DNA of 64,000 nucleotides from NCBI RefSeq assembly GCF_016802865.1, contig NZ_JAEVHM010000012.1:1-64000 (forward strand). Reading direction: 5' to 3'. The notes below the pieces were generated by a model. It was not told the origin of the DNA, did no database searches, and saw nothing but the letters and a program-made list of their open reading frames with translations. The stretch is from Micromonospora parastrephiae. Lineage in GTDB: Bacteria; Actinomycetota; Actinomycetes; Mycobacteriales; Micromonosporaceae. Below, piece after piece: positions 1 through 64,000 of this stretch (positions within the stretch are counted from its first letter, which is position 1; each line of letters starts with the position of its first letter). Both the position numbers and the translations under genes were made by a program.

Positions 1-1
1 C

Positions 2-283
2 CCCGACGCGGCGCGCGCAGCGCCGCCGCCGCGCCGGTCGCCCCCGGATCTGGGCGGTGGATGGCGGCCGATCACCATCGAGGTGGCGGCCGGCGACCTG
101 CCGCGCACGCAGGCGATCGTCGGTCGCTTCACCACGGACGCCCAGGCGTCCGCGAAGGGCACCTCGGCGTACGTCGTGATCCCGAACCCGCGGGGGCTCC
201 AGGTGGACGAACACCCCTTCACAAACGATCTGGTACGCGCGCTGCGCGACGCCGGGGTGCCACTCCGGTCGGTGGTCGCCTGA
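2..283 (+). CDS. C-terminal part of an unidentified protein (5' end outside window)
   Basis: The frame is open from the first bases of the window to the TGA at 281-283, giving 93 visible residues. After a proline/arginine-rich stretch (about residues 1-22) comes a compact segment starting WRPITIEV and ending in a DLVRALRDAGVPLRSVVA tail. It looks like a small folded domain with a C-terminal helix and strand. I do not recognise the family. Codon use is typical of the region, and a strong hairpin follows 19 bases after the stop, so this is very likely the real end of a gene. Nothing about function can be said without the missing N-terminus. Confidence 0.6.
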   Translation, partial: PDAARAAPPPRRSPPDLGGGWRPITIEVAAGDLPRTQAIVGRFTTDAQASAKGTSAYVVIPNPRGLQVDEHPFTNDLVRALRDAGVPLRSVVA

Positions 284-301
284 CCGACCCCTGCACGGCG
301 A

Positions 302-334
302 AGCGCCCGTCCCCGGTTTTCGGGGGCGGGCGCT
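302..334. terminator. Bidirectional hairpin terminator
   Basis: Fourteen-base-pair inverted repeat (302-315 with 321-334, one G-T pair) around a GTTTT loop. It lies between the convergent ends of the upstream partial gene and the DUF397 gene at 355. Confidence 0.8.
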
Positions 335-354
335 CCGCGCGTTCTGGCGGCCGG

Positions 355-546
355 TTACGACGGTCGCGCGACCTCGGCGACGAACGCCCGCCAGGCCACC
401 GGCCCGAAGACCAGCGCCGGGCCTTCGGGGTCCTTCGAGTCCCGCACGCCCACGATGCCGGGCAGGTTGTCCGCGACCTCGACACAGTCGCCGCCGCCGG
501 AGCCGCTGCGGGTGGACTTGCGCCACGTAGCGCCGGTCAGGTCCAT
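355..546 (-). CDS. DUF397 domain protein
   Basis: A 63-residue protein with the DUF397 pattern: N-terminal TWRKSTRSGSGGGDCVEVA, then VGVRDSKDPEGPALVF and a final W-x-x-F-V helix. DUF397 proteins are small acidic actinobacterial proteins almost always encoded directly after an Scr1-type XRE regulator; they are discussed as partners in an atypical toxin-antitoxin-like pair linked to development (known of the family). Here its ATG (544-546) overlaps the last codons of the regulator by 10 bases, so the two are translationally coupled. An upstream in-frame start exists, but it would extend the protein into the regulator without family support. Confidence 0.9.
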   Translation of the reverse strand: MDLTGATWRKSTRSGSGGGDCVEVADNLPGIVGVRDSKDPEGPALVFGPVAWRAFVAEVARPS

Positions 547-1337
547 GACGTCACCACTTCCTTCATCAGATCCAGTGACTGGCGGCGGGGTAGCGCCTCG
601 TTGCGAACCGTCTCCCACCGCGACGTCAGAGTATCCACATCGTCGTCTCGATCGATGACAACCCCGCCTAGCTGGTTCTCCATCTGCCCCACCCACTTGT
701 GGTCGGAAAGGCGTGCCAAGCTGAACGGCCCGGTCAGGCCGACGTGCATGCTGACCTCGTCCGGCAGCACATGGACACTGATGTTCGGCCGCTCCGCGAG
801 GGCGGTCAACTGCTTGATCTGCCCCGCCATGATGTCGCGGAAGTCCGCACCGGCGCGGCGGAGCACCGCCTCGGCGACGACCGCGATGAACTGCGGGGCG
901 TTCGCCTTCGTGAGGACCGCCTGCCGGTCGAGACGGTGGGCGAGCCGCTTCTCGACCTCGTCGTCGCTCAACGTGTCATCGCAGCGGATCACGGCGCGGC
1001 CGTAGCTCTCCGACTGGAGCAGGCCCGGAACGAGGGTCGGTTGAAAACACCTCAACTGGGTCGCGGTGCGCTCGGCGTCGAGCCACGGCAGGAACCACGA
1101 CGGGGCGCCGAGCTTGCCCACCATGCGCTCGAACAGCCCGCCGTTCTTGAACGCCCGGTCGGCGCCCTTGATGAAGTCCATCGTCAGCGCCCGCGTCTCG
1201 CTCTCCACGGCGCTGACGTGTGACGCGCTGAAGCCGGCGCCCCGGCCGAAAGCCTCCTGCGTCATGCCCGCGACCCCTCGGGCACGGCGGATCTCGCCCA
1301 CGATGAACGCGGCGAGCGGGTGTGGCAGGTCGGCCAT
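537..1337 (-). CDS. Scr1-type XRE regulator (HTH plus DUF5753)
   Basis: This 266-residue cytoplasmic DNA-binding protein starts at ATG 1335-1337 (MADLPHPL). An N-terminal helix-turn-helix (about residues 10-65: GEIRRARGVAGMTQEAFGRGAGFSASHVSAVE) is followed by a DUF5753 ligand/partner domain (about 85-260), recognisable from QPTLVPGLLQSESYGRAV, the VLTKANAPQF segment, ISVHVLP and a C-terminal LPRRQSLDLMKEV. This is the standard architecture of actinobacterial Scr1/BldB-associated regulators. The frame stays open upstream to 1586, but those residues are arginine/proline-rich and lack family similarity, so the shorter start is preferred. It is coupled to the DUF397 gene. Confidence 0.92.
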   Translation of the reverse strand: MADLPHPLAAFIVGEIRRARGVAGMTQEAFGRGAGFSASHVSAVESETRALTMDFIKGADRAFKNGGLFERMVGKLGAPSWFLPWLDAERTATQLRCFQPTLVPGLLQSESYGRAVIRCDDTLSDDEVEKRLAHRLDRQAVLTKANAPQFIAVVAEAVLRRAGADFRDIMAGQIKQLTALAERPNISVHVLPDEVSMHVGLTGPFSLARLSDHKWVGQMENQLGGVVIDRDDDVDTLTSRWETVRNEALPRRQSLDLMKEVVTSWT

Positions 1338-1578
1338 TTCAGTGCCCCCCAAACCAAAAGATCGACTACTCACGCCGCCACCCGGCGTGGAACGTCTTGC
1401 CAGCTCAGCCCGAACCGGCAAAGCACCTTCCGAGAGTAGTGGCCTCCACACCAGAGTGTCACCAGCGGCGCGGCCGGTGGAGGACCCGAGAACCGGCGGA
1501 CGCGTTCGTACCGGGGCCGCCCCGATGGGCGAGCACTCGCGGGGCGGCCCCTCCCAACGTCCAGCTCCGGGGAAGACC

Positions 1579-1872
1579 ATGCCCACAGATCAGCCAGCGC
1601 AGGTACGGTCCGGCGACCTGCTGCACCTCACCCGCACCGCAAGCCCGCAGTTCGTCCGCCCGATCACCGTTCGCGTGATCCGTGCCCTGACCGATCGACA
1701 CACGTACCACGGTTGGTTGTGGATCGACGCCTACCAACTCGGCCCGAACGGTGACGCGGTCGCGCGCCGCGAGCTGTACCTGATGCCCGCAGGTGCACAG
1801 TGGCTCACCTCACCGCCGAGCCGGCCCACCACCCGGCGCCCGGTCCGACGAGCCCCGGCGCGGGTCGGCTGA
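1579..1872 (+). CDS. Small conserved hypothetical protein, divergent from the XRE regulator
   Basis: A 97-residue protein whose ATG at 1579 follows a good ribosome-binding site (CCGGGGAAGACC). The core (residues 8-75) looks like a small beta-rich domain: SGDLLHLT, FVRPITVRVIRA, HGWLWIDAYQLGP, RRELYLMPAG. The last 20 residues are proline/arginine rich. I recognise no named family. Its position divergent from an Scr1/DUF397 pair, with 241 bases between, suggests shared regulation (inference). The stop TGA overlaps an ATG (TGATG at 1870-1874) that opens a second short frame which I do not consider real. Confidence 0.65.
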   Translation: MPTDQPAQVRSGDLLHLTRTASPQFVRPITVRVIRALTDRHTYHGWLWIDAYQLGPNGDAVARRELYLMPAGAQWLTSPPSRPTTRRPVRRAPARVG

Positions 1873-1919
1873 TGTCCCGCCGCTCGCCCGACCACCGACC
1901 TGCCCGTCCATACCGGCGT

Positions 1920-1955
1920 GAGGGCCTGTCCCGCCTCGCGGCAGAACAGGCCCTC
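1920..1955. terminator. Hairpin terminator
   Basis: Perfect 10-bp inverted repeat GAGGGCCTGT/ACAGGCCCTC (1920-1929 with 1946-1955), 16-base loop. It sits between the convergent small gene ending at 1872 and the GH92 gene ending at 2021, so it can serve both. Confidence 0.75.
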
Positions 1956-2020
1956 ACATCACCGGTTGGCGCTCAGGCGACGCCGACCAGTGGCCATCCG
2001 AGCAACACCCCTACCCAGGG

Positions 2021-5000
2021 TCAGGCCGTCGCCACACCGAAGAGGTGGATGACGCCACCCTGGGCGCCGGTCGGCAGCGTCAGGCTGGCCAGTTGCTTGC
2101 CCGGCTTCAGGTCGATCGGGGCGGTCGCGAAGACGTAGGTGGCCACCGGGTCGATCCCGCCACCCATCACATCGCGGTACGTGGTGTGCGCCGCTGTGAC
2201 GTTGCCGAAAGACGGCTGATCGAACCCGCCGCCCAACGTCCAGTCGCTGAAGCCGATCTCGGCCTGCTGCGTCGTGCCGTCGGTGTACGTCAGCGTCACC
2301 GTGCCGCTCGCGGCACCGAAGACGGCGCTGCCCAGCAGGCTCAACTTGGTGTCACCCTCGGCGGCCTGGACGTTCAGCACCTGGCCGCCACCGCCGACCA
2401 GGATGTTGTCCGCGTCGCCGGGAGCCACGTTGGGCCAGGTGAAGTTGAACCCGGCGATCGACACGTTGGCCCCGGGGGTCACCCCGACGGCTTCGAGGGC
2501 CTTGGCGGAGTAGCTCCACCCTCCGGTGTCGAAGTTGGCCTGCGGGTTGGTGTCGTCAGCCGAGATGCCGTTGTTGTTGAGGTTCCACAACACGCTGTTC
2601 CGGGCGGCGACCGTCACGGGAAGCGTCACGGTAGGCAATGTCGTACCGGACGAGGTGGCGGCGGTCACTGTCACGGTGTAGGCACCGGGCTTGAGGTCAG
2701 CCCCCGCCGCGACGGTGAGGGCCTTGCTGCCCGATCCGTCGCCGGTCAGCTTGAATTCACCGTCAGCCGGAGTGACGGTCAACCCGGTGGGCGCGCTGAC
2801 CTTCCACCGCACGGCGGTGGGAGCTTCGGTAAGCGCCTGGACCTTGTACGCCGCAACCGAGGCGCTGCCCGGCTCGACCTTCAGCGTCTGCGGGCTCGCT
2901 CCGGCCAGATACGGCTGCCGACCGTCGCCGTACGAGGGCGGCGCGTCGGAGGGAGCGCTGCCCCACGACTTGTTCGGCTTTCCACCGAGCACGAAGTCGA
3001 CAGTGCCGCCCTTGTTGACGAGGGTGTCGGGGACCCAGCTCCGGTTCGACTTCTTACCGTTCACCTTGACCGACTGGATGTACTTGTTCTTCGAGGAGGC
3101 GTCCGGGGCGTTGACCGTGATCGTGCGGCCGGGCCGGCCTCGATCACCGCGCGCGGGAAGAGCGGTGCGGAGAGCACCAGGTCGGCCCGGCTCGGGTTCT
3201 GCGGGTACATGCCCAGCGCGGAGAAGACGTACCACGACGACATGGTGCCGGCGTCGTCGTTGCCCGGGATGCCGCCAGGGGTGTTGCCCCAGAGCTGGTC
3301 CATTACCGCCCGGACCGTCTCCTGCGCCTTGTAGGGCACGCCGAAGTAGTTGTAGAGGTACGGCGCGTTCATGTCAGGTTCGTTGGTCGGGTCGTACCGG
3401 GTGAGGTCGCGGGCCGAGAAGTCGAAGGTGCCGTCGGTGGTACGGAAGAAGGCATCGAGCCGCTGCTCGGCGGCCTTGTTGCCACCCATGGCGCGGGCCA
3501 GACCAGCGACGTCCGAGTAGACCATCCAGGTGTAGCGGGCGCTGCTGCCCTCGACGAACCCGCTCTCGGTGGCCGGGGTGAAGGTGCGGTCCGCCCAGGT
3601 GCCGTCGGCCTTGCGGGAGCGCATGTAGCCACCCTGCGGTGTCGCGGTCACGTCGAAGACGTTGCTCCAGCTGCCCGACCGCTTGAGGAAGGTCCGCTCG
3701 TTCGCCCGGTCGCCAACCTGGCCGGCGAGCTCGGCGAGAGCGAAGTCGGCGACCCCGTCCTCCATCGTCTCGGCCGCGCCGCCCCAGCAGGAGCAGCCAT
3801 CGGCCGGTACGTAGCCCAGTTGCAGGTACTTGTCGAGCGCGGGACGCTGACCGACGCAGGCCACGTTGCAGCCGGCGCTGTCGGAGTCGTTCGCGTTCGG
3901 CACCGTCGCTGCGGTGATCAGCGAACGAAGAGCGCCCTTGACGTCGAAGTCCCGCCCGCCGAAGGCGTGGATGCCGGCGACCGCCGGGGCCGCCGGGTCA
4001 CCGGACATGACGCTCGTCTTGCCGTGCACCAGTAGCCAGCGGTCCCATTCGCCGCCGCGCTGGGTGGCGTAGTTGAACAGCGACTGCGCATAGTCGCTAC
4101 CCGCCTTCGGGTCGATCAGCGTCATCAGCTGCACCTGGGCGCGGTACTGGTCCCAGCCGGAGAAGGTGCCGTACTGCGCTTCCTGGCCCTTGGCCAGCCG
4201 CTGGGGCTTGCCGTCGGCGCCGAGGTAGCGGCCATCCACGTCATTCGTGAGGGTGGGCTCCAGCATGGAGTGGTACAGCGCGGTGTAGAAGGTGCTGAGC
4301 TGGTCGGCGGAGCCGCCACCGACTTTGATCTTGCTCAGATGCCGTTGCCAATCCGCCGTGGCCTCCGACCGGATTGCGTCGAAGGTCTTCTTCTGTGGGT
4401 TCTCCGCCCGCAGGTTGGCCTCGGCGTTGTCCAAGCTGACGTAGGAGATGGCGACCTTCACGCCGACCTTCGTGGTGCCCTCGGCGAAGGTGACGTAGGC
4501 GCCGGATCCCTTGCCCGGGACCGGACTGCCGGTGTCGACGCCCGTGCCGCCTGAGGCCGTCGAGGCGCCCGGCGTCAGGGCGTCGTCCCGCCACGTGCCG
4601 AACCGGGCGAAGGGCTGGTCGAAATGGGCGGTGAAGTGCAGCGTGTACAGGGCTTGGCGGTTGTTCGCGCTCTGCGGGCCGCAGAAGTTGCCTGCCGTTA
4701 CCGAACCGGTGACGGTCCGTGCGGCGGCGTCCACCTGCACGGTGGCGTCGGTGCTGCCGGTCTCCGAGTTCGAGGTGCGGAACAGCATGCTGGCGGGCTG
4801 GTTGGCCGGGAACCCGAAGCGGCCCGAGCCCGTGCGGGCGGTGGTGGTCAGCTCAGCCGACGCACCGCTGTCGAGGCCGACCCTGTAGTACCCGGCACGC
4901 GCCGTCTCGTTCTCATGGGAGAAGTCACTCGCGTACGTCGCGTCGGAGGTGTCGGCGCTCGGTGACGAGGCGACGTCACCGACGTACGGCATGATCGGGA

Positions 5001-5343
5001 TGTCGCCGGCGCCTCCGTTGCAGCCGACGCCGTTGAGGTGGGTGAGGCTGAAGCCACGGACCCGGGTCGCACGGTACTCGTAGCCACCGGGCGCGGGGGT
5101 CGAGACCTGGGCGCCCCTGGTGGTCTGCGGGCTCCAGGCCAGCATGCCGAAGGGACGCACCGCTCCGGGGTAGGTGTTGCCGAGGTTCGTTGAGCCGATC
5201 AGCGGGTTGACGTACGCGGCCGGGTCGGTGACCAGCCGCGGACCAGGGGCGGCCGAGGCGGGCGAGCCCGCGGTGACCGCCGCCAGCGCGGCAACAGCCG
5301 TCGTCACGACAGCGGCGAGAGTTCGGCGTCTCACGGTCTGCAC
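2021..5343 (-). CDS. Secreted GH92 alpha-mannosidase (frame interrupted once)
   Basis: GH92 enzymes are Ca-dependent exo-alpha-mannosidases acting on mannans and glycoprotein glycans. The GTG at 5341-5343 begins a Sec signal (RRRTLAAVVTT...PASAA). The mature protein starts with YVNPLIGSTNLGNTYPGA, then the N-terminal beta-sandwich, then the (alpha/alpha)6 catalytic domain with CSCWGGAAETMEDG and GIPGNDDAGTMSSWYVFSALGMYP (conserved acid residues of the family). A C-terminal extension carries an Ig-like module and a beta-sandwich ending IHLFGVATA. Near 3131 the frame breaks at FPRAVIEAGP; one extra base in the G run (C on the coding strand) restores GRTITVNAPDAS and a 1107-residue protein. Frames also open upstream (ATG 5436, GTG 5481), but a LacI-type operator lies there, so 5343 is preferred. 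Confidence 0.88.
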
Positions 5344-5459
5344 CGCACGAGCCGTTGGGTTTGGCACAGGACTTGCCCTTCGATTGACGACCGTGTGCGT
5401 GAAGCCCGACCGGAACACCGTCACGCGGTTTTCCATGGCGGGGCCGTCGCACTCGGTCG

Positions 5460-5473
5460 TGACAACGTTGTCT
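5460..5473. promoter_or_regulatory. LacI-family operator upstream of the GH92 gene
   Basis: Perfect 12-bp palindrome GACAACGTTGTC at 5461-5472 (context TGACAACGTTGTCT). Its central CG and flanking half-sites match the general form of actinobacterial LacI-family operators. It lies 117 bases before the chosen GTG of the GH92 gene. Confidence 0.65.
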
Positions 5474-5581
5474 CCATCCACGAAGGATGTTCGTCCCCCA
5501 TCGGAGACCTGTCAAGATCCCCGGCGCACCGTGCATCCGGCTGGCCCCTACGCGCGTGCCAGCCGGAGCACGGCGTCAGCG

Positions 5582-7642
5582 TCAGCCGGTCGCGCAGACG
5601 GTGCCGTTGAGGGTGAACGCGGTGGGCAGCACGTTCGGCCCGCTGTACGCGCCGACGAAGCCGGCGCTCACGCTGGCGCCGGCGGCTATCTGCCGGTTGT
5701 CGTCGGTCGGTGTGACCCGCACGGCCGCGCCGAGCTGCTCCCAGGTGGCGCTCCAACCGCTGCTCACCTGCTGCCAGCCGGTCGGCCAGGTCCAGGTGAG
5801 CGTCCACCCGGTGATCGGGCGTGTCCCGTTGTTGGTGATCTCGACGCCGCCGATGTAGCCGTTGCCCCAGTCGTTGGCGGTGGTGAAGCGGACGGTGCAC
5901 GAACTCGCGGCCGGGCCGCCGGTGGCGAAGGTGAGCGGCGGCGAGGCCCAGGACAACCGGCCGGCGGTGTCCCGGGCCAGCACGTTGACGGTGTACCTGC
6001 TGCCCGGCACGAGATTGTCGACCGTGAACGAGGTGGTGCTCGTCTCGCCCAACTGCTCGCTGACCGCGCCGTTCTGCCGGTACACCTCGTACTTGGCGAT
6101 AGGGCTGCCACCCGGGGTGGCCGCCGGCCAGGTGATCGTCGCGGCGCGGCCGGTGACGCCGCTCGCGGTCGGTTGGCCCGGCGCGGCCGGCCGGCCGGCG
6201 GTCGCGCCGACCGGGTGCAGCACGAGCGTCGTCAACGAGTACGGCGGCAGCGTCCGGCTGGTCGCCGAGCCGGACTGGCCGGTGGTGATGCCGGTGGCCC
6301 CGTTGGTGAGGGTGGACACGGTCGGCGCGACGGCCGACGGGGTGAACCCGGCGTAGTCGATGGCGACCGGGTGCGCGTTGTCCGGGTCCTTGTTCAGCAG
6401 CAGCACCGCCAGGTCGCCGTTGCCGCGGCGGACCGCGTGGGCGCTGACCAACGGCTCGTCGGTGCCGGCGCGGACGAACTGGTCGCCGGCCTTCGCGAAG
6501 AGCTTCATCATGCTCAGCCCGTGGTACGGCGCGAAGGGCGTGTTCAGCGGCGGCTCGCACACCGAGCCGTCCTCGGTGCAGGTGCCGCTGGAGAGCATCC
6601 CGAAGTCGCCGTAGTCGGTCTGGCCCGCCACCTGCGTCACGGTGCCGATGCCGTTGTGCACGTTCCACCAGTGGACGGTGAAGACGCCGCTCTCCAGCAG
6701 CCCGCTGTAGGCGTCGGCCAGGAAGAGCGCCGCCGGCTGGGTGTTGCGGCCGGCGTCGACGTTCAGCTCGGTGAAGCTGATGCCGATGCGGTCGGCGTTC
6801 GCGCCGGCGTACCGGGCGAGTTGCTGGCGCAGCAGGTAGGTGGCGTCGGGGATGTGGTTGACGCGGGCCAGCGACTCGGCGGCGGTGCCACCCGGGTACC
6901 AGTGCACGTCCACGAAGTCGATCTTCGGGCCGGCGATGGAGAGCACGGTCTGGTTCCACGGGCCCGGGTCACTGCCGGCGGTGATCCCGTCCGGCCAGTT
7001 GCCCGGCATCGTCAGCACCGCGCCGACCTTGATGCTCGGGTCGACCGCCTTCATCGCGTCGGCGTACTCGACTACCAGCCGCGCGTACTGTGAAGCGCTC
7101 TTGTCCGGGTGGTCGTCCGCCTCCCACGCCGAGCCGTAGTGGCCGTTGCCGTAGTTCTCGTTGCCGACGGTCCAGTACCGCGCGCCGTAGCCCTTCGTCA
7201 CGTTGGCGTACCGCACCCAGTCGGCGGCCTCGGCGGGCGTACCGGTGCCGTAGTTCGCAATGATCATCGGTTGGGCGCCGGCACGCCGGACGGCCGCCAT
7301 GAAGGTGTCGAAGTCGGTGTTCGGCGCGACGTACCCGCCGGGCGCGGTGTGGTCCTTCCAGTGGTAGATGTCGGCGTACGAGCCGCCGGGGTAGCGCATC
7401 ATCTGCACGCCGGCGTCGCGCAGCAGGTCCGACGTCTCGGCCGTGCCCAGGTTCTGGTCCCAGATGGCGTGGTTCACGCCCAACGCGGTGTCGGGCACGG
7501 TCGCCAGCCCCGCGTGGGCGTTGACGGTCACGGTGACCGGGTCGGGGGCCGCGCTGGCGGTCGGTGGGTTGATGCCGGAGAGCGCGGTCGCGGCGAGCAG
7601 CAGGCTCGTCAGGAGGGAGGCGCGCCTTCTCTGGATGTGCAT
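5582..7642 (-). CDS. Secreted clan GH-A glycosidase (arabinofuranosidase/cellulase-like) with FN3 and CBM2
   Basis: A 686-residue extracellular enzyme. Residues 1-32 are a signal peptide (RRRASLLTSLLLAATALSG...ASAA). The catalytic (beta/alpha)8-like part (about 40-470) contains MMRYPGGSYADIYHWKD, TVGNENYGNG (Asn-Glu acid/base pair typical of clan GH-A), VDVHWYPGG and ISFTELNVDAG (probable nucleophile Glu), the layout of GH51/GH44-like enzymes. A fibronectin type III domain follows (about 490-575), then a C-terminal CBM2 (about 582-686: VRFTTANDWGNGYIGG, WTLTWTWPTGWQQVSSGWSATW). It begins after a GGAAGGAA site. The gene is intact. The exact GH family and substrate (arabinoxylan or cellulose) cannot be fixed by eye. 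Confidence 0.82.
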   Translation of the reverse strand: MHIQRRRASLLTSLLLAATALSGINPPTASAAPDPVTVTVNAHAGLATVPDTALGVNHAIWDQNLGTAETSDLLRDAGVQMMRYPGGSYADIYHWKDHTAPGGYVAPNTDFDTFMAAVRRAGAQPMIIANYGTGTPAEAADWVRYANVTKGYGARYWTVGNENYGNGHYGSAWEADDHPDKSASQYARLVVEYADAMKAVDPSIKVGAVLTMPGNWPDGITAGSDPGPWNQTVLSIAGPKIDFVDVHWYPGGTAAESLARVNHIPDATYLLRQQLARYAGANADRIGISFTELNVDAGRNTQPAALFLADAYSGLLESGVFTVHWWNVHNGIGTVTQVAGQTDYGDFGMLSSGTCTEDGSVCEPPLNTPFAPYHGLSMMKLFAKAGDQFVRAGTDEPLVSAHAVRRGNGDLAVLLLNKDPDNAHPVAIDYAGFTPSAVAPTVSTLTNGATGITTGQSGSATSRTLPPYSLTTLVLHPVGATAGRPAAPGQPTASGVTGRAATITWPAATPGGSPIAKYEVYRQNGAVSEQLGETSTTSFTVDNLVPGSRYTVNVLARDTAGRLSWASPPLTFATGGPAASSCTVRFTTANDWGNGYIGGVEITNNGTRPITGWTLTWTWPTGWQQVSSGWSATWEQLGAAVRVTPTDDNRQIAAGASVSAGFVGAYSGPNVLPTAFTLNGTVCATG

Positions 7643-7949
7643 GGGCTGGGCTTCCTTCGCGGCAATGGGTGGACGGATGCCCCCGGCGGTCCATCGCTCG
7701 TGTCACCGTCCCCCGGAATCCGTACCGGATCCCGGCTGCCCATTGGACGGACGTCAGCCCCGCGCGCGGCAGGTCATCGACGCACAAGAATGTCATGGTC
7801 GGATCGAGGATCTCAAGGGGTGTTACACGTCTTCGTCCCTGCCCCGGCCACTACGGCCCTTGACGACTCTCCCCACCGAGAGGAAGGTCTGCGCCACCGG
7901 CGATCCGGCCACTCGAATGACGTCACACGTTACGCCTTGACGAACGGGA

Positions 7950-7963
7950 TGTTATCGCTCACA
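7950..7963. promoter_or_regulatory. LacI-type operator TGTTATCGCTCACA
   Basis: Near-palindrome (reverse complement TGTGAGCGATAACA), strikingly like classical LacI-family operators. It lies in the 553-bp divergent region 7643-8195 between the GH-A glycosidase and the CE1 esterase. It differs by one base from the site at 58005-58018. Nothing else gene-like was seen in this intergenic region. Confidence 0.72.
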
Positions 7964-8195
7964 GTCGATGGCGAGGCGACCAGCGTCTGGGGCTCACCGG
8001 GAGAGCCCGCGCTGGTCGACCTCGGGTTACGACGTCTCCCGGGCATACGGACGTCACATCGAACCTGTCAACATCTGCCGGCGACGCGCGGCGGACGTCG
8101 CGCGTCTCGGTGCCGTCCAGGCGCGCCGCCGTCGACCGCCTCCGCCGGACCAGCGTGCTGCCGCCGAGTCCCCGACTCACGACAAGGAAGCGCCG

Positions 8196-9527
8196 ATGAG
8201 ATCAAGGATCGCACTGCTGGCCGCCGCGCTGGCAACGGCCCTGGCGACGATGACGGCCGTGGTCACGGTCGCCACTCCGGCGTCGGCCGCGACGCTCACC
8301 CAGGTGACCAACTTCGGCAGCAACCCGACGAACCTTCAGATGCACCTGTACGTGCCGGACCGGGTCGCGGCCCGCCCGGCCCTGCTCCTCGCCCTGCACT
8401 ACTGCACCGGCAGTGGCCCGGCGGTGCACAGCGGCTTCGGACTCAGCTCCCTTGCCGACCGCTACGGCTACCTCGTGATCTACCCATCGGTGACCCGGAG
8501 CAGCAAGTGTTGGGACGTCTCCTCCCCACAGGCCCTGCGGCGCGACGGTGGCAGCGACCCCATCGGCCTCAAGTCCATGGTGGACTATGTCCGGAACCGC
8601 TACCCGGTCGACCCGAACCGGATCGCCGTGGGCGGGTTCTCCTCCGGCGCCATGATGACCAACGTCATGCTCGGTCTCTACCCGGACCTGTTCAACGCCG
8701 GCTTCAGCTCCTCCGGAGTCCCGTTCGGCTGCTTCGCCACCACCAACGGCTCGGAGTGGAACAGCGAATGCTCGGGCGGACGAATCGTCAAGACCCCGCA
8801 ACAGTGGGGTGACCTGGTACGCAACGCCTACCCCGGCTACACCGGCAAGCGCCCGCGGATCCAGATCTGGCACGGCACCACGGACACCACGCTGAGCTAT
8901 GTCAACTTCGGTGAGCAGATCAAGCAGTGGACCAACGTGCAGGGTGTGTCCCAGACACCCAGCTACACCGACTCACCGCAGGCCAGCGCCACCCGTACCC
9001 GCTACGGAGGTACCGACGGCACAGCGCCCGTCGAGGCGATCAGCTTCCAGGGCTACGGCCACTCCATCCCGTTCGACGCCGCCCAGGCCATCCGGTTCAT
9101 CGGCTTCGACACCGCCAGCCCCACCACTCCGCCACCTGGCGGCACGGCGGGACCGCTGCGCAACGTCGGCGCCGGCCGCTGCCTGGACGTCCCGTCCAGG
9201 TCCCAGACGAACGGCACCCAGCTGACGTTGTGGGACTGCAACGGCGGCACCAACCAGCAGTGGACGACGACCGCCGGCAAACAACTCCAGGTGTACGGCG
9301 CGAAGTGCCTGGACGCCGAGGGCGCCGGAACCACCCCGGGCACCCGGGTGATCATCTGGGACTGCACCGGCGGCCCCAACCAGCAGTGGAACGTCAACAC
9401 CGACGGCACGATCACCGGCGTGCAGTCCAGCCTGTGCCTCGCACCCAACGCCGCCGCAACCGCCAACGGCACCCAGGTGATCCTCTCCGGCTGCAACGGC
9501 ACGAACAGCCAGCGGTGGACCCCGTAG
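8196..9527 (+). CDS. Secreted CE1-type esterase (acetylxylan/feruloyl) with C-terminal CBM13
   Basis: This 443-residue protein probably removes acetyl or feruloyl groups from xylan outside the cell. The ATG at 8196 follows AAGGAAG. A signal peptide spans about residues 1-32 (ends ASAA). The alpha/beta-hydrolase of the PHB-depolymerase/CE1 type (35-300) shows LLLALHYCTGSG (oxyanion region), GGFSSGAMMTNVML (nucleophile Ser149 in GxSxG), IWHGTTDTTLSY (Asp region) and GYGHSIPF (His). After a short Thr-Pro linker comes a ricin-B-like CBM13 (about 312-443) with three repeats: CLDVPSRSQTNGTQLTLWDC, CLDAEGAGTTPGTRVIIWDC, LCLAPNAAATANGTQVILSGC. A LacI-type operator lies 233 bases upstream. Confidence 0.93.
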   Translation: MRSRIALLAAALATALATMTAVVTVATPASAATLTQVTNFGSNPTNLQMHLYVPDRVAARPALLLALHYCTGSGPAVHSGFGLSSLADRYGYLVIYPSVTRSSKCWDVSSPQALRRDGGSDPIGLKSMVDYVRNRYPVDPNRIAVGGFSSGAMMTNVMLGLYPDLFNAGFSSSGVPFGCFATTNGSEWNSECSGGRIVKTPQQWGDLVRNAYPGYTGKRPRIQIWHGTTDTTLSYVNFGEQIKQWTNVQGVSQTPSYTDSPQASATRTRYGGTDGTAPVEAISFQGYGHSIPFDAAQAIRFIGFDTASPTTPPPGGTAGPLRNVGAGRCLDVPSRSQTNGTQLTLWDCNGGTNQQWTTTAGKQLQVYGAKCLDAEGAGTTPGTRVIIWDCTGGPNQQWNVNTDGTITGVQSSLCLAPNAAATANGTQVILSGCNGTNSQRWTP

Positions 9528-9567
9528 CTGATTCCGCTGCCGCGTCCGCGTACCCATCTTCTGGCTT

Positions 9568-9601
9568 GTGGCCCGGTTCGGAGATTCCCGAGCCGGGCCA
9601 C
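9568..9601. terminator. Hairpin terminator after the CE1 esterase
   Basis: Fourteen-bp stem (9568-9581 with 9588-9601, one G-T pair) and a six-base loop, 40 bases after the esterase stop. Confidence 0.82.
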
Positions 9602-10035
9602 GGTCACGGTCGCGTACGTCTCAGCGGTGGCCGGCGGCGTTGATGGTGCGCCGTGGGCCGGGCGCGCCCGCTGGGCCCGCCACCCGAGCGAGGACACCAC
9701 GCAGTGCCACCGGTTGGTAACGTGGCGGCAGTTACGCGGTGATGGTCGCCAAAGTCCCAGGGGGTCGACGTGTGGGTCGATGCTGCCGCGTTGGACGCGG
9801 CGGACCGCCGCCTCGACGAATGGGAGACGGCAGCAGTCCGCGACCCGCACCGCCCGGCAGATCAGGGACACCACCCGGGCCGCCCACGCCGATCTGCTCA
9901 AGCGCCGAATGATCCTGGGTAGTGGAGTGTCTGCCAGTCCGCCGACTGGCGGCCCGGGTCGCGACCACGCACGTGGAACGAGCACCGAAGCGGCTCCCAC
10001 CACAGGTTTCGGGAGTTGAACGGTACGATGCGCCC
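9602..10035. other. 434-bp stretch without a convincing gene
   Basis: Several short open frames exist but none looks like a complete protein. A GTG at 9770 opens a 50-codon frame beginning VWVDAAALDAADRRLDEWE. That start resembles small YbaB-like or ESX-associated actinobacterial proteins, but it degenerates after about 25 residues. A different frame then reads ARQIRDTTRAAHADLLKRR. This may be a decayed gene (weak inference). Confidence 0.4.
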
Positions 10036-10590
10036 ATGAGCTCAGAGGCGGTTGGCAGGTATATGCCCCCGGTCGTGACGCTCGACGACCTCACGGCGAT
10101 GATGGCCGCAGACGAAAACCACAGGTACGAAATCAGCCCCGAGGGAGTCGTCTCGATCATGCCGCCGCCGGGATATGCCCACGCGATCATCGCGACCCGG
10201 CTCATGGTCTGGCTCACGCAGGGCGGTGTCCCGGCCGACCGCGTCGCCCAAGCCGTCGGGCTGCGGATACCCGGCCGTGACGGCGGTGTCGGCGGACGGA
10301 TCCCCGACCTCGTCGTGTGGAGCAAGCCGCAGGCCGACGGGGTCTGGTTGCCGGTCGCGGACGTGCTCCTCGTGATCGAGATCGTCTCGCCCGGCTCCGA
10401 GGGGGTCGACACGGTGACGAAGCGCAGCGAGTACGCCGCCGCGGGCATTCCCCAGTACTGGGTGGTAGATCAGGATTTGGCGCAGACCGTCACCATGCAC
10501 CGCCTGGACGGCGGCGAGTACGCGGCACGCGCGACCATGCCGCTCGCCTGGGTCCTCAACACGGCCCTCGATGAGCACGACCTCGGCTGA
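10036..10590 (+). CDS. Uma2 family (DUF820) putative endonuclease
   Basis: A 184-residue cytoplasmic protein starting at ATG 10036 (MSSEAVGRYMPPVVTLDDL). Uma2 proteins have a PD-(D/E)XK nuclease fold. Visible here are the ENHRYEISPEGVVSIMPPPG entry, GRIPDLVVW (metal-binding Asp), LLVIEIVSPGSEGVD (catalytic Glu) and TKRSEYAAAGIPQYWVVD (Lys and the AGIPxYWxVD signature). The family is very common in actinobacteria and cyanobacteria, with no settled biological role. An in-frame extension to 9922 has no family support. The 3' end overlaps the following truncated DUF218 frame by 20 bases. Confidence 0.92.
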   Translation: MSSEAVGRYMPPVVTLDDLTAMMAADENHRYEISPEGVVSIMPPPGYAHAIIATRLMVWLTQGGVPADRVAQAVGLRIPGRDGGVGGRIPDLVVWSKPQADGVWLPVADVLLVIEIVSPGSEGVDTVTKRSEYAAAGIPQYWVVDQDLAQTVTMHRLDGGEYAARATMPLAWVLNTALDEHDLG

Positions 10591-11005
10591 ACGGCCCGTC
10601 CCGACCAGGACAGGAATGGTTCGTGGCATGCGGGGACGATTGATCGCGGCCAGCTGGCTGGTCGAGAGGGGCGTGCCGGCGCGCAGGGTCGTACTCGACC
10701 ACGCCGGGTTCGACACGTACGACTCGTGTGCGCGGGCGGAACGGATCTTCGGGGTGCGGCGGGCGACGGTGGTGACCCAGTCCTTCCACCTGCCACGCGC
10801 GGTGGCGCTGTGCCGGCGTCTCGGCATCGACGCCAACGGCGTGGGCGACGACAGCGCCAGGCGGTACGCCCAGACGTGGTGGTTCAGCTCGTCCCGGGAG
10901 TACGGCGCCTGCCTGAAGGCGGCGGTCGAGTTGCTGTCCGGCCGGGATCCCGCTCACCTCGGCCGCCGGGAGACCGGTGTCGACGACGCGCTGCGCGACG
11001 GCTGA
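10571..11005 (+). pseudogene. N-terminally truncated DUF218 (SanA/YdcF-like) gene
   Basis: The 144-residue frame matches only the second half of DUF218 proteins: AASWLVERGVPARRVVLDHAGFDTYDSCARAERIFGV, then ATVVTQSFHLPRAVALCRRLGI and GVGDDSARRYAQ. SanA/YdcF proteins are normally about 200-220 residues with an N-terminal membrane anchor and an alpha/beta core containing a V-x-x-V-L-G-A strand. All of that is missing, because the upstream DNA is the Uma2 gene. The start inside the Uma2 3' end is therefore a by-product of a junction, and the gene is probably non-functional. No frameshift within the remaining part was seen. Confidence 0.65.
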
Positions 11006-11011
11006 CGAGGG

Positions 11012-12030
11012 TCACGACCGGGGTGGCCCCGCGCTGTCGCGTTCGACGAGTTCGGTGGCGAGTTCGACCCGTGGGCTCTCCACCTTCTCTCCCCCGGCGA
11101 GCCGCAGGATGGTCCGCGCGGCCATCATGCCCATCTCGGCGAGAGGCTGACGGACCGTGGTCAGCGGCGGCGAGCACCAGCGGACCTCGGGCAGGTCGTC
11201 GAAGCCGACCACGCTGATGTCGTCCGGCACCCGCAGGCCGCTCTTGCGGACCGCCTCGTAGACGCCGAGCGCCATCTGGTCGCTGGCGGCGAAGATGGCG
11301 GTGGGCGGGTCGGGCAGGGTCAGCAGCTGCGTACCGGCGGTGTAGCCGGCCTCGTGGTAGAAGTTGCCGGGCCGGATGAGGGCGTCGTCGACGGCGATGC
11401 CGGCGGCGCCGAGGGCGGCCCGGTAGCCGTCGAGTCGGGCCCTGCTGCACATCAGGTGCGGTGGGCCGGCGATGAAGCCGATGCGACGGTGGCCGAGGCC
11501 GATCAGGTACTGGCTGGCGCTGAGGCTGCCGCCCAGTTGGTGGCGCCGATGGTGGGTGATTCCTGCGGGTCGACGCCGGCGGGGTCGATGATGACCACCG
11601 GGAGATGCAGCCGGCGCAGCTCGGCCTGCAGTGGTGGGTTCACCATCGAGGTCACGAAGATGACGCCCTCGGTGGAGCGGGTGCGCATGTTGTCGAGCCA
11701 CTGTTTGGCCGACGAGATGCGCCAGTGGATGGCCGAGACGACGGTCCCGACACCACTGCTTCGCGCGACGTCCTCCACCCCACGGATGATCTCCACAGCC
11801 CACGGGCTGTCGAGGTCGTTGAAGACCAGGTCGATGAGTGCGGCGTCGTCGCGCCGGGCCGGTGACCGCCGGCGGTAGCCGTGGTGGTTGAGCAGGGCCT
11901 CGACACGTTCCCGGGTGTCCGGGGCGACGTCGGAGCGTCCGTTGATGACCCGGGAGACCGTGGGCACCGAAACACCGGCCAGCCGCGCGATCATGGCAAT
12001 GGTGACATTTCGGCCGTTGTCGGAGCCCAC
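11012..12030 (-). CDS. LacI-family sugar-responsive repressor (frame interrupted once)
   Basis: Restored length is 339 residues, typical of LacI/GalR. The N-terminal HTH (residues 8-55) reads VTIAMIARLAGVSVPTVSRVINGRSDVAPDTRERV. The periplasmic-binding-like effector domain includes EGVIFVTS, YLIGLGHRRIGFIAGP, PTAIFAASDQMALGVYEA and DDISVVGFDDLPEVRWCSPPLTTVRQP. At about 11529 the frame breaks after IGATNWA; one added base in a G pair (coding strand) joins it to GSLSASQYLIGLGHRR. It is the last gene of the operon SBP-permease-permease-LacI (16 bp after the second permease), so it likely controls that uptake locus and the divergent GH43 in response to oligosaccharides. Confidence 0.88.
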
Positions 12031-12046
12031 GGTCCGCCCTTCGTTC

Positions 12047-12883
12047 TCAGCCCTTGACGCTGCCGGTCAGGCCGCCGATGAGTTGGCGTTCGGCCACGGC
12101 GTAGAAGCCCAGTGCCGGCAGCATGGACAGCACGACGTAGGCGAGCACCCGTGCGGTGTCGTCGGCGTACTGACCCTGGAACGCCTGGACCCCGACGGGC
12201 AGGGTCCACCAGCTCTGGTCGCTGAAGACGACCAGCGGGAGCATGAAGTTGTTCCAGCTGGTCACGATGGCCAGCACCGAGACGGTGGCCAGCGCGGGAC
12301 GGGCCATCGGCAGCAGGACCCGCCAGAAGAACCCGAAGGAGCCGCATCCGTCCAGGACGGCGGCCTCCTCGACCTCGGCGGGGATGGTACGGAAGAACTG
12401 TCGCAGGATGATGATGGTGATCGGCAGCCCGAAGGCGGCCTGGGGCAGGATGACGCCCAGCGGGTTGTCCAGCAGGCCCATGCCGCGCAGTAGGACGAAC
12501 AGCGGCAGGATGGCCACCGCGAACGGGAACATCAGACCGATCGCGAACAGGGTGACCAGGAACTCGCGGCCCCGGAAGGCGTACCGCGCGAAGACGAACG
12601 CGGCCATCGCCGCCGAACCCACGACGATGAGGGTGCTGCTGACGGCGATGAGCACGCTGTTGCCGAGTTGCCGCCAGAACACCCCGTTGCCGAGGATGTC
12701 GAGGTAGTTCGGCACCCAGGGATCGGGCCAGCCCAACGGGTTGGATGACAGCTGGCCGTTGTCCTTGAAACCGCCGAGCACGCCGAACCAGACCGGCACG
12801 ACGATGAGCGCGCCGACGGCGATGCAGATGAGGTGCAGCACGAGGCTGCGGGTCCGCTGGGCGCGAACCGCCGTGGCGGTCAT
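12047..12883 (-). CDS. CUT1 ABC sugar transporter, inner-membrane permease (MalG type)
   Basis: A 278-residue polytopic membrane protein with six predicted transmembrane segments, the first at HLICIAVGALIVVPVWFGVLGG. The EAA loop that contacts the ATPase reads EEAAVLDGCGSFGFFWRVLLPMARPAL. It imports oligosaccharides together with the adjacent permease and lipoprotein. Its ATG overlaps the stop of the upstream permease by four bases (ATGA at 12880-12883). No ATPase is encoded nearby; CUT1 systems commonly share an MsiK-type ATPase encoded elsewhere (known). Confidence 0.94.
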   Translation of the reverse strand: MTATAVRAQRTRSLVLHLICIAVGALIVVPVWFGVLGGFKDNGQLSSNPLGWPDPWVPNYLDILGNGVFWRQLGNSVLIAVSSTLIVVGSAAMAAFVFARYAFRGREFLVTLFAIGLMFPFAVAILPLFVLLRGMGLLDNPLGVILPQAAFGLPITIIILRQFFRTIPAEVEEAAVLDGCGSFGFFWRVLLPMARPALATVSVLAIVTSWNNFMLPLVVFSDQSWWTLPVGVQAFQGQYADDTARVLAYVVLSMLPALGFYAVAERQLIGGLTGSVKG

Positions 12884-13878
12884 CGCTGGCCTCCCTGGTT
12901 GGTGATCGCGCCCGCGGTGTCACGACGCAGGACGATGCGCTGGTAGAAGAGGGCGAAGACGAGGCTCAGCAGGAACATGACCATGCTGATCGCGCTCGCG
13001 TAGCCGACCTCGAAGCGGCGGAAGCCGTACTGGTACATCGTGACGGCCAGGGTCTCCGAGGTGTGGATCGGGCCGCCACCGGTGAGCACCCAGACCATGT
13101 CGAACAGTTGGATGGTGCCGATGACCGACAGGAACACGCTGATCCGGATCGTCGGACCGAGCAGCGGCAGGGTGACGTGGCGGAACGCCTGCCACGCGGT
13201 GGCGCCGTCGGTGACCGCCGCCTCGGACAGCTCCTTGGGAATGCCCTGACGGGCGGCCAGGAAGAGCATCATGTAGAGGCCGAAGTACTTCCAGGACACC
13301 ACCAGGAAGACGGCGAACAGCACGGTGTCCGGGTCGGCGAAGACCGTGCCGGCGTCGGCGCCCAGCCATTGGGCGACCCCCTCGCCCAGCCCTCGGTTGG
13401 GTGAGAACACCAGGGTGAACAGGACGGCCGTGGTGACCTCGGAGAGCACGTACGGGGCGAAGAAGATCAGCCGGTAGAAGGCCCGGCCGCGGAGCGGCTG
13501 GTTGAGGAGCATGGCCAGGGCCAGCGCGGCGGGCAGCTGCACGGCCAGGGACAGCACCACCAGCACCAGGCCGCGCCACAGGTCGCCGCGGAAGGTCGGG
13601 TCGGCGAAGGCGCGGGTGTAGTTGTCCAACCCGACGAAGTTCTCCGGCAGCCCGAAGCCGTTCCACTTGTAGAGGCTGGCGTAGGCGGCCACCAGGATGG
13701 GGGCGACGACCAGCAGCAGGAACAGCGTCAGGGCAGGCGCCAGGAACACGGCGAGGACGGTGCCCCGGCCCGGCCGGGGCTGGCGGCCGCGCTTTCGCGC
13801 GGTGCCCGGCCCCGGTGCCGGCGGATCGGTCGCCGTGTCGCCGCGCCTCGTGTCTGACACGGTCGATGGCCTGGTCAT
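12880..13878 (-). CDS. CUT1 ABC sugar transporter, inner-membrane permease (MalF type)
   Basis: This 332-residue permease has a long, basic, proline-rich cytoplasmic N-terminus (about residues 1-40), then six transmembrane helices beginning VLAVFLAPALTLFLLLVVAPILVAAY. The EAA loop reads KELSEAAVTDGATAWQAFRHVTLPLLGP. YASLYKWNGFG and VGLDNYTRAF are family hallmarks. Start ATG is 13876-13878. It is translationally coupled to the second permease and lies 52 bases after the solute-binding lipoprotein gene. Confidence 0.94.
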   Translation of the reverse strand: MTRPSTVSDTRRGDTATDPPAPGPGTARKRGRQPRPGRGTVLAVFLAPALTLFLLLVVAPILVAAYASLYKWNGFGLPENFVGLDNYTRAFADPTFRGDLWRGLVLVVLSLAVQLPAALALAMLLNQPLRGRAFYRLIFFAPYVLSEVTTAVLFTLVFSPNRGLGEGVAQWLGADAGTVFADPDTVLFAVFLVVSWKYFGLYMMLFLAARQGIPKELSEAAVTDGATAWQAFRHVTLPLLGPTIRISVFLSVIGTIQLFDMVWVLTGGGPIHTSETLAVTMYQYGFRRFEVGYASAISMVMFLLSLVFALFYQRIVLRRDTAGAITNQGGQR

Positions 13879-13930
13879 GCCTGCTCCACTCGGGTTCTAC
13901 GGCCGGCTACGGATGGGTGACGGGTCACGG

Positions 13931-15222
13931 TCAGACGGTCTTTGCCACCTGCGTGATGTCCTTGAGGATCGCCGCGGGCGCCTTCTTGCCGGCGATGATC
14001 TCGGCGACGCTGTCGTTGATCTGCTGCCCCAGCGCGGGCGCGTACGCCTGGTCGAGGTACAGCTGGAAGCCGGTGTTCTTGGCCAGGGTCTCCGCGACGA
14101 CCTTGTTGTTGGGGTCGGCGATGGCCGAGGTGGCGTCCTTGACGGTCGGCAGCACCGCCCCGGTCTGCGCGGACCGACGCTGGTTGTCGACGCTGAGCAG
14201 GAACTTCAGGAAGTCGATGGTGGCAGCCGGCGCGTCCTTGCCGACGGCGAAACCGTTGCCGCCGCCGAAGACCTCCGTGGCGGAGCCCTTGCCGCCGTCC
14301 ACCGCGGGGAACGGGAAGAAGCCGAGCTTGTCGCCGATGCCCTTCTTGCTGGTGGAGCTGGACGCCTGGACCGCCGGCGCCCACTGCCCCATCAGCTCCA
14401 TGGCCGCCTTGCCGTTGCCCATGGTGGCGGCCTGCCCGTCGGGCGAGCCGAACTCGGCGCCGAGGAAGCCCTTCTGGAAGGGCTGCAGGTCGACGAGTTC
14501 CTTGAGTCGCTCACCCGCGGCGGCGAGGTCCGGGGTGTCGAAGTTCTTGTCGTCGACGGCCTTCTGCAGCGCGCCGACGCCGCCGATGCGCATCGCGAGG
14601 TAGGACCAGTAGAAGTGGGCCGGCCACTTGTCCTTGCCGGCCAGGGCGACCGGGGTGATGCCGGCGGTCTTGAGCTTGCGGACCACGTCGAGCAGGCCGG
14701 CCCAGGTGGTGGGGGTCTCGGTGACACCGGCGCGGGTGAAGAGCTCCTTGTTGTACCAGAACCCGACCATGCCGATGTCGAACGGGATGCCGTAGATCTT
14801 GCCGTCGATCGTGTACGGCTGCATGGCGGCGGGCAGGATCCCGGCGACCAGATCCTTCACGTCGTCGGTGAGGTCCTTGACGAGGCCCGCGTCGACCTGC
14901 TGCTTGAGCACGCCGCCGCCCCAGGACTGGAACAAATCCGGCGGGTCGCCGGCCTGGGTGGCGGTGGTGAGCTTGGCCTTGAATGCCTCGTTCTCCAGCG
15001 GCTGGATGGTGAACGTCACGTTGCTGTGCGCGGTCTTGTACTCATTGGCCATGGCCGCCCAGACCGGCAGCATCGGCTCGGTGTTCTGGATGTGCCACCA
15101 GTTGATGGCCTGCGGAGCGTTCGGGTCGTCCGACTCTCCATCGCTGCATGCGCTGAGCAGGTAGGCGCCGGCGCCGCGCCGGCGAGGCCGAGCAGCGTTC
15201 GGCGGGAAAGGTGCGCTGTCAT
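13931..15222 (-). CDS. Extracellular sugar-binding lipoprotein (frame interrupted in the signal peptide)
   Basis: This solute-binding component of the CUT1 transporter has a restored length of 430 residues. From ATG 15222 it reads MTAHLSRRTLLGLAGA; the frame then breaks at about 15173-15180 in alternating GGC/GCC sequence. One added base gives GAGAYLLSAC, a normal lipobox with the lipidated Cys, followed by SDGESDDPNAPQ. The mature type-1 fold shows INWWHIQNTEPMLPVW, PPDLFQSWGGGVLKQQ, YGIPFDIGMVGFWYNKELF and FGGGNGFAVGKDAP. The RRTLLGLAG start also fits a twin-arginine-like leader, common in actinobacterial binding proteins. Two copies of TCCGGAA-C/G-TTTCA lie in the divergent promoter region with the GH43 gene. 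Confidence 0.9.
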
Positions 15223-15292
15223 GATCCATCCCTTCGGGGACTCACGGGGTGCTCGGACGCCGGCCGAGCCGGCAAGGGTTCGAACCTGGATC

Positions 15293-15305
15293 TCCGGAAC
15301 TTTCA
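15293..15305. promoter_or_regulatory. Putative operator copy 1, TCCGGAACTTTCA
   Basis: Matches the copy at 15438-15450 in 12 of 13 bases. Both lie in the 249-bp divergent region between the binding-protein gene and the GH43 gene. This copy is placed to control the transporter operon. Candidate binding site of the LacI protein at 11012-12030 (inference). Confidence 0.5.
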
Positions 15306-15430
15306 TTGCTTCGCCGGTATTACCGATCGATGGCGGGGACGCTACGAGCAAGTTCCCCACCGGTCAAGACCCTCTGTCCTATCGCGCGAAGACCGGCTAG
15401 CGTAGGCAGGACTTCCAGTCATCCTGGACC

Positions 15431-15450
15431 GCAAGTTTCCGGAAGTTTCA
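15431..15450. promoter_or_regulatory. Putative operator copy 2 upstream of GH43
   Basis: Contains TCCGGAAGTTTCA (15438-15450), the palindromic core TTCCGGAA and a direct repeat of AAGTTTC on either side of CGG. It ends 21 bases before the GH43 start. Confidence 0.55.
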
Positions 15451-15471
15451 GAGTCACCCAGAGGAGCCTTC

Positions 15472-17097
15472 GTGTCGACCGACACCGCTGACGTGGCGAC
15501 CGCTGCCCGGTCGATCCGCAATCCCGTCCTCGCCGGGTTCCACCCGGATCCGTCGATCCTGCGCGTCGGCGACGACTTCTACCTGGCCACCTCGACCTTC
15601 GAGTGGTATCCGGGGGTACGGATACACCACTCCCGCGATCTCGTGAACTGGCGCACCCTCGGCGGCATCATCACCGACCGTCGCCTGCTCGACCTGCGGG
15701 GCTGCGGCGACTCCAACGGCGTGTGGGCGCCCGACCTGACCTACCACGACGGCGAGTTCCACCTCGTCTACAGCGATGTGGCGAGCTTCGCCAGCGGCTA
15801 CTGGGACCCGCAGAACTTCCTGGTCACCGCCCCGGACATCGCCGGCCCCTGGTCGGATCCGGTGAAGCTGCACGGGCGCGGTTTCGACGCCGCACTGTTC
15901 CACGACGACGACGGCACCAGCTGGCTGTTGAGCATGAGCGCGGACTGGCGGCCCGGCCGGGACCGCTTCGGCGGCATCGAGATCCAGCAGTACGACCGGG
16001 CCGCGCGCCGGCTCGTCGGGCGGCCCCGCATCCTGTTCACCGGCACTCCGGTCGGGGTCACCGAGGGGCCGCACCTGTACCGCCACGACGGCTGGTACTG
16101 GCTGATCACCGCCGAGGGCGGCACCAGCTGGGAGCACCAGGTCACCGTGGCGCGCTCGCGGGAGCTGTTCGGGCCGTACGAGGTGGACCCGGACGGGCCG
16201 CTGCTCACCTCCGTCGGCCGGCCCGATCTGCGGTTGCAGAAGGCGGGGCACGGCAGCCTGGTCCGTACCCAGGACGGCGAGTGGTACCTGGCCCACCTGG
16301 TCGGGCGCCCCTACTCCCCGCTGGGCAGCTGCGTGCTGGGCAGGGAGACCGCGATCCAGCGGGTCGACTGGCCGTCCGGCGGCTGGCCCCGGGTCCCGGG
16401 CGGCGTGCCCGCCGATGAGGTTGCCGCACCCGACCTGCCCACGCACCCGTGGCCGGCGGAGCCGGTCACCGACCACTTCGACGACGCCGAGCTGGGTCAC
16501 TGCTGGTCGACGCTGCGACGACCGGCCACCACGGACTGGGTCGACCTGCGAACCCGCCCGTCGCACCTGCGCATCCACGGTGGACAGTCCCCCGTCGGCC
16601 GGCAGGCGCCCAGTCTTGTCGCGCGGCGCGTCGGCGCCACCCACTGCTCGCTGGAGACCGTGGTCGAGTTCGACCCGGTCGACCACCGTCAGCTCGCCGG
16701 GATCACCGCCTACTACAACACCCTCAACTGGCACCACCTCTACCTCACCCGGGCGGACGACGGGCGCACGGTGCTGGAGCTGCTCAGCTCCGACAACGGG
16801 CGGCGCACCCCGTACCCCGACCTGACCGTCGACGCGAGCGGCGTCACCCGGGTCGGCCTGCGGGCGGTGTTCGACGGGCCGGTGGTGCGTTTCGACTACG
16901 ACCTCGGCGCCGGCTGGCAGCGGTTGTCCGTCGACCTGGACGCGACGATCCTGTCCGACGAGCACGCCGCGCTGATCATCGACGGGGAACCGGCGGCGTG
17001 GGGCTTCACCGGGGCGTTCCTCGGCCTGTGGGTGCAGGACCTCGGCGGCGACGGTGTGCACGCCGACTTCGACCTGGCCACGTACCGGGAGCACTGA
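15472..17097 (+). CDS. Intracellular GH43 beta-xylosidase/alpha-arabinofuranosidase
   Basis: A 541-residue enzyme without a signal peptide, so it likely cleaves imported xylo- or arabino-oligosaccharides in the cytoplasm. GTG at 15472 follows GAGGAGCC. The five-bladed propeller (16-310) shows NPVLAGFHPDPSILRVGDDFYLATSTFEW (catalytic base Asp26), GVWAPDLTYHDG, a SADW region, and VTEGPHLYRHDGWYWLI (acid Glu). The second half (about 330-541) is the concanavalin-like C-terminal domain of GH43 beta-xylosidases (WSTLRRP, SLVARRVGATHCSLETVVEFDP, ITAYYNTLNWHHLYLT, GFTGAFLGLWVQDL). Divergent from the CUT1 operon: a complete uptake and degradation module. Confidence 0.94.
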   Translation: MSTDTADVATAARSIRNPVLAGFHPDPSILRVGDDFYLATSTFEWYPGVRIHHSRDLVNWRTLGGIITDRRLLDLRGCGDSNGVWAPDLTYHDGEFHLVYSDVASFASGYWDPQNFLVTAPDIAGPWSDPVKLHGRGFDAALFHDDDGTSWLLSMSADWRPGRDRFGGIEIQQYDRAARRLVGRPRILFTGTPVGVTEGPHLYRHDGWYWLITAEGGTSWEHQVTVARSRELFGPYEVDPDGPLLTSVGRPDLRLQKAGHGSLVRTQDGEWYLAHLVGRPYSPLGSCVLGRETAIQRVDWPSGGWPRVPGGVPADEVAAPDLPTHPWPAEPVTDHFDDAELGHCWSTLRRPATTDWVDLRTRPSHLRIHGGQSPVGRQAPSLVARRVGATHCSLETVVEFDPVDHRQLAGITAYYNTLNWHHLYLTRADDGRTVLELLSSDNGRRTPYPDLTVDASGVTRVGLRAVFDGPVVRFDYDLGAGWQRLSVDLDATILSDEHAALIIDGEPAAWGFTGAFLGLWVQDLGGDGVHADFDLATYREH

Positions 17098-17104
17098 GCC
17101 ACGC

Positions 17105-17134
17105 GGACGGCACCCGCGGGGGCGGGTGCCGTCC
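17105..17134. terminator. Hairpin terminator after GH43
   Basis: Perfect 12-bp stem GGACGGCACCCG/CGGGTGCCGTCC with a six-base loop, starting eight bases after the GH43 stop. Confidence 0.87.
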
Positions 17135-17208
17135 CCATCCCGGCCGTCCGATCCGACCTGACTGGCGCCGGCGTAGGGCCGGCCCCTTCCCGCGACTTCC
17201 GGTCGCCG

Positions 17209-17237
17209 TTGACAGTTGATCGACGTACTGCTATCTG
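17209..17237 (+). promoter_or_regulatory. Sigma-70-like promoter of the chitosanase gene
   Basis: A perfect -35 box TTGACA (17209-17214), a 17-base spacer and TATCTG (17232-17237) as -10. This is the clearest housekeeping-type promoter in the window, about 100 bases before the chitosanase start. Confidence 0.7.
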
Positions 17238-17246
17238 TTAATACAG
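17235..17246. promoter_or_regulatory. Inverted repeat CTGTTAATACAG overlapping the -10 box
   Basis: CTGT-TAAT-ACAG at 17235-17246 overlaps the end of the -10 element and the expected start point, a typical repressor position. AT-rich in a very GC-rich background. Candidate operator; the regulator is unknown. Confidence 0.5.
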
Positions 17247-17337
17247 TTTCCCGATGCTCGCGGTGCCCGCCGGGGCCGATCGCCGCGCCGGGCCATCGAC
17301 CGGTCGGCGGCGTGCCGCCCCTTCCCCGAGGAACACC

Positions 17338-18540
17338 ATGGTGCGTAAGAGAACAGCCGCCTACGCCGTGGGCGGCCTGCTGATCGCCGTCGCGGCGATC
17401 GGCTACGGTCTGCCGTCGGCCAGCGCCGCGACCGCCGGCCCGATCACCGGCCTCGGCGGCAAGTGCGTCGACGTCGCCGGAGCCAACCCGGCCAACGGCA
17501 CACCGGTGCAGCTCTACGACTGCAACGGCAGCGCCGCCCAGACGTGGACGGTCGGCAACACCGACAACTCCGTCCGGTCGCTCGGCAAGTGCCTCGACGT
17601 CACCGCCGCGTCCACCGCCAACGGCGCGAAGGTGCAGCTGTACGACTGCAACAACACCGCCGCCCAGAAGTGGACCGCCAGCAACGGCGCGCTCGTCAAC
17701 ACCGGCTCCGGCAAGTGCCTCGACGTCACCGACCGGAGCACGGCCAACGGCACCCGGTTGCAGATCTGGACCTGCGGGGGCACGTCCAACCAGCTGTGGA
17801 CCCTGCCCGGTGGCGGAACGTCCACTCCCACCACCCCGGCGGGCACCAACCTGGACGACCCGGCGAAGAAGGACGTCGCCATGCAGCTCGTCTCGGCGGC
17901 GGAGAACTCCTCGCTCGACTGGCGCGCGCAGTTCTCCTACATCGAGGACATCGGCGACGGGCGCGGCTACACCGCCGGCATCATCGGCTTCTGCTCCGGC
18001 ACCGGCGACATGCTGGAGCTGGTCGAGGCGTACACCCGGACGAAGCCGGGCAACGTCCTGGCCGGCTACCTGCCGGCGCTGCGCGCGGTCAACGGCACCG
18101 ACTCGCACGCCGGCCTCGACCCCAACTTCCGCCGCGACTGGCAGACCGCGGCCAACGACTCCGTCTTCCGGGCCGCGCAGGAGGCCGAACGGGACCGGGT
18201 GTACTTCAACCCGTCGGTCCGCGACGGCAAGAACGACCAGGTCCGCGCGCTCGGCCAGTTCGCCTACTACGACGCGGCGGTGATGCACGGGTACGAGGGC
18301 ATGCGCCAGATCCGCAGCCGCGCCCTCGCCCGCGCGAAGCCCCCGGCGCAGGGCGGCGACGAGCGGACCTGGCTCAACGCGTTCCTCGACGAGCGGGTCA
18401 TCGAGATGAAGAAGGAGGAGGCCCACTCGGACACGTCCCGCGTCGACACCGCCCAGCGGGTGTTCCTCAACAACGGCAACTTCAACCTGAACACGCCCCT
18501 GGTGTTCGCCGTCTACGGCGAACAGTTCCGTATCGGCTAG
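17338..18540 (+). CDS. Secreted GH46 chitosanase with N-terminal CBM13
   Basis: A 400-residue extracellular enzyme cleaving chitosan. ATG 17338 follows CGAGGAAC. The signal peptide is about residues 1-31 (RKRTAAYAVGGLLIAVAAIGYGLPSASA). A ricin-B-type CBM13 spans about 35-155, with repeats KCVDVAGANPANGTPVQLYDC, KCLDVTAASTANGAKVQLYDC and KCLDVTDRSTANGTRLQIWTC. After a Thr-Pro linker the GH46 domain (about 170-400) starts NLDDPAKKDVAMQLVSAAENSSLDW, holding the catalytic Glu (AEN); the partner Asp is in SYIEDIGDGRGYTAGIIGF. QAEERDRVYF-like and DERVIEMKKEEAH segments are also typical. CBM13 in front of GH46 is a recurrent actinobacterial arrangement. Confidence 0.95.
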   Translation: MVRKRTAAYAVGGLLIAVAAIGYGLPSASAATAGPITGLGGKCVDVAGANPANGTPVQLYDCNGSAAQTWTVGNTDNSVRSLGKCLDVTAASTANGAKVQLYDCNNTAAQKWTASNGALVNTGSGKCLDVTDRSTANGTRLQIWTCGGTSNQLWTLPGGGTSTPTTPAGTNLDDPAKKDVAMQLVSAAENSSLDWRAQFSYIEDIGDGRGYTAGIIGFCSGTGDMLELVEAYTRTKPGNVLAGYLPALRAVNGTDSHAGLDPNFRRDWQTAANDSVFRAAQEAERDRVYFNPSVRDGKNDQVRALGQFAYYDAAVMHGYEGMRQIRSRALARAKPPAQGGDERTWLNAFLDERVIEMKKEEAHSDTSRVDTAQRVFLNNGNFNLNTPLVFAVYGEQFRIG

Positions 18541-18554
18541 GTCCCGCGGATCAG

Positions 18555-18586
18555 CTCAGGGCGTCGCCTGCGGGCGGCGCCCTGAG
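18555..18586. terminator. Hairpin terminator after the chitosanase
   Basis: Perfect 9-bp stem CTCAGGGCG/CGCCCTGAG (18555-18563 with 18578-18586), 14-base loop, 14 bases after the stop. Confidence 0.82.
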
Positions 18587-18652
18587 CGCATCTTGCCTGG
18601 ACGCCGGCGACAAGGTTTAGCGTGGTCGCGACGGGCTGGTCGAGGAGGTTGG

Positions 18653-18736
18653 ATGCTGATCGGCGAGCTGGCTGGAAGGGCCGGCACGAGCACATCGTCG
18701 GGTCCCGGCCGAAGATCCACCTGCGGCAGGGCCTGA
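18653..18736 (+). pseudogene. N-terminal remnant of a MerR-family regulator
   Basis: After a perfect-looking ribosome site (CGAGGAGGTTGG), ATG 18653 begins MLIGELAGRAGTS, the invariant start of MerR-type helix-turn-helix proteins. The frame then loses similarity (TSSGPGRRSTCGRA) and stops at 18736 after 27 residues. No other frame downstream continues a MerR domain. It appears to be the leftover 5' end of a deleted gene. Confidence 0.5.
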
Positions 18737-18759
18737 CCACCTACGCCGGCCTGTGACGG

Positions 18760-19311
18760 TCACCGTCGGTCGAGTTCCGCCTGGAGTCGTTGGACCAGCG
18801 TCTTGCGGTCCTTGCCGGCGCGTTCCTGTCGCAGGGCGCTCCTGAGCTGGCGGGTGTCCAGGCCACGGACGAGCTTCGCCGCCTCGGCGACCGACATCTC
18901 CGACATCTGGCCCGCCGTGGTGGCGTCCCTGCGCGCCCGCTTGGCCGGCCCGGTGTTGGCGACGTACTGCTTGCCGGACCGGGATGCTTCCCGCTTCTTG
19001 GTGTCGGTCGCCCGCTTCTGGTTGTCCGACAGCTCTTCCCAGGCCCGCTTGGGCAGGTAGCGACTCGTCGTACCGCCCTGGCGGGCACGCGTGTCACCCT
19101 CCTTGGTCTGCCACTTCTCATTGCCCCACCGCTGGAGGGACTTCTGCCGCTCGTCCTTTTCACCCAGGAATCCGCCACCGCGCTTCTTGTACTCCTGGGT
19201 GAGCAGCTGCGACTTGCGCGCCGACCACTGCCCCACCCGACCGCCCTTGTCGGAGGCCTTGATCTCTTCCTTGAGCTGTTCCCGGAGTTCGGGCTTCGTG
19301 TACCGAGCCAT
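18760..19311 (-). CDS. DUF5872 domain protein
   Basis: A 183-residue, very basic, soluble protein starting at ATG 19309-19311 (MARYTKPELREQLKEEIKASDKGG). The N-terminal half (1-110), with GQWSARKSQLLTQEYKKRGGGF and a lysine-rich repeat-like region, resembles DUF5872 proteins, small actinobacterial and phage-like proteins of unknown role. The C-terminal tail (about 125-183) is helical and charged (VAEAAKLVRGLDTRQLRSALRQERAGKDRKTLVQRLQAEL). High charge and no hydrophobic segment suggest a nucleic-acid-associated protein (inference). Confidence 0.8.
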   Translation of the reverse strand: MARYTKPELREQLKEEIKASDKGGRVGQWSARKSQLLTQEYKKRGGGFLGEKDERQKSLQRWGNEKWQTKEGDTRARQGGTTSRYLPKRAWEELSDNQKRATDTKKREASRSGKQYVANTGPAKRARRDATTAGQMSEMSVAEAAKLVRGLDTRQLRSALRQERAGKDRKTLVQRLQAELDRR

Positions 19312-19437
19312 GGATGGCAGCTACCCGTGGCCGCCGCACATATGCCTGCCGCGCGCTCGGGCTGGGCCTTCGAGGTGCGGAAACGGTCCGCCGGCCGACA
19401 CGGTGCGCCCGTGCCGGCCGGCGGTACCCGGGGCCGA

Positions 19438-19955
19438 TCAGTCGTCGTCGCCGGACCTGTCGTCATCGTCGTCGTCGGAGCCGTCGTCGTCACGATCGTC
19501 CCCGTCGTCGTCGACCGGCTCCTGCTCGGCCTTGACCACCGTGCCGTTGTCCCGGTCCACGTCCACCTCGTGCTCGGTGTCCCCCGCGACGATCTCGACG
19601 CTCCAGACCGGTCGGCCGTGCTCCTGCTCGGCCTCGACCTCGACGATCTGACCGCCGCCGGCCCGGGCAAGCGCGATCTCGCCGGCCCGCTGCTGATCGA
19701 CCCCGTCGACCGCCGGCGCGCCGGCGTCGACGGGGTGGCGCTCGACGGAGTGGCGCTGGAGCTCGGCGCGGCCGTCGTACCGCGGGTGGCACTGTCGTCC
19801 GGCGCGTCCGTGGCGGTCGGGGCGACGGTCGCGGCGGCGAGCGTCGTACCGCCGGCCCGTGACTCGTCGGCGGCGTTCACGCCGACGGCGACCCCGGCCA
19901 CCGCCAGCACCGTCGCCCCGCCGACCGACGCCAGGAGCAGAGAGCTGCGCTTCAT
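19438..19955 (-). CDS. Exported PepSY domain protein with Asp-rich tail (frame interrupted once)
   Basis: ATG 19955 follows GGAAAGGTGGACACG. Restored length is 172 residues. A signal/anchor segment (SSLLLASVGGATVLAVAGVAVGVNAA) is followed by an Ala/Thr/Ser/Pro linker, then a PepSY domain (DGVDQQRAGEIALARAGGGQIVEVEAEQEHGRPVWSVEIVAGDTEHEVDVDRDNGTVVKAEQE) and a final run of about 25 Asp/Gly/Arg residues, mostly Asp. PepSY domains are thought to inhibit or modulate extracytoplasmic peptidases. At about 19723 the frame breaks inside the linker; one added base in a C pair (coding strand) joins PSTP to GAPAVDGVD. The acidic tail could bind cations (inference). Confidence 0.78.
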
Positions 19956-20344
19956 CGTGTCCACCTTTCCTCGGTTGTGACATCGAGGATCGGCCGGAAC
20001 GGGATAGCGGCGCGCTATCCGGACCCTAAGCTAGCCCCTGTTTCATAAGTGCTGGACCAGGCGTAGGAGCCAGATGTCGATCATGCGATCGTGGTTGTCG
20101 CAAAGGCCACGAGCAGGTGTTGATCGATCGGCATGACAAGATCGTTCCACAGATCGGCACCACCCGGTAGGCCCCGCGCCCCCGCCGTGACCTGGGACAC
20201 GAGCAGGCCGAATGGTCCAAACGGTGCGAGCGAGCCTCAAAGCAGTGCCGCGGCTACATCTCCGCACAACACCTGCCGGTGCGCGATCCAACTAGCCGAG
20301 AAAGGCCAGGCCGGCGGCGAGATGTGGGCAGCGCCCCCAAGGTA

Positions 20345-20362
20345 TGGGGCCAACTTCAACCG
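20345..20362. repeat. IS21-like terminal repeat, copy 1
   Basis: TGGGGCCAACTTCAACCG. Matches the copy at 20435-20452 in 15 of 18 bases. Similar GGTTGAAGTTGRCCCC repeats bound IS21-family elements of actinobacteria (recalled pattern, not searched). Confidence 0.45.
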
Positions 20363-20434
20363 ACATCGCCGTCAGTGGCTGTCGAAGTAAGAGCAGCCAA
20401 ACAGGCCCGGACCAGCGGAGTCATCGGCCGTAGG

Positions 20435-20452
20435 TGGGGCCAGCTCTAACCG
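20435..20452. repeat. IS21-like terminal repeat, copy 2
   Basis: TGGGGCCAGCTCTAACCG, the second copy, 90 bases after the first. No transposase gene accompanies it. Confidence 0.45.
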
Positions 20453-20486
20453 TCAACCTGGGGAGCTGCCGAGCCGCTGGCGAAAT

Positions 20487-21320
20487 TCAGGCGTAGAGTG
20501 CGACGGCGCTGCCCCAGAGGGCGCCGGGATTGAGCCGTGCGGGAAAGCGGTCGAGCATGGCGTTGAAGAAGTCGAGCGCGGTGTCACATCGCGGGAGCAG
20601 CTCGTCGACCGCGTCCAGGTAACGGCGGGTTTCTGCGATGGTGCGGGCGGCGTCGTCGTCGAGTTCCTTGTTCTTGTGGCCGGCGACGATGAGCCGCGGC
20701 CGCAGTCCTTCGACCGCCTCGATGGCTTTGCGCCATGCGTCGCGGCCGCCGCCCGTGGACTCAGTCAGGAACTGGTGGACGCCGTTGTAGATGACATCGC
20801 CGGCGACCACCAGCTGGAGGTCGGGAACGTGCAGCACGCTGGTCTCGTCGGTGTCGCTGTGACCGACCTCGACGATGGTCAGCTCGTGGCCTTCGAGTTC
20901 GAGCCGGTTGCCCGCTGGCGCGGTCGCCGTGACGGGCGCGTCCGGGATCTGACCCGGCAGCAACTTGTCCCAGAAGAGCTCCCGCATGGCGACATTGCGT
21001 CCCATCTCGCCGATGGTGCCGGCCGAAGCGACGACCTGTGCACCGAAGCGCTCGGCCAACAGGCCGGCGGTGAACCAGTGGTCGCCGTGGCCGTGGGTGG
21101 CGAAGATGTGGGTGAGGTTCTTGCCGCTGGCCTTGACCCAGGCGGCGACGTCGGTGGCTTGGTCCCGGGTCAGGGGTGGGTCGACGAGGACGGCGTCCTT
21201 CTCGCCCTGGATGAGGGTGACTGACAGGGGCGAGAACATGCGCCGGTCACCGTTGGGCACCGGCTCGGGGACGTTCAGCGGAACGGGCTCGGCGATGAAG
21301 ATGTCGTAACTGATTGTCAT
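20487..21320 (-). CDS. MBL-fold metallo-hydrolase
   Basis: A 277-residue cytoplasmic protein starting MTISYDIFIAEP. The metallo-beta-lactamase fold is shown by THGHGDHW (His76, His78, Asp80, His81), EVGHSDTDETSVL, VVAGDVIYNGVHQFL and a final VAGHKNKELDD. These supply the remaining metal ligands. The subfamily is a generic Zn hydrolase and the substrate is unknown. It is divergent from an HxlR regulator across 147 bases with a candidate operator, so it is probably an HxlR target, as in many redox- or aldehyde-sensing HxlR pairs. Confidence 0.92.
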   Translation of the reverse strand: MTISYDIFIAEPVPLNVPEPVPNGDRRMFSPLSVTLIQGEKDAVLVDPPLTRDQATDVAAWVKASGKNLTHIFATHGHGDHWFTAGLLAERFGAQVVASAGTIGEMGRNVAMRELFWDKLLPGQIPDAPVTATAPAGNRLELEGHELTIVEVGHSDTDETSVLHVPDLQLVVAGDVIYNGVHQFLTESTGGGRDAWRKAIEAVEGLRPRLIVAGHKNKELDDDAARTIAETRRYLDAVDELLPRCDTALDFFNAMLDRFPARLNPGALWGSAVALYA

Positions 21321-21435
21321 GGGTGCTCGTGCTCCTTGCGCTGTGCCGATGGATCGCCCGCACCGGCATGCCCGGTGGCTTCGCCCGCTGCACCATCCGC
21401 CGCTGACTTATGTATACCGAACCTAGCATGCTTGC

Positions 21436-21450
21436 TTCACTTTCTGAAGT
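21436..21450. promoter_or_regulatory. Inverted repeat CTTCA-CTTTC-TGAAG, candidate HxlR operator
   Basis: Perfect 5-bp half-sites separated by five bases in the AT-rich divergent region between the MBL-fold gene and the HxlR gene, 17 bases before the HxlR start. Well placed for control of both promoters. Confidence 0.5.
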
Positions 21451-21467
21451 CAGAGTAGAGTGGTGAG

Positions 21468-21938
21468 ATGGACGCCACGTCTTTTCCTGCCAACAGATCC
21501 TGTCCCATCGCCCGAACGGTTGGTGTGCTGGGCCAGAAGTGGAATTTTCTCCTGTTGCGGGAGGCATTTCTGGGGCGCAGGAAGTTCGCCGAGTTCCAGC
21601 GCATCGGTGTACCGACGGCAACCTTGGGCGCGCGCCTGAAGGCTCTCGTGGACGCCGGGCTGCTCGATCGGCGCACCTATCGGGAGAACGGCGAACGCTC
21701 CCGTGACGAGTACGTCTTGACCGATGCCGGTCGAGCGGTCATGCCCGTTCTCGCGGCCTTGATCGCGTGGGGAGAAGCTCATCTTCCAGCCGAACAGGGC
21801 ACCGACATCACGTACGCCATGACGACACCCGAAGGCCGGCCGGTCCGTTTGGAGTTCGTCGACGACCGTGGCGCTGTGGTGGACAAGGACGCTGTGGCCG
21901 TTTCACGACTGCCCCGAACGATGAGGATGCCGGCGTAG
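21468..21938 (+). CDS. HxlR-family transcriptional regulator
   Basis: A 156-residue winged-helix regulator. The family signature is complete: SCPIARTVGVLGQKWNFLLLREAFLGRRKFAEFQ (residues 11-45), then ATLGARLKALVDAGLLDRRTY and RSRDEYVLTDAGRAVMPVLAAL. Cys12 corresponds to the conserved Cys found in redox-sensing HxlR members. A short C-terminal region (about 110-156) is more variable. It likely represses itself and the divergent MBL-fold gene. Confidence 0.94.
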   Translation: MDATSFPANRSCPIARTVGVLGQKWNFLLLREAFLGRRKFAEFQRIGVPTATLGARLKALVDAGLLDRRTYRENGERSRDEYVLTDAGRAVMPVLAALIAWGEAHLPAEQGTDITYAMTTPEGRPVRLEFVDDRGAVVDKDAVAVSRLPRTMRMPA

Positions 21939-22090
21939 ATCCATTCTCTGCGCTCGCCCCGGGCCTAACTAACCAAGTGATTGGTCTCGCGCTGGCGTCG
22001 ACCCGGCGGGGACCTGCTCTCGTATTCGGAGTCGCCGCCCTGATCAGCGTCCTCACTCGCGATCGGCGGCCTCGTCCTCAGCGTCCTAGT

Positions 22091-23421
22091 CTAAGGGCGG
22101 GTTAAGCCGTCCTCGGCGGACGCGGTGCCACCGCCGACCTGGGCGGGCAACGCCGGCGGCCCGAGCCTGAGCAGCACCTGCGCCCCGCCTCCCGGCCCGG
22201 TAGGCAGCTCCAGCCGACCGCCACCCGCCTGCGCGGCGCGCCGGGCGATGTCCAGGCCGAGACCGGTCGACCCGGCCGCGCTGGCACCCCGCCGGACCGC
22301 CCCGTCCGGCATGCCCGGTCCCTCGTCGGCGACGGTGAGCAGCACCTCGCCCGTCTCCCGGGCCAGCCGGACCGCGAACGGCGTCCCGTCGGGCGTGTGC
22401 GCGAAGACGTTGCCGAGCAGGGCGTCCACGGCCGCGATCAGGTCGTCGGCGGGCACGCCGACGGGAAGCGGGCCGGGGGCCAGGTCGAGCGTGACGGCCC
22501 GGCCGGTGTCCTCGGCCAGCACCGACCAGAACGCGACCCGGTCGGCGACGATCGCCGCCGCGTCCGAGGCGGCCGGTGCGACCGCCGGCGAGTGTCGCCA
22601 GCGGGCCTGCCGGATCAGTCCGGTGACCGCGCGTTCGAGCCCGTCGGCGGCGGCGGTGATGCGGGCCGCGTCGTCCGGGTCGCGCAGCGACTCCGCCTCA
22701 AGGCGCAGCGCCGTCAACGGAGTACGCAACCGGTGCGACAGGTCGGCGACCTGCTCGCGCTCCTGCACCAGGAGCACCTGGATACGGCCCGCCAGGTGGT
22801 TGAGCGCCCCGGCCACCTCCCGCAGCTCGGTTGGGCCGGCCGGTGTGACACGGGCGTCCAGTTCGGCGTTCGCCAGCCGGTGCGACACGGCGGAGAGTTC
22901 GCTGATCGGCCGGACCAGGGTGCGGGCCAGCCGGTCGGCCACCGCCAGCCCGATCAGCACCAGGAGCACGCCGAGCAGGGCCAGCACCAGCCAGGCCCGG
23001 GTCACCCCGGCGGTCAGCTCGTGTCGTGACACCACGGTGCGGATCACCCCGGTGCCGTCCGCCCGGCCCTGCACGGCGATGACCACCTCCCGCCCGGCCG
23101 CCGACTCCCCGGTAAGGCTCTGCCCGCGCGCCGCCAGGGCCACCGCCGGGGTACGCGGCGCCGGGGCGCCGAGCACCGTCCCGTCGGGCAGGAAGACGCT
23201 GACCGGTCGACCTGACTCGGCGGCGAGCTGCTCGACGGTGAGCCGGATGGTCGCCGCGTCGGCGTGCCGACCACCGGCACCAGACTCTGCGCGTCGGCGG
23301 TGGCCCGAACGGTCGCCCGGTCCTCGGCGACGGTGCGGACCAGCAACGCCAGCGGCACCAGGAACGCGATGAGGGTGAGCACGCTGACCGCGGCGACCAG
23401 CAGCGCGAGCCGGGCCCTCAC
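22091..23421 (-). CDS. Sensor histidine kinase of an OmpR-type two-component system (frame interrupted once)
   Basis: Restored length is 443 residues. GTG 23421 overlaps the TGA of the response regulator (GTGA), so the two are coupled. Order: TM1 (LALLVAAVSVLTLIAFLVPLALL), an extracytoplasmic sensor region of about 115 residues, TM2 (AWLVLALLGVLLVLIGLAV), HAMP (RPISELSAVSHRLANAELDARV), dimerisation/phosphoacceptor box VADLSHRLRTPLTALRLE, and HATPase with NVFAHTPDGTPF, VADEGPGMPDG and GSTGLGLDIARRAAQAGGG. The frame breaks at about 23267 in the sensor region; one added base in a GG pair (coding strand) joins SLVPVVG to HADAATIRLTVEQLAAE. The signal sensed is unknown. Confidence 0.9.
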
Positions 23422-24113
23422 GGCTGCGCCACCGGCGCCTCGAGGCGTACCCCGACACCGCGGACGGTGTGCAGGTAGCGGGGCTGCTGGGCGTTCTCCC
23501 CCAGCTTGCGACGCAGCCAGGACAGGTGCACGTCGACGGTCTTGTCGGCGCCGCCGTACGGGATCTGCCAGACCTCGGTGAGCAGCTCACGTTTGGTGAC
23601 CACCTGGCCGGGACGGCCGGCGAGGTGGTGCAGCAGGTCGAACTCGCGGGGCGTCAGCTCGACCGCCACTCCGTCCAGGGTGACCTGTCGCGCCCGGGGG
23701 TCGATCCGCAGCCCGCCGACGACGAGCGACGGGTCGGGCGCGTCCGCGCCGGAGGTGCCCCGCCGCAGCACCGCCCGTACGCGGGCGTCGAGCTGTGCCG
23801 CGGTGAACGGCTTGACCACGTAGTCGTCGGCGCCCGCGTCGAGCACCCGGACGATTTCGGTCTCGTCGTCGCGGGCGGTCGCCACGATGACCGGCACCGA
23901 GCTGACCGCGCGCAGCATCCGCAGCAACTCGCGTCCGTCCAGGTCGGGCAGGCCCAGGTCGAGCACGACGAGGTCGGGCCGGTCCTCCAGCGCGTCGCGG
24001 AGACCCGCCATGGCGGTCGAGGCGGCGGCCACCGCGTGCCCGCGTTCGCGCAGCGCCCGGATCAGCGGCGTACGGATCGTCAGGTCGTCCTCGATGAGCA
24101 GTAGACGCGCCAC
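23418..24113 (-). CDS. OmpR/PhoB-family response regulator
   Basis: A 231-residue protein from GTG 24111-24113 (VARLLLIEDD). Receiver domain (1-118): acidic pocket IEDD, phospho-acceptor Asp52 in LVVLDLGLPDLDG, VIVATARDDE, and the conserved Lys in DDYVVKPF. C-terminal winged-helix DNA-binding domain (about 135-228): LTPREFDLLHHLAGRPGQVVTKRELLTEVW and KTVDVHLSWLRRKLGE...VRGVGVRLE. First gene of the pair, coupled to the kinase. The long upstream extension in the same frame is the antisense of the divergent gene and is not counted. Confidence 0.95.
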   Translation of the reverse strand: MARLLLIEDDLTIRTPLIRALRERGHAVAAASTAMAGLRDALEDRPDLVVLDLGLPDLDGRELLRMLRAVSSVPVIVATARDDETEIVRVLDAGADDYVVKPFTAAQLDARVRAVLRRGTSGADAPDPSLVVGGLRIDPRARQVTLDGVAVELTPREFDLLHHLAGRPGQVVTKRELLTEVWQIPYGGADKTVDVHLSWLRRKLGENAQQPRYLHTVRGVGVRLEAPVAQP

Positions 24114-24215
24114 AGGTGGCAGGCTAGCCGCTGCGGCGGGGGCCGGGACCGGCGTTAACCGTGCCTTAGCGTGCGGATGTGCCGGCGACAACCATGGATC
24201 GGGGATAGTCAGGTG

Positions 24216-24668
24216 ATGGGCCGTCGTTCGATCCTCATCGCCACCGGGTGGGTGGCCACCGCCGCCGTGGCCCTCCTGATCGGGTTGGGCGCCATCCGGC
24301 TGGTCGGCGAGAGCATCACCGGCACTCCGGGCGGGGTGCGCGGCGAGGCGGAGATCGAACGGGCGCTCGCCTCGCCCGAGCCGGTGCCGACCGGCACCAC
24401 GAGCGCCACCTCCGCCGGGCCGGTGGCGCCGAGCGCCAGCTCCGGGGTCCGCCGGGTGTTCGCCACCGACGGCGGCACGGCGGTGGCCGAGTGCGGTGCG
24501 GGCGGCGTACGCCTCGTCTCCTGGGCGCCCGGGCAGGGCTACCGGGTCCGCGACGTGGACCGTGGCCCGGACGACGACGTCGAGGTCACCTTCGAGGGGC
24601 CGTCCGGCAAGCACGAGCTCAAGGTGCGCTGCATCGGCTCGGAGCCGGTGGCCGTCGCCGACGACTAG
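24216..24668 (+). CDS. Membrane-anchored hypothetical protein next to the two-component system
   Basis: A 150-residue protein from ATG 24216 (MGRRSILIATGWVATAAVALLIGLGAIRLVG). One N-terminal transmembrane segment (about 5-29) is followed by an extracytoplasmic Ser/Thr/Pro-rich linker and a small C-terminal domain (about 78-150). That domain has two Cys residues (AECGAGG, KVRCIGS) that could form a disulfide, and a RVFATDGGTAVAECGAGGVRLVSWAPGQGYRV core. I know no function. It is divergent from the response regulator across 102 bases, so it could be a target or accessory of the sensor system (inference). Confidence 0.75.
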   Translation: MGRRSILIATGWVATAAVALLIGLGAIRLVGESITGTPGGVRGEAEIERALASPEPVPTGTTSATSAGPVAPSASSGVRRVFATDGGTAVAECGAGGVRLVSWAPGQGYRVRDVDRGPDDDVEVTFEGPSGKHELKVRCIGSEPVAVADD

Positions 24669-24709
24669 GGCCTGTATCGAAGTCGGGGATGGAGAGACGC
24701 TAGCGCGGT

Positions 24710-24819
24710 GTTGCTTGCGGGTTTACCGACCTGAGCTACGGCATCAACTCCGACTACGAGGGCAACAAGGGCGACAACGAATTCGGCGGCGCCTGCTACG
24801 CCGGAGCTACTGAGCATCA
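24710..24819 (+). pseudogene. Orphan coding fragment of unknown origin
   Basis: Between 24669 and the terminator at 24834 one frame reads GFTDLSYGINSDYEGNKGDNEFGGACYAG and continues to ATEHQVIE without a plausible start or stop of its own. The residue composition looks like a real secreted-protein domain, not noise. It may be the surviving piece of a deleted exported protein. Confidence 0.35.
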
Positions 24820-24833
24820 AGTGATCGAGGCGA

Positions 24834-24870
24834 GTCCGCCCCCACCGCCCAGTCGGGGGTGGGGGCGGAC
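24834..24870. terminator. Strong hairpin terminator
   Basis: Perfect 12-bp stem GTCCGCCCCCAC/GTGGGGGCGGAC (24834-24845 with 24859-24870), 13-base loop, 12 bases beyond the stop of the large minus-strand gene. Confidence 0.87.
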
Positions 24871-24882
24871 CCGGGTGGTGGT

Positions 24883-27800
24883 TCAGCTGGTGTACGCCTC
24901 CAGTTCCCAGAGGGAGTGGCCGTATCCGGTGCCCCGGGCCGTGCCGTGGATCCGCAGGTACCGCCCGTTGGCGCCGAGTGCGGTGTGCTCGTCCACCCCG
25001 CCGTCGGCGCCGGTCACCGTCTTCACGGTGGTCCAGGTGGTGCCGTCGTTCGAGGTCTGGATCTGGTACGCGCTGCTGTACGCCGCCTCCCAGCTCAGCT
25101 TGACCCGGCCGATCGCGGTGGGGCTGCCCAGGTCGACGCGGATCCACTGCGGGTCGGAGAACGTGCTCGACCAGCGCGTGCCGAGGTTGCCGTCCACCGC
25201 CTGGGCACCGGTCACGTCGGCCCCTTCGCTGCTGGACGTCGACGTCGGCTTGTTCAGCAGCAGGTTTCCGCCCGGCGGGCCGGTGGGTCCGCCGGTGCCG
25301 CCGTACACCTCTAACTCGAACAGCGAGTAGCCCCACGCGGTGCCCCGGGTGGTGCCGGTGAGCCGGACGTACCGGCCGGAGCCGCTCAGGCCGGTCAGGT
25401 CGTCCACGCCGCCGTCACCGCCAGTCACCGTCCGGATCGGGGTGAAGGTGACCCCGTCGGTCGAGGTCTGGATCTGGTACCCGCTGCCGTACGCCGCCTC
25501 CCAGGTCAGTTTCACCCGGTTGATGTCGTACGTGGCACCCAGGTCCACGTCGATCCACTGCGGGTCGCCGAACGAGCTGCCCCAACGGGTGCTCAACACG
25601 CCGTCGAACGCGTTGGCGGCGACGAACGCACCTTCGAAGCTGGACGCCCGAGCGGGTTTGCCCTGGGCCAGGTTCGCGCCCGGCGGGTTGGGATCCGGCC
25701 CTGGGCCGCCGGGGCTGCCGGAGAGGGTGAACTCGTCGATGTCGAACCACGGGCCGGTGCCCTTGAAGACCAGGAACAGGGTCCGGGTGCCGGTCGGGGC
25801 GGTGACCCCACCGGTGACCGTTGCGAAGTTGGCGTACCCGCCGGTGGGTACGACGGTGGCCGAGCCCACCAGCGGCCCGGTGGGTGAATCGACCCGCAGC
25901 TCCAGGGTGCCACCACCGCCGGCCGGGGCGCCGACCCGGGCGCTGAACGACTGGACGCCGGTCAGGTTGTACGGACGGAACGAAATCCAGTCGTTGTTGT
26001 CGATGTAGCCGACCGCGGCGCCGCCGTGCCCGGCCGCCCCGGCGACGATCTGGACGCCGGACGAGTCACCGAAGTGCTCGGCCTGGCGCACCCGCGGTTG
26101 CAGGACCGCCTGGGTGTGCGTGGTCAGCGGCGGCTGGCCGCCGCCGCCCAGGTCGGTGTACTCGGCGTCGATGATGCCGAAGATGTTCGCCGCGGTGTCG
26201 TGCTCACCGTCGGCCGAGGTCCGGATGACCCCGGTGCAGCCCTGCACGCTGCCGAGCTGGTGTCCGTGCGAGTCGTGCCCGAGGACGTAGTTCACCTTCA
26301 CCCGCGCACAGTTGATCGCGCCGTCCTGGGCGTCGGTGACGGTGACGCTGAACGGCACCGCGTCGCCGAAGGCGAAGGTCTGCCCGTTCAACGGGGTGTT
26401 CACGGTGACCACCGGCGCGCTGTTGCCGACCGTGACGACCACACTCGCGGTGCCCGTCTTGCCGGTGGTGTCCCGGACGGTCAACGTCGGGCTGCGGGTC
26501 CCGTTGGTGGTGTAGGTGAAGCTCGGGTTCGGCGCGGTCGAGTCGGTGGTGCCGTTGTTGTCGAAATCCCAGGCGTAGGTGAACGGGTCGCCGTCCGGGT
26601 CGAGTGTGCCGGCCGAGGAGAACGCCACGGTCAGCGGCGCGGTGCCGCTGGTCGGGGTCGCCGAGACGACCGCCACGGGTGCCCTGCCCTCGCGGGCGTA
26701 CTCGATGCGGTACAGCGCCGAGTTGGCGTCACCGTTGAACCAACCGGTGCCGTAGTCGAGCACGTAGAGGGCGCCGTCCGGACCGAACTCCATGTCCATG
26801 ACCTGCGTGCCGGTCCACGGGAACGGATTGATCTTCAACGGTTGGCCGGCCGCGTCGAGCTTGATGTTCTTGATCCAGCGACGCCCGAACTCGCCCGCGA
26901 AGTAGGTGCCGTCGTAGTACTCCGGGAACGCCACGTCGGAGGTGTTGTTCGGGTCGTACCGGTAGACCGGCCCGCCCATCGGGGACAGGCCGCCGCCGGT
27001 GAACTCCGGCGGGGAGCCGGATCCGCCGTACGGCAGCCACGCCGGAATGGCCGGAGGCAGCTGGGTGATGCCGGTGTTGTTGGGCGAGTTGTTGACCGGC
27101 CCGCCCGCGCAGTCGAACTTCGGTCCGGACGGCCCGGACGGGAACGTGTAGTCGTTGTAGGCGTCGTTGCGGGCGGTGCAGTACGGCCAGCCGTAGAAGC
27201 CGGGCCGGTCGATCCGGGCGAACTCCACGTTGCCGGCCGGCCCCCGGTTCGGGTCGGCGGTGCCCGCGTCCGGACCGTAGTCGCCGAGGTAGACCACGCC
27301 GGTGGCCTTGTCCACACTCATCCGGAACGGGTTACGGAAGCCCATCGCGTAGATCTCCGGGCGGGTCCGCGCGGTGCCCGGCGCGAACATGTTGCCGGCC
27401 GGGATGGTGTAGCCGCCCGCCGCGCCCGGTTTGATCCGGAGCACCTTGCCGCGCAGGTCGTTGCTGTTCGCCGAGGTGCGCTGGGCGTCGAACGCCGGGT
27501 TGCGCCCGGCCCGCTCGTCGATCGGGGTGAATCCGGCCGAGTCGAACGGGTTGGTGTCGTCGCCGGTGGACAGGTACAGGTTGCCGGCCGCGTCGAAGTC
27601 CATGTCACCGCCGACGTGGCAGCACATGCCCCGGCTGGTCGGCACGTTCAGGATCAGCGTCTCGCTGGCCAGGTTGATGGTGTTGTCCGGGTTGACGGTG
27701 AACCGGGCCAGCCGGTTGACGCCGTCCCAGACGGCGAAGTCCGCCGGGGTGCCGGTGGCCGGGGCCCCGCCGCCGGGTGTGCTCAGCGGGGGCGCGAAGT

Positions 27801-28818
27801 AGGCGTACACCCAGCGGTTGGTGGCGAAGTTCGGGTCCGCCTTGATGCCCTGTAGGCCCTCCTCGTCGCCGGTGTAGACCGGCAGGGTGGCGGCGACCTT
27901 GGTGTTGCCGGCGGCGTCGGTGTGCCGGATCACGCCGTTGCGGGAGGTGTGCAGCACGCCCCGGTCGGGCAGGACGGTGAGGCTCATCGGCTCGCCGGTC
28001 TCCGCAGCTCCCTTCGCCAGCTCCACCTGCTGGAAGTTGCTGGTGACGGTGGGCCCGCAGTCGGCGTCGACCGCGCCGGCCGCGGTCATGATGCCGCCGA
28101 GCAGGTGCTGACGGAAGGCCGCCTCGGTGTACGACGCGTCGGTGTGGCCGAGGCCCGTGTACCAGGCGCGCCCGCCGGAGTAGTTCTGGCACCAGGAGAT
28201 CGGGTGGTCGGAGCCCATGCTCCCGCCGGTGTAGGTGGTCTCGTCGAGGGTGGCCAGCACGTGCACGTTGCCCCGGGGGTTCGTGCGGTAGTTGTACAAC
28301 TCGTCGAACCGGCTCCACCGCTGCGGCAGTGTCCTGGTGGACGGGTGCACCTGGTCGGCGACCTTGACGGTGGCGGTCTGCTCGGCCGGGTGCGACGCGA
28401 AGTACGCGCCCACGAGGCCGCCGTACCAGGGCCAGTCGTACTCGGTGTCGGAGGCGGCGTGCACTCCCACGTATCCGCCGCCGCCCTGGATGTAGCGCTC
28501 GAACGCGGCCTGCTGGGCGGCGTTGAGCACGTCACCGGTGGTGGACAGCCAGATCACGGCGGCGAACCGGTCCAGGTTGGCGTCGGTGAACTGGGCCGCG
28601 TCCTCGGTGGTCTCGACGGTGAACCCGTTGGCGGCGCCGAGTTGCTGGATGGCGGTGATGCCGGGGGTGATGGATCCGTGCCGGAATCCGGCGGTCTTGC
28701 TGAACACCAGCACGGTGAACGGCGCGGCGCTGGCCGTGGGTGGCGCGGCGACGACGCCGCCCATCACGAGGATCGCGCTCAGCACGGCACCGAGCCACGA
28801 TCTCAGGGATCTGCGCAC
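24883..28818 (-). CDS. Secreted mosaic: ThuA domain, sugar-dehydrogenase propeller, PKD, CBM6, two F5/8 type C domains
   Basis: A 1311-residue extracellular protein. Signal peptide 1-31. ThuA-like glutamine-amidotransferase fold about 33-255 (VLVFSKTAGFRHGSI, FERYIQGGGGYVGVHAASDTEYDWPWY, SWCQNYSGGRAWYTGLGH). Soluble glucose/sorbosone-dehydrogenase (PQQ-type) propeller about 265-700 (LTVLPDRGVLHTSRNG, EEGLQGIKADPNF, RNPFRMSVDKATGVVYLGDYG, MDMEFGPDGALYVLDYGTGWF). PKD about 710-795, a linker domain, CBM6 about 890-1020 (YIDNNDWISFRPYNLTG), then two tandem F5/8C (CBM32-like) modules about 1035-1165 and 1180-1311 sharing DPQWI-x-VDLG. Start ATG 28818. ThuA-dehydrogenase fusions are known in actinobacteria; substrate is probably a polysaccharide-derived sugar. 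Confidence 0.92.
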   Translation of the reverse strand: MRRSLRSWLGAVLSAILVMGGVVAAPPTASAAPFTVLVFSKTAGFRHGSITPGITAIQQLGAANGFTVETTEDAAQFTDANLDRFAAVIWLSTTGDVLNAAQQAAFERYIQGGGGYVGVHAASDTEYDWPWYGGLVGAYFASHPAEQTATVKVADQVHPSTRTLPQRWSRFDELYNYRTNPRGNVHVLATLDETTYTGGSMGSDHPISWCQNYSGGRAWYTGLGHTDASYTEAAFRQHLLGGIMTAAGAVDADCGPTVTSNFQQVELAKGAAETGEPMSLTVLPDRGVLHTSRNGVIRHTDAAGNTKVAATLPVYTGDEEGLQGIKADPNFATNRWVYAYFAPPLSTPGGGAPATGTPADFAVWDGVNRLARFTVNPDNTINLASETLILNVPTSRGMCCHVGGDMDFDAAGNLYLSTGDDTNPFDSAGFTPIDERAGRNPAFDAQRTSANSNDLRGKVLRIKPGAAGGYTIPAGNMFAPGTARTRPEIYAMGFRNPFRMSVDKATGVVYLGDYGPDAGTADPNRGPAGNVEFARIDRPGFYGWPYCTARNDAYNDYTFPSGPSGPKFDCAGGPVNNSPNNTGITQLPPAIPAWLPYGGSGSPPEFTGGGLSPMGGPVYRYDPNNTSDVAFPEYYDGTYFAGEFGRRWIKNIKLDAAGQPLKINPFPWTGTQVMDMEFGPDGALYVLDYGTGWFNGDANSALYRIEYAREGRAPVAVVSATPTSGTAPLTVAFSSAGTLDPDGDPFTYAWDFDNNGTTDSTAPNPSFTYTTNGTRSPTLTVRDTTGKTGTASVVVTVGNSAPVVTVNTPLNGQTFAFGDAVPFSVTVTDAQDGAINCARVKVNYVLGHDSHGHQLGSVQGCTGVIRTSADGEHDTAANIFGIIDAEYTDLGGGGQPPLTTHTQAVLQPRVRQAEHFGDSSGVQIVAGAAGHGGAAVGYIDNNDWISFRPYNLTGVQSFSARVGAPAGGGGTLELRVDSPTGPLVGSATVVPTGGYANFATVTGGVTAPTGTRTLFLVFKGTGPWFDIDEFTLSGSPGGPGPDPNPPGANLAQGKPARASSFEGAFVAANAFDGVLSTRWGSSFGDPQWIDVDLGATYDINRVKLTWEAAYGSGYQIQTSTDGVTFTPIRTVTGGDGGVDDLTGLSGSGRYVRLTGTTRGTAWGYSLFELEVYGGTGGPTGPPGGNLLLNKPTSTSSSEGADVTGAQAVDGNLGTRWSSTFSDPQWIRVDLGSPTAIGRVKLSWEAAYSSAYQIQTSNDGTTWTTVKTVTGADGGVDEHTALGANGRYLRIHGTARGTGYGHSLWELEAYTS

Positions 28819-28940
28819 GGTCGGGTCCTTTCGCGGTGCGGGGACGGCGTGCGCCGATCACGCCAGGCGGTGGTGAACGATGGATGCGAATGCATCGTTG
28901 CGGTTGGATCACGGGCGCGTCAAGCGTTCTCCCATCATCC

Positions 28941-28957
28941 GTGAGAGCGTTATCTCC
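28941..28957. promoter_or_regulatory. Candidate LacI-type operator GTGAGAGCGTTATCTCC
   Basis: The inner 14 bases GAGAGCGTTATCTC (28943-28956) have 4-bp inverted GAGA/TCTC arms around a central GC/GT. It lies 122 bases upstream of the large ThuA-dehydrogenase gene. Weaker than the sites at 7950 and 58005. The 28819-29042 interval holds nothing else recognisable. Confidence 0.4.
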
Positions 28958-29042
28958 GCAGGTCAGGGCCGACCAGCTAAGGCAAGATCGAATTACGGTT
29001 TTCCGCCGGTCGAACAAGCGCGCCCGGCCCTACGATGTGCCC

Positions 29043-29597
29043 ATGGAGGTCATCAGGGACGGGCGACGCTGGCGGATCGGCACGGCCGGCGACGTCGCCT
29101 GGCTCGCTGACCGAACGACGCACGGCCTCTCGATCACCACCGCCGTCCCGCCGGTCTTCGACGCCTACGCGACCTGCCATCCGCCCGCGGGCGTCGGCTT
29201 CGAGGTGCACGAGAGGGCGCTGGTCGACGAACTCGCCCGACACACGCCCGAGCAGACCTGGTGGCTGGGTTACCTCGACACCGGTGCACACGACATCGTC
29301 TTTCCCGACGCCCCGAAGGTGCACCTCTACGCCGGCTGGCCCTACGTGCTGGTCGAAGCCGGTCCCGAACAGGCGCTCACCTGGCGTACCGGCCACATGC
29401 GCGGCGACGGCCCGCTGCCCGACCTGATGTTTCCCGCGGACCACTGCTGGCTCGTCTCGGCGCTCTGGGACGACACCTGGACCGACCTCGGTGGCCCCGC
29501 CGCCCTGATCAGCGCCCTGCACCGCAACCCGCTGGTCAACGCCCACCCCGTCGGCCCCGACGAGGACGCCCTCCCGCCGGGTCTGACGCGCGAATAA
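29043..29597 (+). CDS. Conserved hypothetical protein
   Basis: A 184-residue soluble protein from ATG 29043 (MEVIRDGRRWRIGTAGDVAWLADR). No signal peptide or membrane helix. Recognisable stretches are TTAVPPVFDAYATCHPP, EQTWWLGYLDTGAHDIVFPDAPKVHLYAGWPYVLVEAGPEQALTWR, DLMFPADHCWLVSALWDDTWTDLGG and a Pro/Asp-rich end. The aromatic, acidic pattern recurs in actinobacterial conserved hypotheticals, apparently immunity- or SMI1-like in flavour, but I cannot assign a family. A single-gene unit between divergent and unrelated neighbours. Confidence 0.85.
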   Translation: MEVIRDGRRWRIGTAGDVAWLADRTTHGLSITTAVPPVFDAYATCHPPAGVGFEVHERALVDELARHTPEQTWWLGYLDTGAHDIVFPDAPKVHLYAGWPYVLVEAGPEQALTWRTGHMRGDGPLPDLMFPADHCWLVSALWDDTWTDLGGPAALISALHRNPLVNAHPVGPDEDALPPGLTRE

Positions 29598-29757
29598 CGC
29601 ATCCGTCGACGCCGCTCGGCACCGCGACGGGGCGACAGTCCACCGCGCCGCGACGACGTCCCCGGAACGACACTGAGGCTCGACAGTGGACAGCACGGAG
29701 GTACGATCCCGCATCTGGTGTACGTAAGTCCGTCGAACCCCTCGATAGGAGCCTGGC

Positions 29758-30555
29758 ATGGCCGGCCCGGATGCCGAACTCGCCGCGAAGCTTCAGCCCG
29801 ACGTGCCCCACGCCGCACGGATCTGGAACTACTGGATGGGCGGCAAGGACAACTTCCAGTCCGACCGGGCGGCCGGCGACGCCGTGGCCGAGGTCTACCC
29901 GGAGATCGTCGTCATGGCGCAGCAGTCCCGGGTGTTCCTGGTGCGGGCCGTACGATATCTGGCCGCCGAGGCGGGCATCCGGCAGTTCCTGGACATCGGT
30001 ACCGGCCTGCCCACCATGCAGAACACGCACGCGGTCGCGCAGGCGATCGCGCCCGATTCGCGGATCGTCTACGTGGACAACGACCCGATGGTCCTCGTGC
30101 ACGCGCGGGCGCTGCTGTCCAGTGCGACGTCGGAGGGCGTCACCACCTACGTGCCCGCCGACTACCACGACCCGGAGAAGATCCTCGCCGAGGCGGCGCG
30201 GACTCTCGACTTCAACCAGCCGATCGCCGTCATGTGCATGGGCGTGATGGGCTACGAACCGGACCTGGACGTGGTCCGCTCGATCGTCGGGCGGACGATG
30301 GACGCGACCGCCTCCGGCAGCCACCTGGTGCTCTGGGACGGCACCAACACCAGCCCGGAGGTGGTCTCCGGCGCCGAGCGGCTGGCGGAGAACGGCGGTG
30401 TGCCGTACATCCTGCGCAGCCCGGAGGATCTCGCCAGCTGCTTCTCCGGTTTGACGATGGTCGAGCCCGGCCTGGTGCCGATCCCGCTGTGGCGCCCGGA
30501 GATCGCCGACGCGAAGGGCATCGACGCGTACGGCGCGGTGGCCCGCAAGCCCTGA
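29758..30555 (+). CDS. DUF574-family S-adenosylmethionine-dependent methyltransferase
   Basis: This 265-residue protein has the actinobacterial DUF574 (PF04672) pattern: HAARIWNYWMGGKDNFQSDRAAGD (residues 17-40), SRVFLVRAVRYLAAEAGIRQFLDIGTGLPT (SAM-binding loop), RIVYVDNDPMVLVHARALL (acidic loop), DFNQPIAVMCMGVMGY, and a C-terminal GLVPIPLWRP. The family is greatly expanded in Streptomyces and Micromonosporaceae; substrates are mostly unknown. ATG 29758 follows TAGGAGCC. Transcribed alone and ended by the hairpin at 30567. Confidence 0.94.
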   Translation: MAGPDAELAAKLQPDVPHAARIWNYWMGGKDNFQSDRAAGDAVAEVYPEIVVMAQQSRVFLVRAVRYLAAEAGIRQFLDIGTGLPTMQNTHAVAQAIAPDSRIVYVDNDPMVLVHARALLSSATSEGVTTYVPADYHDPEKILAEAARTLDFNQPIAVMCMGVMGYEPDLDVVRSIVGRTMDATASGSHLVLWDGTNTSPEVVSGAERLAENGGVPYILRSPEDLASCFSGLTMVEPGLVPIPLWRPEIADAKGIDAYGAVARKP

Positions 30556-30566
30556 CCGACGTGCTG

Positions 30567-30603
30567 CCGCCCCGCTTCCGCCACGACTGCGGGAGCGGGG
30601 CGG
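30567..30603. terminator. Bidirectional hairpin terminator
   Basis: Ten-bp stem CCGCCCCGCT/AGCGGGGCGG (30567-30576 with 30594-30603), between the convergent methyltransferase (ends 30555) and CBM2 protein (ends 30611). Confidence 0.82.
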
Positions 30604-30610
30604 TCGTCGT

Positions 30611-31342
30611 TCACCGGTTACACGCCAGCGTCAGCCCGTCGGGCACCGCACTGCTCGACACGAGCAGGCCGAACGTCGTCGCGGCGCCGGGCGCCAGCGT
30701 CCCGTTGTACGACGCGTTGCCCACTGTGACATCGACGCCGGCCGTCGTGGCCACGCCGCACCAGACCGTCTGGAGGCGCTCGTCCCCGGACCAGCGCCAG
30801 GCGACCCGCCACGTGTCGATCGGCTCCGTGCCGGTGTTGCGGACGGTGGCCGTGGCGACGAAACCGCTGCCCCAGCGGGCGTCGATGGTGGCCGTCGCAC
30901 GGCAGGCCACCGGAGCCAGGGTGCGCGCCGGTCCACCGACGATGTACGGATCGCGGCGACCCTCGACGTCGCTGAACCGGTACCAGTACTCCGTGTCGGG
31001 CGTCAGCCGATCAATGGTCACGGTCCCGTTGGGCTCCGGCCCGGAGACCGCCTCGGCCACCGGATTCAGCCACTTCACGGCGTCGTCCCGGCTGGCGAAG
31101 AGCCTGATGGTCATCGGCGGGTCGTAGCCGCAGGGCGGCCGGAAGAATATCGAGTACGAGATGGTCAGGCTCGTGGTGGTGGTCCCGGTCAGGCTGGCGG
31201 TGATCGGCAGCGCTGGCGGGCACACCGGTGTCGGCGTGACCGACGGCGTCGGCGTGGACGCTGGTGTCGTCTCGGCGGCGCTGCTCGTCGGTGTCCAGGC
31301 GGCCAGCGCCATGGTCGTGACAGCGAGGATCATGCGGAGCAT
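30611..31342 (-). CDS. Secreted FN3-CBM2 protein without a catalytic domain
   Basis: A 243-residue exported protein. Signal peptide about residues 1-23 (MLRMILAVTTMALAAWTPTSSAA), a Thr/Pro-rich linker (TTPASTPTPSVTPTPV), a fibronectin-III-like domain (about 45-140; ITASLTGTTTTSLTISYSIF...TPDTEYWYRFSD), then a CBM2-like module (about 147-243; ATIDARWGSGFVATATVRNTGTEPIDTWRVAWRWSGDERLQTVW...GNASYNGTLAPGAATTFGLLVS). Two Cys near the CBM ends suggest the usual disulfide. No enzyme domain is present, so it probably binds insoluble polysaccharide as an accessory protein. Confidence 0.85.
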   Translation of the reverse strand: MLRMILAVTTMALAAWTPTSSAAETTPASTPTPSVTPTPVCPPALPITASLTGTTTTSLTISYSIFFRPPCGYDPPMTIRLFASRDDAVKWLNPVAEAVSGPEPNGTVTIDRLTPDTEYWYRFSDVEGRRDPYIVGGPARTLAPVACRATATIDARWGSGFVATATVRNTGTEPIDTWRVAWRWSGDERLQTVWCGVATTAGVDVTVGNASYNGTLAPGAATTFGLLVSSSAVPDGLTLACNR

Positions 31343-31659
31343 CGGTACCTCCGGGGGTTACCGGGCACCGACGACCGAGCTGGTGTCCGGTGCCGCACAC
31401 GGGTTTCCGGCCGCCGACGAGGACTGCCCGGCACGGGTGGCATGACCACCTCGCGCGTCCCGTGGGCCGGAGAAGATGTGGTGTGCGCTGGCTCCCGAGC
31501 ACGACCGAACCACAGCATGGCATTCGACCAGCATCGATACAAGGCCGTCGCGGTCCTGTCGAGGACCGTCCGTCTTCTCTTCGCCCGACGGACACGCGGC
31601 GGGCGCCCGAGCCGAGAATTATCCATTGCGATCTATCGGCTCGGACACGGGAGCACACC
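31343..31659. other. 317-bp divergent intergenic region
   Basis: Lies between the minus-strand CBM2 protein and the plus-strand secreted protein. No frame with family similarity, no strong hairpin and no clear operator was seen. It presumably holds the two promoters; the AT-richer patch GAATTATCCATTGCG at 31616-31630 is the best candidate for a promoter element. Confidence 0.45.
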
Positions 31660-32733
31660 ATGCTCGACGACAGCAGCATCTTCCGGCGATCCCGGGTGGC
31701 GAGGGCACTGACCGCGGCGGGTGCCGCGGCCGTGCTGGTGGCCGCCCAACTCGCGGCGCCGACGCCCGCCGGGGCGGCCGTCAGCAGGGCGGATCTCGCC
31801 CTGCGCTGGGCGCCCATCCACTACCAGGACGTCGACGCCACCGGCTCCCACGCGCTGGGCGGCCAGTCCGACTACATCACCAGGGTCGACTTCGACGGCG
31901 ACCTGGCCGGGCGCAACAACTGGGACCGGGCCGGGCAGAGCGGCACCTCGCTCGCCGCGCACGCCTACTACTCCGTCGTCGAGACGAGCAGCCACTGGTA
32001 CATCACGTACCTGTTCTTCCACCCTCGGGACTGGACCGACCACCCGCTCTTCGAGACCGAACACGAGAACGACGGCGAGGGCGTCCTGTTCACGATCGAG
32101 CGCGACGGTTCGGCGTACGGGGTCCTGCGCGCGGCGGTCACCGTCGCGCACAGCGACTTCTTTTCGTACACGCCTGCCGGCAGCACGTGGACCAGCGGCC
32201 GCGAGAGCGTCGACGGCACGCTGCAGCTCCAGGCGTCGCCGCATGACACGTTCCAGCATCCGGTCACCGCGCAGGAGGCGCAGGGCCACGGCCTGAAGGC
32301 CTACCCGCAGTTCGCCATCAACGGCGACGGCGTCGTCTACTACCCGTCGACGGTCGCCGAGACGCCGAGCGACGGCAACGACCGGGACGTGCGGTACCAG
32401 CTGATCGACATCTTCGCCGCCGGCGGCCTGTGGGCGCAGCGCGCCAACGCGAGCCTCTTCGCCGGGCTCGGCACGTTCGCTGGTGACACCTCCGGCGACT
32501 GCGGCGTCGGCACCTGGAGCTGCTCGACCAACTCGGCCAACGCGCCCTGGGGCTGGGACGACGGCAACGACGTGCCGGCGCGTGGGGAACTGGCCAGCGA
32601 CCCGGCGAAGCTGTCCGCCGAGTACTTCACGATTCCGGCGGGCCTGGCACGTACCTACAGCCACAACCCGTACGCCGGGGCCGCGGCGGCGCTCGCCGAG
32701 GCGTCGAGGACCGCACCGCCGATCGTCGACTGA
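31660..32733 (+). CDS. Secreted protein of unknown function
   Basis: A 357-residue exported protein from ATG 31660. Signal peptide about 1-39 (RRSRVARALTAAGAAAVLVAAQLAAPTPAGAA). The mature domain starts LRWAPIHYQDVDATGSHALGGQSDYITRVDFDGD and contains SSHWYITYLFFHPRDW, FETEHENDGEGVLFTIERDGS, FQHPVTAQEAQGHGLKAYPQF and YQLIDIFAAGGLW. The conserved HE-x-D-x-EG motif and aromatic beta-strands recall VPS62/NPP1-like fungal and bacterial secreted beta-sandwich proteins (weak inference). Two nearby Cys (GDCGVGTWSC) may form a disulfide. No catalytic assignment can be made. Confidence 0.82.
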   Translation: MLDDSSIFRRSRVARALTAAGAAAVLVAAQLAAPTPAGAAVSRADLALRWAPIHYQDVDATGSHALGGQSDYITRVDFDGDLAGRNNWDRAGQSGTSLAAHAYYSVVETSSHWYITYLFFHPRDWTDHPLFETEHENDGEGVLFTIERDGSAYGVLRAAVTVAHSDFFSYTPAGSTWTSGRESVDGTLQLQASPHDTFQHPVTAQEAQGHGLKAYPQFAINGDGVVYYPSTVAETPSDGNDRDVRYQLIDIFAAGGLWAQRANASLFAGLGTFAGDTSGDCGVGTWSCSTNSANAPWGWDDGNDVPARGELASDPAKLSAEYFTIPAGLARTYSHNPYAGAAAALAEASRTAPPIVD

Positions 32734-32743
32734 TCGAGGCACA

Positions 32744-32778
32744 GGCGCGCGGTCGGCCCGAGGAGCCGGCCGCGCGCC
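32744..32778. terminator. Hairpin terminator
   Basis: Thirteen-bp stem (32744-32756 with 32766-32778, one G-T pair), nine-base loop, 10 bases after the secreted-protein gene. Confidence 0.83.
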
Positions 32779-32886
32779 GACGTGCCGTCATCGGCAGCAG
32801 ATGTTGTCGGGGGCTGCGGTTAGCGTGTGGTCACTGTCGCCGCGCCGGCCATGTCGGGCCGGTAGTTGACCCCCTCGGAGGCCCCC

Positions 32887-34305
32887 ATGTCCCAGGAGAC
32901 GACCTACCTCGAACTGTCCGAAGTGGACGGTGCACACAAGTTCTACGAGGTCGTCGTCGACGACACCACGCTGACCGTGCGCTACGGCCGGATCGGTGAC
33001 CAGGGGCAGGTCAAGACGAGCGCCTATCCGGACAACGCCCGTGCCCGCGCGGCGGCGGCGAAGAAGATCGGGGAAAAGGTCCGCAAGGGGTACGCCCCGG
33101 CCGTCCCCGGCGTCCGGCAGAAGCGCAGCGTCTCCCGGCGGCAGATCGTCAGCACCCGCTCCACGGCACACATCGCCCCGGTGCTCTGGCGCTACGACTC
33201 CGGCGCTCCCGCCTTCGGCATCTTCGTCGACGGTGAGCACTGCATGGTCGGCAACGAGCACGGGGTGATCACCACCCTCGGGCACGACGCCCAGGTGCGC
33301 GGCCAGGTGCGCCTCCCCGACGGGGTGAAGTGCATCGTCGCCGACGACGCCTGGATCTACGCCGGCTGCGACGACGGCAACGTCTACGACCTCTCCGGCA
33401 AGGTGCCCCGGGTCGCGTACGCGATCGCCCCGGAGATCGACATCTACTGGCTGGACATCCACGACGGCGTCCTCGGCGTCTCCGACGCCGACGGCGGGAT
33501 CGCGGCCATCGACCACGAGGACGAGTTCCTGTGGCGTCGGCCCGGGCGGGGGCGCTCGGCCTGGATGGTGCGCTGCGACGCCGACGCGCTCTACCACGGC
33601 CACTCGCAGGGGGTGACCGGCTACGACTGGCGCACCGGCCGCGAGCTGTGGCACACGAGGACCGGTTCGGTGCTGTTCGGTTGGCAGGAACGCGGCAGCG
33701 TGTTCGCCGGGACGGGCACCCGCGAGGTGGTGCGGCTGGCCAAGGACGGCCGGGCCGAACGCAGCTACCGGTGCGACGCCCCGGTCTTCTCCTGCGCGAC
33801 GGCGGAGGGCGGCGAGTACGTCTTCGCCGGCGACAGCCAGTCCTCGATCTACTGCTTCGACGCCGCCGGCACCCGACTGTGGAAGCTCGGCACCGGCTGC
33901 GGATCGGCGTACTCGATGCAGTATCACGACGGTCGCCTCTACGTGGTGACCACCGGCGGCCACCTAGCCTGCATCGACGCCAGCGAGCCCGCGATCCGTG
34001 CGGCCCAGGTCGGCGACGTGCCGCAGGTCCGCGACATCAAGGCGCCCCGCGAGGCGCCGCGCACCGTGCAGCCGACGGTCGTCGAGGTGACCGGTGACAC
34101 GGGCGCGGGTGTGGTGGTGCAGTGCCTGGACGACCGGGGGCGACTCCGGGTGCAGGTGGTGTCCGACGGCTACCGACGGGACTGGTCCGTGCAGTTCCCC
34201 AAGGGCATCCGCGAGCCGGGCGCCCGCTACCTGGTGACGGAGGTCCGCGAGTCCGGCCGTGGCGGGTTCTACCGGGCGTACGGCGATATCCGCCGGCTGC
34301 GCTGA
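32887..34305 (+). CDS. WGR domain fused to a PQQ-like beta-propeller
   Basis: A 472-residue cytoplasmic protein. ATG 32887 sits right after CTCGGAGG. Residues 1-75 form a WGR domain (TTYLELSEVDGAHKFYEVVVDDTTLTVRYGRIGDQGQVKTSAY), the module found in poly(ADP-ribose) polymerases and some bacterial DNA-repair proteins, where it binds DNA. Residues about 90-400 are a propeller made of repeats such as GIFVDGEHCMVGNEHGVITTL, WIYAGCDDGNVYDL, LYHGHSQGVTGYDWRTGRELW, VFAGDSQSSIYCFDAAGTRLWKL and LYVVTTGGHLACIDA. The C-terminus (400-472) is a further small domain. WGR-propeller fusions occur in actinobacteria and Myxococcales; their role is unknown. Confidence 0.9.
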   Translation: MSQETTYLELSEVDGAHKFYEVVVDDTTLTVRYGRIGDQGQVKTSAYPDNARARAAAAKKIGEKVRKGYAPAVPGVRQKRSVSRRQIVSTRSTAHIAPVLWRYDSGAPAFGIFVDGEHCMVGNEHGVITTLGHDAQVRGQVRLPDGVKCIVADDAWIYAGCDDGNVYDLSGKVPRVAYAIAPEIDIYWLDIHDGVLGVSDADGGIAAIDHEDEFLWRRPGRGRSAWMVRCDADALYHGHSQGVTGYDWRTGRELWHTRTGSVLFGWQERGSVFAGTGTREVVRLAKDGRAERSYRCDAPVFSCATAEGGEYVFAGDSQSSIYCFDAAGTRLWKLGTGCGSAYSMQYHDGRLYVVTTGGHLACIDASEPAIRAAQVGDVPQVRDIKAPREAPRTVQPTVVEVTGDTGAGVVVQCLDDRGRLRVQVVSDGYRRDWSVQFPKGIREPGARYLVTEVRESGRGGFYRAYGDIRRLR

Positions 34306-34407
34306 ACCCGCTGCCGCCCGCCGGTCACCACGCGCCCCGCCGTACACAATCGGGTTGTTCCGTGCGGGTGCGCGGACGACCATGGTCGGCATGGCGGGAG
34401 CTGGGGT

Positions 34408-35421
34408 GTGAGATCGCCACTTCAGGGCGGACTACCGCCGAGGGGTGCGGTGGTTGGCACCGTCGTGGAGATCGCCTGCGACGAGTCGGGATTCTCCGGT
34501 ACCAACCTGCTGCACTCGACCGCCCCGGTGATCACGCACGCGAGCGTCGACCTGGTCGTCGACGAGGCCGTCGCGCTCATCACCGCGCTGCGGTCCGGGT
34601 TCCGGTTCTCGCCGCACGAGCTCAAGTCCGGGCACTTCCTGCGCCGCTCCGGTGCGGATGAAGCCCTGGAGTGGTTCCTGGCGGCGTTGACGGGCCGCGC
34701 GCACGTCCACCTGATCGACAAGGAGTTCTTCCTCGTCACCCGGATCGTCGACTTCCTGCTGGCCGAGCCGTCGTACGCGGCTGGCACCCGACTGGCCCAC
34801 GACAACCGTCCGGCTGCTCTCGCCCTGCACGAGGCCGGACGCTCGGCCGGGAGTGACTGGGGTGCCTTCCTGGCGGCGTTCGTCGATCTCGTCCGGATGA
34901 AGCGGCGGCTTCCGGTTCACCGGACGGTGCGGCGGTTCTTCCAGGCCCGGGACGCGCTGCTGCGACACCGGCTCGGCGCGGCGGCGGATGCCGTCCTCGA
35001 CGGGCTCAGCCCGGGGCAGGTGAAGGCCGTGGTGGCCAGGCTCGACGGTGACGACCGGTCGGTCCCCCCACCGCTGGAACCGCTGCTGCCGGCGCTGGCG
35101 GAGACGGTCCTGTACTGGAGCGGCGGCCACCGGCAGGTGCTGGTGACGCACGACGAGCAGAGCGCCCTGACGGCCGACCGGTTGACCCGCCTCCAGCGCA
35201 CGTTGGCCGACGCGTCGGCGGCAGATGCCGACGGGGTTGGGGCCCTGCCGTACGGAGTGTCACCCCTGGCCGGACTCGTGATGGTCGACTCCCGCGACGA
35301 TCCGCGCGTCCAGGTCGCGGACCTCCTCGCGGGGGTGGCCCGGCGGATGCCGGGAATCATCGACGACGCGCTACGTCAGCCACCGCCGACCGCGACGCCA
35401 TTGCGCGGTCCCGAAGGGTGA
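34408..35421 (+). CDS. DUF3800-like protein (RNase H-like fold)
   Basis: A 337-residue soluble protein. DUF3800 proteins begin with a DESG motif and end with a Q-x-AD-x-x-AG motif, both visible here: VEIACDESGFSGTN (about residue 20) and DDPRVQVADLLAGVARR (about 305-320). The acidic residues are those expected of an RNase H-like nuclease site. Other features are HELKSGHFLRR and AHVHLIDKEFFLVTRIVDFLL. The start is uncertain: GTG 34408 (after GGAGCTGGGGT) or GTG 34450 (after GAGGGGTGCG), the latter trimming 14 residues. Function unknown; sometimes linked to phage or defence islands, but the neighbours here do not suggest that. Confidence 0.8.
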   Translation: MRSPLQGGLPPRGAVVGTVVEIACDESGFSGTNLLHSTAPVITHASVDLVVDEAVALITALRSGFRFSPHELKSGHFLRRSGADEALEWFLAALTGRAHVHLIDKEFFLVTRIVDFLLAEPSYAAGTRLAHDNRPAALALHEAGRSAGSDWGAFLAAFVDLVRMKRRLPVHRTVRRFFQARDALLRHRLGAAADAVLDGLSPGQVKAVVARLDGDDRSVPPPLEPLLPALAETVLYWSGGHRQVLVTHDEQSALTADRLTRLQRTLADASAADADGVGALPYGVSPLAGLVMVDSRDDPRVQVADLLAGVARRMPGIIDDALRQPPPTATPLRGPEG

Positions 35422-35513
35422 CGCTCACGACGTGGCGAGGGCGTGGAGCGCTTCGGTGGTCACCGGGACATGTCGCACCCCGATCGGGTCCCGTCGACCG
35501 TAGTGTCACCGGC

Positions 35514-36392
35514 ATGACGGAAATCCAGACACACACCCTCTCCCTCCCCGGCGCCGACCTGGTCTACGACGTCCGTGGCCCGCTTCCTCCCGCCGGCGGC
35601 CATCGTGCATTGCTGATGATCGGCCAACCGATGACGGCGGAGGGCTTCGGAGCGCTCGCGCCACACTTCACGGACCGCACGGTCGTCACCTACGACCCGC
35701 GCGGCCTGGGTCGCAGCGTCCGCACGGACGGTCGGTCCGACCACACGCCGCAGCAGCAGGCGGCCGACCTGCACTCGCTGATCGAGGCGCTCGGCGCCGG
35801 TCCGGTCGACGTGTTGGCCAGCAGCGGCGGCGCGGTGACCGCACTCGAACTGGTCGCCACCCACCCCGACGACGTCGCCACGCTGGTGGCGCACGAACCG
35901 CCGATCAACGCCGTGCTTCCCGACGCCACGGCCGCCGAGCGCGCCCGGGCCGACTTCTACGAGGCGTACCAGGCGAAGGGCCGGAGCGCGGGGATGGCCT
36001 CGTTCATCGCGATGACGTCCTGGCAGGGTGAGTTCACCGACGCCTACTTCGCCCAGCCAGCCCCCGACCCCGCGATGTTCGGCATGTCCGCCGAGGACGA
36101 CGGCAGCCGCGACGATCCGCTGCTGTCGAAGAACTCGTGGGCGGTCACCGACTACCGCCCCGACGCGGACCTGCTCACGGCAGCCCCCACCCGGATCGTG
36201 ATCGCGGTCGGCGAGGAGTCGGCGGGAACGTACACCGCGCGTACGGCCCTGGGCACCGCGGCGTTGCTCGGCCAGGAGGCCGTGGTGTTCCCGAGCCACC
36301 ACGGCGGGTTCCTCGGCGGTGAGTTCGGCTACGCGGGCAAGCCCGAGGAGTTCGCCGCCCGACTGCGGGAGGTGCTGGACGCCGGGGCATAG
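35514..36392 (+). CDS. Alpha/beta-fold hydrolase
   Basis: A 292-residue cytoplasmic protein starting MTEIQTHTLSLPGADLVYDVRG. Alpha/beta-hydrolase features: HRALLMIGQPMTAEGF, VVTYDPRGLGRS, and a nucleophile elbow in VDVLASSGGAVTALEL. The normal GxSxG appears as A-S-S-G-G, with the second Ser in the nucleophile position. Also visible are APTRIVIAVGEESAG (acid region) and a final VFPSHHGGFLG (catalytic His). An ester, amide or epoxide substrate is likely but cannot be named. A longer in-frame start at 35418 overlaps the DUF3800 stop and lacks similarity. Confidence 0.9.
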   Translation: MTEIQTHTLSLPGADLVYDVRGPLPPAGGHRALLMIGQPMTAEGFGALAPHFTDRTVVTYDPRGLGRSVRTDGRSDHTPQQQAADLHSLIEALGAGPVDVLASSGGAVTALELVATHPDDVATLVAHEPPINAVLPDATAAERARADFYEAYQAKGRSAGMASFIAMTSWQGEFTDAYFAQPAPDPAMFGMSAEDDGSRDDPLLSKNSWAVTDYRPDADLLTAAPTRIVIAVGEESAGTYTARTALGTAALLGQEAVVFPSHHGGFLGGEFGYAGKPEEFAARLREVLDAGA

Positions 36393-36401
36393 CCTGCCCA
36401 G

Positions 36402-37337
36402 ATGCGACACACCCTCACCCCTGGCGACAACACCCTGCACGGTCACTTCTCCGCCGACTTCCCGCCGGTGCTGACCATCGACCCCGGCGACACCGTCACC
36501 TACCGCACACTGGACTGCTGGTGGTCGGCCGGCCCGTACCCCGGTGGGTACAACGGCGACCGCCCCCGGGTCCCGCAGCACCAGCCGGACCACGGGCACG
36601 CGCTGATCGGGCCGGTCGCGGTGCGCGGTGCGCGCGCCGGTCAGACCCTTGAGGTACGCGTCGACGCGATCACTCCGGGCGCCTGGGGCACCACCGTGGC
36701 CGGCGGCTGGCCGAGCGCCTTCAACCAGCGCTACGGCGTCGAGCGGGAACAGGCGGTGCACTCCTGGGAGCTGGACCCGGTGGCGATGACCGGCCGCAAC
36801 CAGCACGGCCACATAATCGCGCTGCGTCCGTTCATGGGGGTGCTCGGCATGCCGCCGGCCGAGCCGGGGCGGCACTCGACGATTCCGCCCCGACCGCACG
36901 GCGGCAACCTGGACTGCAAGGACCTGACGGCCGGCAGCACCCTGCTGCTGCCGATCCCGGTCGACGGCGCGCTGTTCTCGGTCGGCGACGGGCACGCCGC
37001 GCAGGGCGACGGGGAGATCGGCGGTACCGCCATCGAGTGCCCGATGGAGGAGGTGACGCTGACCTTCGACGTCCGGGACGATTTTCCGGTCACCGGTCCG
37101 GTGGCCCGTACCGCGGACGCCTGGCTGACCCTCGGTGTCGGCGCGTCGCTCGACGACGCCACGTTCATGGCCCTGGACTCGATGCTGACGCTGCTGCAAC
37201 GGTCGCACGGTGTCAGCCGCGCGGACGCGGCCGCGTTGGCCAGCGTCGCAGTCGACGTACGGGTGACGCAGATCGTCAACCAGACCGTCGGCGCCCACGC
37301 GGTGCTCCGCGACGACGCGCTGCGCTTTCCGCGCTGA
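36402..37337 (+). CDS. Acetamidase/formamidase family protein
   Basis: A 311-residue enzyme starting MRHTLTPGDNTLHGHFSADFPPVLTIDPGDTVTYRTLDCWW, the usual opening of the FmdA/AmdA acetamidase family, which hydrolyses short aliphatic amides to acid and ammonia. Further marks are GPVAVRGARAGQTLEVRVDAI, ALRPFMGVLGMPPAEPGRHSTIPPRPHGGNLDCKDLTAGSTLLLPI, FSVGDGHAAQGDGEIGGTAIECPM and VDVRVTQIVNQTVGAHAVL. It starts nine bases after the hydrolase stop, probably in one transcript, and ends at a strong terminator. Confidence 0.94.
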   Translation: MRHTLTPGDNTLHGHFSADFPPVLTIDPGDTVTYRTLDCWWSAGPYPGGYNGDRPRVPQHQPDHGHALIGPVAVRGARAGQTLEVRVDAITPGAWGTTVAGGWPSAFNQRYGVEREQAVHSWELDPVAMTGRNQHGHIIALRPFMGVLGMPPAEPGRHSTIPPRPHGGNLDCKDLTAGSTLLLPIPVDGALFSVGDGHAAQGDGEIGGTAIECPMEEVTLTFDVRDDFPVTGPVARTADAWLTLGVGASLDDATFMALDSMLTLLQRSHGVSRADAAALASVAVDVRVTQIVNQTVGAHAVLRDDALRFPR

Positions 37338-37347
37338 CGACAGGATC

Positions 37348-37380
37348 GAGCGGCCCGGACGGTCGTCGTCCGGGCCGCTC
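37348..37380. terminator. Bidirectional hairpin terminator
   Basis: Perfect 14-bp stem GAGCGGCCCGGACG/CGTCCGGGCCGCTC with loop GTCGT, between the convergent acetamidase and trypsin genes. Confidence 0.92.
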
Positions 37381-37394
37381 GTGGGGTCGTACGG

Positions 37395-38273
<879 letters not shown>

Positions 38274-38382
38274 TCATCCCCTCTGGGTCGTATCCCGAGG
38301 TTATGGGTCCAGCTCCCCGTGTCGGTGGCGGTGTCGGTGCCGTGTCGGCGCGGTGTCAGGCGACCGGCGCACGCTGTGGGAC

Positions 38383-39363
38383 ATGACAGCTGACCTGGTG
38401 ATCGAGGCCGAGGGCCTCGTCAAGCACTTCGGGAAGACGAGGGCGCTACAGGGCGTGGACCTCGCCGTCCCCCGGGGGACGGTGCTCGGCGTGCTCGGGC
38501 CCAACGGCGCCGGCAAGACCACCGCCGTACGCATCCTCTCCACGCTCCTCACCCCGGACGCCGGCACCGCCCGGATCGGCGGCTTCGACGTCGTACGCGA
38601 CGCCGAGCGGGTCCGGCAGAGCATCGGCCTCACCGGCCAGTACGCCTCGGTCGACGAGGACCTGACCGGACGGCAGAACCTGGAACTGTTCGGGACGCTG
38701 CTGGAGTTGGGCCGCGCCGGCTCCCGCCGGCGGGCCACCGAACTGCTCGACTGGTTCGATCTGACCGATGCCGCCGGCCGGCCGGCCAAGACGTACTCCG
38801 GCGGCATGCGCCGGAGGCTGGACCTGGCCGCCAGCCTCGTCGGATCACCGGATGTGATCTTCCTGGACGAGCCCACGACCGGCCTCGACCCGGCCAAGCG
38901 CGAGGACATGTGGGAGGTGGTCCGGTCGCTGGTCACCAACGGCTCGACGGTGCTGCTCACCACCCAGTACCTGGAGGAGGCCGACGCGCTCGCCGACGCG
39001 ATCACGGTGATCGACCACGGTCGGGTCATCGCCCACGACACCCCCGAAGGGCTCAAGCGGGTGGTCGGCGGGCAGACCCTCGAGGTCCGGCCGTCGGATC
39101 TCGCGGACCTGCCCCGAATCGCGGCGATCCTGTCCGAGGTCAGCTCCGGCGCGCAGGCCGACGAGATCCGCAAGGGCGTGCTCGCGGTGCCGGTCACCGA
39201 CGACAGGGCCCTGACCGAGAGCGTCGCGCGGTTCGCCGCCGCCGGCATCGCGGTCACCGAACTCTCCCTGCACCTGCCGAGCCTCGACGAGGTGTTCTTC
39301 ACCCTCACCGGGCGCACGGCATCCGAGGACGACACCACCCACCTCACGGAGGTCGCGGCATGA
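38383..39363 (+). CDS. DrrA-type ABC exporter ATPase
   Basis: A 326-residue ATP-binding subunit of a drug/lipid exporter. Start ATG 38383 (MTADLVIEAEGLVKHFGKTRAL); no strong ribosome site, possibly leaderless. Walker A GPNGAGKTT, Q-loop GLTGQYASVDEDLTG, signature YSGGMRRRLDLA, Walker B VIFLDEPTTGLDP, switch His replaced by LLTTQYLEEAD as in the DrrA/daunorubicin-resistance subfamily. The C-terminal 90 residues (QTLEVRPSDL...LDEVFFTLTGR) form the DrrA-specific domain. Coupled to the permease by an ATGA overlap at 39360-39363. Confidence 0.95.
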   Translation: MTADLVIEAEGLVKHFGKTRALQGVDLAVPRGTVLGVLGPNGAGKTTAVRILSTLLTPDAGTARIGGFDVVRDAERVRQSIGLTGQYASVDEDLTGRQNLELFGTLLELGRAGSRRRATELLDWFDLTDAAGRPAKTYSGGMRRRLDLAASLVGSPDVIFLDEPTTGLDPAKREDMWEVVRSLVTNGSTVLLTTQYLEEADALADAITVIDHGRVIAHDTPEGLKRVVGGQTLEVRPSDLADLPRIAAILSEVSSGAQADEIRKGVLAVPVTDDRALTESVARFAAAGIAVTELSLHLPSLDEVFFTLTGRTASEDDTTHLTEVAA

Positions 39364-40187
39364 GCACACTGGTCGGCGCACCACCCACGGCGAGCCGCGC
39401 CCTGTCGACGGCCGCCCCGAACCCACGACCGTTCCGGCTCGTACGGCACTCGTTGGCGCTCGCCAAACGCAGCCTCATCAAGACCTGGCGTACGCCCGAG
39501 GCGCTGATCGACGTCACGCTGCAACCGGTGCTGTTCCTCATCATCTTCGTGTACATCTTCGGTGGCGCGGTCGCGGGATCGACCCACGACTACCTTCAGT
39601 TCCTGCTGCCCGGAATCCTGGCGCAGACCATCGCCACCGGGGCCATCGCGATCGGCGTGAACCTCAACACCGACATCGCCAAGGGCATCTTCGACCGGTT
39701 CCGGTCGCTGCCGATCCCCCGCTCCGCGCCGCTGGTCGGCGCGGTCCTGGGCGACGTCGTCCGGTACGTGATCGTCACGGTGTCGACCCTCGCGATCGGC
39801 TACCTGATGGGCTTCCGGATCGACACCGACCCGTTCCGGGCGGTCGCCGGCTGCCTGCTCGCCGTGCTGTTCGCGCTCTGCCTGAGCTGGCTACCGGTCT
39901 ACGTGTCGATGAAGGTACGCACCCCGGGCGCCGTGCAGGGCCTGATGTTCGCGCTGATCATGCCGCTGAGCTTCGCGTCCAACGTGTTCGTCGGCGCCGA
40001 CACCCTGCCGGGCTGGATGCAGTCCTTCGTGGACGTCAACCCGATGACCCACCTGGTGGCGGCGGTACGCGGGCTGTTCCTCGGTACTCCCCTCGACTCG
40101 CACGTGTGGTGGACCCTCGCCTGGTGCGCGGGCTTCGTGGCGGTGTTCATGCCGCTGGCGCTGGGCGCGTACCGCAAGAAGATCTGA
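39360..40187 (+). CDS. DrrB-type ABC-2 exporter permease
   Basis: A 275-residue membrane protein with about six transmembrane helices: a long cytoplasmic N-terminus, then TLQPVLFLIIFVYIFGGAVAG, FLLPGILAQTIATGAIAIGVNLNTDIAKGIFDRFRSLPIPRSAPLVGA (ABC-2 signature), a CLLAVLFALCLSWLPVYVSM helix, LMFALIMPLSFASNVFV and a C-terminal helix. Partner of the preceding ATPase. The substrate of such two-gene exporters cannot be deduced; often antibiotics or lipids. Its stop is one base from the convergent SARP gene end. Confidence 0.95.
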   Translation: MSTLVGAPPTASRALSTAAPNPRPFRLVRHSLALAKRSLIKTWRTPEALIDVTLQPVLFLIIFVYIFGGAVAGSTHDYLQFLLPGILAQTIATGAIAIGVNLNTDIAKGIFDRFRSLPIPRSAPLVGAVLGDVVRYVIVTVSTLAIGYLMGFRIDTDPFRAVAGCLLAVLFALCLSWLPVYVSMKVRTPGAVQGLMFALIMPLSFASNVFVGADTLPGWMQSFVDVNPMTHLVAAVRGLFLGTPLDSHVWWTLAWCAGFVAVFMPLALGAYRKKI

Positions 40188-40188
40188 C

Positions 40189-43100
40189 CTACGCGAGCAG
40201 GTCGTCCATCAGCTCGCGGATGCGGGCGACCACGGCGGCGACCGGCCGCTCGCGCCACGCGGCCAGCAACGGCTCACGCTGCTCCTCGTTCCCGAGGGCG
40301 GCGGTGAGCCGTTCGGCGTCCCGGGTGGGAAGAACATCCCGACGTGGCTGCCGATCCGCGTCCCGAGCGCGAACAGCTCGCGTACGGCCGCGACGTCGCC
40401 CCGGTGTGCCGCGAGTTCGGCGCCGCCCTGCGCCCACGCCCCGATCACCGGCAGGTCCTTCGAGTCGAGCGCCTCGTCCCGGGCCAGCGCCAGCAACGCG
40501 GCGGCGTCCGCCTCGGAGCCCGGCCGCACCTGTCCCAGCCGCAGGTACAGGACGGCCACCGCGACCCGGAGGATGACGCGCGGCTGCGGCGACCCTCCGG
40601 TCCACTCGGCCAGGATCAGCGTCACCCCCCGGGCGTGCGCGAGAGTCTCGTCGTATCGCTCACGCTGCCAGGCGAGGTGGGCCAGGCCGAGGCGTGCCTG
40701 GGCGGCGTCCAGCTCCTCGGCCTCGCCCGGCGTCGCCGTGGCGACCAGTCGCCGCTCGGCGTCCCGGTCGCCGGCCAGGGCGAGCTGCACGTCGAGGCGC
40801 ACCCGGACCGAGCGGGCGTCCTGCGTGGCGCCGATCAGCTCCATGTGCCGGAGGCTGCGTGTCAGCCAGTCGATCGACCGGGCACCGTCTCGGGGGACCA
40901 GGAACTGCCCGACCGCTCCCGCCGCCATGGCCATGGCCCAGTGGTCACCGACCGCCTCGAAACGGCGGTACGCCTGCTCCGCGTCGACCACCGAGGCCTC
41001 GGGCATCCCACCGTTCTCCCGGAGGGCGGCACGGGCGAACAAGCCGAGCCCCTGCACGTACGGGTCCGGGTGGGCGATCAGCTCCCCGGCGCTCTTGATG
41101 CTCTGCTCCGGGTCGGACGTGTCGAACCTCGGTAACGCCGACGCGAGCGCGGTCTGCCGGTCGGACACCTCGGCGGGCCGTTCGGCGAGGACGATCCGCA
41201 GCGCCCGGCGGGAGAGCGCGGCGAGCCGGAGTTCGCCACTGATGCCGGCGTTGACCCCGACCAGCAGGCACGTCCAGACGATCCGGTCGGCGCCGGGCAG
41301 CGGCCGACCCGTGGAACGGCCGTACTGCGTGGCGGAGCGCCGTCGTCGCTGCGGGTCGTCGACGTGCAGCAGATCCCGTGCCCAGCCGAGGACCTCCAGG
41401 TGCAGGCCGCGCACCGTCCAGAGGTGGAACAACGCGGTGGCGACGTCGATCGAGGCCGGCTCGTCGTCGGTGGCGAGCGCCCAGCGCAGAGCCGCGACCA
41501 GATTGTCCTGCTCGGCCGCGCATCGGGCGAGCGCCTCGACCTGACCGGTGCCGACGAACCGGTCGGCGAGCGCCACGGCCTCCTTGCGAGCCCATTCGAC
41601 CAGGCCGGCCATGGCCAGCTCCCGGTCGCCGGTTGCGTCGAGGCGGGCCTCGCCGTACTCGCGGACGGTTTCGAGCATCCGGTAGCGGGGCGGCCCCTCC
41701 CCTGCGACCAGGGTCAGCAGGGACTGTTCGACGAGCGTCGCCAGGCCGCGTCGTACGTCCGGGGTCCGCGCGACCGAGGCGGCGAGGTCCGCGGTGAACG
41801 CGGCCGGGATGACCGCCACCCGCTGGAGCAGCTCACGCTCCTCGGGCGCGAGCAGCTCACGGCTCCAGTCGACCATCGCCCACAGGCTCGCGTGTCGCTC
41901 CGGCAGGCCGCGCAGCGCGTCGTCGAGCAGCGCGAACCGGTCGGTCAGTCCGGCGAGTACGTCGTCGATCGGCATGTTCCGCAGTCGCGCGGCGGCCAGT
42001 TCGAGCGCCAACGGCAGGTTGTCCAGCCGGTGGCACAGGGCGAGAGCCCGTCCGGTGTCCCAGGTCGGTACCGCGCCGCCGGCCCGCGCCCGGGACTCGA
42101 TCAACGCGAGCGCGTCGGCGTCCGGAAGGGCGGTGAGCCGGTGCACCAGTTCGCCGGCCAGGCCCAGCGGCGCCCGGCTCGTCGCGAGCACCGCGACCTC
42201 CGGGGACGTCACCGCGACCAGGTCCGCCACGACGGTGGCCACCGCGTCGAGGACGTGCTCGCAGTTGTCCAGCACCACCAGCCCGTCGAGGTCCGGCGCC
42301 ACGGCGCGCAGCCGCTCCTCGGGGCTGAGGACCCGCCGTTCCAGACCCAGGTTGCCGCCGGTCGCCGAGGTGTCCGCCCCGCCGAGGGCCGCGAGCACCG
42401 TGGGCAGCACCTCGTCGGGCGACCGCAGGCCGGCGAGTTCGATCACGCGTACCGGTTGACCGGCCGTCGCCGCGCGCCGGGCCACCTCGGCGGCGAGGCG
42501 GGTCTTGCCCGCCCCGCCGGTCGCCACGATCGTCACCAGGGCCGTCTCGGTCAGCGCGGCGGTGACCGCTTCGACGTCACGCTCCCGCCCGACGAGGGCG
42601 GTCAGGGGCCGACGCCACGCGGTGGGCAGCGTGATCCGCGCCGGTTGCCGGGGCGCCGCCACGACGGTCGGGGCGGTGAGTTCGCCCCGCAGCAGCGACA
42701 GGTGGACCTCGGTGATCACGGGCGACGGGTCGGTGCCGTACCGGTCGGCCAGGTCGGCGCGCAGCCGTTCGATCACCTCCAACGCCTCGGCGTCGCGGCC
42801 CTGCGCGGCGAGCACCCGGACGAGCAACGCGGCCGACGGCTCGTCCGGCGGGGTACGGGCGACGAGCCGGCGCAGGTCCGTCTCGTCGAAGGGGCCCGCA
42901 CCGGCGAGCGCCGCCTGCGCACGAAGCGCGGCGACGTCCGCGAACAGGCGGGCGTCCTCGGTGGCGTCGAGCTCCGGGACCTCGGGGAACAGCGCCCGCG
43001 CCTGGTCGGCCGCGTTCCGGGCGGCGGGCAGGTCCCCGCTTCGCAGTGCGGCACCGGCCCGCTCGACGAGGGTCCGCGCCTCGATCATGTCGACGGTGAC

Positions 43101-43355
43101 CTCGTCGACGGACAGCCGGTATCCCCCGGGCACGGCGACGACGGGCAGCCCGAGCCGGCGTACCCGGGACACCAGCGCCTGGACGGCGCCGGTCGCGTCG
43201 TCCGGCGGCGTCCCGTCCCACACGGCGTCGACGAGCAGCGTGGTGGAGACCGCCCGCCCACGCGCGTCGACCAGCGCGCGCACCACCGCCGCGAGCCGCT
43301 CGCCCCGGACCGGTCGACCGTCGACGGCGAGCGGGCCGAGGATCGTGATCTGCAC
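40189..43355 (-). CDS. SARP/AfsR-type regulator with BTAD and NTPase domains (frame interrupted once near its end)
   Basis: Restored length is 1055 residues. Starts at GTG 43355 (VQITILGPLAVDG). Winged-helix OmpR-like DNA-binding domain 1-85 (RAVSTTLLVDAVWDGTPPDDATGAVQALVSRVRRLG, ending GGYRLSVDEV), bacterial transcriptional activator domain 90-235, then an NB-ARC-like ATPase with LVGRERDVEAVTAALTE, Walker A VATGGAGKTRLA, VVLDNCEHVLDA and LPLALELAAARLR, followed by TPR-like helical repeats. At about 40327 the frame breaks at HVGMFFP; one added C on the coding strand joins it to TRDAERLTAALGNEEQREPLLAAWRE...MDDLLA. Such regulators usually control secondary metabolism; the convergent exporter is a possible relative. 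Confidence 0.9.
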
Positions 43356-43553
43356 GGACCCAGCATCCCCCACCCGCGCATCGGGCCGTCGGCAACCCGC
43401 TCATGATCGGCGACGGGCTGGCAGGTATCGACCCGGACGGGCCGAAACACGCGTGCCCGCGCAGCCGAGGGTGAGAAAGTCCTTTCACCACAGTTCGACT
43501 GGTTGTCAGGTTGTGTCCGGTACGTGCTTCGCTGCCGCCGCCATGATCGGGCC

Positions 43554-44845
43554 ATGACTGTTTCCACTCCTGGCCTGTCCGGCCTCCGTCGCGCCGGGGC
43601 GCTGGCCGCGGCCGCACTCGCCGCGGTGGCGCTCGCCGTCGCTCCGGGCGCCCACGCCGAGGCCGCCGGCGTCACCCTGCCGATCGGGGATGCCGACCTG
43701 ACGCAGGTCAGCACCAGCCGTACCCTGGCCGACGGCGTGACCCTGACCCGCATCGTGCGCGGGACCGACCCGGCGCCGGCCGACCAGATCAACACCACCA
43801 CGCGCGGTCCGTGGGTGGTGAACGTGCTCACCATCGACCCGCGCCGGGCACGCGGGCACCTGAAGGCGACGTACGGCCCGACCCTCGGTCAGGTCGAGAA
43901 GACCACCGACCTGGTCCGCGACGCCGGCGCCCTGGCCGGGGTGAACGCCTCGTTCTTCACGTTCACCGCCAGCCAGCTCTACCCCGGCGACCCGGTGGGC
44001 CTGGGTCTGTACGGCGGCAAGCTGCTCAGTGAGCCCACCAGCGAGCCCGGGGAGGTCAACTTCGTCGTCGACGCCACCACCAACCGGGCTCTGACCGGAA
44101 AGCTGACCTGGTCCGGCAGCGTACGGAACCGGCGCACCAACGCCGTTCTGCCGCTGGAGTTCGTCAACCACCCGCCGGTGATCCCCGCCGGCTGCGCCAC
44201 CCTCGTCGACCAGACCCGGTGCGCCGAGGCGGGTGACGTCGTCCAGTTCACCCCCGAGTTCGACTCGGCCACCCCGTCCGGCGCCGGCGTCGAGGTCGTC
44301 CTCGACCGGCTCGGCTGCGTGGTGCGCACCGAGGCCACCCGCGGCACCGCGCTCGCCACCGGCCAGACGTCGCTACAGGCCACCGGCCGCGACGCCGCCG
44401 CCTGCTCGCCGTGGCCGGACGCGGCTGCCTGGACCGAACCTCGACGCTGACCGACCAGCGGGGACGCAAGCTCGCGCTGCGACCCGGGCTGTTCGGCGTG
44501 AACGGGCGCTACCCGCTGACGGCGAACGGTCAGATCGTCGTTCCCGACGGTGGGTCCGACAGCTTCTTCGCCCGCAACCCCCGCACGATCGCCGGGACGA
44601 CCCGGGACGGGAAGATCATGCTGGCGACCATCGACGGTCGCCAGACCACCAGCGTCGGCACCACGCTCGACGAGACGGCCGCCGTCGCCCAGGCGCTCGG
44701 CATGGACGACGCTGTCAACCTCGACGGCGGCGGCTCCACCGCCATGGCCGCGCAGGGTGCCCTGGTGAACCAGCCGAGCGGCGCCGAGCGGGCCGTCGGC
44801 GACGCGCTCGTCTACGTGCCGGGCCGGTACCGCGGCGGCAACTGA
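43554..44845 (+). CDS. Exported phosphodiester glycosidase (NAGPA) family protein (frame interrupted once)
   Basis: Restored length is 430 residues. Signal peptide about 1-36 (GLRRAGALAAAALAAVALAVAPGAHAEA). The NAGPA/phosphodiester glycosidase fold cleaves sugar-1-phosphodiesters; visible marks are VVNVLTIDPRRARGHLKATYG, LAGVNASFFTFTASQLYPGDPVGLGLYGGKLLSEP, MLATIDGRQTTSVGTTLDETAAVAQALGMDDAVNLDGGGSTAMAAQG and GERAVGDALVY-like ending. The central insertion (about 175-275) is less conserved. The frame breaks at about 44401 at GRDAAA; one added base in the C pair gives LLAVAGRGCLDRTSTLTDQRG and continues to the end. Possibly trims cell-wall or exopolysaccharide phosphodiesters. Confidence 0.87.
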
Positions 44846-44866
44846 CCGTCTCCGTTCGCCACGGGC

Positions 44867-44899
44867 TGCGGCCGGCCCGCCGGGCGCGGGCCGGCCGCA
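44867..44899. terminator. Strong hairpin terminator
   Basis: Perfect 14-bp stem TGCGGCCGGCCCGC/GCGGGCCGGCCGCA with loop CGGGC, 21 bases after the glycosidase stop. Confidence 0.92.
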
Positions 44900-45016
44900 A
44901 CGTCGTGTACAGCTTCGGCACCAGAAGTGGCCTTCGCGCATTCACATATATCCCGCTGATTGTTCTTACGCTGTGAATGCCCGGCTCTGGGGCATGTCGT
45001 CGAGGAAGGACAAGCG

Positions 45017-46366
45017 GTGCGTACCAGGAAATTCAGATCCGTGATCGTCGCGCTGGCCGTGACCGTGGCGGTGGGAGGCGTGTCCGTCGGCACGGCCAAC
45101 GCCGCCGAGCCCTCCCAGTTCACCGTCACCGACGGCGCGATCCGTACGGCGACCGGCACACCCACCCCCGCCTCCGGCACGCACGCCTCGCTCTGGGGTA
45201 ACACCAGTTACGCCACCACGAGCGTCACCGGCTCCGGGCGGGTGCTGATCGGCGCCATCGGTGACAACTGCCAGGGCTGGCCGACCGTGCGGGTGACCGT
45301 CGACGGCGTCAGCGTCGGGCAGACCACCATCGTCAGCGCGACCAGCTACGGCACCTACCCGGTCGGCGCTGCCCTCGGCGCCGGTCAGCACGCCGTGCGG
45401 ATCCAGTTCGTCAACGACTTCCGGGCCGAGACCTGCGACCGCAACGTCCACGTCGCGTACGCGCGGATGGAGACGCCGGGCGCCACCGACACGAAGTTCA
45501 GCATCGCCGTTCTGCCGGACACCCAGCAGGAGGTGCTCGACAGCACCGACTCGCGCTTCCGCAACCGAACCGACTGGCTGGTGCAGAACAGGTCCACGCT
45601 GGATCTGCGCTTCGTCACGCACTCCGGTGACGTGGTCAACTGGGACACCCCCGACCACTCCCAGTACGTCATCGCCCGCGACGCGATGCGCCCGATCGAG
45701 ACCGCCGGCATCCCGTACTCGCTGGCCATCGGCAACCACGACACCCAGGCGACCGGCGTCGGGGGCTCCGCCCGCGACCCCGCCCACACCCGGGAACTCG
45801 TCCGCGACACCACCGTGTTCAACCGGTACTTCACCGCCGGTCAGTTCGGGGCGGTCAAGGGACAGTTCGAGTCCGGCAAGGTCGACAACTCGTACTCGAC
45901 CTTCGAGGCCGGCGGCGTGCAGTGGATGGTGCTGACCCTCGAACTCTGGCCCCGGGTCGAGGCGGTCACCTGGGCCAGGAGCGTCGTCGCCGCCCACCCC
46001 CGACACAACGTCATCGTCGTCACGCACGACTTCATCGACGGCAACGGCGCCATCGAACAGAGCGCCTCGTACGGCGCGACCAGCCCGCAGTACCTGTTCG
46101 ACAACCTCATCAAGCAGTACGCCAACATCCGGTTCGTCTTCTCCGGTCACGTCGGCGTCGCCGCGAACCGGGTCGACACCGGCGTCAACGGAAACAAGAT
46201 CTACACGTTCCTCCAGACGTTCCACTCCAACACCACGAATCCGGTACGCCTCGTCGAGATCGACACCGCCGCGAACTCGCTGCGTACCTGGATCCACGCG
46301 CCGTACACCAACCAGTCCTTCGGCGAGTACGACAGGTCGTTCACCGGCATCGGCGTGGTCCGCTGA
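45017..46366 (+). CDS. Secreted metallophosphoesterase with N-terminal CBM60-like xylan-binding domain
   Basis: A 449-residue exported protein from GTG 45017, after GAGGAAGGAC. Signal peptide about 1-31 (RSVIVALAVTVAVGGVSVGTANAA). Residues about 35-150 resemble the Ca-dependent xylan-binding module: GDNCQGWPTVRVTVDGVSVGQTTIVSATSYGTYPVGAALGAGQHAVRIQFVNDF...CDRNVHVAYARM. Residues 160-449 are a calcineurin-like phosphoesterase with all metal motifs: VLPDTQ, THSGDVVNWD, IGNHDTQ, VVTHDFID and FSGHVG. A carbohydrate-binding module on a phosphoesterase suggests action on phosphorylated glycans or adhesion to plant matter (inference). Confidence 0.9.
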   Translation: MRTRKFRSVIVALAVTVAVGGVSVGTANAAEPSQFTVTDGAIRTATGTPTPASGTHASLWGNTSYATTSVTGSGRVLIGAIGDNCQGWPTVRVTVDGVSVGQTTIVSATSYGTYPVGAALGAGQHAVRIQFVNDFRAETCDRNVHVAYARMETPGATDTKFSIAVLPDTQQEVLDSTDSRFRNRTDWLVQNRSTLDLRFVTHSGDVVNWDTPDHSQYVIARDAMRPIETAGIPYSLAIGNHDTQATGVGGSARDPAHTRELVRDTTVFNRYFTAGQFGAVKGQFESGKVDNSYSTFEAGGVQWMVLTLELWPRVEAVTWARSVVAAHPRHNVIVVTHDFIDGNGAIEQSASYGATSPQYLFDNLIKQYANIRFVFSGHVGVAANRVDTGVNGNKIYTFLQTFHSNTTNPVRLVEIDTAANSLRTWIHAPYTNQSFGEYDRSFTGIGVVR

Positions 46367-46411
46367 CGCTCGGCCGGCGGTCGCTCAGCCGCCGACCTCC
46401 GTCGTAGGGCC

Positions 46412-46448
46412 TCCGGCCCGGTATGACCGCGACGTCATCCGGGCCGGA
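46412..46448. terminator. Bidirectional hairpin terminator
   Basis: Ten-bp outer stem TCCGGCCCGG/CCGGGCCGGA extended by an inner ATGAC/GTCAT stem around CGCGAC, between convergent phosphoesterase and oxidoreductase genes. Confidence 0.88.
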
Positions 46449-46509
46449 GAGCGCACTTCGGCACGCCGCATTCACCGGTGCGAAGTCGCGCGCTGTCGCA
46501 GCGGCCCGC

Positions 46510-47508
46510 TCAACCGTCGATGTCGACGATGACCTTGCCGGTGGCGGCGCCGCCGGCGACGAGCCGGTGGGCGTCCATGACCGTGTCGAGAGTGAAGGTG
46601 CGCGGGTCCACCCGTGGGCGCAGCTCGCCCCCGGCGGCCAGGGCCGCGATCTCGCGCAGGATCTCGCCCTGGTGTGCACGGCCCCGTCCGGTCAGCATCG
46701 GCAGCAGGGTGAACACTCCGGAGTAGGTCGCGCCGCGAAACGACAGCGGGGCGAGCGAGTGCGATCCCCAGCCCAGCGCGCTGACGACGTGCCCGTGGTA
46801 GGTGCGTACCGCCGCGAACGACGCGTCGAGCGTCGCACCGCCGACGTTGTCAGCGACGATGTCGAAGCCCTCCCCCGCGGTGTACCGCTGCACGTACTCC
46901 TCGACGTCGGTCGAGGTGTAGTCGATCGGCACGGCGCCGAGGCTCTCGATCACCTCCATGCTCGCCGGCGCGCCGGTCGCGTACACCTCGGCACCTCGCG
47001 CCCGGGCGAGCTGCACGCCCACATGACCGACGCCGCCCGAGCCGCCGTGCACCAGCACCTTCTGTCCGGCGCGGACCCCGGCCCGGTCGACCAGCCCCTC
47101 CCAGGAGGTGATCGCCGCCAGCGGCAGCGCGGCGGCCTCCCGCATCGAGAGCGTCCCCGGTTTGCGGGCCAGCAGCCGGGCGTCCACCGCGGCGTACTCG
47201 GCCAGCGAGCCCTGCAGATCGCCGACACCGCCGCACAGCCCGTACACCTCGTCACCGGGCGCGAACCCGGTCACCTCCGGGCCGACCGCGGCGACGACAC
47301 CGGCGACGTCCAGGCCGAGGACGGCGGGTAGCCGGATGCGGGCGTGCGCGGCCCTGCCCGCCTGGATTTTCGTGTCGAGCGGATTGACGCCGCTGGCGAC
47401 GACCCGCACGAGCACCTCACCGGCACCGGCGGTGGGTTGATCCATCCGCTCGACCGTCAGCGGAACGTCAAACTCCCGTAGCACCGCGGCACGCACGTCT
47501 GCACACAT
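46510..47508 (-). CDS. Quinone-oxidoreductase-like zinc-independent alcohol dehydrogenase (MDR family)
   Basis: A 332-residue NADPH-dependent medium-chain reductase. Marks: MCADVRAAVLREFDVPLTVERMDQP, GEVLVRVVASGVNPLDTKIQAG, LPAVLGLDVAGVVAAVGPEVTGFAPGDEVYG, LPLAAITSWEGLVDRAGVRAGQKVLVHGGSGGVGHVGVQLARARGAEVYAT (Rossmann motif GGSGGVG) and the end DAHRLVAGGAATGKVIVDI. The structural-zinc Cys cluster is absent, as in quinone oxidoreductases. Monocistronic, with a terminator behind it. The physiological substrate (quinone or enone) is unknown. Confidence 0.94.
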   Translation of the reverse strand: MCADVRAAVLREFDVPLTVERMDQPTAGAGEVLVRVVASGVNPLDTKIQAGRAAHARIRLPAVLGLDVAGVVAAVGPEVTGFAPGDEVYGLCGGVGDLQGSLAEYAAVDARLLARKPGTLSMREAAALPLAAITSWEGLVDRAGVRAGQKVLVHGGSGGVGHVGVQLARARGAEVYATGAPASMEVIESLGAVPIDYTSTDVEEYVQRYTAGEGFDIVADNVGGATLDASFAAVRTYHGHVVSALGWGSHSLAPLSFRGATYSGVFTLLPMLTGRGRAHQGEILREIAALAAGGELRPRVDPRTFTLDTVMDAHRLVAGGAATGKVIVDIDG

Positions 47509-47638
47509 CCCATCACCGAAGCGTCACCAGCACGCTACGTGACCGGGTCGGCGTCCGGGCCACTTCCGGCCGGTAGGAACTTTTCACCCGAGGTGGCCGA
47601 CCAAACGGACGTCAGACCAGCCATGGGAAGGAACGTTC

Positions 47639-47827
47639 ATGCCCAGTACCACCACCACGGTGGCCGAACCCACGGCGGGCGCCGCACCGGTCGACGACGG
47701 CACTGCGGCCGCGGCGGAGTCGCACGACGGCCCGGCCGGCGGTGTCCTCGCCGCCGGCACCGCGCTGGCCGTACTGGCGGTGCTGGCGGCCGGGTTGCTG
47801 TGGCGACGGCGGACGGCTCAACGCTGA
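47639..47827 (+). CDS. Small single-span membrane protein
   Basis: A 62-residue protein. ATG 47639 follows GGGAAGGAACGTTC. A Thr/Ala/Glu-rich N-terminus (1-33) leads to one transmembrane helix (about 34-55: AGGVLAAGTALAVLAVLAAGLLW) and a short basic tail RRRTAQR, giving an outside-in topology resembling the C-terminal anchors of sortase-like substrates, although no LPxTG is present. No family known. Convergent with the oxalate decarboxylase gene (16 bp gap). Confidence 0.5.
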   Translation: MPSTTTTVAEPTAGAAPVDDGTAAAAESHDGPAGGVLAAGTALAVLAVLAAGLLWRRRTAQR

Positions 47828-47843
47828 CAGCGCGGGTGTACGT

Positions 47844-48977
47844 TCAGATCACGGTTTGTTTGGTGGCCGGAAGCTCGTCGACGATCGACTTCTCCACGTT
47901 GATCGTGTCGGCGATGATCTCGTGGGGCGTGTTCGCCATCCACTGCATCACCGAGATGTCCTCGAACCGGGAATGCTTGAACATTTCCAGGAACACCAGC
48001 GGCTCGTCACCGGTGTTCTCGATGTAGTGGCCGTAGGCGAAGGGAACGTAGCCGACGTCGCCGGCCTGGAAGTCGAACGTCCGAGCGCTGGCCTGGGCCG
48101 CGAACACGCCCATCCGTCCGGTGCCCGAGATGTAGTACTGCCACTCGTCGGTGGTCGGATGCCAGTGCAGCTCACGCATCCCCCCGGGTTCGACCTCCAC
48201 GAGGGCGGCGGCGGTGGTGGCGGAGGCGGCGAAGTTCGTCGAGTCGGTGATCCGGACCGTTCCACCGCGGAACCGCTGCGGGGTCTGGGCGGTCATCCGG
48301 TGTTTGAAGCTTCGTGGAATGTCGCCGGTCGGGCTGATCACCCGGCCCCGTTGCAGGGGCGGTGGGACGTCGCCCTGGAAGATGTACTTCTCCCGCTCGG
48401 GCAGATTCTCCATCTGTTCCATCGTCCAGCCGAAGTTCTTCGCCAACACGTGCCGGGGCGTGTGCGCGAAGAAGTCGCTGAGCAGGAACGTGTTGTTCTC
48501 CGAGAAGGCGCCGTCGTCGAAGACCAGCAGGAACTGCGCGCCGTCGTCGAGCGCCTGGATGTTGTGCGGCACCCCCTGCGGGAAGAACCACAGGTCGCCC
48601 GCATTGACGTCCTCGATGAAGTTGCGCCCCTCGTGGTCGACGGCGCTGATGCGGCAACTGCCGCCGAGCATGTACGCCCACTCCGACTGCTGATGCCAGT
48701 GGATTTCGCGGTACGCGCCGGGTTCCAGTCCGAACTGGACGCCGGACATCGTGGTGGCGATCGGCAGGTCCCGGACGGTGACCTCACGGGTCCAGCCGCC
48801 CCGCTCCACCCGGGTGTGCGCCTGGGAGAACGAGAACTTGAGGTTGGGTACCAGCCGACTGTCGGTCGTCGGCGGCACCAGGAGATCGGGATTCTGCCGC
48901 TCGACCTCGACGTTGCGGCCCGCGAACGGCGCGCTGCCCTCGTCGCCGCGTCGGGGCTGGGGATCGCTGTTCACCAT
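47844..48977 (-). CDS. oxdC: Bicupin oxalate decarboxylase family protein
   Basis: A 377-residue, Mn-dependent bicupin that converts oxalate to formate and carbon dioxide. Starts at ATG 48977 after GTGAGGAGCC (upstream residues in the frame ignored). Cupin 1: LEPGAYREIHWHQQSEWAYMLGGSCRIS and DLWFFPQGVPHNIQAL supply His, His, Glu and His ligands. The segment FDDGAFSENNTFLLSDFFAHTP corresponds to the lid loop with its SEN motif, which distinguishes decarboxylase from oxalate oxidase. Cupin 2: VEPGGMRELHWHPTTDEWQYYISGTGRMGV and DVGYVPFAYGHYIENTG. No signal peptide, so cytoplasmic. It follows a small membrane protein gene by 13 bp. Confidence 0.94.
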   Translation of the reverse strand: MVNSDPQPRRGDEGSAPFAGRNVEVERQNPDLLVPPTTDSRLVPNLKFSFSQAHTRVERGGWTREVTVRDLPIATTMSGVQFGLEPGAYREIHWHQQSEWAYMLGGSCRISAVDHEGRNFIEDVNAGDLWFFPQGVPHNIQALDDGAQFLLVFDDGAFSENNTFLLSDFFAHTPRHVLAKNFGWTMEQMENLPEREKYIFQGDVPPPLQRGRVISPTGDIPRSFKHRMTAQTPQRFRGGTVRITDSTNFAASATTAAALVEVEPGGMRELHWHPTTDEWQYYISGTGRMGVFAAQASARTFDFQAGDVGYVPFAYGHYIENTGDEPLVFLEMFKHSRFEDISVMQWMANTPHEIIADTINVEKSIVDELPATKQTVI

Positions 48978-48990
48978 GCTCGCTGGCTCC

Positions 48991-49281
48991 TCACTCCGAT
49001 CGGATCGGATCCCCCGCGGAGACGGCGCCACCGCGTGAATCTGGCCGGGAAGGCATCCCCAGCAGCGTGCGAACGGTGGACCAGCCGTACTGGACCGCGA
49101 TCGCGGCGGGAACGGCCGCTGCGGTCGCGGCCAGCACCAGCCGGGTCCACGGCGGTGCGTGACCGCCCGCCCCGGTGATGGCGAGCAGCACGAACACGAG
49201 CAGTACGACCCGCAGCCGGTGCAGACCGGGAAGGTCGGTCCGCTCCGGGCGGGTCCGCGTCACGGTGTCGATCGGCGTCAC
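48991..49281 (-). CDS. Small two-helix membrane protein preceding oxalate decarboxylase
   Basis: A 96-residue protein from GTG 49281 after GGGAGGCCGTC. Two hydrophobic segments: RLRVVLLVFVLLAITGAGG (about 28-46) and TRLVLAATAAAVPAAIAVQYGW (about 52-73), with a hydrophilic Arg/Ser/Gly tail. No recognised family. The 13-bp gap to the OxdC start suggests one transcript. It could be linked to oxalate or formate transport, but it is too short for a carrier, so that is speculative. Confidence 0.65.
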   Translation of the reverse strand: MTPIDTVTRTRPERTDLPGLHRLRVVLLVFVLLAITGAGGHAPPWTRLVLAATAAAVPAAIAVQYGWSTVRTLLGMPSRPDSRGGAVSAGDPIRSE

Positions 49282-49528
49282 GACGGCCTCCCTGTCGCAG
49301 GTCCTGTCAGCTGATGGTCCGGGTTGGGCCCGTGGGCTCGCATCACGTGATCGCGCCATAGCGGCACGTCAGATCGGGGACGACGTGAGCCATTCGGCGC
49401 ACACCGGTTCTCCGTTGCCTGCTGCGGGCGCTGGTTCGTCGATCTGGTCGCCCACCCCTGCCGCTCTGGTTAGGCTCGGTCGCAGGACGGCATTTCGACG
49501 CGCCGGGTTACCACCGGGGAGAACGCCA

Positions 49529-50991
49529 TTGTCCGATTCAACCTTCGACGCGAACGCGACCGCCGCGATCCGTGGCGTCGACCCCGACCGTTGCCGCCCG
49601 CCCGGTCGCCTGGCGGAGCTCGTTGCCGGGGAGCAGCCGTCGGTCGCCCTCGCCGCGCTGCGGGCCGCGCTGACGCGGCCACTGGACACCGGCGGCCGGA
49701 GCACCGTGCTCGCGATGATCGCCACCGTCGCGGCGCGTACCGGACACCCGGATGCCGACGCCCTGCTGCGCGACGCCGGCACCGCGCACGCGGCGGTGGG
49801 TGATCCGTCGTCCGCTCGCCACCTCGCCCTCGGCCGGGCCGCCCGTTCCCTGTCGTACGGGGACCTACCGGGCGCCGACGCCGTGCTGGCAGTCCTGGAT
49901 CCCGACGCCCCGACGGCACGGGAAGACGCCGCGTCGATCCGGGCGGAACGAATCCTCGTCCAACTCGGCCTCGGCCGACACGAGGACGCCCGAACGGCGG
50001 TCTGCCAGGCGTTCGACGCCACGACCGCGCCGGGCACCGCGGCGAGTAGCAGGCTGACCGCCCTGGACTGCCTGCGCATGGTCGCGGTGGGCGAGTTGCC
50101 CGAGGCGGCGGCGCTGGCCGCCACCACGCTCGGCTCGCAGGACATCAGCCAGGAGGTCCGTGCCCTGCTGGTCGCGGTGGTCGCCGAGGTCCGCTACCGC
50201 CGTGGCGAGGCCGACGCCGCGCGCGCGATCCTCCGCGCCGGCACCGGGCAACGGCGCTGGCCCGACAGTACGATGTGGACCGCCGCACTCTGTGTCGCCG
50301 TCCGCGACCCCGTGGTCGGCGAGCCGGCGCACGCGCTCGGTCAGGTCGTCGCCGACCTGCACCGGTCGGTCCGGCCGCTCCTGCCCGTCCCGCAGTTCGG
50401 CCCCCGACTGGTACGCGCGGCCGTGGCCGCCGACGACCCGCACGCCGCCCGACGGGTCACCGAACTGGTCGAAGGGGTGGCCGCGCGCACTCCCGTCCCG
50501 CTGTGGCGCGCGCTGGCCGACCAGACCAGGGGCCTGCTCGACCGCGACCCGGACGCGCTGCGCTCGGCGGTCGGCCGACTGCGCGCCACGGCCGCCCGGC
50601 CGGCGCTGGCGACGCGTTGCTCGACCTCGCGAACAGCCCCCGGCTGCGACCCGCGGAGGCGCGGGAGGCCGCGCACGAGGCGGCCGCGCTCTACGCCCGG
50701 ATCGGCGCGCCCGGCGACCAGTCGATCGCCGACCGCCGGTACGTCGCGCTCGCTGCCGCCCCGCACCATTATCGACCTCCGAACGCGGGCCTGGGCCTGC
50801 TCACCCCCGCCGAGAAGCGGGTCGCCGAGATCCTGGCCGGGGGCGCCACCAAGAAGCAGGCGGCCGGGAGCCTCTTCGTCTCCTTCCACACCGTGGACAC
50901 GCAGCTCCGGTCGATCTACCAGAAGCTCGGTATCAACAGTCGGCTCCAGTTGGTCCGAGCCTGGGATCGATACAAGGCGACCAGCAACTGA
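49529..50991 (+). CDS. LuxR-family regulator with TPR-like N-terminal region (frame interrupted once)
   Basis: Restored length is 487 residues. A TTG start at 49529 follows CCGGGGAGAACGCCA (LSDSTFDANATAAIRG). The first 400 residues are helical repeats rich in Ala/Arg (VALAALRAALTRPLDTGGRSTVLAMIATVAARTG and similar), like the C-terminal half of LAL-type regulators but without the NTPase. The C-terminal HTH (about 425-485) reads LTPAEKRVAEILAGGATKKQAAGSLFVSFHTVDTQLRSIYQKLGINSRLQLVRAW, a full LuxR domain. The frame breaks at about 50608 (ARPAL); one added base in a G pair joins to GDALLDLANSPRLRPAEAREAA. Target unknown. Confidence 0.87.
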
Positions 50992-51018
50992 CCTGTCCGC
51001 GCCTCGTGCCGCAGCCCG

Positions 51019-52113
51019 TCAGCGCGTGTCGGCCTGCCGCTGGGTGTCCCCCGGTCCGGGTTCCCCGCCCGCGGCCGAGTCCCCCACCAGCACGGACTCC
51101 CGGGCCTCCCGGCGTCCCTGCTCCCGAGCGAGGGCGAGCAGCCCGGCCAACCGCCGTCGACGACGGCGGACCGCGACCCGTACGCCGAGCAGCAGCGCGG
51201 CGAGCAGGAACAGCACCGCGAGCTGCGCCCACGGCACGATCCAGGTGGTGACGGCGCCGGACGCCTGCCGGAGATCCGCGCCATCCTGAGCGTCGCCCGG
51301 CAGGGCCGGAGTGGTGGTGACGGTCGTACGGAGCCGTCCCAGCGCCCAGACGCCGTCGACGCGGGCCTCGACCTGCCTGCTGCCGCCGGGGAGCAGTTCC
51401 TCGATCTCGCCGGTGACGTCGCGGTTGGAGAGGCCGAGGACGTCGGAGACCGCGACCCGCCCCGTGCCGGTGACCCAGACGTTGCCGTCGTTCGTCACGG
51501 TGTAGCGAACCCGGACCGTGCCACCGGCGAGAGGATTCCACGACGGGGTGTAGGTGACGGCGAGGCCCTGGACGGGCAGGCTCGCCCGGACCGTGCCGTT
51601 GACCCGCATCATGACTCGGAACCCGACGCGGCTCTCGACGTTGACCGTGCCCCCGGTGCTGGTGACGGTCGCCGCGACGCCGGCCGGATGGTCACCGGGA
51701 GTGGCGCCCCGGGGCACGGTGATCGTGAACGGCACCACCCTGGTCTCGTTGGGGCCGACGGTGACCTTCTCCTGCACGTCGATCCAGGTGCCACCGTCGA
51801 CGGAGGGGCGGTCCGACGGCAGCATGTTGAAGCGGCCCTTGTCGGTGAGATAGCCGTCGGCGGCCTTCAGTGCGAAGGTGACGGCGGAGCGGCTGAAGTT
51901 CCGGACCGCCAGGTGCTCGGTCACGACCTGTCCCGGATCGACGGTTGCCGTGATCCATCGACGTTCGTCCGGGCCGCTCGCGGTGGCCGGCTGGACCGTC
52001 CAGGTCAGGGCCTTCGGGTCCGGGTCCGCCGCCGCCGCGGTCGGGGCGGCCGGAACGGCGAGGGCCGCGACGGCGAGGACGGTGAGCGCCCGGCGCAGCG
52101 GGGTGACGGACAT
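51019..52113 (-). CDS. DUF916/WxL-interacting-type exported membrane protein
   Basis: A 364-residue protein. ATG 52113; signal peptide about 1-31 (RRALTVLAVAALAVPAAPTAAAA). Two Ig-like extracellular domains (about 35-275): LTWTVQPATASGPDERRWITATVDPGQVVTEHLAVRNFSRSAVTFALKAADGYLTDKGRFNML, then VTVGPNETRVVPFTITVPRGATPGDHPAGVAATV and the second domain with RVRYTVTNDGNVWVTGTG. A C-terminal transmembrane helix (AQLAVLFLLAALLLGVRVAV, about 300-320) is followed by a basic cytoplasmic tail. In Firmicutes DUF916 proteins bind partner WxL proteins at the cell surface; the gene here lies 59 bp after a WxL-like gene. Confidence 0.82.
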   Translation of the reverse strand: MSVTPLRRALTVLAVAALAVPAAPTAAAADPDPKALTWTVQPATASGPDERRWITATVDPGQVVTEHLAVRNFSRSAVTFALKAADGYLTDKGRFNMLPSDRPSVDGGTWIDVQEKVTVGPNETRVVPFTITVPRGATPGDHPAGVAATVTSTGGTVNVESRVGFRVMMRVNGTVRASLPVQGLAVTYTPSWNPLAGGTVRVRYTVTNDGNVWVTGTGRVAVSDVLGLSNRDVTGEIEELLPGGSRQVEARVDGVWALGRLRTTVTTTPALPGDAQDGADLRQASGAVTTWIVPWAQLAVLFLLAALLLGVRVAVRRRRRRLAGLLALAREQGRREARESVLVGDSAAGGEPGPGDTQRQADTR

Positions 52114-52172
52114 GGCGACGGCCCTTCGACAGGGGGCTTGGCGGGGGCCCGGTCCGGACCCCCGCCGAGCCG

Positions 52173-52805
52173 CTACTCGAACAGTGAGAGCGTGAGCGTG
52201 GAGCTGTACTCGCCGGCGGCGACCTCCGCCGGGGCCCGCAGGTACAGGTCGGCGTTGACCGAGTACGAGTCGCTGGCGACGGCCGCGGAGTCGAACGCCG
52301 AGACCAGCAGCTCCTGGTCGACCAGGCCGACGTTGTTGCCGGGCAGGGTCTCCTCGTCGAGGACGGTCACCACCTCCTCGCCCTCGGTGACCAGACCGGT
52401 CTCCCCACCGTCGAGCAGGCGCGGCTTCCAACCGAAGTGGTCGGCGCTGATCGGCGGCTGACCGGCGCTGCCCGCGAAGTCGGTCGCGCTGCCCAGCACG
52501 GCCCAGCTCGCACCGTCGGGCACCTCGTCGGCGACGCGGGTGTCGGTGACCGTCACCGTCGGCAACGTACCGACGAACTGACGGACCAGCAGGGTCGAGC
52601 CGTCCTCGGACAACGCGACGGAGTCGCCCGCGATCGACAGGGCCAGCACGCCCGGCTCCCTGATCTCGTCGATGTCGACGGTCACCCGCACGCTGGCGTC
52701 GTCGTCGGGCTCGGCCATCGCGGGCGAGGGCAGCACCGCCGCCCCGACCAGCGCGGCGCCGGCGGCGCAGGCCGCGAGCAGGTGTCGTCGTCTATGGGTG
52801 TTCAT
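52173..52805 (-). CDS. WxL-like exported surface protein
   Basis: A 210-residue secreted beta-rich protein. ATG 52805 follows GGAGATCAC. Signal peptide about 1-31 (RRRHLLAACAAGAALVGAAVLPSPAMA). The mature part begins DDDASVRVTVDIDEIREPGVLALSI and contains LPTVTVTDTRVADEVPDGASWAVLGSATDFAG and ISADHFGWKPRLL, positions matching the two Trp motifs of WxL-type domains (the first is degenerate: WAV for WxL). The end, AEVAAGEYSSTLTLSLFE, resembles the final strands of the family. It sits 27 bp after a GH43 gene and just before the DUF916 gene, the conserved WxL/DUF916 pairing. Probable surface adhesion or scaffolding partner. Confidence 0.77.
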   Translation of the reverse strand: MNTHRRRHLLAACAAGAALVGAAVLPSPAMAEPDDDASVRVTVDIDEIREPGVLALSIAGDSVALSEDGSTLLVRQFVGTLPTVTVTDTRVADEVPDGASWAVLGSATDFAGSAGQPPISADHFGWKPRLLDGGETGLVTEGEEVVTVLDEETLPGNNVGLVDQELLVSAFDSAAVASDSYSVNADLYLRAPAEVAAGEYSSTLTLSLFE

Positions 52806-52832
52806 GTGATCTCCGATCTCATCCGTGAAGGG

Positions 52833-55258
52833 TCATCCGCCGCAGGTGGCGGCGGGGTACTGCGCGGTCCGCACGGTCGTCACGTCCCTACCGCCGACCA
52901 CACCGGTCACCCGGACCGTCGCCGTACCAGCCGCCACCGACACCGCACGCGAGTTGAACGACTGATAGACACTCGCCCCCGGTGCCACCGCCGCGAACGA
53001 CCGACTCCCGTACGCCGTCTCCAACGCCACCCCGACCGGCCCATCCGAATCGTTACGCGCCCGCACCGCCACGTACGCCTTCCCACCCAGACACCGCGCC
53101 TGAGCCGTGACCGTCACGGGCAGCTCGGGCTCACCCGTGGCGGCTCCGAACGTCCAGGTGTCGATCTCGAAGAGGTCGGCGCCCGACGGGCCGGTGTAGG
53201 TGAAGTAGACGTCGTGCACGCCGGTGGCGCCCGAGAGGTCGGCGGTCACCTCGGCCCACTCGCCGTTCGGCGTGTCGACCGGGATCGTGCCGACCACGGG
53301 ACCGTTGACGTCGTCCAGTCGTACCTCGATCTTCGCGCCGGCGGCGAGCGTCCGCACGCGGGTCGTCACGCTGCGCGCGCCGTTGTCGCCGAAGTCCACC
53401 GACGACAGTGCCGTCCAGTCCCCGTTGTCGATGTCGCGTACCACCAGGTTCGGCGCCGCGGCGCCGAACTGGGCGGAGGCATCGTCGACCTTCGCGGTCG
53501 CGACGCCCTTGCTCCAACCGAAGGTCTCGGCCTCGAAGACGCGGTACGGGTCGAAGTTGCGGACCTGGTCGACGCCGGCGTAGGTGCCGACGACCTGCTG
53601 GATCGTGCCGTCCGGGTTGAAGGTCAGTTCCTGGATGTGCGGGCTGCGGTACCCCTGGGTGGTGTTCCCGTTGATGCGCTTGTTCAACGTCGGGGCGTGG
53701 TACGTGAAGTAGTACCTGCCCCCGAACTCGAAGACCGACTGGTGGTTGTTGCCGCCCGTGCCGGCGCCGAAGAACTGCGACTGGTTCGGGAACAGCACGC
53801 CCGCGTAGGTCTCCTTCGGCCACGACATCGGGTTGTCGGAGATCAGGTAGCCGATCTGGCCGGCGCCCGGGTATCCGGGAAGCGGCTGCTGGTTGCCACC
53901 GAAGTCGTTGCCGCCGAAGTGCGAGGAGTACGAGAAGTAGTACTTGCCCGCACGCTTGAAGACGTGGCCGGCCTCGAAGGCGACCGGGGCGTCGACCACC
54001 GCGGCCGTCCCCTCGGTGGAGACCATGTTGTCGCCGAGTTCGATCGCCCGGATGTTCTTCGGGTTGTTGAACCGCTCGGCCGGCGGCATGCTCGTCGACG
54101 CGGGACCACCACCGAAGTAGAGGTACGGCTGACCGTCGTCGTCCACGAACGGCGCCGGGTCGAACTTCCAGGCGACGTCCTCGGCGCCGGGGGTGCTGCC
54201 GTTGATCAGCGTGCTCGTACGCTCGCTGGTCCACGGGCCGAGCGGTGACGCTCCCGTGATCACGTTGCTGGAGCCGCCGCCGTTGGCGTAGTAGAGGAAG
54301 AACTTTTCCTGGCCGTTCACCACCTTTCTGGTGATGCCGGGCGCCCACGAGTTGGCGGTGAACGGCGCGACGCCGTTCGGGCCCGCGACCTGGATCTCGC
54401 CGTGATCCGTCCAGTTCACGAGGTCCTCCGAGGAGATGACCGTGATCTGGTTGATGTTGCCGTAGTTGATGCCCGGCGAGACGCCCGTAGCGGGGTCGGG
54501 GGCGTAGCCCTGGGTGTCGTTGGTCATGTACATGTACACCCGGCCGTCGTGCACGAACCCGAAGCCGTCGGCGCCGAACTTGTGTCCGATCAACGGGTTG
54601 TGCTCCCCCGGCAGCTTGCCGACGACCTCGATGGTCTTCGACGCGCCGCGGGCGGGGCGGCGCCGACCACCGACACGTCATCGAGTGTGAAGTCCATGAG
54701 GTGCAGGTCCGGGTCGGTGGAGGGAGTGCTCGTCCACGGCGTCTCGAAGAACAGCCGGGCCGTCGACACGTTCTGCTCGGCGGGGATCGTGAACGTCCCG
54801 TTGAACTGCGCCCACTGGCCCTTCGTCGCCGTCACGCTGACGAGGTTGGTGTAGGTGGCGGCGCCGTAGTGCATCGTGGCGAAGAACTGCTTGGTGGCCG
54901 GCCCGCTCGGGTTCTCGTACTTGATGCGGGCCGTGAGGACGTACGTCTGCCCGGCCTGCACCTTGCCGCTGAGATCCTGCATGGGCCCGGATCCGGTGGT
55001 CGTCCGGTTGGTGACGAGCGCGGCGCTCGATCCGGAGTAGGCGTCCGACGTGACCGAGAGAGCCGCACTGTCGGAGGCGTTTCCGTTGTTGACGAACCAG
55101 TTCGCGGTGCCCTGCTCGAAGCCGCCGTTGACGACAAGATCCGTTTCGGCGGCCTGGACGGGTGCCGCCCCGGCGACGATTCCTGCGGCCAGCAGCACGC
55201 CGACCGATGCGATCGCGGCGACCCGTCCTCGGGTCGCGCGTCGCTGTGGTTGTTCCAC
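52833..55258 (-). CDS. Secreted GH43 arabinan/xylan-active enzyme, CBM4/9-GH43-CBM6-like plus C-terminal module (frame interrupted once)
   Basis: Restored length is 808 residues. GTG 55258 follows AGGAGGATGCC. Signal peptide about 1-36; CenC/CBM4-9-like domain about 38-195 (LVVNGGFEQGTANWFVNNG...HLMDFTLDDVSVVG); GH43 propeller about 215-520 (NPLIGHKFGADGFGFVHDGRVYMYMTND with the base Asp, WKFDPAPFVDDDGQPYLYFGG, FEAGHVFKRAGKYYFSYSSH with the acid Glu); CBM6 about 585-715 (YRVFEAETFGWSKGVAT); a final 95-residue module starting LPVTVTAQARCLGGKAYVAVRA. The frame breaks at about 54646 at VGAAPPA; one added base in a G pair (coding strand) restores GASKTIEVVGKLPGEHNP. Second gene of the GH43-GH43-WxL-DUF916 cluster. 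Confidence 0.88.
52835..53122. repeat. 288-bp direct repeat, copy 1
   Basis: Encodes the C-terminal module of the first GH43 gene. It aligns without gaps to 55454-55741; only four differences are visible (two silent, two changing residues near the end: TAQY against TVQH). Confidence 0.92.
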
Positions 55259-55451
55259 GAGGCATCCTCCTTCATCTCTGACGTGCGGTCATCGGTGTAC
55301 GGGGATCGGTGGGGTGGACGCTCGGAGGTCAGGGTCGGTCACGCCACCGGCGCGAACGGGGCCGGCGGCGCGGGACAGGACCGGCCGTTCCGCGCGCCGG
55401 GCGGTCGTGCCGTGGTGGCGGTGCCCGGTGCGCCGGGAACCCGTGCCGGGG

Positions 55452-57853
55452 TTATCCGCCGCAGGTGGCGGCGGGGTGCTGCACGGTCCGCACGGTCGTC
55501 ACGTCCCTACCGCCGACCACACCGGTCACCCGGACCGTCGCCGTACCAGCCGCCACCGACACCGCCCGCGAGTTGAACGACTGATAGACACTCGCCCCCG
55601 GCGCCACCGCCGCGAACGACCGACTCCCGTACGCCGTCTCCAACGCCACCCCGACCGGCCCATCCGAATCGTTACGCGCCCGCACCGCCACGTACGCCTT
55701 CCCACCCAGACACCGCGCCTGAGCCGTGACCGTCACGGGCAACGCCGCGAGCACTCCGAGCCGGGCCAGTTGGTAGCTGAGTGCCCGCTCCGGCGCGTCG
55801 ATCTGGTTCTGGGTGCCGAAGTGTCCGGCCCGCGCCGACCTGGCCGCCGTGAGCGCGGACTGTGCCGCGGCCCAGGCGTCGGCCGGGTAGTGGCGCCCGT
55901 CGAGGCTCTCGGCGTGGGCGATGGCAGCGTCGAGGGCGCTGGTGTCCAGTGGCCGGGCCTGCGCGGTCAGCGTGTCGCTGAGCAGGTAGTGGTCGAAGTC
56001 GACCCGTCCGCCGGTCTCCTGGGTCGCGTAGTTGAACAGTCCGACCCGGTGACCCATGAAGTGCGCGAGGCTGCGTCCAGCGTCTGCGGCCCGACGCGGT
56101 CGCCCAGACGAGTCCACTGCTGCCCGTCCAGGCTGTAGTAGAACGTCGTCCACAACTGGCCCACCGGCGAGGCGAAGTCGAGGTCCGCCTTCACGTGCAC
56201 CTCGGTGGCGGCACCGAGCGGCACCGTCGTGCCCGGTAGGAAGGTCTCCAGCGTCGACTGGTCGAGGTCGACCGCGAACGGCTGCACCCGGTTGACGACG
56301 CCCAGCGTGTTGACGCCGCCGACGCGCTTGACCGCCACGTACGAGAATCCGCGGTTGTAGGCGGCCAGGCCCGCGACGTCGCCGTTTCGCATCCCGGAGA
56401 TGTCCATCCGGGTCTCCACCGACTGCCGTGGCCCGAACGTCCGCTGGGAGAGCGTGTTGCGGGCCTCCTCGAACCACGCCAGCTCGGCCCGGTTGGACAG
56501 TTTCGTGTAGACGTACTGGCCGGTGACCACCTTGCCGGCGGTCAACCGCAGCCAGCCGTCACGGTCGGTGAGCGACCAGTACCGGTTGTCGGGGGCGTGG
56601 TTCCACTCCCACGCCAGGTCCAGCCGCGATCCGTTGGGTCTGATCTCCGCCTCGTCGAGCGGCGCGGGCACGGTCCACTGTTCGTCCTGGTACGCCCTGT
56701 GCGGCGCGTCGTTGGCGAAGTCGTCCGAGGCGACGATGCTCTTCTGTCGTTCGAACACCTCCTCCGCCGGGCTGAGCTGGATCGGCTTGTCGAACAGGCC
56801 GTTGACCGGTACGACACCGTCGGTGCCGAAGGTGGGCCACCCGTCCTGCCAGGTGGCGGGAATGAGCGCCGGGATCCGCCCGATCGGGAAGGTGTCGCGG
56901 AAGAACATGCCGTGCCAGTCGGTCCCGCCACCCGGGCGGCTGATCGGCACCAGGCTGCCCTGCGCGAAGCCGTTGGAGTTGAGCACCCCACGCGCCTCGT
57001 AGGTGTTCACCCCGCCGGCTGAGGTGTAGCGGCCGAGCAGGTTCTTCGACCGGAACATGACGACCTGGCGGCCCTGCCCGGACGGCCAGGTGATGATGAC
57101 GGCGTAGTACCAGCCGTCGATGCGATAGAACTGCGCGCCCTCGAACAGGCCGCCGATGAACGGCTGCCCGGCGTAGTCGCCCGCCGTGAAGATGTTCGGA
57201 TAGTCCTGCTCGATGGCCGTCAGATCGGCGTTGAGGCGTACGGCGCTGGTGCCGCCGGAGCCGTAGAAGATGTACGGCGTGCCGTCGACGTCGAAGAACA
57301 GCGACGGGTCGTGCAGGCCGCGGCCGAGGGCGGTGCGCTGCCAGGCGCCGTTCTCGATGTCGTCGGTGCGGTAGAGGTACGCCCCGTTGAGGTTGTTGGT
57401 GTTGAAGGCGACGTAGAACATGCCGTCGTGGTAACGCAGCGACGACGCCCACTGACCCTGGCCGTACGAGTTCTGGCCGTTGCGCAGTGAGAAGGAGTCA
57501 CCGATGCTCGCCCGGTCGAAGACGTAGTTGACGATTTCCCAGTTCACGAGGTCGTAGGACTTCATGATCGGCGCACCCGGGCTCAGGTGCATCGTCGTGC
57601 TGATCATGTAGTAGATGTCGCGGCCCTCGTCGTTCTCGGCGGCCGGCACGCGTTCCACGCTGATGTCCGGCACGTCGGCGTTGAGCAGCGGCACCGAGTA
57701 CGTGCCGGCGCCGGTGTCGGTCGAGGTGTACGACGATCGGGGCGACCACTGGTCGGCGGCGTGCGCGACGGCGGGCGTGCTCACCAGGCTGGCACCGACG
57801 AGCACGGCAACCGATGCGAGCGTGCGCAACGGACCGGGCCGTCGGGTGTGCAC
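55452..57853 (-). CDS. Secreted GH43 beta-xylosidase-like enzyme with C-terminal module (frame interrupted once)
   Basis: Restored length is 800 residues from GTG 57853 (VHTRRPGPLRTLASVAVLVGASLVSTPAVAHA signal; a weaker TTG at 57979 is also in frame). GH43 propeller about 45-360: PLLNADVPDISVERVP (base Asp), MHLSPGAPIMKSYDLVNWEIVNYV, SLFFDVDGTPYIFYGSGG, GLFEGAQFYRIDGWYYAVI (acid Glu). Xylosidase C-terminal beta-sandwich about 375-600 (WEWNHAPDNRYWSLTDRDGWLRLTAG, YVYTKLSNRAELAW). An alpha-helical segment (SALDAAIAHAESLDGRHYPADAWAAAQSAL) leads to the same 95-residue module as the next gene. The frame breaks at about 56074 near TLD; one added base restores GSLAHFMGHRVGLFNYATQETGG. First gene of the surface cluster, behind a LacI-type operator. 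Confidence 0.88.
55454..55741. repeat. 288-bp direct repeat, copy 2
   Basis: Encodes the C-terminal module of the second GH43 gene; nearly identical to 52835-53122, 2.6 kb away in the same orientation. Confidence 0.92.
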
Positions 57854-58004
57854 GGTGGACCCGAGCCGGTCCAGCGCACCGGCGACACAGTGGAGCGCGG
57901 CGATCAGTCTGGTCGACGTTGGCCTGCGGGAAGGGCTGGGGACACGCGAGCGGGTCGGCGCGACCAAGGTGGGCTCCAAACGCGAGGTGGCGTGGAGGCC
58001 ATCG

Positions 58005-58018
58005 TGTTATCGCTAACA
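58005..58018. promoter_or_regulatory. LacI-type operator TGTTATCGCTAACA
   Basis: Near-perfect palindrome (reverse complement TGTTAGCGATAACA), 25 bases before the TTG and 151 before the GTG candidate start of the first GH43 gene in the cluster. Same site, one base different, as at 7950-7963. Confidence 0.8.
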
Positions 58019-58108
58019 ATGCCTGTCAAGACAATCAATGAAACCTGCCCGAAGTGTCCCCGTAACACCTGCGGGCGCCGCCCGCCCGGCAGGCGGCGTC
58101 GCCGCCCG

Positions 58109-58576
58109 TCAGGCTTCGGTGTCGTGGCCGCTCGCCGGAAGGGTCGCCACGCTGCGGCCCAGCGCGGTTCGGAACTCCCGGTATCCGTCGGCGCCGAGCG
58201 CGTCGGAGAGCCTCTGCTCGATCTGGTCGACGACACCGTCGGAGATTTCCATGAACCGGAGCCCCCGTTCGGTCGGCACGATCAGCTTTGCCCGGCGGTC
58301 GGCCGGGTCGGGCGTACGTCGGACGTAGCCCAGTCGCTCCAGTTCGTCGAGGATCGCGCCCATCGTCTGCTTGTTCCGTCCGGCCAGCCGGGCGAGTTCG
58401 CCGGGGCGGGTGCCCTCCGGGTCCAGGTACGCGAGCACCGCGCCGTGGCGGGGCCGGGCGTCGTCGAACCCCTGCTCCGCGACACGCGTGAAGATCTCGC
58501 GCTGGACGCCCGCGGACAGCTGCACGGCCAGGATGCCGAGATCGGGGTCCTGCTCCTTGCGTGTGCTGCGCTTCAT
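58109..58576 (-). CDS. MarR-family transcriptional regulator
   Basis: A 155-residue winged-helix regulator starting at ATG 58574-58576 (MKRSTRKEQDPDLGILAVQLSAG). DNA-binding part: RHGAVLAYLDPEGTRPGELARLAGRNKQTMGAILDELERLGYVRRTPDPADRRAKLIVPTERGLRFM, the wing DPADRRA being diagnostic. Long helices at both ends form the dimer interface. Divergent from an NmrA-type reductase across 99 bases with a perfect 7+1+7 palindrome; it probably represses both genes until a phenolic or electrophile ligand binds. Confidence 0.94.
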   Translation of the reverse strand: MKRSTRKEQDPDLGILAVQLSAGVQREIFTRVAEQGFDDARPRHGAVLAYLDPEGTRPGELARLAGRNKQTMGAILDELERLGYVRRTPDPADRRAKLIVPTERGLRFMEISDGVVDQIEQRLSDALGADGYREFRTALGRSVATLPASGHDTEA

Positions 58577-58582
58577 ATTTTG

Positions 58583-58597
58583 GTCCAATCATTGGAC
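58583..58597. promoter_or_regulatory. MarR operator GTCCAAT-C-ATTGGAC
   Basis: Perfect 7-bp inverted repeat with one central base, seven bases upstream of the MarR start and 79 before the divergent reductase. A further half-site TTTTGGAC follows at about 58605-58612. Confidence 0.72.
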
Positions 58598-58675
58598 GGT
58601 ACAAGTTTTGGACTATATCGTCTGTCCGGTGACCAGCGGCCCGACCACGGTCCGCGTAACCGGGAGGACACCCCC

Positions 58676-59521
58676 ATGACCATTCTGATCACCGGAGCGA
58701 CGGGCACCGTGTCGAGGGAGGTGCTACGGGAACTCGCCGGCAGGCAGCCGGTACGTGCCCTCGTGCGGGACGCCTCGCGCGCACCCCAGCTCGACGGCGT
58801 CGATTACGTCGTCGGCGACCTGGACAGCCCCACCACGCTGACCCCGGCGTTCGAGGGCGTGACGACGCTGTGGCTGCTGACGCCGATGGGTCCGATGGCA
58901 CCGAGCCAGAGCATGAACGCCGTGTGGGCCGCCCGGCAGGCCGGGGTGCGGCACATCGTCCGGCTCTCCGCCATCGGCGCCGCACACGACGCGCCCACCC
59001 GCAACGGACGACTGCACGCGCTCTCCGACGCCGAATTGCAGGAATCCGGCATCCCCTGGACGATCCTGCGTCCCAGCTACTTCATGCAGAACCTGCTCGC
59101 CTCCAAGGCCGGGGAGCACCTCTACGGGCTCTTCGGCGACGCCCGGGTCGGCCTCATCGACGCACGGGACATCGCCGCGGTCGGAGCCGAGATCCTCGCC
59201 GCGCCCGAACGACACGAGGGCGTGATCTACACACCCACCGGTCCGGAGAGCATCAGCCTCGACCAGGCGGCGCAGGACATCGCTCGTACGCTCGGACAGC
59301 CGGTGCGCTACGTACCGCAGAGCCCCGAACAGGCACGCGACGCTCTGCTCCATGCGGGCCTCGACCAGTGGTCGGCGGAGGTCCTCGCCGAGTACCGGGT
59401 CGCCTACGGCTCCGGTTGGGGCGACTTCACCAACGACCACGTCGCCCGGGTCGCCGGCCGGCCGCCGCGCGGCTTCGCCGAGTTCGTCCGCGACCATCGC
59501 GAGCACTTCGCCAGCGCCTGA
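58676..59521 (+). CDS. NmrA-type SDR NAD(P)-binding oxidoreductase
   Basis: A 281-residue atypical short-chain dehydrogenase with ATG 58676 after CGGGAGGACA. Rossmann motif ITGATGTVSREVLREL (TGATGxxG form), then VRALVRDAS (NADP-preferring Arg), VDYVVGDLDSP, TTLWLLTPM, IVRLSAIGA and IPWTILRPSYFMQNL (substrate side). Family members act as NADPH-dependent quinone or enoyl reductases or redox sensors. Divergent MarR control suggests induction by aromatic or electrophilic compounds. A terminator follows. Confidence 0.94.
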   Translation: MTILITGATGTVSREVLRELAGRQPVRALVRDASRAPQLDGVDYVVGDLDSPTTLTPAFEGVTTLWLLTPMGPMAPSQSMNAVWAARQAGVRHIVRLSAIGAAHDAPTRNGRLHALSDAELQESGIPWTILRPSYFMQNLLASKAGEHLYGLFGDARVGLIDARDIAAVGAEILAAPERHEGVIYTPTGPESISLDQAAQDIARTLGQPVRYVPQSPEQARDALLHAGLDQWSAEVLAEYRVAYGSGWGDFTNDHVARVAGRPPRGFAEFVRDHREHFASA

Positions 59522-59541
59522 TCCCGGCCCTGTCGCGACCT

Positions 59542-59569
59542 GCCCTTCGGTGCAGTCTCACCGAAGGGC
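59542..59569. terminator. Hairpin terminator
   Basis: Perfect 11-bp stem GCCCTTCGGTG/CACCGAAGGGC with a six-base loop, between convergent reductase and GlxA genes. Confidence 0.87.
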
Positions 59570-59625
59570 GCGTCGCGCGGTGGCGACGCTGCCGGCTCGG
59601 TCGTGACGAGCGCACGGGCCACCGG

Positions 59626-60633
59626 TTACCGGAGGTCCTCGTCGTTCAGGGCGGACGCGGCGTCGCGTGTCGCCGTGCGGAAGCGCTGTTGGTAGGCCCG
59701 TGGCGAGACCCCGACCCGCGCGAGGAACATCCGGCGCAAGGTCTCCGGGCTGCCCACGCCGACCTGTCGGGCACAGGCGGTGACCGACTGGCCCGCGTGC
59801 AACAGCCGGATGGCCGCGTCGACACGCACGCCCTCCACGTACCTGCCGGGGCTGCTGCCGACCTCCTGCCGGAACATCCGGGAGAGGTGCCGGGGGCTGA
59901 CGTGCGCCCGGGCGGCGAGCGCCGGCACCGAATGGTCGTCGGCCGGGTCGGCGGCCACCGCGTCGGTCACCTGCCGTAGTACGGGACTGCTGGGCCGGGG
60001 CAGGGTCAGCGAGGGCGAGAACTGTGACTGACCGCCCGGCCGCTGCAGGAACACGACGAGCGACTGCGCGACCGATCGCGCCACCTCCTCGCCGTGGTCA
60101 CGCTCCACGAGGGCCAGGGCGAGGTCGATGCCCGCGGAAACGCCCGCCGAGGTGAAGATCGTCCCGTCCTCCACGAAGATCGCGTCGGGCTCCACCCGCA
60201 CCCGGGGAAACGCGGCGGCGAGCAGACGGGCGTGCCGCCAGTGCGTCGTGGCCCGACGGCCGTCCAGCAGGCCGGCCGCGGCCAGCACGAACGCGCCGGT
60301 GCAGACCGACGCGGTACGGGCGGCACGGCGTGACAGCGACGCCGCCGCGGCCCTGAGGTCGGAGCTGATCGGGGCCGTCGGCAGGGAGTCGCCGCCGACC
60401 ACCAGGGCCGTCCCGACGTCCGTCGCCGACTCGACGGCACCGTCGACGGGGACGCGCATGCCGGTCGAGGAGCGGACCGGGGCACCGTCGCTGGACAGCA
60501 CCTCCAACTCGTACCGGGCGCCGAATCTGGCGGCTTCCGCGAACACCTCGAAGGGTCCGGCGAGGTCCAGCATCTTCATTCCGTCGAAGACGAGGGCAGA
60601 GACCCGATGCACCCGTTTAGCATGGTTCGTCAC
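59626..60633 (-). CDS. GlxA-type AraC regulator with DJ-1/PfpI domain
   Basis: A 335-residue regulator from GTG 60631-60633 after CCGGAGGGGTGC. N-terminal DJ-1/PfpI-like domain (about 8-185): VSALVFDGMKMLDLAGPFEVFAEA, ALVVGGDSLP, TASVCTGAFVLAAAGLLDGRRATTHW (nucleophile-position Cys), GTIFTSAGVSAGIDLALALVE. C-terminal AraC HTH (about 225-320): LAARAHVSPRHLSRMFRQEVGSSPGRYVEGVRVDAAIRLL and VGVGSPETLRRMFLARVGVSPRAYQQRF. Divergent from the HD-domain gene across 129 bases; the ligand is unknown. Confidence 0.95.
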   Translation of the reverse strand: MTNHAKRVHRVSALVFDGMKMLDLAGPFEVFAEAARFGARYELEVLSSDGAPVRSSTGMRVPVDGAVESATDVGTALVVGGDSLPTAPISSDLRAAAASLSRRAARTASVCTGAFVLAAAGLLDGRRATTHWRHARLLAAAFPRVRVEPDAIFVEDGTIFTSAGVSAGIDLALALVERDHGEEVARSVAQSLVVFLQRPGGQSQFSPSLTLPRPSSPVLRQVTDAVAADPADDHSVPALAARAHVSPRHLSRMFRQEVGSSPGRYVEGVRVDAAIRLLHAGQSVTACARQVGVGSPETLRRMFLARVGVSPRAYQQRFRTATRDAASALNDEDLR

Positions 60634-60762
60634 CGTTTGCACCCCTCCGGCCTGTCCCGATCCGAGGGAAGCATGGCAGACAGGACAGGGCGGCGGACGG
60701 CCTCGTCGAGTGACGCTTGACGCATCGGAGCGCGCCACGGGCTCCCGGACCGACAGGAAGTC

Positions 60763-61401
60763 ATGATCCAGACAATCGCGGGGATCGAGATCCCCGACTC
60801 GCAGCTCGCCAACGACGCCACCGACCTGGTCCGTGCGGCCACCGACGACCTGCTGTTCCACCACTCCCGACGGGTCTTCGTCTTCGGCTCCCTCCAGGGC
60901 CGGCGACTCGGGCTGAAGGCCGACCCCGAGCTGCTCTACGTGGGGGCGATGTTCCACGACCTGGGTCTGACCGAGCGCTACCGTCGCGACGACCAGCGCT
61001 TCGAGTTGGACGGCGCGGACGAGGCACGCAGTTTCCTCCGCTCACACGGGATCGGCGAGCACGAGGCGCGGCTCGTGTGGGAGGCGATCGCCCTGCACAC
61101 CACGCCCGAGGTGCCCTACCGACTGGAGCCCGAGGTCGCCCTTGTCACCGCGGGCGTCGAGACGGACGTGCTCGGCATCGGCTACCGGGAGCTGTCCCCC
61201 GCCGACATCGCCGCGGTGACCGCGGCGCACCCGCGGCCGAACTTCAAACGCGCCATCGTCGACGCGTTCGCCGACGGTTTCCGGCACCGGCCGGACACCA
61301 CGTTCGGGACCGTCAACGGCGACGTCCTCGAGCACCGCGTGCCGGGTTACCGCCACATCGACTTCGTCCGGGTCATCGAGGAGTCCGCCTGGCCGGAGTG
61401 A
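60763..61401 (+). CDS. HD-domain protein
   Basis: A 212-residue protein starting MIQTIAGIEIPDSQLANDATDLVRAATDDLL. HD-superfamily motif: HHSRRVFVFG (His), ELLYVGAMFHDLGLTERYR (His-Asp pair), then IALHTT and GVETDVLGIG supply the remaining ligands. Metal-dependent phosphohydrolase fold, small single-domain type similar to cyanamide-hydratase-like proteins. The substrate is not known. Its last 29 bases overlap, in convergent orientation, the end of the desulfhydrase gene. Divergent partner of the GlxA regulator and a plausible target of it. Confidence 0.92.
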   Translation: MIQTIAGIEIPDSQLANDATDLVRAATDDLLFHHSRRVFVFGSLQGRRLGLKADPELLYVGAMFHDLGLTERYRRDDQRFELDGADEARSFLRSHGIGEHEARLVWEAIALHTTPEVPYRLEPEVALVTAGVETDVLGIGYRELSPADIAAVTAAHPRPNFKRAIVDAFADGFRHRPDTTFGTVNGDVLEHRVPGYRHIDFVRVIEESAWPE

Positions 61402-62285
61402 GCTGTCCGAGTTCGGGGTGGCCGAAGAGTCCCGGCAGTCCGCCGGTGTGCAGAAAGACCACCCTGTCGCCGTGCGGAAAGCTGCCGGCCAGCAGCGCCG
61501 CCATCGCCCGACCCGTGTACGTCGGATCCAGGAACACGCCCTCCTCGCGGGCGGTCTCGTACAGGGCCGCCCGCACGGCGTCGGTGACCACGCCGTAACC
61601 CGCGCCCACCTGCGATCCGTCGATGCGCAACGCGCCCGGCTCGACCTGGCCGTCAAGCAGCCCGGCGACGGTGGCACGGGGGTCGGGCACCGCGCCCGTG
61701 TCCACCCCGACCACCCGCTCGGCGCCCATTTCACGTACCAGTCCGGCCATCGTGCCGCCCGAGCCGAGCGCCACCACGACCTCCGCACCGTCGATGTCCG
61801 GCACCTGGGCGCGCAGTTCCCGGCCGCAGTCCACGTAGCCCTGTACCGATGCGGACGAGGTGCCGCCGAACGGAATGACGTACGCCGACCGTCTCTCCGC
61901 CTCAACCGCCACCACCTCGGCGAGCGGCCGGTCTCCGCTCCAGACGATCTCCGCGCCGGCCAGCTCGTCGAGGAGCAGGTTGCCGCGTCGGTCCGGGGCG
62001 GGCGGACCGCCGAGCACCAGCACGCAGGCGAGACCCAGCCGCGCGGCCGCCGCGGCGGTCAGCCGCGCGTGGTTGCTCTGCGGCGCCCCTGAGGTGATCA
62101 CCGTGGTCGCACCGACGCGACCGCCTGCGCGCACGTGTAGCGCAGTTTGCGGATCTTGTTGCCACCTCCGCCGAGCCCACCGAGGTCGTCGCGCTTGAAC
62201 CACAGGCCAGACCCAGCCGGGCGGCGAGGCGGGGCGCGGCCTCCAGCGGGGTCGGCCACGTACCGAGGGAGACAGGAGTCGTCAT
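61373..62285 (-). CDS. D-cysteine desulfhydrase/ACC deaminase-like PLP enzyme (frame interrupted twice)
   Basis: Restored length is 304 residues. ATG 62285 begins MTTPVSLGTWPTPLEAAPRLAARLG. Family signature: LWFKRDDLGGLGGGGNKIRKLRY (PLP-binding Lys in NK), TTVITSGAPQSNHARLTAAAAARLGL, VALGSGGTMAGLV (phosphate loop) and the end RVVFLHTGGLPGLFGH (Tyr/Gly region, HTGG typical). Two breaks: about 62212, one added base in a G run (coding strand) giving RLG-SGLWFKRDD, and about 62112, one added base in a G pair giving QAVA-SGATTVITSG. With both added the frame runs intact. Products would be pyruvate, sulfide and ammonia from D-cysteine, or alpha-ketobutyrate from ACC; the two cannot be separated here. 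Confidence 0.87.
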
Positions 62286-62542
62286 CCGCACAGCTAATCA
62301 CCCCGCTTCCGATGCGCGGCTTCCCGATCCGAGCGACACAGCCGCCCCCGCCGCCGAGTCCGAGGGGTGTGAGGTGGTGCTGACCCGTCCGCGCCACGCC
62401 GGCCCCGGACGCCGGCTGGTTTGACGTCCGGCGCAGGCGGGTAGTGTGACTGTCGGGTCAAGACATGCGCCCTCCAGTGGTCAACCCTGCCTCGGCACGT
62501 AGCCCGGCGGGTGGCCACCCTCCTTGAGGGCGGAGCCAGCAT

Positions 62543-62995
62543 GTGACAGACCAGTTCCCGGATCTCCGGCCGTCGCCACCCGACGTGCGCACACCGATCA
62601 TGTCCCTGGCCTTGACTCGCGACGGCTCCACCAGTCTGATCAGCGTCGCCGGTGAGATCGACATGAGCAACGCCCACCTGCTCACCGAGCTGGTGGAATT
62701 TCTCTGCCGGACGCCCGTACCTCTGATCGCGCTGGACCTGTCGGCGGTCCGCTTCCTCGGCGCACACGGGGTCACCGCCCTGCTCCAGGCCAGCAAACTC
62801 ACCACCACGGCCGGGGCCCGGCTCACGGTGCGTGCCCCCTCGCCATTCGTGCTTCGCGTCCTCGGCGTGGCCGGGGTGCTGCCCCACCTGAACCTCGACG
62901 GCGCACCCCGGGCGTCCGGCGCCGCGCTCACGGACGTCGTCTGGCGAACTGCACGGCCCCGACCAGCGCGGACGTCCACAGACCGCGTGGCCTGA
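62543..62995 (+). CDS. STAS-domain anti-sigma-factor antagonist-like protein
   Basis: A 150-residue protein from GTG 62543 after GGAGCCAGCAT. STAS fold: GSTSLISVAGEIDMSNAHLLTELVEFLC, VPLIALDLSAVRFLGAHGVTALLQASKLTTTAGARLTVRAPS and VLRVLGVAGVLPHLNL. In SpoIIAA-type antagonists the phosphorylatable residue lies in the segment D-L-S-x-V-x-F-x-D/G-S/A; here the sequence is DLSAVRFLGAHG, where the usual Asp-Ser is replaced by Gly-Ala, so regulation by Ser phosphorylation is unlikely. A Pro/Arg-rich tail follows. The preceding 257 bases (62286-62542) contain no other gene. Confidence 0.88.
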   Translation: MTDQFPDLRPSPPDVRTPIMSLALTRDGSTSLISVAGEIDMSNAHLLTELVEFLCRTPVPLIALDLSAVRFLGAHGVTALLQASKLTTTAGARLTVRAPSPFVLRVLGVAGVLPHLNLDGAPRASGAALTDVVWRTARPRPARTSTDRVA

Positions 62996-63028
62996 CACGG
63001 CCCACATTCCCCCAGCTCAAGGAGAGAC

Positions 63029-64000
63029 ATGTTCAATCCACTGGATCACAAGGGAATCCCACTGGAGAGTCAGCTCCGCAACTGGCGTGAGTTGAACGTC
63101 GAGCCGATCGACCCGGAGGCGGTCGACCCGTACACCCGGTGTCGGATCATCACGATGAACGGCATCGAGGTTGAGGCGATCAATTTCCAGCATCAGTTCG
63201 CCCGTAACTGTCCGGATCAGGAGGTCCGCCGGCAGCTGGCCTACGTCCGCTATGTGGAGAGTCAGCAGCAGCGGGTGGTGAACTGGCTGCTGCCCGGCGT
63301 GGCCAGTGTGCTGGAGACGACGCTGGGCTACGAGCAGGTCGCCGTGGACCTCACCGCCTGGGTGGCCCGGCACGAACCGGACCCCTACCTCAAGCAGGCC
63401 TACGAGTTCGGTGTGCTGGAGGACTTCGACCACCTGTACCGCTACGCCAACCTCTACGAGATGGTCGAACGGCGCAAGGCGGAGAAGATCGTCGACGGCC
63501 TCACCGAGGTCATGCCCGGACGGCCGACCGTGATCGAGCACCGGCACCCCTTCGACGAGGTCCGCACCCCCTACGACCGTAACTCGGTGGACCCCCGCTC
63601 CAAACTGCACGCCTTGACGATCCTCTCGGCCGAGCAGCAGGTGATGTTCTACTACATGAACGTCGGCCCCCAGTACATGGAACCCATCGCCCGGCAGCTC
63701 TACCAGGAGATCAGCCTGATCGAGCAGGAACACGTCACCCACTACGAGTCGCTGCTCGACCCGGGCGAGAACTGGTGGGAACGGCTACTCACCCACGAGT
63801 ACAACGAATGCTGGCTCTACTACTCCTTCCTCCAACAGGAAAGCGACCCCCGGATCAAGGCCATCTGGGAGCTGCACCTACAGATGGAACTGGCCCACCT
63901 CCAACAGGCCGCCGACCTGCTACGCCGCCACGACGGCCGGGAACCCGAGGAGATCGTCGGCAGCGCCGGACTACCCGAGCCGCTGACCTTCGAGCCGAAC
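63029..64000 (+). CDS. Ferritin-like superfamily protein (3' end outside window)
   Basis: The frame runs from ATG 63029 (after AAGGAGAG) to the window end without a stop, giving 324 residues so far. Helical, His/Glu-rich: INFQHQFARNCPDQ, YVRYVESQQQRVVNWLLP, YEFGVLEDFDHLYRYANLYEMVE (repeating E-x-x-H and D-x-x-H spacing), then a second half with SAEQQVMFYYMNVGPQYM, ISLIEQEHVTHYESLLD (E-x-x-H) and LQMELAHLQQAADLL (E-x-x-H). These paired motifs fit two four-helix ferritin-like bundles able to hold a di-metal site. No signal peptide. It starts 33 bases after the STAS gene, perhaps co-transcribed. The specific function is unknown. Confidence 0.8.
   Translation, partial: MFNPLDHKGIPLESQLRNWRELNVEPIDPEAVDPYTRCRIITMNGIEVEAINFQHQFARNCPDQEVRRQLAYVRYVESQQQRVVNWLLPGVASVLETTLGYEQVAVDLTAWVARHEPDPYLKQAYEFGVLEDFDHLYRYANLYEMVERRKAEKIVDGLTEVMPGRPTVIEHRHPFDEVRTPYDRNSVDPRSKLHALTILSAEQQVMFYYMNVGPQYMEPIARQLYQEISLIEQEHVTHYESLLDPGENWWERLLTHEYNECWLYYSFLQQESDPRIKAIWELHLQMELAHLQQAADLLRRHDGREPEEIVGSAGLPEPLTFEPN

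Follow-up and report, generated by a model that had tools for sequence, protein, structure and literature searches.

A candidate surface enzyme-docking operon of Micromonospora parastrephiae combines CTM-tagged GH43 enzymes with a small WxL-like protein and a DUF916-type protein

The operon of Micromonospora parastrephiae described here, which encodes two GH43 enzymes, a small WxL-like protein and a DUF916-type protein, is perhaps best read as a surface enzyme-docking operon, an actinobacterial relative or variant of the csc (WxL/WxLIP) complexes of Firmicutes; we lean towards this reading with modest confidence. The wider proposal, that the C-terminal module (CTM) of the enzymes and the small WxL-like protein are dedicated docking partners through which many Actinomycetes display differing secreted enzymes on a shared membrane-anchored platform, is more tentative and, to us, nearly as easy to accept as to doubt. 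Both are built on evidence read from sequence, namely the gene order and its conservation, the co-occurrence of CTM and WxL-like genes, the diversity of the cargo, the DUF916 homology and the operator.

Results

The window analysed is a stretch of 64,000 nucleotides from a draft assembly of M. parastrephiae (417 contigs, 6.54 Mb). The operon occupies its minus strand and is ordered, in the direction of transcription, as operator, GH43, GH43, the gene for a 210-aa protein and the gene for a 364-aa protein. According to Pfam, GH43 enzyme 1 (55452..57979) consists of a signal region, GH43, GH43_C2 and the CTM, and GH43 enzyme 2 (52833..55258) of a signal region, CBM4_9, GH43, CBM6 and the CTM. 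Both enzymes were assigned to GH43 by PF04616 (E 2.3e-30 for enzyme 1 and 1.2e-28 for enzyme 2), and the CTM profile matched 55458..55745 (E 1.9e-42) and 52839..53126 (E 5.3e-44), respectively. After a gap of 27 bp follows the gene for the small WxL-like protein (52173..52805), which has a signal-like N-terminus and a strongly acidic mature part, and after a further 59 bp the gene for the DUF916/WxLIP-type protein with a predicted membrane anchor (51019..52113). The coordinates confirm the four-gene, same-strand order with these two gaps that the earlier note had described. The operon thus has one WxL-like gene and one DUF916 gene, the rest being CTM enzymes. Rfam and tRNA scans across the window gave no match.

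The operon was also said to stand under one LacI operator, and this was borne out. 5' of the first gene lies a perfectly palindromic operator of LacI type, TGTTATCGCTAACA (58005..58018), and the pattern TGTTANCGNTAACA was found at 27 genome sites with at most one mismatch, 11 of them exact, the reversed control pattern giving 1. The LacI-type palindrome 5' of the operon is conserved: it precedes the first GH43 gene in 20 of the 26 loci whose upstream sequence extends to 250 bp or more, the window counted.

Both GH43 genes span two frames in this assembly, with a break near 56070 in the gene of enzyme 1 and another between 54641 and 54662 in the gene of enzyme 2, and at locus L061 the orthologues each form one uninterrupted frame (954 and 794 aa). 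A split is also apparent in a LuxR-type gene close by. For that reason assembly errors are the likely source of the GH43 breaks, which may otherwise mark a true loss of function. Due to the split in the gene of enzyme 2, its catalytic GH43 frame is left without a signal peptide in this assembly. In this the genes depart from their description in the earlier note as two secreted GH43 enzymes.

The C-terminus of either GH43 protein is formed by a module of some 96 residues, which has two conserved Cys and which we named CTM. No family in Pfam corresponds to the CTM and NCBIfam showed none over that stretch, so the CTM appears to be an undescribed domain without a Pfam family. The two copies in the window operon are the only ones in this genome at E ≤ 1. 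AlphaFold2 gave a confident model of the CTM of enzyme 2 (pLDDT 95.7), a seven-strand Ig-like sandwich. A Foldseek search with this model returned no match at E ≤ 0.001; VIA-align gave a best Z of 9.6 with many unrelated Ig-like rows just behind. The likeness to 9fyn, a lacto-N-biosidase of Trueperella (Z 9.3, rmsd 3.5, 89 aligned, 21% identity), may be one of shared fold alone. Sequence searches of the PDB with the CTM and WxL-like profiles yielded nothing convincing (best E 0.21 and 0.015, respectively). A carbohydrate-binding module was given up as the preferred reading of the CTM, the cargo including nucleases, phosphatases and a peptidase.

The name WxL-like suits the 210-aa protein in a wide sense. 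An HMM search with PF13731 did not match it, nor any of 28 close members at E ≤ 1, and the same family was absent from its own genome at E ≤ 0.1. In alignments the protein lacks the canonical pair of WxL motifs: the first reads W-A-V (W-Y-V in the Clavibacter and Cellulosimicrobium members), and the distal one, given as Y-xxx-(L/I/V)-T-W-x-L in PMC5817068, reads Y-SST-L-T-L-S-L, with Leu in place of Trp. C-terminal domains of certain larger actinobacterial proteins are 30-38% identical to the 210-aa query and exceed the PF13731 cut-off in the same stretch. The E-values for PF13731 and for the 210-aa query were 3.3e-15 and 2.9e-7 in G076:C24, 7.8e-7 and 1.3e-10 in G016:C27, and 1.2e-6 and 2.4e-8 in G071:C1; L093 holds another WxL-scoring relative linked to the 210-aa protein. 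Because these fused relatives score over the cut-off in the same stretch, the 210-aa protein is a diverged WxL relative, and it can be placed, indirectly, in the WxL superfamily in the wide sense. Hence the assignment made in the earlier note survives through the fused relatives, but not as a direct match to the family.

The small WxL-like protein is highly conserved, with a mean column identity of 80%; its predicted structure is a low-confidence model (pLDDT 35.8). In the window the CTM has a pI of 9.9 and the WxL-like protein one of 4.05. Charge complementarity of the two was rejected as a general feature, the adjacent CTMs having a mean net charge of -0.3 (n=81). When Firmicutes WxL proteins were sought in a plasmid collection, the matches were actinobacterial only.

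The identification of the 364-aa protein as a DUF916-type partner was supported by its relatives, 23/23 of which matched PF06030 at E ≤ 0.01 (best 1.6e-8); the window protein alone stays below the gathering score (24.6 vs 27.3 bits). DUF3324 (HBD) was found in none of the 23 at E ≤ 0.01. The protein has N- and C-terminal hydrophobic stretches, the C-terminal one being kept in the alignment of relatives and corresponding to a membrane helix predicted from a hydropathy window at residues 286-317 (51163..51258, minus strand), after which comes a basic tail in which an AR-EGR stretch is conserved. Judged by these features, it is a DUF916/WxLIP relative without DUF3324. The Firmicutes WxLIP (DUF916-DUF3324-TM), according to PMC10599100, is proposed to bind WxL proteins and hold them at the wall. 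The 364-aa protein resembles the WxLIP described there in PF06030, a signal-like N-terminus, the C-terminal helix, a similar size and an adjoining small WxL-type gene, but differs in the lack of DUF3324, in the NQIDK-YFDLK motif, which was not visible in the alignment of the DUF916 relatives, and in its long basic conserved tail.

Conservation of the arrangement across related genomes had been set beforehand as the test of the proposal, and the WxL-like gene was found behind a CTM gene in every copy of two overlapping sets (L071 and L133, for example, are the same place). Among 121 Micromonosporaceae genomes, 20 carry 29 close relatives of the 210-aa protein, itself included (30 rows at E ≤ 4.5e-39, one gene being in two pieces; the next match stood at 7.3e-14), and a CTM end lies upstream on the same strand of 29/29. 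In the named genomes, the same was seen for 80/80 WxL-like copies at 78 loci, these copies being the best 80 of 243 relatives, with 14-167 bp between the two profile matches. These loci belong to genera that include Micromonospora, Plantactinospora, Phytohabitans, Dactylosporangium, Actinoplanes and Catellatospora as well as Nonomuraea, Acrocarpospora, Streptosporangium, Planotetraspora and Herbidospora. Micromonospora saelicesensis DSM 44871 has an orthologous operon (L109), and Micromonospora zingiberis has four CTM/WxL pairs (L133, L136, L141 and L147). A DUF916 gene is directly downstream of 58 of the 80 copies and none adjoins the other 22, one of which (L128) lies 77 bp from the end of its contig. 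DUF916 is apparently shared in G107, where four CTM/WxL pairs accompany one DUF916 match.

The CTM and the WxL-like gene also co-occur by genome, at cut-offs that were chosen for both families after viewing the tables. The CTM was found at E ≤ 1e-3 in 27/121 Micromonosporaceae genomes, strongly in 20 and weakly in seven, and the 20 strong-CTM genomes are the same 20 that have a close WxL-like gene (Fisher, kinship ignored: 2.8e-23 for strong CTM, 2.5e-17 for all 27 CTM genomes). In a second family, that of G387 (150 genomes), widened profiles were used with cuts of at least 140 bits for the small WxL-like protein and at least 80 bits for a strong CTM; the small WxL-like gene was present in nine genomes, all among the ten with a strong CTM (Fisher, kinship ignored: 1.2e-13 for strong CTM, 3.5e-9 for all 21 CTM genomes). 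Here 12/19 small copies immediately follow a CTM (same strand, <600 bp away) and 19/19 lie within 6 kb of one, a count that used 38 of the 82 CTM rows. In genera g1, g10, g11, g29 and g44, both genes are present in part of the sampled genomes and both are absent from others, which suggests that the two are gained and lost jointly. Altogether, the coupling of CTM and WxL-like genes was seen in Micromonosporaceae, Streptosporangiales and Micrococcales.

The CTM was also met alone. Seven of the 121 Micromonosporaceae genomes, all with weak matches, have a CTM and no close WxL-like gene; five of the seven carry the distant, fused WxL type elsewhere. At the CTM loci of five of the seven (L251-L254, L256), no WxL or DUF916 match lay within 17-19 kb. 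The small WxL-like gene is likewise missing from 12 of the 150 genomes in the family of G387 that have a CTM (G376 with a strong match and 11 with weak ones), and in a phylum sample of 396 genomes the CTM occurred in six, of which four, not G376 and G462, have the close WxL-like gene. The genome searches scored the best first-look candidates per genome, so misses are possible. These CTMs count against an obligate CTM-WxL rule and point to another partner or function of the CTM in such genomes. They would suit the explanation that the CTM is itself a cell-wall or glycan-binding module and that the WxL-like and DUF916 proteins form a parallel complex sharing only location and regulation with the enzymes. 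The modelled Ig-like sandwich, with its many unrelated Ig-like matches, agrees with such a role, as do the weak matches to CBM_35 in 2/31 CTM members (best 0.0074). However, a wall-binding CTM leaves unexplained why a WxL-like gene follows at most 167 bp behind the CTM in all 80 copies, and gives no reason why two enzymes fused to a WxL-like domain are without a CTM. We regard this explanation as unlikely.

Those two enzymes bear on the docking pair. The esterase of G535 has a WxL-like domain at its own C-terminus and an adjoining DUF916 gene; the alkaline phosphatase of G647 also has a C-terminal WxL-like domain, with no DUF916 at the locus. In both, the fused domain sits where the CTM sits in the split systems, which is the best hint that the CTM takes the place of a covalent connection with the WxL-like protein. 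The fused forms carry their WxL-like domain permanently, and this speaks against the WxL-like protein assisting the folding or assembly of CTM proteins outside the cytoplasm instead of being a fixed adaptor. A folding factor could well be small, acidic and conserved, adjoin the CTM genes and have DUF916 not always beside it. On the other hand, the relatives of DUF916 are described as WxL-binding membrane anchors in PMC10599100. A folding role is, in our judgement, improbable.

The cargo of the CTM proved diverse. The fetched loci contain 198 CTM copies, twice-fetched genomes included, of which 109 are directly upstream of a WxL-like gene; apart from one fragment, the adjacent proteins form 15 sequence groups (108 of 109). 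Pfam families found in the group representatives were GH43 of three kinds, arabinofuranosidase, DUF6351 (tannase-like), M14 carboxypeptidase, 5'-nucleotidase with a nuclease domain, nuclease-type phosphoesterase, purple acid phosphatase, ThuA with a galactose-oxidase-like part, and LVIVD. For the GH127 group, the member scanned by Pfam was not the adjacent one; a group of 1557 aa showed F5/8 and Ig-type domains only, and the representatives of two of the 15 groups matched no Pfam family. G387 and G435 each have six or seven CTM proteins inside about 27 kb, with a WxL-like/DUF916 pair among them. A plasmid of Clavibacter phaseoli carries, in this order, LacI, ABC transporter genes, a CTM-bearing GH43, WxL-like (annotated 'hypothetical protein') and DUF916, two further CTM proteins being encoded past DUF916 on the opposite strand. 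In a Cellulosimicrobium plasmid, the WxL-like/DUF916 pair starts with the WxL-like gene and has CTM proteins on either side.

The view that the surface pair is joined to arabinan/xylan enzymes was not supported, as the same WxL-like gene also follows genes for a nuclease, a phosphatase, an M14 peptidase and tannase-like and galactose-oxidase-like proteins. With nucleases, phosphatases, a peptidase and an oxidase among the cargo, the locus type is not restricted to polysaccharides. The suggested counterpart of a polysaccharide-utilisation locus, in which the WxL-like and DUF916 proteins would bind arabinan or xylan and feed the GH43 enzymes, was not supported either: the cargo varies, DUF916 is missing beside 22 of the 80 WxL-like copies, and the constant partner is the CTM of the enzymes. 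The GH43 pair, the LacI-type operator and the Clavibacter plasmid with its transporter genes fit such a locus, and binding to cellulose or xylan is described for Lactobacillus brevis WxL proteins in PMC9026416. Nonetheless, the window operon itself contains no transporter gene, and closely similar WxL-like copies are found behind nuclease, phosphatase, peptidase and oxidase genes in three genomes. We give this explanation little credence.

In these three genomes, which have several pairs each, the WxL-like copies are 86-94% identical on average and the adjacent CTMs 51-53%. Such identities would be expected of one shared adaptor with varied cargo, but gene conversion would look alike. Across 48 operons, the WxL-like distances correlated with those of the adjacent CTM at r 0.81 and with those of the operon's second CTM at r 0.64; the partial correlations on DUF916 were 0.48 and 0.18. 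The WxL-like and DUF916 distances correlated at r 0.83, and all three components intercorrelate (r 0.78-0.83). Since the WxL-like protein tracks DUF916 as well as it tracks the CTM, shared operon history explains much of the correlation with the adjacent CTM. Taken to its end, this would mean that the operon was duplicated as a unit and that gene order is uninformative on binding. Against such hitch-hiking, the catalytic part varies over the 15 groups while the CTM and the WxL-like gene stay together, and their coupling spans two orders besides Micromonosporaceae; we consider it very improbable. The two CTMs of the window operon have a within-operon identity of 0.96, and a few other operons are similar. 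Concerted evolution of an operon's two CTMs is clear in these cases but was set aside: within-operon identity exceeded the mean between-operon identity in only 19/30 operons.

Discussion

The docking model that we favour may be outlined as follows. The secreted enzymes would end in the Ig-like CTM as a cargo tag, a role suggested by genomics, and the CTM would dock by direct binding onto the small acidic WxL-like protein encoded by the next gene. The membrane-anchored DUF916 protein would in turn bind the WxL-like protein and hold it at the cell surface, the 210-aa and 364-aa proteins forming, by homology, the platform. The small WxL-like protein would thus act as an adaptor for exchangeable enzyme parts. 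In M. parastrephiae, the cargo would be the two GH43 enzymes, whose substrate is probably arabinan or arabinoxylan, and the operon may be switched on by a sugar through a putative LacI-type regulator.

In the working logic the model resembles the cohesin-dockerin system of cellulosomes, in which a small docking module lets exchangeable enzymes attach to one common partner at the surface. Here one adaptor gene per operon was found and no multi-cohesin scaffold was seen. The large WxL-type proteins found in Actinomycetota, which join a WxL-like domain homologous to the 210-aa protein to HtaA, propeller, Ig or enzyme domains, mostly have a DUF916 neighbour too, but their cargo is covalently fused and they lack the CTM.

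Closer in kind are the csc clusters (cscA-D) of Lactobacillus plantarum and its relatives, proposed to form surface complexes for carbohydrate use; in PMC1534035, CscA is a DUF916 protein of 320-380 aa with a C-terminal helix and CscB a small acidic protein of 190-280 aa. The likeness lies in a secreted multi-gene surface cluster with CscA- and CscB-type proteins and a large partner with a C-terminal surface domain, whereas the large partner here is an enzyme ending in the CTM and that of csc ends in a WxL2 domain. The small protein described here further differs in its lack of canonical motifs, and the hosts are Actinomycetota. In the open-licence literature, of which the passages available mostly concern Firmicutes, the arrangement with WxL/DUF916 in Actinomycetota or with such enzymes was not found. 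The passages on WxL/DUF916 in PMC4449606 concern Lactobacillus, PMC12537917 reports that Ang-2 of Actinomycetota has DUF916 and metallophosphatases next to it, and over 91% of 938 known WxL sequences are from Firmicutes according to PMC9772566.

Should the model hold, the cargo would be marked by a domain that Pfam lacks, with a conserved small protein serving as adaptor and a DUF916 protein as anchor. This would give a testable account of how Actinomycetes such as Micromonospora and Nonomuraea retain secreted enzymes on the cell, would make surface-retained enzymes predictable from sequence, and may be of use as a display tool. It would also extend the WxL/DUF916 biology, mainly that of Firmicutes so far, to enzyme display. 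The results suggest that the trio of CTM, WxL-like protein and membrane anchor may be a general means by which these bacteria keep secreted enzymes of many kinds on their surface.

Variation and distribution of the CTM

The two copies of the CTM, the C-terminal module of about 96 residues carried by both GH43 proteins of the operon (window 52839-53126 and 55458-55745), were 96-98% identical to each other, whereas their mean identity to the orthologues in other operons was 68%, far below the within-operon value. Such high identity within one operon was shared by a few other operons and absent from most. Among the loci of relatives, L240-L246 (genomes G435 and G387) encoded six or seven CTM proteins in about 27 kb, with a WxL-like/DUF916 pair among them. 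A distant CTM subtype formed the end of two adjoining proteins of about 660-790 aa in L251 and L256 (genomes G034 and G060), and no WxL or DUF916 match was found near these proteins. Approximately 5 kb from the operon, the window encodes a CBM60 and metallophosphoesterase protein (45041-46366), in which no CTM was found.

The LuxR-type regulator gene at 49175-50991 (GerE domain, 50617-50988) apparently lies in two frames. Both GH43 genes are likewise split, and these frame breaks hint at assembly errors in the draft.

Variants of the surface proteins

In the alignment of the DUF916 proteins (A7), a conserved tail, consisting of a basic run and then AR-EGR, followed the helix on its C-terminal side. 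Such conservation would not be expected of a protein that serves only as an anchor. The WxL-like domain was also present as a C-terminal fusion in an esterase and an alkaline phosphatase (L273:2632-5346 and L274:5716-7584). HtaA domains were detected in large actinobacterial WxL-like proteins, strongly in two (1e-41 to 2.5e-43; L091:8029-9450 and L096:8035-9438) and marginally in two others (L088 and L090), with DUF916 adjoining. These loci possibly represent a haem-related form of the surface platform proposed for the window operon, where a CTM enzyme would dock on the small WxL-like protein held by the membrane-anchored DUF916 protein.
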